Source: a virus. From it: a DNA stretch of 30,737 nucleotides. The notes under the pieces are model-generated. The model was not told the DNA's origin, did not search any database, and saw nothing but the letters and a program-made list of their open reading frames with translations. Shown here piece after piece: positions 1-30,737 of this stretch. The position numbers and the translations under genes were made by a program. The stretch lies in the IMG/VR virus record IMGVR_UViG_3300035703_000322, positions 1-30,737 of that record. One strand, 5' to 3'. Position 1 is the stretch's first letter. The number at the start of each line of letters is the position of its first letter.

Positions 1-127
1 CCCATTTCCTTGCTCAACTTTTCGTGTTCAACGGCAATGTCATCCTTTGTGAAGGATTTGCCAGCCGTCAGGGTTGGTGTCAAAGGATTGGCACCCCAAA
101 GGACCGCCGAACCTTCAAACAACAACA
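1..127. repeat. Terminal 127-base overlap (left copy)
   Basis: Bases 1-127 are identical to 30611-30737, and the prohead protease frame runs unbroken across the join. The contig therefore closes into a 30,610-bp circle. A length of exactly 127 matches a common assembler k-mer, so this is most likely the mark of a circular or circularly permuted genome rather than a biological direct terminal repeat. Confidence 0.95.
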
Positions 128-545
128 CCTCCTTGATCATATTGTATTCAGTGCCATTTGACTTTTGTGCCTCGGCCTTAATAGTCCGGAAACCAATCGA
201 ATGTTGGTTGATGTGTCCGGTTTTGTAAAACTCCAACACATCATTGCCCCACGTTGTGTTTGGGATGGTTGTGATTCCGACCAAATAGTCCCCATCAACA
301 TACACATCCGAAAACTTGCCAACGGCAGATTTCAAGGATGGGTTGTGATCGGTCAGGTGCCAAATCAGGTTTGCCCCTTTGGGTCCACGTTCGGCCAAGG
401 TCTTTGTGTAGGCGGTATGTTCAATCATATCCCCATCAAGGTCAATGTTGCCCATTTTGGAAATGGCAACCTTCACACGGCGATCACCCTCGGACACATC
501 ACGGACCGAGTCACCAATCATTTTGCTCTCAAAGTATTTTTTCAT
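1..545 (-). CDS. Prohead maturation protease, N-terminal part (continues at 30610)
   Basis: The gene runs leftward off the window edge and continues from 30610 to the stop at 30400-30402, giving 251 residues when the circle is closed. The opening MKKYFESKMIGDSV and the GNIDLDGDMI stretch (about residues 32-41) are typical of HK97-type prohead proteases (U35 family). A His in WHLTDHNP (residue 63 or 67) and the Ser of HSIGFRT (S116) fit the family's catalytic pair. The protein cleaves the capsid scaffold region during head maturation. It lies between the MuF-type gene and the major capsid gene, the usual order. An in-frame ATG at 590 would add 15 residues; I prefer 545 because the conserved opening starts there. 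Confidence 0.93.
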   Translation of the reverse strand, partial: MKKYFESKMIGDSVRDVSEGDRRVKVAISKMGNIDLDGDMIEHTAYTKTLAERGPKGANLIWHLTDHNPSLKSAVGKFSDVYVDGDYLVGITTIPNTTWGNDVLEFYKTGHINQHSIGFRTIKAEAQKSNGTEYNMIKEVLLFEGSAVLWGANPLTPTLTAGKSFTKDDIAVEHEKLSKEM

Positions 546-615
546 TCTCGTTGTTTTCAAGTTGGAGGGCCAGTCCCCGGTTCTTATCATGTTTCGGTAT
601 TGCCTTAGCGGCTGG

Positions 616-1428
616 TCACCTCCGTTGTATTATGAATCCCCTTTCATCCCTTTTCGGGATTGCGGCCCAAGTACAACGGCAGTTGATAACCATTGCAGCC
701 GAACCGCCGGGGGCTTGGGGAAATTCAATTCGCTCACCACTTCGGGGGTCCACAAAGTCGACATTGTAGTCAACAACCTGACCGTCCATGTGGTAGTGGT
801 CCTTTTTATCTTTAGGCTTCACCCCCCTTGTTCGCTGATCGCGAAACGCAAACCATTCCTTTTGCATTTCCACGTTGAAGGAATCAGCGGCAACCTTTAC
901 CCCTGTATTTGCAGCCCGGCCTATTTCAGTGCGAATGATCCGTCTGGCTTGCATTTCGGTGAAGTCGCTATCCTCCAACATCTTGACCATTTCGTCAACA
1001 CTCAGACCCTTGTCAATCCCTTGTTGAAGAACCAACAAAAGGTGGTTGCGTAGGGTTTCCGATGTGCCGACAACGGCAAACTGCAAAAGGGTTTCACGGA
1101 GTATCCTGATCACATCTTGCACCCATTGTTCAGACCGACCCAGTTGCTTTTGACCAATTTCGGACTTTATTGCCCGATATGTGGTTTTGGCATGGAACAA
1201 CCCGACCTCTTTGTACAATCCCAACAACGGCTTGGTCAGTTCGTCCGACCATAGTTGTGTTGATAGGTTTGTCATTGCCGACCAAATCCCCTTTTCCTTT
1301 ATGTCCCCAATCAAAGACCTAACGACACCTTTCAGTGCCTTTTCTACCCTTGGCAAGTGCTTTGCCTCAAACTTCCGGTTCGCCCGGTGGTATTGAAGTA
1401 AGTATTTCGTTTTTTCCTTGCCATTCAT
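616..1428 (-). CDS. MuF / SPP1 gp7-type minor head protein
   Basis: This 270-residue protein has the C-terminal signature of Phage_Mu_F (PF04233). There is a RIIRTEIGRAANTG helix in the second half, then HYHMDGQVVDYN, a PRSGERIEFPQAPGGS loop and a VINCRCTW motif near residues 247-253. These proteins sit inside the head near the portal and are needed for head assembly. The family part is the last ~110 residues; the first ~150 are helical and not recognisable. It lies after the portal and before the protease, as in HK97- and SPP1-like phages. Its start overlaps the preceding small ORF by 62 bases. MNGKEKTKYLLQYHRANRKF looks like a natural start. Confidence 0.9.
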   Translation of the reverse strand: MNGKEKTKYLLQYHRANRKFEAKHLPRVEKALKGVVRSLIGDIKEKGIWSAMTNLSTQLWSDELTKPLLGLYKEVGLFHAKTTYRAIKSEIGQKQLGRSEQWVQDVIRILRETLLQFAVVGTSETLRNHLLLVLQQGIDKGLSVDEMVKMLEDSDFTEMQARRIIRTEIGRAANTGVKVAADSFNVEMQKEWFAFRDQRTRGVKPKDKKDHYHMDGQVVDYNVDFVDPRSGERIEFPQAPGGSAAMVINCRCTWAAIPKRDERGFIIQRR

Positions 1429-1549
1429 CCATCAATCGTTTTCGTAGTGCGTCCCTTAAAAATTCCATCTTTTGTTTCTTTAAGGCACAACACCTTTCGT
1501 CCTTAGTCACCGGGTATTTATCAAATACCGCTTGTTCTATCGGAGTCAT
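1367..1549 (-). CDS. Small hypothetical protein between portal and MuF gene
   Basis: A 60-codon frame starting MTPIEQAVFDKYPVTKDE bridges the 92-base interval between the portal stop and the MuF start. It overlaps the portal gene by 29 bases and the MuF gene by 62. The sequence is charged and helical, with LKKQKMEFLRDALRKRLMDE in the middle, and looks like real protein rather than a shadow frame. No family is recognised. An ATG ten codons upstream (1579) is possible but increases the overlap. The long overlap into the MuF gene is the main reason for doubt. Confidence 0.5.
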   Translation of the reverse strand: MTPIEQAVFDKYPVTKDERCCALKKQKMEFLRDALRKRLMDEWQGKNEILTSIPPGEPEV

Positions 1550-2945
1550 CGTTATCCATTTCCTCCATTGTCCACTCACTCAAAGGCATTCCCATGTCAG
1601 GGGTCACCCAAGGCTCGTCAAACAACGGATTGTCAATTGTTTCAAGTCCCAACAGGTTTCTTTGCTCATTAGGTGACAACCCTTTCAAGGTGTTCACCCA
1701 CTGGCTTTTTTCAACGATGTCCTCTTGTAATTCAGTGAACACGGTTTGATCGAAGTCCACGAAATAACCCTTTCCGGCATAGCCCCAATCCGTTTCTAAC
1801 TTCCGATTCAAGTGATTGCGGAAGGAAACCAACAACGGCATCGCACAACGTGTTGTCAGGGCCTTTTCGGCCTCTTTTACGTTGTTATATGTCGAAGCCT
1901 CACTATCCCCCACCAACTGACTTGGAACCCCGTAAACCGAACAGAATCGTTTCAAATCCCATTTCTCAGATTCAATGATTGCAAGGTCAACCGGGGACAA
2001 CCCGACTTCTTGCCATCCCAATTTGTAACCGCTGACACCAATACGGCCAGCATTATCGGCCCCCACCCATTCGCCACGGGTCAATTTTTCCTTTATGGCT
2101 TGGACTTGCTTAGCTGAGTCCATGATGGATGCACCGCCATTAATTACACGGGGGTCATCCATGTATAGGACACCTTTGACACCCTGATTTTGGAACATAG
2201 CGGCAGATGCTTTGACTGCATCGTTTGAACGAGAGATTCGGCGAAGGGCAGACCGTAGGGGGGACATTCCATATAAGTGCGACCCGTTTACATCCCATTG
2301 GTAGTTTTGATACTTATCGTGTAAAACAGATTCCTTGCTGAAATTCAACCCAGCCTCAACCGTCATTGTGTAACCAGCCTCAACGATTGGGAACACATTG
2401 GTTTTGGCAATGATGCTCAACTGATCGTATGGCAAGTTGTGGAGGGCATAGGGTTTGCCCTGATTTGCCCCGGCACTTAGGGTTTCAGCCCAAATGGCCC
2501 GGCCTCCGGTCAATAGTTTGTACCCGGATGAATTGGCAACCAAATCTTGCATTGTTTCATAATCATTCGGATATTTCATTAAATCCGAAAGCCGATCAAC
2601 TTTGACCGGCTCCAATGCCTTCGCCCTTAATTCGTTCGCTAACTTATAATCTTCAGTAGTCAGGTTCTTTTTTCGCATGATGCCCAAATAGGACCTCATT
2701 GCCTTTTCGTCAACCACTTTATAGACACCCCAATCGGGCATCCGAACCTTGTCGGTAACAATAGAAACAACGGAATAGATGACATCGTTGACCTGATACC
2801 CATCAATGATGTAGTTGGTCCGGTTGTCGGCAATTCCTACGAATGTGCCGTTGATCATGTTGTAACTGGCGAAAGGCTGCCCGACTTGGTTAATCGGTAA
2901 AGCCTTGCCAGTCAATATATTCCACGCATCTTGTATCCGTCCCAT
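1521..2945 (-). CDS. Portal protein (HK97-type, Phage_portal)
   Basis: A 474-residue protein with the features of PF04860 portal proteins. It has an early VNDVIYSVVSIVTDKVR segment, a central PLRSALRRISRSNDAVKASA helix, GVKGVLYMDDP, a KRFCSVYGVPSQLVGD motif followed by STYNNVKEAEKA, and a C-terminal clip/crown region with LSPNEQRNLLGLE. The dodecameric portal forms the DNA channel at one capsid vertex and binds the terminase. The gene begins ten bases after the TerL stop, and the length is normal for the family. Confidence 0.94.
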   Translation of the reverse strand: MGRIQDAWNILTGKALPINQVGQPFASYNMINGTFVGIADNRTNYIIDGYQVNDVIYSVVSIVTDKVRMPDWGVYKVVDEKAMRSYLGIMRKKNLTTEDYKLANELRAKALEPVKVDRLSDLMKYPNDYETMQDLVANSSGYKLLTGGRAIWAETLSAGANQGKPYALHNLPYDQLSIIAKTNVFPIVEAGYTMTVEAGLNFSKESVLHDKYQNYQWDVNGSHLYGMSPLRSALRRISRSNDAVKASAAMFQNQGVKGVLYMDDPRVINGGASIMDSAKQVQAIKEKLTRGEWVGADNAGRIGVSGYKLGWQEVGLSPVDLAIIESEKWDLKRFCSVYGVPSQLVGDSEASTYNNVKEAEKALTTRCAMPLLVSFRNHLNRKLETDWGYAGKGYFVDFDQTVFTELQEDIVEKSQWVNTLKGLSPNEQRNLLGLETIDNPLFDEPWVTPDMGMPLSEWTMEEMDNDDSDRTSGI

Positions 2946-2954
2946 CTTATATTT

Positions 2955-4118
2955 TTACCAAGCCAAAACCTCAAATTTGGGCTTGTTTAATTTCGTATAA
3001 ATAGCGTATCTCATAGCATCCAAAGCGTGGTCATTGAACTTCACCGGGACCTCGTCTGTGTGTATCTTGCCGTCCTTGTCCAATTTCCATTTGTAGCTTT
3101 TAATCTCCTTAATTAAGTTTACCGACTCCAAAGTAATATAAAGCGGCATTGACTTAACTTTCTGTATTCCGGCCCAAACATCCTTTTCGGCTGGCTTTGC
3201 ATTGTATCCGGCCCTCACCAACTCCTCAATGGTTTTCGGTTCGGCATTATCACAAAACAATTCCTCATGCCGTTCGATGCTCAACCCTTTCAGCCGTTCA
3301 ATCAGGTCGGTTGTGGTTAGTTTGGTTTCGTAAAGGCATTCGTCAACAAAGATTGCGTTTTCCTTAAACCCTACCTTAATTACCGAACTCGGCACATTGT
3401 AACCGAAATCCACCCCATAGACCACTTCACAATCGGACGGAAACTCTGCCGTTTTCCAGTGGGTGTAAATGATTTCCTGACTGGCACCCCTTTGACCCAA
3501 CCCGAACACCTTCCACAAATTAGGGTCGGCATCTTTTAGGCTTTCGATTTCCTCAACTTGTTCCTTTGGCAAAAACGGGTTGTCTTTGTAGGTCGAATGG
3601 ATCAGGATGTTGCCATCTTTGTCCGCTACCTCATAAACCCAACTTGCTTCGTCAACCGGGTTGAAGTCAAGGAAAATCGTTTTTTTGGTCCGTAGTGCCA
3701 ACTGGGTGTAAATCGTAAACGGCAACAAATTTGCCTCATTGATGTACAAAATATCCCGACCCGGACCCCTGACCTTTCCACTATCTTCAGCCCCAAAGAA
3801 CTCAATATAGGAGCCGTTGGGAAAGTTGTAGATGTTGTCAGTCTTATTGAATGCCTCGTCTGAATAAAGCCCAGCATTGTCCAAAATCTCCAAGATGTCC
3901 CTTCTTGCCCCTCGTTTTAAGTGAGGTAAAGATGGGGACACCACCGAAATTGTGACCTTCTCATTGTTCGCTATGTAAAGAGCTAAAAGTTGACTAATCG
4001 AATAGGTTTTCCCACTACGGGTTGACCCTTGGTTCGCCAACACCCGATATTTGCCCGAATCGTAGGCTTTACGATTCAGATTAAATACCTTGGTTTTCTT
4101 TATCGTTACTGTCCGCAT
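2955..4118 (-). CDS. terL: Terminase large subunit (ATPase and nuclease)
   Basis: A 387-residue packaging motor subunit of the Terminase_3 type. Walker A is GSTRSGKT (residues 31-38) and Walker B with the catalytic Glu is ILYINEAN (123-130). The C-terminal RNase H-like nuclease shows its acidic residues in YGVDFGY (D237), LFCDNAEP (D290) and FNDHALDAMRYA (D363 and D367). The protein pumps DNA into the prohead through the portal and cuts the concatemer. It overlaps the end of terS by 38 bases in another frame. All expected catalytic motifs are present and the length is ordinary, though at the short end. Confidence 0.96.
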   Translation of the reverse strand: MRTVTIKKTKVFNLNRKAYDSGKYRVLANQGSTRSGKTYSISQLLALYIANNEKVTISVVSPSLPHLKRGARRDILEILDNAGLYSDEAFNKTDNIYNFPNGSYIEFFGAEDSGKVRGPGRDILYINEANLLPFTIYTQLALRTKKTIFLDFNPVDEASWVYEVADKDGNILIHSTYKDNPFLPKEQVEEIESLKDADPNLWKVFGLGQRGASQEIIYTHWKTAEFPSDCEVVYGVDFGYNVPSSVIKVGFKENAIFVDECLYETKLTTTDLIERLKGLSIERHEELFCDNAEPKTIEELVRAGYNAKPAEKDVWAGIQKVKSMPLYITLESVNLIKEIKSYKWKLDKDGKIHTDEVPVKFNDHALDAMRYAIYTKLNKPKFEVLAW

Positions 4119-4446
4119 CTTGGAAGATCAATTTGACACCCCCCTCAACACGGACATCCTGTTCAACCTTATCCCTCCAACCCATATTTTTCAACGCAAA
4201 AATCACCCCGGTTGGATTGTTTTCGTAAATCAGTCGGCCTTCATACTTTGACTCAATCTTATTTACCCCCTCTTTTAATATGTCGAAAAATTCGTCCCGT
4301 TCCCGATAATTGTAGAGGGTTTGTCGGTCCATTCCAAGGAAAACGGCCAATCCAGCAATGGTTGGCTTTGGTTCAACCTCAAAGTATTCGTTGACCTTTG
4401 TTTGTAGTTCGTCTGCCGTGTATTTGATGGGTCTGCCAGCTGGCAT
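4081..4446 (-). CDS. terS: Terminase small subunit
   Basis: A 121-residue DNA-recognition subunit. It opens MPAGRPIKYTADELQTKVNE, followed by an HTH-like stretch (TIAGLAVFLGMDRQTLYNYR, about residues 29-48) and then IESKYEGRL and GVIFALKNMGWRDK, a pattern shared by P22 gp3-like and other phage small terminases. It should bind the packaging site, often within or near its own gene. It is the first gene after the 4447-4536 intergenic region, which carries a candidate promoter and a palindrome, so it probably heads the packaging and structural operon. The acidic C-terminus is expected to contact TerL. Confidence 0.9.
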   Translation of the reverse strand: MPAGRPIKYTADELQTKVNEYFEVEPKPTIAGLAVFLGMDRQTLYNYRERDEFFDILKEGVNKIESKYEGRLIYENNPTGVIFALKNMGWRDKVEQDVRVEGGVKLIFQDADSNDKENQGI

Positions 4447-4464
4447 TGTGTTTGTTTGTTAGGG

Positions 4465-4491
4465 AAAAAATAAACTAAAAAGTTTAGTTTA
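4465..4491 (-). promoter_or_regulatory. 9-bp perfect palindrome with U-run in the terS leader
   Basis: TAAACTAAA (4471-4479), a 3-base loop and TTTAGTTTA (4483-4491) form a perfect inverted repeat. Read leftward, it is followed by six T residues (4470-4465). It could be an AT-rich terminator or attenuator for transcripts from the glycan cassette, an operator, or both. The half-site AAACTAAAAA recurs in the palindrome at 8714-8737. Confidence 0.55.
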
Positions 4492-4510
4492 CACTACACC
4501 TTAACGGACA

Positions 4511-4541
4511 CAATATACTAAATAATTTTGAATTTATCAAA
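4511..4541 (-). promoter_or_regulatory. Candidate Bacteroidota promoter for the packaging/structural operon
   Basis: On the minus strand TTTG (4541-4538) is followed after 20 bases by TATATTG (4517-4511). This resembles the phylum consensus TTTG-N19-TAnnTTTG, with the -7 box one base short of ideal. Transcription would begin near 4505, giving a leader of about 60 nt that contains the palindrome at 4471-4491. It lies in the only sizeable gap upstream of terS. Confidence 0.45.
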
Positions 4542-4950
4542 TAAATATTTCCACAATCTCCTCCATTATCCCATCACCGCCCTTTGTATTTAGGACATTC
4601 ATGTCAGTCATTAGTTTTACTTCCGACTGCGAATTGTAAGGGCATAGCATGATTTTTGCCTTTCGAAGCATTGGGATGTCCCACGCAGAGTCGCCCACGG
4701 CAATGTCATATCTGAATGGGATTTCCTCCTTGTTTCTTAGTATGTGCAAAGTTGCCCCAGACCTTTTCAGATAGGATTCAGCCCCCGGCCAACTGGATGC
4801 AGTTACCAAATGGACTTCGTGGCCGTGTGCGATTAGTTCACGTATTCCGGCCAAGTCCCGGTTGTTGAACCCCTTTGAGATGTTGCCGTTGTGGTCAACC
4901 CAAATTTTGCCATCAGTTAGGCATCCGTCTATGTCTATGCAGAAAATCAT
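4537..4950 (-). CDS. HAD-superfamily phosphatase, KdsC-like
   Basis: From ATG 4950 the product is 137 residues: DIDGCLTDG (residues 6-14, nucleophile D6 and general acid D8), T50 in the HLVTAS segment, K74, and GDSAWDIPML (86-95) for magnesium binding. DxDGxLTDG is the hallmark of C0-type HAD phosphatases such as KdsC, which dephosphorylate 8- or 9-phosphate acidic sugars. The start was chosen because it overlaps the upstream methyltransferase stop as ATGA and begins right at the motif; ATG 4977 is also in frame. As last gene of the sugar cassette it may finish or trim an activated sugar; the substrate cannot be read from sequence. Confidence 0.85.
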   Translation of the reverse strand: MIFCIDIDGCLTDGKIWVDHNGNISKGFNNRDLAGIRELIAHGHEVHLVTASSWPGAESYLKRSGATLHILRNKEEIPFRYDIAVGDSAWDIPMLRKAKIMLCPYNSQSEVKLMTDMNVLNTKGGDGIMEEIVEIFI

Positions 4951-5570
4951 GCCTTTTGTTTTATCCAAATATACCACCGCTTGGCCTCAAACTCAACAAA
5001 CTCCAAATGTGTGGGTTTGGTGTCAATGACTGAAATGCTACCTGTTTGGTTTTTTAGGCATAGGGTGTTGGCTTCGACCGAAATATCGTGTTGGTGAAAG
5101 CCCTCCCAGTTCTCAAATGTCCCCTCGTTTTCAAACCCTTGAATAATTAGGTACCCACCGAGTTTTACCGCATCCATCATTTTGGAATATGCTAAAATGG
5201 GATTTTGGGTGTGATCAATGGCATTTGAACAATGAACAACGTCAAAATCATCATTAAATGGCAATTCCTCCGCTGGGTAAGGCAATGGTGCCGTCAATTT
5301 GTGCTTTTGATAATCAAACACTAATTTGTAAAGGTCCCCAAGTGGGTCGGCGGCAGTTACTGGCACCAATCCGTTGAGGATTGATACAACCCCACTGCCA
5401 ATGTCCAAAACCGTTTCATGTGGAACACTTTTGATAAAGTCGGCCACAAATTGATTCAGTTCGGGAGTTTTCTTATGGGAAACCCACCCATTTAGGAATC
5501 GGTCAGTTTTCACAAAACCCTTCCAAAAATTCAATTCGTGATAGATGCCGTGTAGTTCCTTAGTTGTCAT
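4947..5570 (-). CDS. Class I SAM-dependent methyltransferase
   Basis: A 207-residue protein with the Rossmann motif VLDIGSGVVSIL (residues 54-65), an acidic strand end (AADPLGDL, 74-81), then a DFDVVHCSNAIDHTQNP segment (108-124) and an AVKLGGYLIIQGF strand, as in Methyltransf_11-like enzymes. The neighbours are glycosyltransferases and a KdsC-like phosphatase, so methylation of a sugar or glycan is the most natural inference. The N-terminal ~45 residues (FWKGFVKTDRFLNGW) recall methyltransferases found in polysaccharide clusters. There are 10 bases to the GT2-like gene upstream and an ATGA overlap with the HAD gene downstream. Confidence 0.82.
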   Translation of the reverse strand: MTTKELHGIYHELNFWKGFVKTDRFLNGWVSHKKTPELNQFVADFIKSVPHETVLDIGSGVVSILNGLVPVTAADPLGDLYKLVFDYQKHKLTAPLPYPAEELPFNDDFDVVHCSNAIDHTQNPILAYSKMMDAVKLGGYLIIQGFENEGTFENWEGFHQHDISVEANTLCLKNQTGSISVIDTKPTHLEFVEFEAKRWYIWIKQKA

Positions 5571-5580
5571 TGTTTTTGTT

Positions 5581-6210
5581 TTATCGTGGCCAAAGTTTCT
5601 TTTCCCATCCTTTGCCCCACTTTTGGGTCATGTGTTGTTGACTTATTGGTGTCCAATATGCCCTCAATTGCTTTCGTATGCGTTGAATAGGGTGTTCATT
5701 CTCCGCATTTCTGAGGTAAATATGCCGGATTTGGCAACCGTGATCCACCCCTACCTTCAACCCTTGTTCCCGTACCCGATAGGACCAGTCCAAATCCATG
5801 TAGTAATATGGCAACATTTCATCCAACGGATTGTCGGCAAACACATCGGCCCGAACCATTGGGGCAGTCCATTCGATAAATGGGGCCTCTTTGTGTTCCC
5901 TTATTGGGTGCAAATGGTGGGTGTGGTGATCACTGGTAGGCATTGCCGGGTGGATTCCAGCCCATCCAGTTCGTTCTAAGGTTTGGGCCAATTTGAATGG
6001 GACATCCGCATCAAAACGGATATTGGTAACAAACCACAAATAGTCAACTTGCCACGTTGGGTCCATTAGGATTGAATTGAAAGCCCGTGACATATTGCCT
6101 ACACCATCCCGGCTGACTATTTCGTAAGGAATGCCAGTGGCTTGGATGTCGGCAAATGTCTGTTCCCATTCGGGTTCTAAATATTCAAGTGCAACTATTA
6201 GTATTTTCAT
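5581..6210 (-). CDS. Glycosyltransferase family 2-like protein
   Basis: A 209-residue GT-A-like protein. Its layout matches short GT2 enzymes: VGNMSRAFNSILMD (38-50) where the nucleotide-sugar site begins, VDYLWFVTNIRFDAD (55-69) at the place of the usual DxD region, AGIHPAMP, TAPMVRADVF, and YYYMDLDWSYRVREQG (135-150) with the acidic base in the D-x-DW-x-x-R motif, followed by RHIYLRN. The region after 170 is basic and Trp-rich. Overlap with the upstream methyltransferase stop is ATGA. The donor and acceptor are unknown. Confidence 0.78.
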   Translation of the reverse strand: MKILIVALEYLEPEWEQTFADIQATGIPYEIVSRDGVGNMSRAFNSILMDPTWQVDYLWFVTNIRFDADVPFKLAQTLERTGWAGIHPAMPTSDHHTHHLHPIREHKEAPFIEWTAPMVRADVFADNPLDEMLPYYYMDLDWSYRVREQGLKVGVDHGCQIRHIYLRNAENEHPIQRIRKQLRAYWTPISQQHMTQKWGKGWEKKLWPR

Positions 6211-6647
6211 TTGATAGGTTGTCCGTGAAAAATAAGGTTTCCGTTTTTGCTTTCAAGATGCCAAATGGACCAATGTTTGTCAGTGTAGCCAAATTTGGGT
6301 GCCTCGGCACGTGTGAAATAGTTTACAAATGTGTGTTTGCGATAACATCGAATGTGGGTAGGATCGGCAAACTGCAAATCCAAATCTGCCCCGGCCTCTG
6401 GGGTTTCAATGTAGAGTGAACCGCCCGGTTTGAGAATCCGATGGCATTCGTCCATAAATGCAATCAGGTTTTGCAAATGTTCAACAACGTGAATGGCTGA
6501 CACCTCATTAAATGAATCCGTTTTGAACGGCCAAGGGCAGTCATCTAAATCATGGACCACATCTACCCCGGCAAATGGCCTGACATCCAAAAAAATGTCA
6601 TTTTCACGTTTGGGCCAGTTCGGGCCACATCCAACAATTAATTGCAT
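6207..6647 (-). CDS. Class I SAM-dependent methyltransferase (short)
   Basis: A 146-residue protein beginning MQLIVGCGPNWPK, so motif I (VGCG) is at the very N-terminus. D21 follows the second strand, VVHDLDDCPWPF (30-41) is the acidic loop, and HVVEHLQNLIAFMDECHR with ILKPGGSLYIETP completes the Methyltransf_11-type core. The C-terminal ~60 residues hold THIRCYRKHTFVNYF. I chose ATG 6647 (10-base overlap with the upstream gene) over ATG 6683, which would overlap by 46 bases and add 12 polar residues ahead of the fold. It is part of the glycan cassette. Confidence 0.84.
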   Translation of the reverse strand: MQLIVGCGPNWPKRENDIFLDVRPFAGVDVVHDLDDCPWPFKTDSFNEVSAIHVVEHLQNLIAFMDECHRILKPGGSLYIETPEAGADLDLQFADPTHIRCYRKHTFVNYFTRAEAPKFGYTDKHWSIWHLESKNGNLIFHGQPIK

Positions 6648-7609
6648 ATTATTTCGTTGATTTTGTTCATCCATTTGTCCCAACTATTATTGAACGCATA
6701 GTTGAGGCATTGTTCCGCTTTTCTTTTGGTTATTTCGGGGTAAGTTAGTGCAATTCTCGCCTCATCGTATAACCAATTTTCATCGTAATTGCAACGAAAT
6801 GAATTTTCCATTGTCAGGTCATCGTCACCCTTTTCAATAGCCCTGACCGTCACCGTCCCCTTTGTCATTGCTTCAATTGGACTGGTTGATCGGGCATCCA
6901 TCTTTGTTGCCTTCAATAGTATCGTTGCACGAGAGTAAAGGCTATTTAATAGGTCCAAATCGGGTTTGACATAGTATTCGTCAACTGCCTCAGTCATTAT
7001 GGTCAGCGGATTTGCACCGTAGCCAATCAATTTATATCCGTCTGCCTTTAACCGCTTGGCAACCTTTAAGGTAATCAAATCGGGGTCCTTTGATGGGTTG
7101 GATGTTTTAGGTGATTCAATCAAAATGGTTTTGAAGTCTTTTGGTTGTTCCACGATTGGGAACTGGTCCAAATTGATGCCATTGCCGATGTAATGTGTTT
7201 CTCCAGTGCGGCCAAATTTGTGCGTCATTTCGTCAATGTTCCAATGGCTGATGGAAAACATCGGGAATGGAGTTTGGTAAAACTTGGCACACATTTCGGC
7301 CCATTTGCGGTTGTCGGGATGGAAATGGTGTTCCATCATTTGCACAAAACCAAATTTTTTCGGTACCAACTTGTCAAAATACTCAACCCCGTGTGGACTG
7401 GTCACAATTAGGCAATCGCACCGAGTAAACACATAGGAATTGTTGGCAATCGGCACCTTGACCGGGAACCAATTGCAGGCCCTTCGCTTGGCTTGGTCGA
7501 AAATGGTAACGTGATGGCCTAAGTCATGCAAACGATTAGCCCATTCCAAAATGACACGGATGCCACCATGTACGGCATTGATGTTTGGGCAAGTGATGAC
7601 AATCCTCAT
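6638..7609 (-). CDS. Glycosyltransferase family 4-like (GT-B) protein
   Basis: A 323-residue GT-B protein. The N-terminal half has VHGGIRVILEWANRLHDLGH (13-32), the usual donor-loop Gly pair and first helix. The linker has SHWNIDEM and YIGNGINLDQF (140-150). The C-terminal half carries ILIESPKTSNPSKDPDL, LIGYG and the donor-site motif STSPIEAMTKGTVTV (241-255), where E246 lies at the second Glu of the EX7E motif. It is shorter than most cellular GT4 enzymes (about 350-400) but all landmarks are present. It starts in an ATGA overlap with the 76-residue gene upstream. Confidence 0.85.
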   Translation of the reverse strand: MRIVITCPNINAVHGGIRVILEWANRLHDLGHHVTIFDQAKRRACNWFPVKVPIANNSYVFTRCDCLIVTSPHGVEYFDKLVPKKFGFVQMMEHHFHPDNRKWAEMCAKFYQTPFPMFSISHWNIDEMTHKFGRTGETHYIGNGINLDQFPIVEQPKDFKTILIESPKTSNPSKDPDLITLKVAKRLKADGYKLIGYGANPLTIMTEAVDEYYVKPDLDLLNSLYSRATILLKATKMDARSTSPIEAMTKGTVTVRAIEKGDDDLTMENSFRCNYDENWLYDEARIALTYPEITKRKAEQCLNYAFNNSWDKWMNKINEIICN

Positions 7610-7836
7610 TTGTTATATGTTTCGTTGTAGTATTGTTCTCCTTTAGTTATTGTTTCGTGGATTCCCAATCCATCAATATCTTCAAATTCGTTTTGGTTAC
7701 AAGCATCTACTATCTGCTCTTTCTCCATTTGTTTGGCTCTATCAATATGTCCAAGGTTTTCAAGTATCATATACTCATCCCATTTACAAATATGTTTCAT
7801 TCTTTGTACCAACCATTCTACTGCTGTTTGTTTCAT
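7606..7836 (-). CDS. Small conserved phage protein, unknown function
   Basis: A 76-residue acidic protein. The pattern MKQTAVEWLVQRM, then AKQMEKEQIVDACNQNEFED and a C-terminal EQYYNETY is one I associate with a widespread small protein in Bacteroidota phages and prophages. Its function is not known to me. It overlaps its neighbours by four bases on both sides (ATGA), so translation is probably coupled with the two glycosyltransferase genes. There is no membrane segment or signal peptide. Confidence 0.75.
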   Translation of the reverse strand: MKQTAVEWLVQRMKHICKWDEYMILENLGHIDRAKQMEKEQIVDACNQNEFEDIDGLGIHETITKGEQYYNETYNK

Positions 7837-8522
7837 AGTTCGTATTTTGATGGGTTAGGGAAATGCTCACGCAATAACTGGGTCAGGCCATTGCAAACCC
7901 CGTATGGGCCAATACTAAGCCATTTGCGGCCCTTAATCTTGCCGACCCATTGTTCGTATGGCATTGCTTTGTTGACCTTCAAATCGGCTAAAAACTCGAA
8001 GTTGCCGACCTCGTTTATTGTGTAGGCTGTTTTTACAACATACTCCTTTGACCAATCCAAACCCTCCAATGCCAAGTATTTGGCCCGTTGGTAGATAATC
8101 GGGGTGTGGATGTCGGTGTAAAACCGATTCAGTCCGGTCAGCCCGGCCGTATTAAGGATGGCCCCTTTATAGTTTCCAATGGCCTTTTGCCCCCATTCGT
8201 CAATGGTCCCATCGTACCAGTACCGGAAGTCTGCCACATCCATTTTGTCCATCAGAAAATGGTCATCGTTCCACATTATTGCCTTGTCACTGCATTCGGG
8301 GTGACGAAATGCCTCGGCCACCTTTGAATAAATGCTGAATTGCTTTTTGCCAGCCCGGTCCTCTTTTTTTATGTGGATGACATTGGTGACCCATTTCGGA
8401 CACCAGCCAACAATGAAAACCTTGCCGTACCCTGTCAGATTCTTTTCGATTGATCTAAGGGCATACCGCAACTCATTGTCTTGCCATCGGCTTTCAGTCC
8501 CTATCGGTAGGATAATATCCAA
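7833..8522 (-). CDS. Stealth-like sugar (phospho)transferase / glycosyltransferase
   Basis: A 229-residue protein. WQDNELRYALRSIEKN (13-28), then VFIVGWCPKWV (35-45) and IMWNDDHFLM (82-91), match the order and spacing of conserved regions in Stealth-type capsular polysaccharide phosphotransferases, where the paired Asp residues bind metal or donor. Some phage and bacterial homologues are simply annotated as glycosyltransferases, so the exact reaction is open. It is the first enzyme of the cassette and overlaps the upstream RHH-like gene by 29 bases. No membrane segment is visible. Confidence 0.65.
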   Translation of the reverse strand: MDIILPIGTESRWQDNELRYALRSIEKNLTGYGKVFIVGWCPKWVTNVIHIKKEDRAGKKQFSIYSKVAEAFRHPECSDKAIMWNDDHFLMDKMDVADFRYWYDGTIDEWGQKAIGNYKGAILNTAGLTGLNRFYTDIHTPIIYQRAKYLALEGLDWSKEYVVKTAYTINEVGNFEFLADLKVNKAMPYEQWVGKIKGRKWLSIGPYGVCNGLTQLLREHFPNPSKYEL

Positions 8523-8697
8523 TGATGCGTTTTTTAAGGATCAGGGGTATCAAAATATCTCTCACGGCATTTGTCAAACTGCCAAATTCGGCCAATATCA
8601 AATTTTTTTCTTCGTCTGTTAAATAGGCTGAAACCAACTTTTTGCGTTGATTATCAGGCAGTTTTGTGCGTCCTCTTTTCGGTTTGATTGTTTCCAT
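8494..8697 (-). CDS. Small ribbon-helix-helix-like DNA-binding protein
   Basis: A 67-residue protein with a basic N-terminus (KPKRGRTKLPDNQRKK), a strand KLVSAYL (20-26), helix TDEEKNLILAEF, a GS turn (39-40) and helix LTNAVRDILIPLI. This is the MetJ/Arc (RHH) layout, also seen in small plasmid mobilisation accessory proteins. It is the first gene of the leftward unit and sits 17 bases from a 24-base palindrome between divergent promoters, so autoregulation and control of the early promoter are reasonable inferences. The start ATG lies only 4 bases after a TAAATTTG box, which may mean a leaderless transcript or a different promoter. Confidence 0.65.
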   Translation of the reverse strand: METIKPKRGRTKLPDNQRKKLVSAYLTDEEKNLILAEFGSLTNAVRDILIPLILKKRIIGYYPTDRD

Positions 8698-8701
8698 TCA
8701 A

Positions 8702-8709
8702 CAAATTTA
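8702..8709 (-). promoter_or_regulatory. Leftward -7-like box TAAATTTG
   Basis: Minus-strand TAAATTTG fits the Bacteroidota -7 consensus TAnnTTTG, but no TTTG lies at the expected distance upstream. A start site here would fall at the ATG of the RHH-like gene (8697). Support is therefore weak. Confidence 0.3.
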
Positions 8710-8713
8710 AGGG

Positions 8714-8737
8714 AAAACTAAAAATATTTTTGGTTTT
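8714..8737. promoter_or_regulatory. 24-base near-perfect palindrome, candidate operator
   Basis: AAAACTAAAAAT (8714-8725) and ATTTTTGGTTTT (8726-8737) are reverse complements except for one base. The palindrome covers the -33 element of the rightward promoter (8729-8732) and lies between the divergent early and leftward genes. The palindrome in the terS leader shares its AAACTAAAAA half-site. The adjacent RHH-like protein is the obvious candidate ligand (inference). Confidence 0.55.
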
Positions 8738-8759
8738 GTGGAAATGTTTTGTATATTTG
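8729..8759 (+). promoter_or_regulatory. Consensus Bacteroidota promoter for the early rightward genes
   Basis: TTTG (8729-8732), a 19-base spacer and TATATTTG (8752-8759) match the phylum's housekeeping promoter consensus without a mismatch. Transcription should start around 8765, giving a 35-base leader for the gene at 8801 that contains the short palindrome ATGGTGACCAT (8777-8787). Confidence 0.85.
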
Positions 8760-8800
8760 TTCTGCCATCGGGATTGATGGTGACCATTAAAACCAACAAA

Positions 8801-9091
8801 ATGAGCGAAACTATTACCATCCAATTGACCGCACAATTGTACGAATCACCAATGAAAGACCGTAATGAGGAAAAATACGGATATGGTGGTTGCATTTGTT
8901 GTAATAAGCCAATGAAAGAAACAGATTGTTTGTGGATTCACATGAATGAAAATTGGGTTGCTTTAAACCCTCAATTTGTTACCGAAGAAAATTGTTTTGA
9001 ATTGACTGGTGCCAATTCTCAGGGTTGGTTTCCAATTGGCAGTGATTGTGCCAAGAAAATGAAAGGCTTTGTATCTAACCCAAACAAATAA
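8801..9091 (+). CDS. Small Cys-rich early protein
   Basis: A 96-residue first early gene. A CICC knuckle (C31, C33, C34), C43, C65 and a C-terminal WFPIGSDCAKKMKGF with C83 suggest a small zinc-binding fold. The order of Cys-x-x-Cys, WIHM and PIGxxCAKK recalls small conserved proteins of Bacteroidota phages with no known role. An in-frame ATG at 8738 cannot be used by transcripts from the promoter at 8752-8759, so ATG 8801 is chosen. The 48-base element with the first pseudoknot begins at its stop codon. Confidence 0.8.
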   Translation: MSETITIQLTAQLYESPMKDRNEEKYGYGGCICCNKPMKETDCLWIHMNENWVALNPQFVTEENCFELTGANSQGWFPIGSDCAKKMKGFVSNPNK

Positions 9092-9121
9092 AACATCCGG
9101 GGGTGCGTCCGGTCAACGCAC
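9086..9121 (+). promoter_or_regulatory. Early-leader RNA pseudoknot, copy 1
   Basis: After a conserved AAATAAAACATCC segment, stem 1 pairs CCGG (9097-9100) with CCGG (9109-9112). Stem 2 pairs GTGCGT (9103-9108) from its loop with ACGCAC (9116-9121). Loops of 2, 0 and 3 bases fit an H-type pseudoknot. It lies 29 bases upstream of the ATG at 9151. Copy 2 at 9377-9412 keeps both stems. Confidence 0.65.
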
Positions 9122-9150
9122 ATATTCAAATCAAATCAAAACCCAAACAA

Positions 9151-9378
9151 ATGAATCAATCATCACACATCATCGCCTTCGGTGTTTATTATGTACCAAA
9201 TCGCGAAGGCAAAATTTTCGCTGGTCTAAAATCTGAATTACAAGGTGCATTTAATAACCAATCAGACGCAATTGATTTTTGTCAATCATTGCAAATTGGA
9301 GGGAATTATGACGAGTTGCATGTTGGTTATCGTGTTTACCCAATGCAGTACATTCCAAAAAATGTCATTGTTAGATAA
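9151..9378 (+). CDS. Small early protein, unknown function
   Basis: A 75-residue protein, MNQSSHIIAFGVYYVPNREG onward, with a mixed alpha/beta look (FGVYYVP and YRVYPMQYIP strands around a Ser/Asp-rich helix). No domain is recognised. ATG 9151 is preferred over ATG 9103, which lies inside pseudoknot copy 1 and would prepend a Lys/Pro-rich tail. The gene is bracketed by the two pseudoknot copies: one in its leader, one starting at its stop codon. Confidence 0.7.
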   Translation: MNQSSHIIAFGVYYVPNREGKIFAGLKSELQGAFNNQSDAIDFCQSLQIGGNYDELHVGYRVYPMQYIPKNVIVR

Positions 9379-9412
9379 ATAAAACATCCAGGGGTGCGTC
9401 TGGTAAACGCAC
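9377..9412 (+). promoter_or_regulatory. Early-leader RNA pseudoknot, copy 2
   Basis: The same architecture as copy 1: stem 1 CCAG (9388-9391) with CTGG (9400-9403), stem 2 GTGCGT (9394-9399) with ACGCAC (9407-9412). Compared with copy 1, a G-C pair in stem 1 has become A-T and the only other change is in the loop before stem 2's 3' strand. It lies 17 bases before the ATG at 9430. Confidence 0.65.
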
Positions 9413-9429
9413 TATTTTAAATCAACCAC

Positions 9430-9528
9430 ATGAAACCAAACCCCGAAATGTACGACATCAAAGGATGGAAACTCGCCGTCATTTTCTTTGTCATCTTATT
9501 CTTAACCCAACAATTAGAAAAACTTTAA
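9430..9528 (+). CDS. Tiny membrane peptide
   Basis: A 32-residue frame (MKPNPEMYDIKGWKLAV start) with a single hydrophobic helix LAVIFFVILFLTQQL near the C-terminus. It starts 17 bases after pseudoknot copy 2 and stops two bases before the next ATG (9531), so spacing supports a real gene. The function is unknown; small early membrane peptides of phages may alter host physiology or exclude other phages, but nothing here shows that. Confidence 0.55.
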   Translation: MKPNPEMYDIKGWKLAVIFFVILFLTQQLEKL

Positions 9529-9530
9529 TC

Positions 9531-9827
9531 ATGGAAATCACCATCAAAAAGCAGCACGAACAAACCATCCACATCCCAGTTCCTTGTTTTTGGAAATCTA
9601 CTTATCGGTATGTCGGATTGATTGATGAATCAACATTGGTCACGTTTGCCAATTACGGGTCAATCTGTGAAGTCACAAACTACAAATTTCCAGAAAGTGG
9701 AATGGCATGGTTGGAGGCAACCCAAACGGATGAAAACTTTGCCATTGCTACCGAGGAGGATTTTTTTGAGGCATACGATGAAGCAATGAAATCCATCACA
9801 ATCACCCCAATACTGAAAACATGGTAG
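9531..9827 (+). CDS. Early protein, unknown function
   Basis: A 98-residue acidic protein from ATG 9531 (MEITIKKQHEQTIHIPVPCF). It has strands in the first half and an acidic helix EEDFFEAYDEAMKSI near the end. No family is recognised. The longer frame from 9465 would overlap the membrane peptide gene and starts at a poorer position. Its stop overlaps the next gene's start by seven bases. Confidence 0.7.
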   Translation: MEITIKKQHEQTIHIPVPCFWKSTYRYVGLIDESTLVTFANYGSICEVTNYKFPESGMAWLEATQTDENFAIATEEDFFEAYDEAMKSITITPILKTW

Positions 9828-9997
9828 ACATCTTTATTTATGTGGCTTTTACCGCCATTATGGTGTACGGCATCTATATGCTTTATCTTGACTGGGACAT
9901 CAACTATAAACGCAAGCAGAAACGAGCCAAACGGCCCAAGGCCGGACCAGTCCGCAAAGCGGAGTATGATTGCACCGAAAACTTTTATCACGATTAA
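9821..9997 (+). CDS. Small single-span membrane protein
   Basis: A 58-residue product with an N-terminal hydrophobic helix (IFIYVAFTAIMVYGIYMLYL, about residues 4-23), then a strongly basic stretch NYKRKQKRAKRPKAG and an acidic/aromatic tail. The charge bias predicts the C-terminus in the cytoplasm. It overlaps the preceding gene by seven bases in a different frame. The function is unknown. It is the last gene before the double terminator. Confidence 0.65.
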   Translation: MVDIFIYVAFTAIMVYGIYMLYLDWDINYKRKQKRAKRPKAGPVRKAEYDCTENFYHD

Positions 9998-10027
9998 TGC
10001 GTACGGGGAGCATCAACTGACCCGACC

Positions 10028-10089
10028 CCACGGGGCAAACACTACAATGTTTTGTTTTGGTTTGGATCAAACCCCGTGGTACTTTTTTT
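10028..10089 (+). terminator. Rightward terminator-like hairpin 1
   Basis: CCACGGGG (10028-10035) pairs with CCCCGTGG (10072-10079), and CAAAC (10036-10040) with GTTTG (10060-10064) extends the inside. Seven T residues follow (10083-10089). The loop is long for a simple terminator, so it may also fold as a leader structure. Confidence 0.6.
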
Positions 10090-10117
10090 CTCATATGCAG
10101 TTGGTTTTTATGGTTAA

Positions 10118-10148
10118 CCCCGATGTTTCTACATTGGGGGCATTTTTT
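10118..10148 (+). terminator. Rightward terminator-like hairpin 2
   Basis: CCCCGATGT (10118-10126), a TTCT loop and ACATTGGGG (10131-10139) form a 9-bp stem with one G-T pair. Six T residues follow at 10143-10148. It ends 30 bases before the start of the 10179 gene. I see no TAnnTTTG promoter between it and that gene. Confidence 0.75.
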
Positions 10149-10178
10149 CACTAACTTAGACACACAAACAAACACACT

Positions 10179-10862
10179 ATGTCAAACGAAATCACCACAT
10201 TTGATTTGGGCAAACCAGCCCAAGCTATCGAAGTCGCTGCCATCTTGCAACGATTTGTAAAGGAAAAGAAACTAACCGCCAACATTAAAGGCAAGGACTA
10301 TCCAATGGTTGAGGCTTGGGCATTTGCCGGGTCGCAACTGGGCCTTTACCCGGTTCTACAATTTGTACAGGATCAGTCAGACGGCAATCAAATCAAATAC
10401 TTAGCCGAGGTAAATGTGTTCCGTTATTCGGACAATATGATGGTTGGCAAAGGCATTGCAGTATGTTCCAACAAAGAGGCCAACAAACGTCAGTGGGACG
10501 AATACGCAATTTGCTCAATGGCTCAAACACGGGCAACCGGGAAGGCATTCCGAAACCTTTTATCTTGGATAATGAAAGCCGCCGGATTTGAGGCCACACC
10601 AGCGGAGGAAATGGACTTCAACAAGCCATCGGAGGACAACTACCCGACCGATGGGGAACGTGATATTTTGAGGAAGTTAGTTTGGTCAACGGATATGAAT
10701 GACGAGGAAAGGGAACGGGCATTTGAGGCCATTGATATGTGTCCTAATTATGATTACTATCAAAAACTGCAATTTCGATTGGAGGAACGGCAACTGCCAC
10801 TTGATCAGGTGCAAAACCCAACCCAAAAGGAGATTTCCAAACACATAAAAAAACTGAAATGA
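10179..10862 (+). CDS. Conserved early phage protein, possibly recombination-related
   Basis: A 227-residue protein. The conserved-looking core is NIKGKDYPMVEAWAFAGSQLG (residues 35-55), KYLAEVNVFR, then EYAICSMAQTRATGKAFRNLL followed by AAGFEATPAEEMD. The SMAQTRATGKAFRN pattern resembles the Gln-Thr-Arg-Ala-x-Gly-x-Ala-x-Arg stretch in single-strand annealing proteins of the ERF/Rad52 type, but the likeness is short and I would not assign the family from it. It heads the DNA-metabolism cluster behind the two terminators. It is joined to the next gene by an ATGA overlap. Confidence 0.7.
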   Translation: MSNEITTFDLGKPAQAIEVAAILQRFVKEKKLTANIKGKDYPMVEAWAFAGSQLGLYPVLQFVQDQSDGNQIKYLAEVNVFRYSDNMMVGKGIAVCSNKEANKRQWDEYAICSMAQTRATGKAFRNLLSWIMKAAGFEATPAEEMDFNKPSEDNYPTDGERDILRKLVWSTDMNDEERERAFEAIDMCPNYDYYQKLQFRLEERQLPLDQVQNPTQKEISKHIKKLK

Positions 10863-11131
10863 GAAAACTAAACATCACTGTTGAACTATGGGACGAACAG
10901 GAGGACGGCACGGAAACGGCCCAGTCATATGACCTATTCGTTGAAATAGAATGGGAGGATTCCGAACCAGCCAGTTTGCACCATACTGCACATCAAGGAT
11001 TTTTCCGCATAGATGTGTTGGATTGGAATGGTGTGGACAAAGATTCGGAACTTGGCAAACGCATATTGGATGCGGCCTACGACCTTGACTGGTGTGAAAT
11101 GTTGGACGAAATCAATGATGACATATATTAA
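10859..11131 (+). CDS. Acidic early protein, unknown function
   Basis: A 90-residue, very acidic product (WDEQEDGTETAQ, EIEWEDSEP, and a DAAYDLDWCEMLDEINDDIY tail). It overlaps the upstream gene by ATGA. No domain is recognised. The charge pattern would suit a DNA mimic or an acidic partner of a DNA-binding neighbour, but that is a guess. Confidence 0.7.
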   Translation: MRKLNITVELWDEQEDGTETAQSYDLFVEIEWEDSEPASLHHTAHQGFFRIDVLDWNGVDKDSELGKRILDAAYDLDWCEMLDEINDDIY

Positions 11132-11143
11132 AAACAAACACAA

Positions 11144-11398
11144 ATGGAACAAAAATTCCCCAAAGGCATCCGGGCCTTTAAGCCGAGAGAAAACGCACCG
11201 CAATTTGTAGTCAGTGAATTAGTAATTGACCCAAAGGAATTGGTGCAGTATTGCAACGAAAACAAAAACTTGTTGACTGATTACAAGGGTGCGGATCAGC
11301 TAAAATTGACCGTTCTTTTGTCCAAGGATGGCACCAAGCACAACATCCAAGTCAACACATTCAAACCCAAAGTTGAATCAACTGACCTTCCGTTCTAA
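11144..11398 (+). CDS. Probable small ssDNA-binding-like protein with acidic tip
   Basis: An 84-residue protein, FPKGIRAFKPRENAPQFV onward, with alternating strands and a C-terminus STDLPF. A short acidic tail ending in Pro-Phe is the signature tip by which SSB proteins recruit partners. The body resembles small phage proteins found next to recombination genes. Neighbours (the 10179 protein, methyltransferase, NinG-like protein) support a DNA-metabolism role. The body is too short for a standard OB-fold SSB (about 110 residues), so the call stays tentative. The stop shares one base with the next ATG. Confidence 0.55.
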   Translation: MEQKFPKGIRAFKPRENAPQFVVSELVIDPKELVQYCNENKNLLTDYKGADQLKLTVLLSKDGTKHNIQVNTFKPKVESTDLPF

Positions 11399-11784
11399 TG
11401 ACACACGAACAATTAACCGAAAAGGCCACTAAATTCCAATCATTTTTGGAGGGTAAGTTTGGCAACGAACCGGAGGAACTATTGGAACGCATCCAACACC
11501 TTGCAATTTTGGTCGCCCAGTCCGGGCAATGTTTGGCCGAGGCAAAGCAACACCAAGATGCCGTGATCAACGGGGCAATTGGTGAAGCAATTGAGAAAAT
11601 GTACAATGAAAAGTTGTCGGCCTCAACTATCAACCAATTTGTCCGAACCGCCGCCAAGGATCAAAACTACCTTGTCAATTGGCTGGACCGGATAAATGCC
11701 ACCGCAACGCATCAACTGGATGCCATTCGCACCATTATTTCGTATCGCAAATCCGAGTTTAATTCTTTGAATTATGGAACTTAA
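11398..11784 (+). CDS. Helical early protein, unknown function
   Basis: A 128-residue, mostly helical protein (MTHEQLTEKATKFQSFLEGK start). The C-terminal half has LSASTINQFVRTAAKDQNYL, WLDRINATATHQLDAIRTI and SYRKSEF, a pattern I associate with small conserved proteins in early clusters of Bacteroidota phages. No enzymatic motif is visible. It starts in a TAATG junction with the SSB-like gene and overlaps the methyltransferase by 11 bases. Confidence 0.72.
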   Translation: MTHEQLTEKATKFQSFLEGKFGNEPEELLERIQHLAILVAQSGQCLAEAKQHQDAVINGAIGEAIEKMYNEKLSASTINQFVRTAAKDQNYLVNWLDRINATATHQLDAIRTIISYRKSEFNSLNYGT

Positions 11785-12523
11785 TAAAATATACAATGAA
11801 AATTGTTTAGATACAATGGCTAAAATGCCAACTGGATTTGTTGATTTAGTTGTGACTTCTCCACCATATGATAATTTAAGAGAATACAAAGGCTATGTTT
11901 TTGACTTTGAAACAATTGCAAATCAATTGTATAGAATAACAAAAGTAGGCGGCATAGTTGTTTGGGTTGTTGGTGATGCAACTATAAACGGAAGCGAATC
12001 AGGAACAAGTTTTCGTCAAGCATTATATTTTATGCAATGCGGTTTCAAATTACATGACACAATGATTTACCAAAAAAATAGTTGTGCTTATCCATCTCAT
12101 AAAAATTCAAACAGATATTCACAAATGTTTGAATATATGTTCGTTTTTTCAAATGGCATACCAAAAACACACAATTTGATATGCGATAAAAAAAACAAAT
12201 GGGCCGGGCATTCATCATTTGATGGTAAAATTTCATCGGTTAGCGAATTTTCGCCAAGGGGAAACATTTGGGAATATGTCACATCATTTAATGATAAAAC
12301 AGAACACCCAGCGGTATTCCCAGAATATCTTGCATCTGACCACATAAAAACATGGAGCAATGAAGGTGATTTAGTTTATGATTGTTTTGGCGGATCAGGA
12401 ACAACGGCTAAAATGGCTCATTTGCTAAATCGAAATTGGATTTTATCCGAAATAAGTGATGAATATGTTAATTTGGCAAATAAAAGATTGCAAGCATACA
12501 TAAACCAACAAATCTTATTTTGA
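11774..12523 (+). CDS. DNA methyltransferase, beta class (N4-cytosine or N6-adenine)
   Basis: A 249-residue protein with catalytic motif IV TSPPY (28-32) before the SAM-binding motif I DCFGGSGTTAKMA (203-215), the order of beta-class amino-methyltransferases (PF01555). TSPPY occurs in both N4C and N6A enzymes, so the base is not decided. There is no partner nuclease, so host-restriction evasion or epigenetic marking is likely. The gene is strikingly AT-rich: two 60-base rows (11881-11940, 12121-12180) contain 16 G+C each, against 26 in a row of the next gene (12541-12600). This suggests recent transfer. Confidence 0.92.
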   Translation: MELNKIYNENCLDTMAKMPTGFVDLVVTSPPYDNLREYKGYVFDFETIANQLYRITKVGGIVVWVVGDATINGSESGTSFRQALYFMQCGFKLHDTMIYQKNSCAYPSHKNSNRYSQMFEYMFVFSNGIPKTHNLICDKKNKWAGHSSFDGKISSVSEFSPRGNIWEYVTSFNDKTEHPAVFPEYLASDHIKTWSNEGDLVYDCFGGSGTTAKMAHLLNRNWILSEISDEYVNLANKRLQAYINQQILF

Positions 12524-12942
12524 TGGCACTTGAAACCATCCCCAAATTAACCGCAAAAGCCCAACGGATATTCAACACATATATTCGTGAACGGGATAGC
12601 CGAAATGGGTTTTTTACTTGCATCTCATGTTTTCGGTCATTACCTACGGATCAAATGGATGCTGGGCATTATGTACCCGTAAAAGGTGGTTCATTCCTTA
12701 GATTTAACGAATGGAACGTGAACGGGGAATGTAAACGATGCAACGGCTTTGACGAATTTCATTTGATAGGTTATCGAAAACACCTAATTATGAAACTCGG
12801 AAAGGATGCGGTCGAATGGTTGGAAAATCACCGCCATGAGGTTAAAAAGTGGACCCGTTCAGAACTCAACGAACTCATCACCAAATACAAAACAAATGGC
12901 AAAGCAAAGTCAAACAGATCAGATTCTCAACTACCTTTCTAA
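12523..12942 (+). CDS. NinG-like HNH/recombination protein
   Basis: A 139-residue protein with Cys pairs C33/C36 (FTCISC) and C70/C73 (ECKRC) around DAGHYVPVKGGSFLRFNEWN, followed by GFDEFHLIGYRKHL. This is the pattern of lambda NinG (PF05766), an HNH-related protein thought to act on recombination intermediates. The start overlaps the methyltransferase stop as TGATG; the TTG three bases earlier is less likely. The C-terminus is SDSQLPF, again with a Pro-Phe end like SSB tips. Its last 47 bases overlap the next gene. Confidence 0.87.
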   Translation: MALETIPKLTAKAQRIFNTYIRERDSRNGFFTCISCFRSLPTDQMDAGHYVPVKGGSFLRFNEWNVNGECKRCNGFDEFHLIGYRKHLIMKLGKDAVEWLENHRHEVKKWTRSELNELITKYKTNGKAKSNRSDSQLPF

Positions 12943-13099
12943 TGGTAAAGTAATCACCCCAATTGAAGCATTAAACAAATTTGGATGTTTACGATTGGCT
13001 GCCCGTATTGCTGACCTACGCAAAAGCGGACACCTAATTTTCACCGATTCAATCACCAAAAACGGCAAAACCTTTGCCAGTTATAAACTTATAAAATGA
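12896..13099 (+). CDS. Winged helix-turn-helix protein (HTH_39-like)
   Basis: A 67-residue protein, MAKQSQTDQILNYLSNGKVI onward, with PIEALNKFGCLRLAARIADLRKSGHLIF. This matches the small HTH_39 (PF14090) family, in which a helix-turn-helix is followed by a beta-wing (here ITKNGKTFASYKLI). It presumably binds DNA near the replication cluster. ATG 12896 is chosen over the longer frame from 12806, whose extra residues are a shadow of the NinG-like gene. It ends in an ATGA overlap with the DnaA-like gene. Confidence 0.8.
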   Translation: MAKQSQTDQILNYLSNGKVITPIEALNKFGCLRLAARIADLRKSGHLIFTDSITKNGKTFASYKLIK

Positions 13100-13536
13100 T
13101 CCAGTACATCAAAACAGCAAACGCAATCATTGAAAAGTATTGTGAAACAATGGAAGTCCCTGTTTCAATACTACTTAAACGCACAAAAAGGACTGGCACT
13201 AAATACGGCACCCGTTGTTTCCGTGTTTACAAAACCGTTTCACTTTCCTTCATGCGTCAATCCCTTGGGTACTATCTTTACAAAAACCTACCCCTTTCAA
13301 CCTCACAAATCGGGAAAATGATTGGTTATTCAGACCATTCATCGGTGGTACTTTACTCAAAGATTGTCGAAGATCATTTCCAAATCAAAGACCCGTATTT
13401 TTTGCCGTATTATGACAAACTGGTGGAAGTCGCTCAACCACTGATCAAGGATGTGAAATTTGACCGAAATGACATTTGGAAGGTCAGATATCAAAAGTCT
13501 GTGGATAAAAGAGTAGGCAAACTTTTGGCAGTGTAA
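13096..13536 (+). CDS. DnaA domain IV-like DNA-binding protein
   Basis: A 146-residue protein. The central LPLSTSQIGKMIGYSDHSSV (about residues 65-84) and the following VLYSKIVEDH closely resemble the DnaA C-terminal domain, where IG-x-x-x-x-RDHSTV reads DnaA boxes; the Arg before Asp-His-Ser is Ser here. No AAA+ domain is present. It probably marks an origin or competes with host DnaA. A perfect DnaA box (TGTGGATAA, reverse complement of TTATCCACA) lies in its own 3' end at 13500-13508, just before the large gap. Confidence 0.75.
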   Translation: MIQYIKTANAIIEKYCETMEVPVSILLKRTKRTGTKYGTRCFRVYKTVSLSFMRQSLGYYLYKNLPLSTSQIGKMIGYSDHSSVVLYSKIVEDHFQIKDPYFLPYYDKLVEVAQPLIKDVKFDRNDIWKVRYQKSVDKRVGKLLAV

Positions 13537-13555
13537 CAAAAAAATACTATTATTG
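13524..13555 (+). promoter_or_regulatory. Candidate promoter downstream of the DnaA-like gene
   Basis: TTTG (13524-13527), a 20-base spacer and TATTATTG (13548-13555) match the Bacteroidota consensus with one mismatch in the -7 box. A transcript would start near 13561, at the foot of the hairpin described next. Confidence 0.5.
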
Positions 13556-13559
13556 TGAC

Positions 13560-13654
13560 AACAAAGGGCCACCGGATTTTTCCGCTTTGTTTTGAATAAG
13601 ATTGAAACCGATTGGGGGGAGGCAGTGGTCGCCGAACCTCGGTCGGTTTTTTTT
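13560..13654 (+). ncRNA. Candidate small RNA of about 95 nt (or terminated leader)
   Basis: Hairpin 1 pairs AACAAAG (13560-13566) with CTTTGTT (13585-13591) and CGGA with TCCG (13573-13576/13581-13584) around a TTTT loop, leaving a 6-base bulge GGCCAC. Hairpin 2 pairs AAACCGA (13605-13611) with TCGGTTT (13643-13649), with an inner CCGA/TCGG hairpin (13632-13635/13639-13642). Eight T residues (13647-13654) close the unit. A promoter directly upstream and a strong U-run at the end make a free-standing RNA plausible. A plain terminator for the 13096 gene is the simpler alternative. Confidence 0.5.
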
Positions 13655-13962
13655 ATAGGTTTTTGCCCGGTTTTATCCAGTCACCCAGCAATGACAAATA
13701 AAATCGTTCGGTTAGTTCAATACGAAGGCCAAAAGTTTGGGCAATGTCTTACCCCTGACAACCCAAGACGGGCAAGCTAAGTAAAGCCGTGACAAACCCA
13801 CCCCCGGATGTGGAGGAACGGACTGGAACCGATTGACAAAGGACGCTGGCTAATGGCAAAAAAGTCATTTTGATTGTCCTTTGTAATTTGAGCAAGTTGA
13901 GGTTAGTTTCGATTGACCCCCCTTGCCCGGATATAGAGGGGATATATCTAAACGAGAATGAA
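13655..13962. other. Intergenic region with stem-loop; possible replication origin
   Basis: I see no convincing gene in these 308 bases; the two short ATG frames (29 codons at 13690, 21 codons at 13808) have no support. A DnaA-box-like TTATCCAGT lies at 13673-13681. A 12-bp stem pairs ATT-g-ACAAAGGAC (13832-13844) with GTCCTTTGTAAT (13876-13887) and has no U-run, so it is not a terminator. Its ACAAAG...CTTTGT core repeats that of the hairpin at 13560. Position between a DnaA-like gene and replication-type genes suggests an origin. Confidence 0.35.
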
Positions 13963-14283
13963 ATGAGCAAACAAACACAGATATTTGACACCGAACTACC
14001 ATTTGGGCCTTTATTTGCCCAAAAATGGGCTGAATGGTTGCAGTATAGGACGGAAAGGAAATTGGCTAAATACCGCCAAATGGGTCTTAAAATGGCCCTA
14101 AAACGCATTGTTAGGGAATCTAATGACACAGAAACAATTGCCATTGATATGTTGGACTATTCAATGGAAATGAATTACCAAGGAATCTTCAAACGCAAAT
14201 ATGCCACACATCAACGAACTAATGAAACTAAGCATCGGGTTGGAACCAGTGATGCCCGAATTGATGCCCTCGCCAAGTGGTGA
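13963..14283 (+). CDS. Replication-associated protein, DnaT/replisome-organiser-like C-terminal module
   Basis: A 106-residue protein. LPFGPLFAQKWAEWLQYRTE, then KYRQMGLKMALKRIVRES, ETIAIDMLDYSMEMNYQGIF and FKRK follow the repeat-like pattern in the C-terminal part of phage replication-initiation and DnaT-type proteins (edge helix, AW-x-x-W, A-x-x-x-I-x-x-S-I-x-N-x-W-x-G-I-F). The usual winged-helix half is missing; the winged-helix gene at 12896 may supply it in trans. ATG 13963 was chosen over the longer frame from 13870, which begins inside the intergenic stem-loop. It overlaps the next gene by 83 bases. Confidence 0.65.
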   Translation: MSKQTQIFDTELPFGPLFAQKWAEWLQYRTERKLAKYRQMGLKMALKRIVRESNDTETIAIDMLDYSMEMNYQGIFKRKYATHQRTNETKHRVGTSDARIDALAKW

Positions 14284-14731
14284 GGTTGTTAAATTTCAAC
14301 AAGCCCTCCAAACCCAGCGGATTGCCCAACTGGACACCGAACCGCTAAAACAGGCCCTCCGTTATGCGATGGTCCTTGTCGGGATCAAAGCCCACAACGT
14401 ACCCAATGACCGGGAAAAGGCCGTGTTGATTCAGTTTATACAAAAGAACTACGGGGGCCACACCCCGGACGAAATTCGATTGGCTTTTGATTTGGCCGTG
14501 TCCGGTGAATTGGATGTTGAGGATGTGAAGTGCTACGAAAACTTCAGCCCCTTATATTTTGCCTCAATTATGAATGCATACCGGATTTGGGCAAGACATA
14601 AGCATAAGGAATTGAAACCAAAACCCAAGGAATTGACGGCCGACGAAAAGTTGAACATAGAGTTGGAATATGCCGCCTACCTACAAAAACAAGTTGACAA
14701 ATGGCCAACCAAGATTCACCAACCAAAATAG
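14201..14731 (+). CDS. Conserved phage protein of the replication cluster
   Basis: A 176-residue protein. The core LKQALRYAMVLVGIKAHNVP, EKAVLIQFIQKNYGGHTPDE, IRLAFDLAVSGELDVED and CYENFSPLYFASIMNAYRIW reads like a conserved protein I associate with replication regions of Bacteroidota phages. No known catalytic motif is seen. The N-terminal 40 residues are low-conservation linker; the C-terminus is Lys/Glu-rich. It overlaps the preceding gene by 83 bases, a long overlap for this genome, and the following one by 31. Confidence 0.7.
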   Translation: MPHINELMKLSIGLEPVMPELMPSPSGEVVKFQQALQTQRIAQLDTEPLKQALRYAMVLVGIKAHNVPNDREKAVLIQFIQKNYGGHTPDEIRLAFDLAVSGELDVEDVKCYENFSPLYFASIMNAYRIWARHKHKELKPKPKELTADEKLNIELEYAAYLQKQVDKWPTKIHQPK

Positions 14732-15024
14732 CCGAACGGCTTAGTGAAGTAACCAACCAAGGTTTTATTGACCTTTCGGTAATTTATGCCCGTTTGTACG
14801 CAGAAAACCCAAAGGCATTCATTTCCGCCTTTCGCAATTACAAATCAATCCGGATGGCCTGTGCCTTTATTGTGCAAAGTTATAAGGCAACCGGGGTGAT
14901 GCGTGAAGTACACGCAACCGGAAAAGATTTCAGCCAGTACGCAAAAAAGTATTTTGAAGGGCAGACGGCACGGGTATTTGGTGAAACCCTTTTGATCCTA
15001 TATGCAATTATTCACTCGGATTGA
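14701..15024 (+). CDS. Last early gene, unknown function
   Basis: A 107-residue helical protein (MANQDSPTKIAERLSEVTNQ start). It contains IYARLYAENPKAFISAFRNY and DFSQYAKKYFEGQTARVFGE. No family is recognised. It ends the rightward block and its last 17 bases overlap, tail to tail, the last gene of the leftward block. There is no terminator between them. Confidence 0.65.
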   Translation: MANQDSPTKIAERLSEVTNQGFIDLSVIYARLYAENPKAFISAFRNYKSIRMACAFIVQSYKATGVMREVHATGKDFSQYAKKYFEGQTARVFGETLLILYAIIHSD

Positions 15025-15574
15025 GTTGCTCCCAAAACACGGATTGGTAAATTTCAGCCAATGCCCGGTAGGTGATATGCATTGACATTGCCTGTATCTC
15101 TTGCACCATTTTCCGCTCTTGATGGCTCATTAACATTTCGTCCTTGCCTTCGATGGCATAAAGAGCATTGACGGCCGCATCAATCTCGGTTGAGCAGATC
15201 AATAGTCGGTCTTCACCCTCGGAATCTTCATCTTCGCTTTCCATTTCACCAAATCCTTCTCCACTTCCGTCCGGCTCTCCTTCCGATACTTTTCGCAAAG
15301 CGGCTCCAATATCGTCAGCCTTTCCGATGGGGCCAACTTGGTCAACATTTCCTGAATTTGTTTCTTTATTATCGGTGCGTCTTTGTGTCCCATGTTGTAA
15401 TTTTTTCAAATATACGGCGGCATCCAATAACTCCTCGTACAAATGTTGCATCCATTCTGATTGATTTAGATCAGTCCGGTCCATTGTTGTCCCGTACGTT
15501 TCTAAACCTTTCAGTTCTCGCCGTCTTAAGTCCTCAATAACGGCGGCCAAGATTAAAGAATCTGACCTTTCCAA
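15008..15574 (-). CDS. MazG-like nucleotide pyrophosphohydrolase domain with extended C-terminus
   Basis: The frame encodes 188 residues. Residues 1-62 (SDSLILAAVIEDLRRRELKG, then YGTTMDRTDLNQSEWMQHLYEELLDAAVYLKKL) resemble short MazG-like/DUF550 NTP pyrophosphohydrolases, with the EELLDAA helix supplying acidic metal ligands. The next ~60 residues are low-complexity (GEPDGSGEGFGEMESEDEDS) and lie opposite a better-looking gene in another frame (15199-15393). The last ~60 residues (IDAAVNALYAIEGKDEMLMS onward) again look like real protein. It may therefore be two genes in the same frame without a stop between them. It overlaps the phosphoesterase gene by 22 bases. Confidence 0.6.
   Translation of the reverse strand: MERSDSLILAAVIEDLRRRELKGLETYGTTMDRTDLNQSEWMQHLYEELLDAAVYLKKLQHGTQRRTDNKETNSGNVDQVGPIGKADDIGAALRKVSEGEPDGSGEGFGEMESEDEDSEGEDRLLICSTEIDAAVNALYAIEGKDEMLMSHQERKMVQEIQAMSMHITYRALAEIYQSVFWEQLNPSE
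15199..15393 (-). CDS. Small helical protein overlapping the MazG-like gene in another frame
   Basis: A 64-residue frame: MGHKDAPIIKKQIQEMLTKL, then PSERLTILEPLCEKYRKESR and VEKDLVKWKAKMKI. It has a regular amphipathic, charged pattern and far more natural composition than the Gly/Glu/Asp-rich frame it overlaps. The ATG lies where the recognisable MazG-like domain ends. No family is recognised. If both frames are used, 195 bases encode two proteins at once. Confidence 0.55.
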   Translation of the reverse strand: MGHKDAPIIKKQIQEMLTKLAPSERLTILEPLCEKYRKESRTEVEKDLVKWKAKMKIPRVKTDY

Positions 15575-16521
15575 ATGCGTTTGTTCCTGACTTCAAAGTC
15601 CTTGTTTCCGTGTAAATCAACAATGACAAACCCATGATTCCATGAGTTGATAGGCATATATTGGGGGTGTAGTTCACTAAGGCACCCAACCGACCAAGTG
15701 GTGACAATCTTGCCCTCAATATTCTGCTCAGTGTGTTCGCTGGATCTGTGGTGATGCCCACAAATTGTGTTTGCCTTGGCCCGTAAATAAAGGCCACGGG
15801 CAATATTAACCGGGGAAATGATTGAACTGGCAAATTCGTGTCCATGTACAATGTTCAAATCATTCGCCTTTATTATTCTTTTTTCGGTAATAAACTTAAT
15901 ACCTGGCACCCGTTTGGTGATTAGGTTGTTCAACTCAAAGTCCTCAACCCCGTGAAGTTCACCCAGTTTCTGCCACAAATAGTGTTGGTATCTTTCGTCA
16001 TGGTTGCCATACTTGAAATAGATTTGACAGTTGAGGGTCTTTTGGATGACCTCAATCACCTGACAACCAATTGACAATTCCTCGGCAAAATTCTTTTTGC
16101 GAGGGTCTTTTAGGAATCGGGAAAGGCCGTGAAAGTCGAACAAATCACCCCCAAGGACTACCCCATCAACCTTTTCCTTTTTAGCAAAGTCAAGGGCAGC
16201 CGTCAGGGCTGGGATAGAGTGGTAAGGTGCGTGAATATCGAAAAGGCCAGCAATACGATTGTGGCCCTTTAACACATACGGCTCAAATGCCGTTTCATCT
16301 GACTCAGGTAGTTTGTACGGATTGAAAGGGCGGTGTTCTGTCTTATGGGTGACCTTAGTTCGGTCAGCCCCTTTGCCCTCAATCTTCATGAGCATTTTGC
16401 GGATAGTTTCCACCTTTGTAAACAAGGCCGTGTTTTCCGCATAGATAATTCGGGCAAGTTTAAGTGAAGGGAAGTCCGGGTATTTGTCCCGGTACTGCCT
16501 AACAACTGAGATTTTTGTCAT
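15553..16521 (-). CDS. Metallophosphoesterase (calcineurin-like)
   Basis: A 322-residue protein with all metal-site motifs in order: LFDIHAPYH (D95, H97), GGDLFDFH (124-131), YGNHDER (171-177), VHGHEF (225-230) and GHHHRS (255-260). The first ~80 residues are helical and basic (KLARIIYAENTALF), possibly a small DNA-binding or substrate-recognition domain. Such enzymes in phages act on nucleotides, nucleic acid ends or phosphorylated repair intermediates; the substrate is not evident. It follows the endolysin gene by nine bases and lies at the far end of the late block. Confidence 0.9.
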   Translation of the reverse strand: MTKISVVRQYRDKYPDFPSLKLARIIYAENTALFTKVETIRKMLMKIEGKGADRTKVTHKTEHRPFNPYKLPESDETAFEPYVLKGHNRIAGLFDIHAPYHSIPALTAALDFAKKEKVDGVVLGGDLFDFHGLSRFLKDPRKKNFAEELSIGCQVIEVIQKTLNCQIYFKYGNHDERYQHYLWQKLGELHGVEDFELNNLITKRVPGIKFITEKRIIKANDLNIVHGHEFASSIISPVNIARGLYLRAKANTICGHHHRSSEHTEQNIEGKIVTTWSVGCLSELHPQYMPINSWNHGFVIVDLHGNKDFEVRNKRIWKGQIL

Positions 16522-16530
16522 TTGTGGTGT

Positions 16531-16995
16531 TTAAGATGCCAATTCAAAGTGCATCCAGTCGTAATCTTTGGCCGGGCCGTATCCAACAAACCCGTGTTTG
16601 GCAAAGATGTCAAGCATTGGTTTGTATTCTGCCTTTGAGAATTGGGCAATGGGTTTTTTCGTTTTCAGTCCGTTTCGGGCTGGATCAAGATCAATCGCAA
16701 TGCCCCACGCATGACGGGACCAACGTGTTGTGGACCCCCTCATTTTCCTTACATTGACACATCCGCCAAATAGGTCAATCCCTAACCTTTGCAGTTCGGA
16801 AAGCCCGTAATGGGCCAATAAATCAGCAAAAACCCTCTTAAACGGCTCACCAGCCAACTTGTGGCACTGCATCCGCTTCACAACTGCCTTTGTGTCCCAC
16901 GCAATCCGCATTGGATAGGGTAAGTCAATGACAACGAAATTGTCAAGGTCACCCGGTTCGCCGTATTTGGCCCTGATTTGTTGGTCAGTTAGCAT
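16531..16995 (-). CDS. Endolysin, peptidase M15 (L-Ala-D-Glu / D-Ala-D-Ala type)
   Basis: A 154-residue zinc peptidase. MLTDQQIRAKYGEPGDLDNF opens the protein, YPMRIAWDTK follows, and the catalytic core has SRHAWGIAIDLD (H95, D102) and DWMHFE (H149), the M15 zinc ligands. It cuts peptide stems of peptidoglycan at lysis. ATG 16995 was chosen over 17046 because family members begin at this point and it leaves only an 11-base overlap with the spanin gene. There is no signal peptide, so release through a holin is expected. Confidence 0.92.
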   Translation of the reverse strand: MLTDQQIRAKYGEPGDLDNFVVIDLPYPMRIAWDTKAVVKRMQCHKLAGEPFKRVFADLLAHYGLSELQRLGIDLFGGCVNVRKMRGSTTRWSRHAWGIAIDLDPARNGLKTKKPIAQFSKAEYKPMLDIFAKHGFVGYGPAKDYDWMHFELAS

Positions 16996-17482
16996 ATCTG
17001 AATATGAATTTACGCAATGTCCATAATACCGACAAAATAACCACAATCCATAATATCACCAACCTTTCACGGGCCAGCCGTTTCATTCGGTCCAATTCCT
17101 TTCGTTCCTCCAACATCCCCAAACTCATTTCGGCAAAGTCATTGTTGCAAGCCTCCAATGCCAATTGAACCGCCTCAATCTTGGCCGTGTTTTCCTTTAC
17201 AATGGTTTTGGTCTTGACAATGGTTTTCGTGACTGGGACAGTTTTTGTGATGTAGATAGTATCAAGGGTACGGATTGTGTCGAATATGTATTCCCCCTCA
17301 TAGGCCGTGTCAATTCGGACAGAATCCCTATACACAATGGAATCCCGTGAAGGGAACCGATCGGCACAAATCTTGGCTAATCGGCCCCCTTGGGATAGTT
17401 TGGCCTCCGCCTTATGAAATTGCCTTTCAGATGCACAACCTATTGTGCAGAATGCTGACAATATTGCTATTTGTTTGATCAT
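16985..17482 (-). CDS. Probable unimolecular spanin (u-spanin)
   Basis: From ATG 17482 the product is 165 residues. MIKQIAILSAFCTIGC looks like a lipoprotein signal with Cys at its end (lipobox TIGC, so not ideal at -3). The middle is an extended, Thr/Val/Lys-rich periplasmic part with repeats (KTVPVTKTIVKTKTIVKE) and a coiled-coil-like EMSLGMLEERKELDRMKRL stretch. Near the C-terminus lies a membrane span, RLVILWIVVILSVLWTL. An outer-membrane lipid anchor plus C-terminal inner-membrane span in one protein is the u-spanin layout (as in T1 gp11), which fuses the membranes in the last lysis step. An alternative ATG at 17491 is buried in the hairpin 17484-17506. Confidence 0.75.
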   Translation of the reverse strand: MIKQIAILSAFCTIGCASERQFHKAEAKLSQGGRLAKICADRFPSRDSIVYRDSVRIDTAYEGEYIFDTIRTLDTIYITKTVPVTKTIVKTKTIVKENTAKIEAVQLALEACNNDFAEMSLGMLEERKELDRMKRLARERLVILWIVVILSVLWTLRKFIFRYAN

Positions 17483-17483
17483 G

Positions 17484-17506
17484 TGTCGCATTTAAGATTT
17501 GCGACA
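17484..17506 (-). promoter_or_regulatory. Hairpin at the spanin start codon
   Basis: TGTCGCA (17484-17490) and TGCGACA (17500-17506) are perfect reverse complements around a 9-base loop. In the leftward mRNA the stem ends one base before ATG 17482 and contains ATG 17491. Its outer four bases (17503-17506) are shared with the long inverted repeat next door, so the two cannot both form fully. Confidence 0.5.
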
Positions 17507-17621
17507 TTGTAAAATGTTGAGGAAAGGTTAGTAAATCTTGCAATAGTCCAAATATTGTTGGTCAAGTTTCACTAACCCAATGACGTGTCCAATCCGCCAT
17601 TGCCTCAACATTTGCAATGTC
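17503..17621. ncRNA. 119-base nested inverted-repeat element (three-way-junction structure)
   Basis: The arms 17503-17522 and 17603-17621 pair over 19 positions (7 bp, one wobble plus bulge, 11 bp). Inside, GGTTAGT-AAA-CTTG (17526-17540) pairs with CAAG-TTT-ACTAACC (17563-17577) with one single-base bulge on each side. CAATG (17578-17582) pairs with CATTG (17598-17602). The helices follow one another with junctions of 3, 0 and 0 bases. It lies between the holin-like and spanin genes. A TAAATTTG box reads leftward into it at 17649-17642. The coding strand of the RNA, if any, is undecided. No known RNA class is recognised. Confidence 0.6.
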
Positions 17622-17646
17622 TTGAAAAATCCAGATTTGGACAAAT

Positions 17647-17808
17647 TTATTTTCCTGATACATCCCCATCCTTGGCAACAATAAGGCCAAGGGCGGTCAA
17701 TGCTGCGGTCACTTGGGCGGCTTGCTCGCCACTCAAATAGCCCATGTAGGTAGCCAATGCAATGGCCCCAACTAATACTCCGGCAACGGTTGTTTTCCAA
17801 CTTTTCAT
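17647..17808 (-). CDS. Holin-like small hydrophobic protein
   Basis: A 53-residue protein, MKSWKTTVAGVLVGAIALAT onward. It has two hydrophobic stretches (VAGVLVGAIALATYMGYL and VTAALTALGLIVA) linked by a short polar turn, and a C-terminal AKDGDVSGK. This pattern is common for short holin-like proteins beside lysis genes in Bacteroidota phages. It would form inner-membrane lesions that release or activate the M15 endolysin. ATG 17808 is preferred over 17853 because it follows the upstream stop by one base. The structured element 17503-17621 follows. Confidence 0.68.
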   Translation of the reverse strand: MKSWKTTVAGVLVGAIALATYMGYLSGEQAAQVTAALTALGLIVAKDGDVSGK

Positions 17809-17809
17809 A

Positions 17810-18031
17810 TTAATCACGGTTTTGTTTGTTTTGTAATTCCAATTGGATTTCACTGATTTTGTTGAAGATGGAATCCAATTTTTGACTCACATCTTGGTCT
17901 TTTTTTTCAATGTGTTCCAATCGGATGTCCAATTCTTTTAATTTGATGGTCATTTGGGTGTTTAATTTAACCCATCCGTAAACGATGGTTACCGCTTGAC
18001 CTACCAAAAAAATCAGCAATTCCTGACTCAT
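17810..18031 (-). CDS. Membrane-anchored coiled-coil protein of the lysis region (holin-like)
   Basis: A 73-residue protein. It has an N-terminal membrane span (LLIFLVGQAVTIVYGWV, residues 5-21), then a long amphipathic coiled coil (LKELDIRLEHIEKKDQDVSQ, LDSIFNKISEIQLELQN). The layout mirrors XhlA-type lysis accessory proteins, although XhlA has its span at the C-terminus. It starts in an ATGA overlap with the exported protein upstream and ends one base before the holin-like gene, so the genes are probably translated together. Confidence 0.65.
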   Translation of the reverse strand: MSQELLIFLVGQAVTIVYGWVKLNTQMTIKLKELDIRLEHIEKKDQDVSQKLDSIFNKISEIQLELQNKQNRD

Positions 18032-18231
18032 TTCGCTTCCAATTGTTTTTTTGCTTCCTGATAAAGTTTAGCCCGTAGCCCTTCCGACTTTTTGGCCGGA
18101 AGTTCCCCCAGACCCTCAAATATCAAATTGACCTCCTCAACGGATAGTTCCAACTTGACGGTTTTTGGTTCGTCTTGGGTTTTGAATGACATAAGGGACA
18201 AAATGCTGAATGCTAAAATGGTGCGTTTCAT
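18028..18231 (-). CDS. Small exported protein
   Basis: A 67-residue product with a signal-like N-terminus (MKRTILAFSILSLMSFKTQ) and a charged helical body LSVEEVNLIFEGLGELPAKK ending in KLYQEAKKQLEAK. The body resembles small phage proteins that appear elsewhere without a signal peptide. If the signal works, the mature part is periplasmic. It lies at the head of the lysis cluster; a role there is only inferred from position. Confidence 0.62.
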   Translation of the reverse strand: MKRTILAFSILSLMSFKTQDEPKTVKLELSVEEVNLIFEGLGELPAKKSEGLRAKLYQEAKKQLEAK

Positions 18232-18242
18232 TGTGTTTTATT

Positions 18243-18593
18243 TTAGTTTATGAAGGTAAATCCATACTTTCTACCGACCAAAACAAAGGGCCACAAATTG
18301 CAAGGTGTTCCATTGTCGCACCACTCGTCATATTCCTCACCTTGGATTGTGTAATTTCCTTGGGTTGATGTTTGCCCGTTGGACATCAACAAAACCCAAT
18401 AAAGGGTGGCGGTTGACTTCAGATCGTCCGAAATGACCCGAATACCAAGATGCGTGGACATCAATGTGTCGGTGTAGTTTGCTTTGATTGGGGTGATTTT
18501 GCAAGCCACAATTGAGGTGACCGTTGTGTCAACCACTTGGGCATTTGCACCATAGCCAAAGGCAAGAAAAAGAATGAAGATTGCTTTTTTCAT
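18243..18593 (-). CDS. Exported hypothetical protein
   Basis: A 116-residue protein with a clear Sec signal peptide (MKKAIFILFLAFGYGANA, cleavage before QVVD, Gln at +1 as often in Bacteroidota). The mature part is beta-rich, with ATLYWVLLMSNGQ and GEEYDEWCDNGTPCNLWPF, and has Cys residues that could form disulfides in the periplasm. No family is recognised. It lies just after the fibre gene and before the lysis genes, so it may be a fibre partner, an envelope-acting factor or a superinfection factor. Confidence 0.65.
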   Translation of the reverse strand: MKKAIFILFLAFGYGANAQVVDTTVTSIVACKITPIKANYTDTLMSTHLGIRVISDDLKSTATLYWVLLMSNGQTSTQGNYTIQGEEYDEWCDNGTPCNLWPFVLVGRKYGFTFIN

Positions 18594-18612
18594 TTTGTTT
18601 TATTTATATTTA

Positions 18613-21243
18613 TTAATGAACTGCGACCCAGTTTGTTCCATCGTAAACATTCAACTTGTTGTTAGTGGTATCGTAAACAACCAACCCAGCCGCTGGGGTT
18701 ACGATTGCTACCATTTGAGCATTGGTCATTCTCGGAGGCAGGAAACCTTTTGTGGTGCTTGATACATCCAACAAAGCAGATGCGTTAGGTGTGGCAATTC
18801 CGATACCTAATGAATTAGATACTAAATACATTCCACCAGTTTCCAAACTTCCACTTGCAGCATTTATTGAACTTCCAAAGACGATTGCGTCATAGTTTAT
18901 ATTTATGAACGAAGCATTTTTAGCCGCGTTTATTCTTGTCCAATTGGTAGTGCCATCAGATTTTGGATAACAGTTGTTTGCTATTATAGTATGTTGACTT
19001 GAAAAGGTTTGTCCAAGCGTTGCCCAAAGACCTAACTTCAAATATGGAGAGCCTCCTGTTGCTGAGTTTGTTATGACTAAACTTTCAGTATTTGCTGTTG
19101 ATGTTGCGATTGTAGTCATCCCACTCACTCTCGCAGTACCGTTGACATCTAACTTGTAGCCTGCTGAAATATTTGTCCCAATCAATAGTGATGTTGATGT
19201 AGCATCGAATCGAGCATATTCTGTTCCAGAATTATTTGCTATTACAATTAAAGGAGACCTATGAGTTGCACCTGCAATAGTATAGATTGTTTGAGGCCCC
19301 AATGAACCACCAAACAATGTATAAATCTGTGATGAACTTCCTGATGCCGCTCTCATCACAAGACCATATCCACCTGTGTATGAATCTGTACCAGCACTCA
19401 ATCCATCTGTTGATAATGTCTGTCCTTGAACATACAAATTGTAAGTTGGATTTGTAGTTCCTATACCAACATATCCGCTACTATTAATATACAACCTCTG
19501 ATTCCCTTGTCCATCTGCTAAGATGATTGTATTGGAGAGGGAAGAGGAGAGACCGGTAATATCACTACCAATGATTGTGTTATAGCTTCCAGTCGTAATG
19601 CCTGTATTATATAATCTACCAAGCATTATATTAAATGAACCAGTAGTTACTAAATCGCCAGCACCATAACCAGCAAATGTATTGTAGTTACCGCTTGTTA
19701 TTGCTCGACCAGTTCCATATCCTAACGCAGTATTTCCAGTTGAATTAGATGCAGTAAGTGAACCATCTCCAATTCCAACATTGTATGAACCAGTTGTTGC
19801 AGCAAACAAAGGAGATGTTCCATTTCCAGAGTAGTTACTTCCTATTGCGACATTTCCAGAGCCAGTTGTTATACTTCTCAAAACACGATAACCAAATGCA
19901 GTATTTGTAACCCCGCTTGTTAAACTTCTCAATGATTCATAACCAAAAGCAGTATTTGCAGTACCAGTTGCAGTTGCGTTGATAGCTTGATAACCAACCG
20001 CCGTATTTGTAGCAACACTTCCCCCACCAAGACCTACTGTCAATCCGTTTATGTTGGCATCTAAGGTTGAACGGAAAGTGCCTGTGACATCGAGTCGGTA
20101 GCCTGCATCGGTTGCACTACCACTACCAGCTATTACAACATTTCCAGTAGAGTTAAAAGCAGTTATATTATTACCTTGATATACTCCACTTGCGTTAAAT
20201 CTACTTACAATGAAATTTCCATTATTACCATCGTATGCAAACGTGTATCTGTCATTACCTGCAATCTGAAATCTAAACCCACCAAATGTATTAGAACCAC
20301 CATTATTATTAAAAACTAAAAATGCATTTGTTGGGTTATACAATGTTACAGGATAACTTGCACTTGGAGTCGCAGTTCCAATTCCTACACTCGTTCCATT
20401 ATCAAATATCTGTGAGTTCCCCAATGCAGTCGAACTCGTCCACTTTGAAACGTAGTTGGTAGTTCCTGAACCGCCCAAACCTAACCCAGCGGCTGAAACC
20501 GTTGTGTCAACCCATAACCTACGAACCGAATCGTAAATGATCACCGATTTGTTTAATACTGGTTCGGTGATTCTCACGTTGTGCAATTCGTCTAATTCAT
20601 AGCCGTTTTGGATTTTGGCATATATGGTTCCATTGCCACCCGATTTTTTGATAATATAACCAAGAGTGACCATGTGATATGGTGCCTGTGGTTTGTCATG
20701 GGTGAACTGACCGGGGATTGAATCCAAATAAATTACCTCGCCTTCATCGTATGCGTTAGTATTAACCCCCTCCAACGGGCCGAATGTTGTAATGTATCCG
20801 AACCCATTGACCGGAATATTCCCCCTAACAAAGCCAAAAGTCATGGCCGATGTCGAATCCTGTTTGTTGTTAGCCAACGCAATGGTTGGGGTTGTCCCGG
20901 TTGATCCGTTAATGTAAACAACCTGACCCGGTGTCATTGCCGATGCCGTGGTGTTTCTTACATAAGCCGAAATAACGTGTGCCGTGTCCGATCCCCTCAA
21001 ACGTGTCCATTTTGTGCCTGTATATTGATAGACCGTTGAATCGGTTGTTGAATAGAACAAAGCACCGGGTGCATTGCCTCCCCCCGTCCGTAAACTTGGG
21101 GTTGTGCCGACTGGGATAGTGAATGTCGAATCGAATTTCCCGGCTATCCATTTGTACCGACCATTGATGTTGGTGTAATTAAGAAACTGCCCAAACGATT
21201 GAAATGAGGCCAATAAAAGGACCGCCAAAAGGTATTTTTTCAT
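18613..21243 (-). CDS. Large tail-fibre-like adhesin with signal peptide
   Basis: An 876-residue protein. Residues 1-19 (MKKYLLAVLLLASFQSFGQ) are a textbook Sec signal. The body has GIGTATP, GIGTTNP and GIGIATP modules, a block with repeats of NTAFGYxxLRSxTxG (middle third) like YadA-type trimeric adhesin heads, and the C-terminus TTKGFLPPRMTNAQM with VYDGTNWVAVH, common in Bacteroidota phage fibre proteins. It is probably a trimeric receptor-binding fibre. Base composition changes inside the gene: row 20881-20940 has 31 G+C of 60, row 20161-20220 only 17. The signal peptide is odd for a virion protein assembled in the cytoplasm. Confidence 0.78.
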   Translation of the reverse strand: MKKYLLAVLLLASFQSFGQFLNYTNINGRYKWIAGKFDSTFTIPVGTTPSLRTGGGNAPGALFYSTTDSTVYQYTGTKWTRLRGSDTAHVISAYVRNTTASAMTPGQVVYINGSTGTTPTIALANNKQDSTSAMTFGFVRGNIPVNGFGYITTFGPLEGVNTNAYDEGEVIYLDSIPGQFTHDKPQAPYHMVTLGYIIKKSGGNGTIYAKIQNGYELDELHNVRITEPVLNKSVIIYDSVRRLWVDTTVSAAGLGLGGSGTTNYVSKWTSSTALGNSQIFDNGTSVGIGTATPSASYPVTLYNPTNAFLVFNNNGGSNTFGGFRFQIAGNDRYTFAYDGNNGNFIVSRFNASGVYQGNNITAFNSTGNVVIAGSGSATDAGYRLDVTGTFRSTLDANINGLTVGLGGGSVATNTAVGYQAINATATGTANTAFGYESLRSLTSGVTNTAFGYRVLRSITTGSGNVAIGSNYSGNGTSPLFAATTGSYNVGIGDGSLTASNSTGNTALGYGTGRAITSGNYNTFAGYGAGDLVTTGSFNIMLGRLYNTGITTGSYNTIIGSDITGLSSSLSNTIILADGQGNQRLYINSSGYVGIGTTNPTYNLYVQGQTLSTDGLSAGTDSYTGGYGLVMRAASGSSSQIYTLFGGSLGPQTIYTIAGATHRSPLIVIANNSGTEYARFDATSTSLLIGTNISAGYKLDVNGTARVSGMTTIATSTANTESLVITNSATGGSPYLKLGLWATLGQTFSSQHTIIANNCYPKSDGTTNWTRINAAKNASFININYDAIVFGSSINAASGSLETGGMYLVSNSLGIGIATPNASALLDVSSTTKGFLPPRMTNAQMVAIVTPAAGLVVYDTTNNKLNVYDGTNWVAVH

Positions 21244-21485
21244 ATATCTCCGATTATTATTTGTATTGTTTCACCTGTATTGAAATCACTGGCAAATTTG
21301 AGGTACCCAAAGGCATTGGAATATTGAACCTGACGGCTCCCTACTGAATAAAACGGGTCATTTGACATCACCACATCGTACTCCAATCCATCCCTTGAAC
21401 AAAACAACAAATTCACATAGGCAATCTCCGAATCGTAAAGAAACGGCTGGCCGGGGGTTGTATTGTAAACAAAACTTTGTGTCAT
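21240..21485 (-). CDS. Small tail-tip protein, beta-rich
   Basis: An 81-residue protein from ATG 21485 (TAATG junction with the preceding gene; ATG 21497 would overlap by 13 bases). It resembles the C-terminal third of the preceding protein: both have LxxxxRxGxxYD, a RQ-x-x-x motif, a short strand ending F and a final F-N-x-GET-x-x-x-x stretch (DFNTGETIQIII here, PFNPGETVWVMW there). It is probably a small beta-sandwich of the tail tip. There is no signal peptide. Confidence 0.68.
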   Translation of the reverse strand: MTQSFVYNTTPGQPFLYDSEIAYVNLLFCSRDGLEYDVVMSNDPFYSVGSRQVQYSNAFGYLKFASDFNTGETIQIIIGDI

Positions 21486-22192
21486 TAGTCTTTCCACATT
21501 ACCCAGACTGTTTCACCGGGGTTAAAAGGTATATTTGCATCAAATGTGACTGATCCAGCACCGCTATTGACACGGGCTTGTCGGTTGCTTGCCGTACCCG
21601 AAAAAATCGGATCGTAAACCGTACCCTCACGGGCCACCGCCAACACCGTCTTGCCAACAATTGACTTTGAGTTCACAGATGACCCACTGATTGAAACGGC
21701 CCCGGAAGTTGTTGACCAATAGTCGCTATCAACATTCTCGTCATCCGGCCCACTTGACGGGCTGGCATCAATTACAAATGCCCCCGTTCCTACTATGTTC
21801 ACGGATGCTTGGGCAAACCCATTGACATCCCCACTTAACGGCAAACCCTCAATCAAAGCAAACCCCTCAATGGTTTTCACATCCCCGTCTAAATTGGTGA
21901 ACTCAAATTGCCATTCCCTCTCACTTCTACGCACCCCATCCTGTAACAGATAAAACGGCGAATATCGGTTGACCGTGTTGTCAGTTACAACAACCCCAGC
22001 CGCTGAACCTGACCAATCTGACCGCCGAACTCTACGTTTCGGGAAAAGGCCGTCATTGACACCCGTCCGCAAAATTATCTCATTTGAGAACTCAAACGAA
22101 CAAGATTTGGCACAAAATACCGGAAACCAACTGGCCCCGACCTTTATGCTGGCAATCATTTGTCTGCCGTTTACCGCTTTACTATCAGTCAT
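21485..22192 (-). CDS. Tail-tip protein with tube-like N-terminal domain
   Basis: A 235-residue protein. Residues 1-140 (SFEFSNEIILRTGVND, SDWSGSAAGVVV, LPLSGDVNGFAQASVNIVG) look like the beta-barrel of TP901-1-type tail tube proteins. Residues ~150-235 form a second domain (VLAVAREGTVYDPIF, PFNPGETVWVMW) shared with the small protein downstream. A tube-like ring placed after the large hub gene could be the distal tail ring. It overlaps the upstream gene by eight bases. Confidence 0.6.
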   Translation of the reverse strand: MTDSKAVNGRQMIASIKVGASWFPVFCAKSCSFEFSNEIILRTGVNDGLFPKRRVRRSDWSGSAAGVVVTDNTVNRYSPFYLLQDGVRRSEREWQFEFTNLDGDVKTIEGFALIEGLPLSGDVNGFAQASVNIVGTGAFVIDASPSSGPDDENVDSDYWSTTSGAVSISGSSVNSKSIVGKTVLAVAREGTVYDPIFSGTASNRQARVNSGAGSVTFDANIPFNPGETVWVMWKD

Positions 22193-24530
22193 TTTGCAAA
22201 TATTTGAACGAATGCCCGGTGTAGACTTTCGGTATTGTTGAATCGTAAACCTCCACTAAATACAACCCCCACTCACAAAGATCATAGTTTTGATCCATGT
22301 GCAACAACTTGAACTTTTTGTTATTGGTCGCTGGGTGAGCATCCATAATAAAAAACGAATGCATCAAATCGGGTATGTCAATCCTATCCTCTCCGTCTTT
22401 TACATAGGTGTCAAGTCCGTCAATTGTCCCCTCAAATGCCGTAAAAACCCTGTTAAATTGGTTCCAAACGGCTTCATTTTGTATCTGCCCATAAGGCTTG
22501 ACAAATGTTGGATCGGGAGGGCCAGACGGGAAAACCGCCCCATTGTAAAACCCTTCAGTCAGGCCGAAAAGGTTTTTTGAAATGGTGCAACTTACAATCT
22601 CATTTGTAAATGTACCCGACACGGTAATCAAGCTATTATTTGACAACGGATTGTAGTAATTGGCAACAATCTTTGTTGTGATATTATTGCTGACCGTCCC
22701 GGTAATTACAATGTCAGTTCCAACATTGAAATTCAATAATTGGTTGCCCGAAATGACCATTTGGTTGCCATCATTGAATTGTACCGACCCCGTATAGATT
22801 ACGGATGTCCCGGTCACCTTTTGCAATGCCCCTTTGTAAACACGGGCCGGGGAATCTGAAATATAGACATTTTCCTCTCGGCTTGCCTTATAGTCACCCG
22901 ATTGCTCAACTTGGTGTTGTTGCCCAGTATATTGACGATAGGACCCATTTACCCACGGGATGTATTCAAAACGGACATTGGAAAAATATGTGTCACGGGT
23001 ATTCCCGTAAAGGCTTGAGCGATACAACAAAATGCGGATTTCACCGCTGACGGGAATTTCAGCGGATTCCCCATCAAACAATCCAATTGCTTCAGTCATG
23101 TCATTTACAACATCACCTTCAATTGCGAAATATTTTTGGTTGGTTCTGAATGTTGAAGTGCATTGAACCCATGCCTTTGCTGGATCAACAGATGTTCCCG
23201 AATCGTGTGTCCAAAATGTCCCATTTGAACCATATAACCGCACTTGAACATGAAGGTCAATAAATGCACCCGACCCACCAACATCCGAACTCAACCGCCT
23301 TTCCAAACTCAAATCAAATTTATCTTTGGCCTGTACTGGAATTGGTTCGGACATTACAAACGTGAATCGGCTGGCATTCGCCTCCAAATTTAACGAATGG
23401 GCAAATTGGTTGCCGTATTCGTCAAATAGTTTCTTAATGTATATGCCTGTCGCTTGGTAATCGTCCGAACTGGTGTTTGACCATAAAGGGTCCCAACAAT
23501 CTACTTCATAACTCTTTGCCGTGTAGGTTTTGCCGTCAATTGTTTCGTCAGGCAAATTTGCAATGAAGTCACCACGATTGAAATCAATATTGCACGGCAA
23601 CTCTTCCGGCAATTCAAAGTTGAAAATGTGTTTGACAAATTTGTAGGGCCTTTGTAGGCTCATGCTTGCGTCATCATTCATGAACCCCATTTGATAAAGG
23701 CTCATATTTGATCCTATCAATTTGTCATATGCAACAAGTGGCAATTGGCTTTGAATCTCACCAGCGGAATTGAAACGCACTTGGATGCTATCCTGTGCAT
23801 CAAATTCGTCAATGGCACGAATATACCATTCATTTTTTTGCTGACTCAATTCACAATATTCGCCCAATATCTTTTCAAGAACCGAAAAGCAATTCTCAAA
23901 TTCCTGTGGCCCAGTCGCAAAGGTTTGTGCATCCACATAGATTGTGTGATACATATGCCCTAAATAGCTGGCAACTTGGGTTGACTCACGGACATTCATT
24001 TCCGCAATCAATGACTTGTCCAACCCGGTTTTGCGTAGGCATCCGGCAATGTAATCGGCCAACCGATTTGGCCCCTTAAATTCATTCCCATTGTAATCAG
24101 TCAATGGCACATCCTTCAAAAACCCAAGGCCATCCGTTGCCGTCAAAACCAACACATTCGGATCAGGCTGAAAATCTTGCCTTAAATCACTAATTGACAA
24201 CCAACCCTCAAACACATCCGCATCACTTGAATCCATCCGGATTTGCACTTTGTATTGGTTATCACCACCACCCCCAAATGTCATTATATTAATGTTTGGG
24301 GATGTATGCAACCTCAATTCGCAAGCCTTTGACCGGATAGGTGTAAACTTGTCCTCATTGTTGTCAATCACCCGGATTGTGACCGGGTTGTCAGCCAACT
24401 CAATCTCAACCTCTTGATCGGATGTATCGGTGACATCAATGATTTTGACAATCACTTCTTGACCAAAGTCGGAGTTGTCAGCGTATAGAACCTGACTATT
24501 TGTAAACCTTCCAATGTATAGTTTAGGCAT
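22185..24530 (-). CDS. Large tail-tip / baseplate hub-like protein
   Basis: A 781-residue protein directly after the tape measure gene, the usual place of distal tail and hub proteins. Residues 1-110 are beta-rich (VEIELADNPVTIRVIDNNED, CELRLHTSPN). The middle has LQRPYKFVKHIFNFELPEEL, and the C-terminal half has lectin-like strands (LDLHVQVRLYG-type stretches, NQMVISGNQLLNFNVG). No enzymatic motif is seen. Assignment rests on position, size and composition. It overlaps the tape measure gene by eight bases. Confidence 0.62.
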   Translation of the reverse strand: MPKLYIGRFTNSQVLYADNSDFGQEVIVKIIDVTDTSDQEVEIELADNPVTIRVIDNNEDKFTPIRSKACELRLHTSPNINIMTFGGGGDNQYKVQIRMDSSDADVFEGWLSISDLRQDFQPDPNVLVLTATDGLGFLKDVPLTDYNGNEFKGPNRLADYIAGCLRKTGLDKSLIAEMNVRESTQVASYLGHMYHTIYVDAQTFATGPQEFENCFSVLEKILGEYCELSQQKNEWYIRAIDEFDAQDSIQVRFNSAGEIQSQLPLVAYDKLIGSNMSLYQMGFMNDDASMSLQRPYKFVKHIFNFELPEELPCNIDFNRGDFIANLPDETIDGKTYTAKSYEVDCWDPLWSNTSSDDYQATGIYIKKLFDEYGNQFAHSLNLEANASRFTFVMSEPIPVQAKDKFDLSLERRLSSDVGGSGAFIDLHVQVRLYGSNGTFWTHDSGTSVDPAKAWVQCTSTFRTNQKYFAIEGDVVNDMTEAIGLFDGESAEIPVSGEIRILLYRSSLYGNTRDTYFSNVRFEYIPWVNGSYRQYTGQQHQVEQSGDYKASREENVYISDSPARVYKGALQKVTGTSVIYTGSVQFNDGNQMVISGNQLLNFNVGTDIVITGTVSNNITTKIVANYYNPLSNNSLITVSGTFTNEIVSCTISKNLFGLTEGFYNGAVFPSGPPDPTFVKPYGQIQNEAVWNQFNRVFTAFEGTIDGLDTYVKDGEDRIDIPDLMHSFFIMDAHPATNNKKFKLLHMDQNYDLCEWGLYLVEVYDSTIPKVYTGHSFKYLQND

Positions 24531-26241
24531 TTACTCGGCTGATTGATCGTTGTGTCCTTGCACTTGCAAGCAAAATATCAGTTCCACGAACTATTGAACG
24601 GCCACCGCCACCCGTTGCGAATGACGAACGGCCGTTAAATGACACCATTTGATTATTTGGAACCACTCGACCACTCACCGAAGGTACGAACAACTCCGGC
24701 CCCCTTTCACCCACAATGTATGGCGAATTTCCACTAACCGGGCCTCCATTTGCACGGAATCCCAATAAGCTACTAAATATGTTTTGAAACCCAACCGCAC
24801 CACCAACCCCAGTGACCGGAAATATAAAACTTAAAATGGCGGCAGTAGCAGCGGTTGCCAATAGCTTTTCAATGACCCCCAAAAGGGCATTGATTGCTGC
24901 ATTTCCAAATGCTTTGAAAGCATTTTCGCCACGTTTTAACGCATCAAATAAACTATTGATTGCCGACCCAACAACATTTTTGATTTGGTCACCAATAAAA
25001 TTGTTTAATTCAACAACTTTCTTCAATGAGTCAACTGTTGATTTGTCAATTGTGGCCGCAACCTTAAATTGAAAAGCCTCCGGGAATGCCTTGGCGATCT
25101 TTTCGCTTGTTTGACTTTGTAATTGTTCAAAAAATGATGGCTTTGGTTCAAATACAACACCGGAAACGGCAATCTTTATTTTCCCGACATCAATGGCTCG
25201 ACCCAATATAACCTTTAACGCATCCTCAAACCCTTTCAATCCGGCTTGAATCCCAGCAATGAAATCAAAGTCACTGACCTTGACTTCCTTTGCCTTAGTC
25301 CCAACAGAACCAAGCAATGCCGTTGACTTTTGGGCCTGTTCGTTGAACTGCTTTTGGATATCAACAACCTCTTTGCTGACCGATGAATATTCAGTTTGGG
25401 CATCAGTTAGCTTTTTTAGGGCCTGATCCCTTTGGGTGATAAATACCAACCCACGGCCCAATTCCTGATCCCTTGCACTTAGTGCTGGCCTATTTATGAA
25501 AGCCTGTTGGGCTTTATTGTATTCGTCCTGTGCCTTGGTGACTTTGCTTTGTGCATCCGCTTGTTTAATCAACAAGGTTGCAGCCCGATCGGCAAACTGA
25601 TTGGCTAACGCTTGGGCAGTCAGTCCCTCGGTGTATTTTTTGACCAATTCGGTAGCCTTAGCCGTTGCGATATTGGTCAGGGTTAATGTTTCCCCGTATT
25701 TGCCAAGGATTTCATTGGCTTTCCTTAATGCCTCGTTTCTTTGTTCGAGTGGAAGGGTGCTATTTTTAGCCGTGTCAACGAATTGTTGCAATTGCAACCC
25801 AGTTGAAACCGCTTGTGCTTTGGCATTTTGTAAGGACTTGGCAAAGTCATCTGTTTCGCTTTTGGCTTGTTTAGACCTTCCACCCCACAAAATCAAGGCA
25901 GATGTGACCGCTGAAATGGCCAAACCAATACCAGCCGGACCAATCAATGACTTACCGATTTCCTTTAAGGTTCCACCGAATGTGCCACCCTGTTGCCTTG
26001 CCCGTGTGAATGATTCAACGAGTGGGTCAATGTTGTTGGCAATGGCTCCAATATTGCCAGCAATTACGGCATAGGGAGCATCCTGAATGACACGGCCAAA
26101 ATTTAAGACCGTTTGTTGAGCGGCACCAGATGACCGCCTGACTTCATTAAATGCCTTGGCGGTTTTTGTTTCTAACTGATTCAGCCCACTAATGGCACCC
26201 GAAACATCTGCCCCAACTTGTATGTTTAATTGATTCGCCAT
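24523..26241 (-). CDS. Tape measure protein
   Basis: A 572-residue protein. The N-terminus QVGADVSGAISGLNQLETKT is typical of tape measures. Hydrophobic segments lie at IGPAGIGLAISAVTSALILWG (about 100-120) and near residue 470 (LLATAATAAILSFIFPV). Long helical Ala/Gln/Lys-rich regions lie between them, and the C-terminal VGERGPELFVPSVSGRVVPN is a hallmark. At about 0.15 nm per residue it implies a tail of some 85 nm, short for a siphovirus. It starts in a TAATG junction with the chaperone T frame. Confidence 0.9.
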   Translation of the reverse strand: MANQLNIQVGADVSGAISGLNQLETKTAKAFNEVRRSSGAAQQTVLNFGRVIQDAPYAVIAGNIGAIANNIDPLVESFTRARQQGGTFGGTLKEIGKSLIGPAGIGLAISAVTSALILWGGRSKQAKSETDDFAKSLQNAKAQAVSTGLQLQQFVDTAKNSTLPLEQRNEALRKANEILGKYGETLTLTNIATAKATELVKKYTEGLTAQALANQFADRAATLLIKQADAQSKVTKAQDEYNKAQQAFINRPALSARDQELGRGLVFITQRDQALKKLTDAQTEYSSVSKEVVDIQKQFNEQAQKSTALLGSVGTKAKEVKVSDFDFIAGIQAGLKGFEDALKVILGRAIDVGKIKIAVSGVVFEPKPSFFEQLQSQTSEKIAKAFPEAFQFKVAATIDKSTVDSLKKVVELNNFIGDQIKNVVGSAINSLFDALKRGENAFKAFGNAAINALLGVIEKLLATAATAAILSFIFPVTGVGGAVGFQNIFSSLLGFRANGGPVSGNSPYIVGERGPELFVPSVSGRVVPNNQMVSFNGRSSFATGGGGRSIVRGTDILLASARTQRSISRVNA

Positions 26242-26525
26242 TAGATTTTGCCCTCTTTTTTAAGCCTTGCCAATTCCTCTCGTTCCCTCTTCTCTTTTAA
26301 TGCTTGTTTGACTTGTTCCCTCGTCAGTTCTTGCTTTTCCTCTAACTGCCACGATTCCATCACAAACCTAACCCCCTGACCTTTACCTATAAATGCCTCA
26401 CATATCAACGCCGTCTGAAACCGCAATAATTGACTATCAACTTTGACCTTTTCAATATAACCCCTACGCATCAGGAAATAGTCCCCGAACTCAAGGTCAT
26501 AGAATTGGTCCGGCATCAATCCCAT
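26241..26525 (-). CDS. Tail assembly chaperone, T-frame (probably made as a G-T fusion)
   Basis: From ATG 26525 the frame encodes 94 residues (MGLMPDQFYDLEFGDYFLMR start; charged helical C-terminus). The same frame is open upstream to 26594 and reads SESLTWDEIRAEAFGQ just before this Met. W-D-E-I-x-x-x-A-F-x-x-x-G-x-x-P-x-x-F-Y-x-x-x-x-x-E-F is the conserved head of gpT-like chaperone domains, so translation most likely enters from the G frame by a -1 shift rather than starting at 26525. The fusion would be about 221 residues. It helps wrap the tape measure before tube assembly. Confidence 0.72.
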   Translation of the reverse strand: MGLMPDQFYDLEFGDYFLMRRGYIEKVKVDSQLLRFQTALICEAFIGKGQGVRFVMESWQLEEKQELTREQVKQALKEKREREELARLKKEGKI

Positions 26526-26560
26526 TTGACCGAATGCCTCGGCCCTTATTTCGTCCCAAG

Positions 26561-26905
26561 TCAGGGATTCACTTGGGGTTGCCCTTCCCCCGGTTCAACG
26601 GGTTTTTGGGCATCTACAAACTTTGTAATCAACTCAGCCGCATCCGCATCAGTCATTTCACCAACCCAATCTTGACATTGAACCAATGTAACCAAATTGG
26701 TGTCCTTTGTGACCTTTTTGTGGCAGTTGATTCCGGCATAAACAATCCCACAAATGAAATCGAATTGTTTGTCCGGCTTAGTCAGTAGTTCTGACATTTG
26801 GAGTGGATCGGAGGATGTGGCTTCGCCAAAGAACTTGGAAAACCACAACCTACCGAAATCCAGTGTATATTCTACTCCCCCAATTGTGTGTTGTGTTTGC
26901 TTCAT
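26561..26905 (-). CDS. Tail assembly chaperone, G-frame
   Basis: A 114-residue protein between tail tube and tape measure genes, the position of lambda gpG. It has a short beta start (TIGGVEYTLDFGRLWFSKF), a helical middle (FDFICGIVYAGINCHKKVTK), and DADAAELITKFVDAQKPV before a Pro/Gly-rich tail. The stop at 26561-26563 lies 22 bases after the candidate slippery run GGGGGAA (26591-26585). The unshifted product would be in excess over the G-T fusion, as in other siphoviruses. Confidence 0.75.
   Translation of the reverse strand: MKQTQHTIGGVEYTLDFGRLWFSKFFGEATSSDPLQMSELLTKPDKQFDFICGIVYAGINCHKKVTKDTNLVTLVQCQDWVGEMTDADAAELITKFVDAQKPVEPGEGQPQVNP
26585..26591 (-). other. Candidate -1 ribosomal frameshift site
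   Basis: The minus-strand heptamer GGGGGAA lies in the G frame as CCG GGG GAA. The T frame opens after a TGA at 26597-26595 and the G frame stops at 26563-26561, so the shift must occur between about 26594 and 26564. The P-site codon can re-pair perfectly (GGG to GGG), the A-site only partly (GAA to GGA). No better slippery run exists in that interval. Confidence 0.55.
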
Positions 26906-26920
26906 GTGTTGTGTGATTTA

Positions 26921-27346
26921 TTAGGATTGTGGTGTAGTGTCAATGTCACCGTCAATTTCAATGGTCATGGTAAACTTTGCAGTTTGACCAGACACATTTT
27001 GTTGACCGAGTGACGCAATCCATCCGTATCCGCCATGATAAATGTCATTTGCGGAATCGGTCAGATGCCAATACTTTTTCGTATTGTTTGCATACAGGGT
27101 TTGGAAATCATTGTAGCTGGCCTCGTTAGCATCAGGGGCCGTGTCAACAACCGCATTCAATGTCATCCGGTTGTTTTGAGGTCCGAGAGATTTGAGGACA
27201 CCACAATTGGTTTCGTCGCTCACCACGTTACGGCTGCCGTCAAACGATCCCTCGCTTTGACAAACCGCCGATTTTTTTGCCCCGGCTGGTGTGTCCGAAT
27301 ATTCGATGAACATTACGGAGCCGGAAATTGTTGTTGGATCAGCCAT
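26921..27346 (-). CDS. Major tail tube protein
   Basis: A 141-residue protein with the layout of TP901-1-type tube subunits. It has an AVCQSEGSFDGSRNVVSDET stretch, RMTLNAVVD, a helix NEASYNDFQTLY, a KYWHLTDS strand, GGYGWIASLGQ and a final strand TAKFTMTIEIDGD. It polymerises into the tail tube around the tape measure. It lies after the tail terminator and before the chaperones, the standard order. It is short for the family (usually 150-200 residues). Confidence 0.8.
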   Translation of the reverse strand: MADPTTISGSVMFIEYSDTPAGAKKSAVCQSEGSFDGSRNVVSDETNCGVLKSLGPQNNRMTLNAVVDTAPDANEASYNDFQTLYANNTKKYWHLTDSANDIYHGGYGWIASLGQQNVSGQTAKFTMTIEIDGDIDTTPQS

Positions 27347-27356
27347 TTTTCAGTTT

Positions 27357-27785
27357 TTATATTTGATTAAGAAAATGCTCGTATCTGTTAATCAGACGAA
27401 ATATCTTTTCGGAGTTGTCATCGTCATATACCTCGTCCTGACTTTGCAGTGTTATTTGTGTGATTTGATGGTTTGGTAAAGTTACCCCAAAAGAGTTTGG
27501 ACTAAGCAAAACCAAATCATTTATATCTTGGGCAATTTCATAGGCCGTTTTGGAATTACCAATGACCGGGAATTGTGTGACAATGTCCGTCACAATCACC
27601 GCCGACCTAAAAAACCCCGTGTTTGTTGTATCTGTATTCGTTGACCCTTCGGACCTGATTAGGACATAATTGCCCTCGGCCTCAATGGGTGCGGCATCTT
27701 TATAGACGGAAACGGTCAACTGCCCATTCAGTAGTTGGAACCATTCCGTTTTGAGATCGTATAAAACCTCCTTAAATGCCATCAA
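27357..27785 (-). CDS. Tail terminator / tail completion protein (DUF3168-like)
   Basis: A 142-residue protein: LYDLKTEWFQLLNGQLTVSVYK, a VLIRSEGSTNTDT stretch, SAVIVTDIVTQFPVI, then YEIAQDINDLVL and a C-terminal RLINRYEHFLNQI. The order of an N-terminal helix, a beta meander and the helix before the last strand fits gpU/gp17-type proteins that cap the tail tube at the head-proximal end. Two consecutive Met codons allow 27785 or 27782 as start. It overlaps the gp10-like gene by 14 bases. Confidence 0.68.
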   Translation of the reverse strand: MMAFKEVLYDLKTEWFQLLNGQLTVSVYKDAAPIEAEGNYVLIRSEGSTNTDTTNTGFFRSAVIVTDIVTQFPVIGNSKTAYEIAQDINDLVLLSPNSFGVTLPNHQITQITLQSQDEVYDDDNSEKIFRLINRYEHFLNQI

Positions 27786-28305
27786 CGATTGCTTTTATTC
27801 GTGTTAGTAAATTCGTCCTCACTGGGGCCACATTTTTATAGAAAAACGGCTTTGGCGAAATACCATTCCGGTAAATTGACCGGGCAATGTTAAATGCCGC
27901 CTGATCCGCTGCCTTTCCTTTTGCTATCCCTTTTCGTTTCACCCATGCCTTTATGGCTTGCAGTAGTGTCAATGTTCCCGTTCCCTTTTGCCCCCTAAAT
28001 TGGGCCGCCACATCTTCAAACCCCGGTTCCACCTTTACCTTTTTCTTTGTCCCAAACTCAATAAATGGGGCATAAGATATGCCAGCGAAAACCTCATAAT
28101 TGAACGCATCAATTTGACGATGGCCGATTGACTTTTGCAGTCCACCCTGATCACCGCCGTTGTTGGCTGCGTTTCTTTTGGCTAATTGTTCAAACTCCAT
28201 TGCGGATGCACGGATTTCGTTGGCTACATTCGCCTGTACCTCCTTTTTAGCCGTTTCTATGGCCTTTCGGTACGCATCCAACCCTATCACATTAGCTTTG
28301 AACAT
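27772..28305 (-). CDS. HK97 gp10-like tail completion protein
   Basis: A 177-residue protein with IRASAMEFEQLAKRNAAN, then GGLQKSIG and YEVFAGISYAPFIEFGTKK, the Y-A-x-F-I-E-F-G-T motif of HK97_gp10 (PF04883), and a C-terminal KPFFYKNVAPVRTNLL as in most members. It acts at the head-tail joint or in tail completion. Its start overlaps the head-tail stopper gene by 14 bases. It is slightly longer than average because of a Lys-rich insertion (KAWVKRKGIAKGKAADQAA). Confidence 0.86.
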   Translation of the reverse strand: MFKANVIGLDAYRKAIETAKKEVQANVANEIRASAMEFEQLAKRNAANNGGDQGGLQKSIGHRQIDAFNYEVFAGISYAPFIEFGTKKKVKVEPGFEDVAAQFRGQKGTGTLTLLQAIKAWVKRKGIAKGKAADQAAFNIARSIYRNGISPKPFFYKNVAPVRTNLLTRIKAIVDGI

Positions 28306-28612
28306 TCGCCCGTATTAGCCAATTAAATCGTTTCTCATTCACCCGTGTCAATCCGGTGATTGCATAGGTCTGCCCGAAGTAACGGACTTTCCAATCACCA
28401 TTCAATGCCCACTCCTCACGGAACCATATTTTGAACTCCTTGCCATCTGACAAAGTAGTTCGTCCATCCACCTGACTACGACCACCACCTAAATCGGTCA
28501 CCTCAGCCCACAAAGTCCACGTTTGGGCCGTTTGGGAGGCATCCCCATTTGCATCCACCGTTGTTGTGTAGTGGATCAATTTGACGGGTTTGTAGTCGCC
28601 TATCCCAGCCAT
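28292..28612 (-). CDS. Head-tail stopper / joining protein (SPP1 gp16-like)
   Basis: A 106-residue protein with the Phage_H_T_join (PF05521) pattern: TWTLWAEVTDLGGGRSQ, a polar loop, KEFKIWFREEW, then WKVRYFGQTYAITGLTRV and a final strand FNWLIRANV. These proteins seal the connector after DNA packaging. It overlaps the upstream connector gene by 13 bases. All core strands are present and the length is normal. Confidence 0.85.
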   Translation of the reverse strand: MAGIGDYKPVKLIHYTTTVDANGDASQTAQTWTLWAEVTDLGGGRSQVDGRTTLSDGKEFKIWFREEWALNGDWKVRYFGQTYAITGLTRVNEKRFNWLIRANVQS

Positions 28613-29169
28613 GTCGTGCTTGTTTTATAGGACGATGCCAACACCTCGGCCTCACGGCTGATTCCGTCAACATTAACATCCCCACGATTCATATATCGGT
28701 ATGCCACCTCTTTCAGCATTGCATCCTTCAAACGGGCTGGCAGTGTTGTGTACCCAGCCTCATAATTTAGGACCAATTCGCCCCAAGTTGGTGTTTTCAA
28801 TACCCGGTTGTTGATGCTCAACGAATAGTCAGAGGCACTAATTGTGTCCCCTTGGCTATCCTTCAAACTATTGACCGAATTAACCGGGCCGAATGGGATT
28901 TCGAAGTTTCCAGCATAGTTGTCAAATTCAATCTCCCAAGTTTTGGGGATGAATGAAAGTCCGGTGTACTCCTCCAATCCAAGCCGGGCCGATGTTATCA
29001 ATTCGGCAATCAATGTATTGTCATCGTCAAAGTCGGTGGCAAGTGATTCGTTGTTGTCAATAAACCCCTCCAATCTAAGGTAGTTTTTGACCTCTTGCAC
29101 CGTCAATGGTTCGACAATACCGCTTTCAGCCGTTTCGTCTTTCCAGTCAATCAGTAGATTGTAAAGCAT
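28600..29169 (-). CDS. Head-tail connector (phiE125 gp8 / HK97 gp6-like)
   Basis: A 189-residue protein. EPLTVQEVKNYLRLEGF opens the fold, followed by DDNTLIAELITSARLGLEEYTGLSFI, KTWEIEFDNY, IPFGPVNSVNSLKDSQGD and a C-terminal helical part LPARLKDAMLKEVAYRYMNRG. This is the standard pattern of gp6-like connectors that sit under the portal. It starts 71 bases after the capsid stop; that gap contains the terminator at 29183-29210. Confidence 0.88.
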   Translation of the reverse strand: MLYNLLIDWKDETAESGIVEPLTVQEVKNYLRLEGFIDNNESLATDFDDDNTLIAELITSARLGLEEYTGLSFIPKTWEIEFDNYAGNFEIPFGPVNSVNSLKDSQGDTISASDYSLSINNRVLKTPTWGELVLNYEAGYTTLPARLKDAMLKEVAYRYMNRGDVNVDGISREAEVLASSYKTSTTWLG

Positions 29170-29182
29170 CTCAAAGTTTTAT

Positions 29183-29210
29183 AAAAAGGGGCCGGGCCGA
29201 ACCCGACCCC
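29183..29210 (-). terminator. Strong leftward terminator behind the major capsid gene
   Basis: Read leftward, GGGGTCGGG and CCCGGCCCC form a 9-bp G+C-rich stem (one G-T pair) around TTCGG (29210-29188), followed by TTTTTAT. It lies between the capsid and connector genes. Readthrough must occur for the tail genes to be expressed, unless they have their own promoter. Confidence 0.85.
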
Positions 29211-29239
29211 CTAAATCACCACATCAAACAAACAGCCTA

Positions 29240-30394
29240 TTAGGATGCGTTACCGAAATCCCCGTAAATCAGGGCATCTGTACGCATTACGTTGATGTCC
29301 TCAAAGCACTCAACACGTGCAGTCACCAAGTTCTTGGTGAAGTTGTCAGCATCTTCGTAGCTGAACTCAACACGGAGGCTCTCAGTCTCAACGCGCTCAA
29401 CGAAATCACTGTCAATGATCAGGGCCTTGTCATCAGTTACCCAAGATGCACCGATAACAGGCACACCGCAGATACGGATGTTTCCAGCAGGATCAATGAT
29501 AACACCGCCGGGAACTGAATAGTCAGACGGCTTTGTTTTCAGCAAACGAGCCCACTGAGAATAGTTAACCAAAGCAAAAGATGCGTTGAAATTCGCATTC
29601 AGTTGGTTAGCAATCCAGTCAACCAGTTGCTCGGCATCAACAGTTGCAGAGGTAGTAGTTGAACCAGTAGCGGCTTGACTTACTACTGAGAAAAATTGAG
29701 CATTCTCTTTTTTGTAGAAGTCACGCAGCAACATACGCTGAAGTGAAGATTGAAGGAAAGGCAGTTGAAACATCATTTGCTTGCTGAAACGAGCAAAACC
29801 AGCGATGTAGTCAGAAACTACTTTCACCTCAGTCAGGTCGTAGTCAATCTGTCCTTTTCCGTTACCCTCAGTCTGAACGGTGATTGCACCCTCAGAACCA
29901 GTCTCACGATAGGTCACATACAGACCAGTTGGAGATTGGGTAGTTGGGATCAGATCACGGAAGTTGATTTTCTGACTTGGAACAAGACCCTGACGGGTGT
30001 TGTATGTAGCCTGTCCGTCACCAGTCAGGTTATTACCCAATGTCATGTTTGCAACATCCTTCAACTCCAAAGTGAGTTTTGCATTGCGATCTTTTGCAAA
30101 TGCTTTGAACTCAGCCTGCTTGCTTTCAAATGCCTCAGTCATTGCATCGGCGAAAGAATCACCAAATGACTTGGCTTTTTTGCCTTCGATGTTCTTTGCA
30201 TTCTTAGCGGCAATCAGTTCGTCCAGTGCCTTTTGGTTAGCCTTAGCAGCCTCGTCCATTGTAACAATGGCAGACTTTACTTCAGCAACTTGACCTTTTA
30301 CATCAGCGATGGCAGCATCATTTGCGGCCTTCATCGTATTAACTGCATCGGTGGCTGATTTCACCTCGGCAACGATTTTTTCTACGTTTTCCAT
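29240..30394 (-). CDS. Major capsid protein (HK97 fold)
   Basis: A 384-residue protein of the Phage_capsid family. Residues 1-~110 are a coiled-coil, Ala/Lys-rich delta (scaffolding) domain (VKGQVAEVKSAIVTMDEAAK), removed by the prohead protease. The shell domain follows: TGDGQATYNTRQGLVPSQKI, FRDLIPTTQSPTGLYVTYRE, an E-loop rich in Gly/Glu (TEGNGKGQIDYDLTEV), then GFARFSKQMMFQLPFLQSSL and the A-domain FALVNYSQWARLL with GGVIIDPAGNIRICGVPVI. It starts five bases after the protease stop. Confidence 0.94.
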   Translation of the reverse strand: MENVEKIVAEVKSATDAVNTMKAANDAAIADVKGQVAEVKSAIVTMDEAAKANQKALDELIAAKNAKNIEGKKAKSFGDSFADAMTEAFESKQAEFKAFAKDRNAKLTLELKDVANMTLGNNLTGDGQATYNTRQGLVPSQKINFRDLIPTTQSPTGLYVTYRETGSEGAITVQTEGNGKGQIDYDLTEVKVVSDYIAGFARFSKQMMFQLPFLQSSLQRMLLRDFYKKENAQFFSVVSQAATGSTTTSATVDAEQLVDWIANQLNANFNASFALVNYSQWARLLKTKPSDYSVPGGVIIDPAGNIRICGVPVIGASWVTDDKALIIDSDFVERVETESLRVEFSYEDADNFTKNLVTARVECFEDINVMRTDALIYGDFGNAS

Positions 30395-30399
30395 TTTGT

Positions 30400-30737
30400 T
30401 TAGGAATTGATTGTTTTAAGTAAATTGTTTATTGCAACATCCAAACCCTTCAAATCGACTTCCGGCTGAACTGTTTGCACGGGTTCAGTGGTTTCCGCCT
30501 CAATGGTCAGGATGGATTTCAGTGCCTCGTTTATTTGGGCCAAACGGATTTCCATAAACTCAAACGCATCGTCTGAGTAACGGCCGTCTTTTAATGATTT
30601 AAGCAAAAGGCCCATTTCCTTGCTCAACTTTTCGTGTTCAACGGCAATGTCATCCTTTGTGAAGGATTTGCCAGCCGTCAGGGTTGGTGTCAAAGGATTG
30701 GCACCCCAAAGGACCGCCGAACCTTCAAACAACAACA
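30400..30737 (-). CDS. Prohead maturation protease, C-terminal part
   Basis: This is the other end of the gene described at 1-545. The reading frame passes from base 1 to base 30610 when the circle is closed; bases 30611-30737 repeat 1-127. The visible part has LLFEGSAVLWGANPLTPTLT, typical of the family just after the catalytic Ser segment. Then come KDDIAVEHEKLSKEMGLLLK and a Glu/Thr/Pro-rich linker before a final helix DVAINNLLKTI. The stop at 30400-30402 is five bases before the capsid start. Confidence 0.93.
   Translation of the reverse strand, partial: LLFEGSAVLWGANPLTPTLTAGKSFTKDDIAVEHEKLSKEMGLLLKSLKDGRYSDDAFEFMEIRLAQINEALKSILTIEAETTEPVQTVQPEVDLKGLDVAINNLLKTINS
30611..30737. repeat. 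Terminal 127-base overlap (right copy)
   Basis: This segment is identical to bases 1-127 and marks the closing point of the 30,610-bp circle. It lies inside the prohead protease gene, so nothing suggests a natural genome end here. Confidence 0.95.

Follow-up and report, generated by a model that had tools for sequence, protein, structure and literature searches.

A structured non-coding insertion of putative function between the candidate holin and spanin genes of a metagenomic phage

Organization of the lysis region

We analyzed a stretch of viral DNA of 30,737 nucleotides (IMG/VR record IMGVR_UViG_3300035703_000322, positions 1 to 30,737), referred to here as the window. Its lysis cassette lies on the minus strand and contains, in order, a candidate holin gene, the structured element described below, a candidate unimolecular spanin gene, and the gene for an M15-type endolysin (Table 1). 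The u-spanin definition was taken from PMC6139136. Protein searches of Pfam and PHROG returned no match for the holin or the spanin, and these two genes are therefore named from their position and sequence features. The phage also encodes TerL, head morphogenesis proteins, a DNA methyltransferase, and a NinG/Rap-like junction endonuclease (phrog_171). From sequence style and the relatives, we infer that the host belongs to the Bacteroidota. Positions 1 to 127 and 30611 to 30737 of the window form an exact 127-nt terminal repeat, which probably reflects k-mer overlap in the assembly of a circular, complete genome and not a biological terminal repeat.

Table 1. Coordinates of the lysis genes, the insert, and its predicted structural parts
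Feature	Position	Strand	Description and evidence
Endolysin, M15-type peptidase	16531..17046	-	PF13539, 2.2e-11; phrog_17001 endolysin
Candidate unimolecular spanin	16985..17482	-	Lipobox-like AFCTIGC N-terminus, C-terminal hydrophobic segment; start as in relatives
Upstream in-frame ATG brought by the insert	17489..17491	-	Adds Met-Arg-His to the spanin; sequence and ORF 16985-17491
Competing 7-bp hairpin covering the upstream in-frame ATG	17484..17506	-	Inverted repeat; pair probability
Whole insert, 158-160 bp	17486..17645	.	Absent from four related phages; alignments L001/G001, L002/G002, and L005/G003, and the L234 junction
Predicted three-way-junction core	17503..17621	-	119 nt; z -7.5 (minus) and -7.4 (plus)
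Outer stem, 3' arm	17503..17522	-	Inverted repeats and pair probabilities
Long inner hairpin	17526..17577	-	10 + 4 + 4 bp with internal loops; inverted repeat and folds
Hairpin 2	17578..17602	-	8 bp, 9-nt loop GATTGGACA; folds
Outer stem, 5' arm (minus-strand sense)	17603..17621	-	Inverted repeats and pair probabilities
TAAATTTG box	17642..17649	-	Indistinguishable from background
Candidate holin	17647..17805	-	52 aa from ATG; named by size and hydrophobicity; divergent mosaic allele

The element is absent from the same site in related phages

We compared the holin-spanin junction of the window with that of four related phages. The two closest relatives, G001 and G002, are about 88 to 90% identical to the window across long syntenic blocks, and their junction reads GGAAAATAAAACCACATGATC, without the element. 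It is also missing from two more distant relatives, whose junctions read TAAAACGAACACCATG (L005/G003) and TAAAACAAACACCATG (L234). The window reads GGAAAATAAA, followed by the insert and then by CACATGATC. In the four relatives, the spanin starts at the ATG equivalent to position 17482, about 10 to 14 bases after the holin stop codon. The extra sequence of the window, 17486 to 17645, is just the structured piece, about 160 bp long and consisting almost throughout of nested inverted repeats.

Because the element is missing from the two close relatives and from the outgroups alike, its gain in the lineage of the window is the simpler history. In the blocks aligned with the two closest relatives, it is the only non-coding insertion of at least 12 nt, and the remaining large indels all fall in gene-content changes. 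The GC content of the insert is 37%, compared with 44% for the genome, which is compatible with a foreign origin. The insert is known from a metagenomic assembly of one genome, and an assembly error is possible. An earlier note on this DNA, made from the letters alone, had proposed a switch-like RNA that controls spanin timing. The comparison does not support a conserved RNA of this kind: in close relatives, holin and spanin stand in the same order without the element, which indicates that phages with this arrangement can dispense with it.

The insert lies beside a divergent holin allele

On the spanin side of the junction, both G001 and G002 match the window at 99% identity. On the holin side (17646 to 17846), identity to the window is 76 to 82%, although the two phages are themselves 91 to 96% identical to each other. 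The divergence of this side, set against the likeness of the relatives to each other, suggests that the holin allele was exchanged. The insert, located between the holin stop and the spanin start codons, would then sit at that joint, on the edge of the replaced allele. Our search for the donor of the allele found no phage with the element. Further mosaic patches occur nearby, with 71% identity to G002 at 17100 to 17200 and 68 to 75% identity to G001 at 18146 to 18346. Given the frequency of such patches in the region, the position of the insert beside one of them is suggestive and could be a coincidence.

An orphan sequence at a mosaic breakpoint could also be neutral filler, that is, a functionless leftover of illegitimate recombination at the holin boundary. 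We consider this very improbable, since random sequence would not fold 7 standard deviations above shuffles with three clean helices, as described below.

The insert is predicted to fold into a three-way junction

The outer stem, the two hairpins that it encloses, and the start-codon hairpin had all been outlined in the earlier note, and we recovered each of them as inverted repeats at the same positions. The outer stem repeats match at 91% (17503 to 17513 with 17611 to 17621) and 93% (17512 to 17525 with 17600 to 17613), and the arms of the inner hairpin match at 87% (17526 to 17540 with 17563 to 17577). The arms of the start-codon hairpin (17484 to 17490 with 17500 to 17506) form 7 perfect base pairs.

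Both strands were folded and compared with dinucleotide-shuffled controls. The minus-strand fold of 17480 to 17650 reached -54.2 kcal/mol, compared with -30.3 ± 3.2 kcal/mol for the shuffles (z = -7.5; 0 of 200), and the plus-strand fold reached -50.2 kcal/mol (z = -4.5). For the 119-nt core alone, the z-scores were -7.5 on the minus strand and -7.4 on the plus strand (400 shuffles). By these predictions, the structure of the core is real and far beyond chance. In a sliding scan of the genome, the register of which was offset relative to the element, the best other sampled segment gained -18.5 kcal/mol over its shuffles, compared with -23.9 kcal/mol for the element. The most structured other segment on both strands, 26726 to 26885, lies inside a coding gene.

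Pair probabilities were considered for the minus strand in a context of 361 nt. For the two hairpins and the upper part of the outer stem, they were about 0.75 to 1.0, most of them at least 0.95. The lower outer stem (GACATTG/CAATGTC) had a value of about 0.65 and the start-codon hairpin one of about 0.37, indicating that the mutual exclusion of these two helices, a claim of the earlier note, is real in silico. The start-codon hairpin had been placed by the spanin start. It is present, but it overlaps a second in-frame ATG, at 17491 within the insert, which straddles its loop and stem.

Folds selected as RNA often show strand-specific wobble pairs. Here, 46 predicted pairs are common to both strands, and G-U pairs number 3 on the minus strand and 4 on the plus strand. 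With the two strands folding equally well and wobble pairs scarce, nothing points to RNA over DNA. The shared pairs and the z-scores of about -7.5 on both strands would suit a DNA-level site (cruciform, recombination, or protein binding), for which strand symmetry matters and not RNA; so would a box, GTCCAAATNTKG, repeated in both orientations inside the element, and the junction endonuclease encoded by the phage. However, when up to 2 mismatches are allowed, the genome holds 21 copies of the GTCCAAATNTKG box, compared with 14 expected, and no integrase was found among the proteins scanned. On sequence inspection, the orientation is also unlike that of integron attC core sites; an attC identity was rejected because the GTT/AAC core orientation is reversed. 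We regard a DNA-level site, an alternative also offered in the earlier note, as improbable.

Searches for further copies and known classes

BLAST found no second copy of the element in phage and plasmid records. Patterns of the outer stem, the arm, the inner hairpin, the hairpin 2 loop, and the leader had chance matches in viral contigs, with the limit that such pattern scans require exact matches and that diverged copies may escape them. A scan for the arm in bacterial and archaeal genomes gave 83 matches, none with the element around it; the best-looking matches inspected sit in ORFs, and several correspond to DIANVE-like motifs of proteins. No copy was present in 483 Bacteroidota genomes by BLAST or in 87 Bacteroidota genomes by covariance model. 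A covariance-model search of related phages had been advised in the earlier note. It was run with a single-sequence model over the relatives and genomes and returned no homologue, only the window itself or chance matches. One weak covariance match (L136/L137, E 0.004) was rejected, as it involved only an unrelated outer stem in loci chosen beforehand for the inner hairpin.

These searches bear on the reading of the element as a MITE-like non-autonomous transposable element, an AT-rich intergenic sequence that has imperfect inverted repeats some 40 nt long and is mobilized by a transposase in trans. Its size below 500 bp, inverted repeats, AT-richness, intergenic position, absence from relatives, and strong fold on both strands all fit this description. 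However, no other copy was seen in the window, the relatives, the viral contigs, the phage and plasmid records, or the 483 Bacteroidota genomes. There is also no clear target duplication: the single weak pair, TAAA/TAAA at 17646 to 17649 and 17491 to 17494, is off the boundary. Moreover, in a longer context the arms pair poorly to the insert ends, the terminal helix having a probability of 0.01. A MITE-like origin is therefore somewhat unlikely.

Rfam gave only chance matches in the window, both at the gathering threshold and at E up to 5, in agreement with the view that the element belongs to no known RNA class, and ARAGORN found no tRNA or tmRNA at the element. The TAAATTTG box had been suggested as a promoter. 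This suggestion was not upheld, as TAnnTTTG boxes occur at background frequency (27 observed versus 30 expected); no TTTG was seen at the expected -33 distance. Seven bases of the hairpin 2 loop are complementary to the leader at 17637 to 17643, which is weak evidence. Complementarities of 7 and 8 bp between the leader and the two hairpins, noticed post hoc, were both reached in 0.6% of shuffled leaders. Together with the clean helices and near-zero junctions, they would fit a free or cis-acting regulatory RNA (an ncRNA moron) selected for its three-way junction, the leader of which pairs with the hairpin loops. This reading is unlikely, given that no homologue was found, and hence no covariation, that Rfam and the promoter analysis lent it no support, and that the two strands fold equally with few G-U pairs. 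A CsrA sponge, suggested by four GGA motifs, was rejected as thin and because Bacteroidota, the presumed host group, are not known to have CsrA.

Several other intergenic stretches were observed along the way. The L136 locus at 3020 to 3129, with the same element in L137, holds an intergenic inverted repeat with 27-nt arms that are 96% complementary; located 5 bases past a stop codon in an unrelated phage, it is analogous to our element and not homologous. A related phage, L027, has a strongly folding intergenic stretch close to its lysis genes (4279 to 4478), with a z-score of about -7.4 from few shuffles and no Rfam match. In L239 and L241, the short intergenic sequence just past a holin-like gene (from about 1654) looks like the T-arm of a tRNA (GGGTGCAAGTCCTGCCC in L239), but ARAGORN called no tRNA and Rfam gave no match. 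Finally, the window itself carries two 49-nt copies (9086 to 9134 and 9377 to 9425; 86% identical) of an intergenic cassette, AAATAAAACATCC(G/A)GGGGTGCGTCYGGTMAACGCAC. Each has a 6-bp hairpin and lies at a stop codon or immediately before one, with a small gene following; the gene block that holds them is absent from the relatives. No match to these cassettes was found in phage records or in the loci compared.

A possible cis effect on lysis gene expression

Judged from the alignments, the structured insertion is real and unusually clean, and its function is putative. The reading that we favor, and hold tentatively, is that of a horizontally acquired, non-coding inverted-repeat cassette of about 160 bp that acts in cis on the lysis mRNA. 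Since fold strength does not favor the RNA strand, such an effect, and any consequence for translation, is something that we infer; a cis effect on the lysis mRNA nevertheless seems the most likely. The spacing of about 10 to 14 nt in the relatives would allow re-initiation or translational coupling between holin and spanin. In the window, a stable three-way junction would separate the two genes and break any such coupling. The end of the insert would supply a new in-frame spanin start, ATG 17491. Access to it may be tuned by the lower outer stem and its competitor, the start-codon hairpin, which share bases and are nearly balanced. Spanin initiation could in this way respond to upstream events, such as a ribosome leaving the holin gene.

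A broader proposal is an undescribed class of stand-alone structured non-coding cassettes that move between phages into gene junctions of lysis operons and reset downstream expression through competition between the start-codon hairpin and the closing stem. We see this as a long shot. The searches above found the cassette only once, and its own mobility is conjectural.

Phage genomes are tightly packed and gene gain is well documented, but a gene-free structural gain with a known empty site is seldom so clean. The empty site offers a natural experiment on how a phage gains structured non-coding DNA; as a new RNA, the insert is so far no more than a candidate. If the insert is functional, it would tie module swapping to the retuning of lysis genes; if it is not, it would still be a clean case of long inverted repeats entering phage genomes.

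Comparison with known systems

The packaging RNA of phi29 is a three-way junction of about 120 nt with an outer stem and two hairpins. Our element resembles it in shape only: the window has no Rfam match, the element is absent from relatives, and the terminase type and the location differ. Bacteriophage morons and lambdoid boundary sequences are extra DNA between genes. The element is likewise extra DNA between two genes that abut in relatives, but it has no protein-coding gene inside.

The promoter-early stem-loops (PeSLs) of T4-type phages were reportedly described by Arbiol in 2010 and Comeau in 2014. Like them, the element is a short non-coding stem-loop cassette in phage intergenic space, beside exchanged genes. 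Unlike them, it occurs in single copy, has a much larger three-way-junction fold, and does not come from a T4-type phage; its TAAATTTG box, the putative counterpart of their early promoter, is of a kind found at background frequency. PMC4503421 and PMC3950731, which cite this work, report that these intergenic cassettes mediate gene shuffling, and the former describes them as numerous in a genome and concentrated in its shuffled parts.

MITEs are characterized by features that include a size below 500 bp, inverted repeats, AT-richness, and an intergenic location, and their target-site repeats fade with age (reviewed in PMC10969869). The element shares with them its small size (160 bp), AT-richness (GC 37%), inverted repeats, intergenic position, stable transcript fold, and presence/absence polymorphism. 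It differs in its internal three-way junction and in lacking a second copy, a clear target duplication, or a parent IS. As for terminal repeats of the MITE type, its strong inverted repeats start 17 to 24 nt inside the boundaries, with a weak TGTC/GACA at the ends. Because the element fails the multi-copy feature of both PeSLs and MITEs, we file it as a member of neither. As DNA, it would by analogy resemble in behavior the intergenic cassettes with stem-loops by which recombination joints are marked in other phages.
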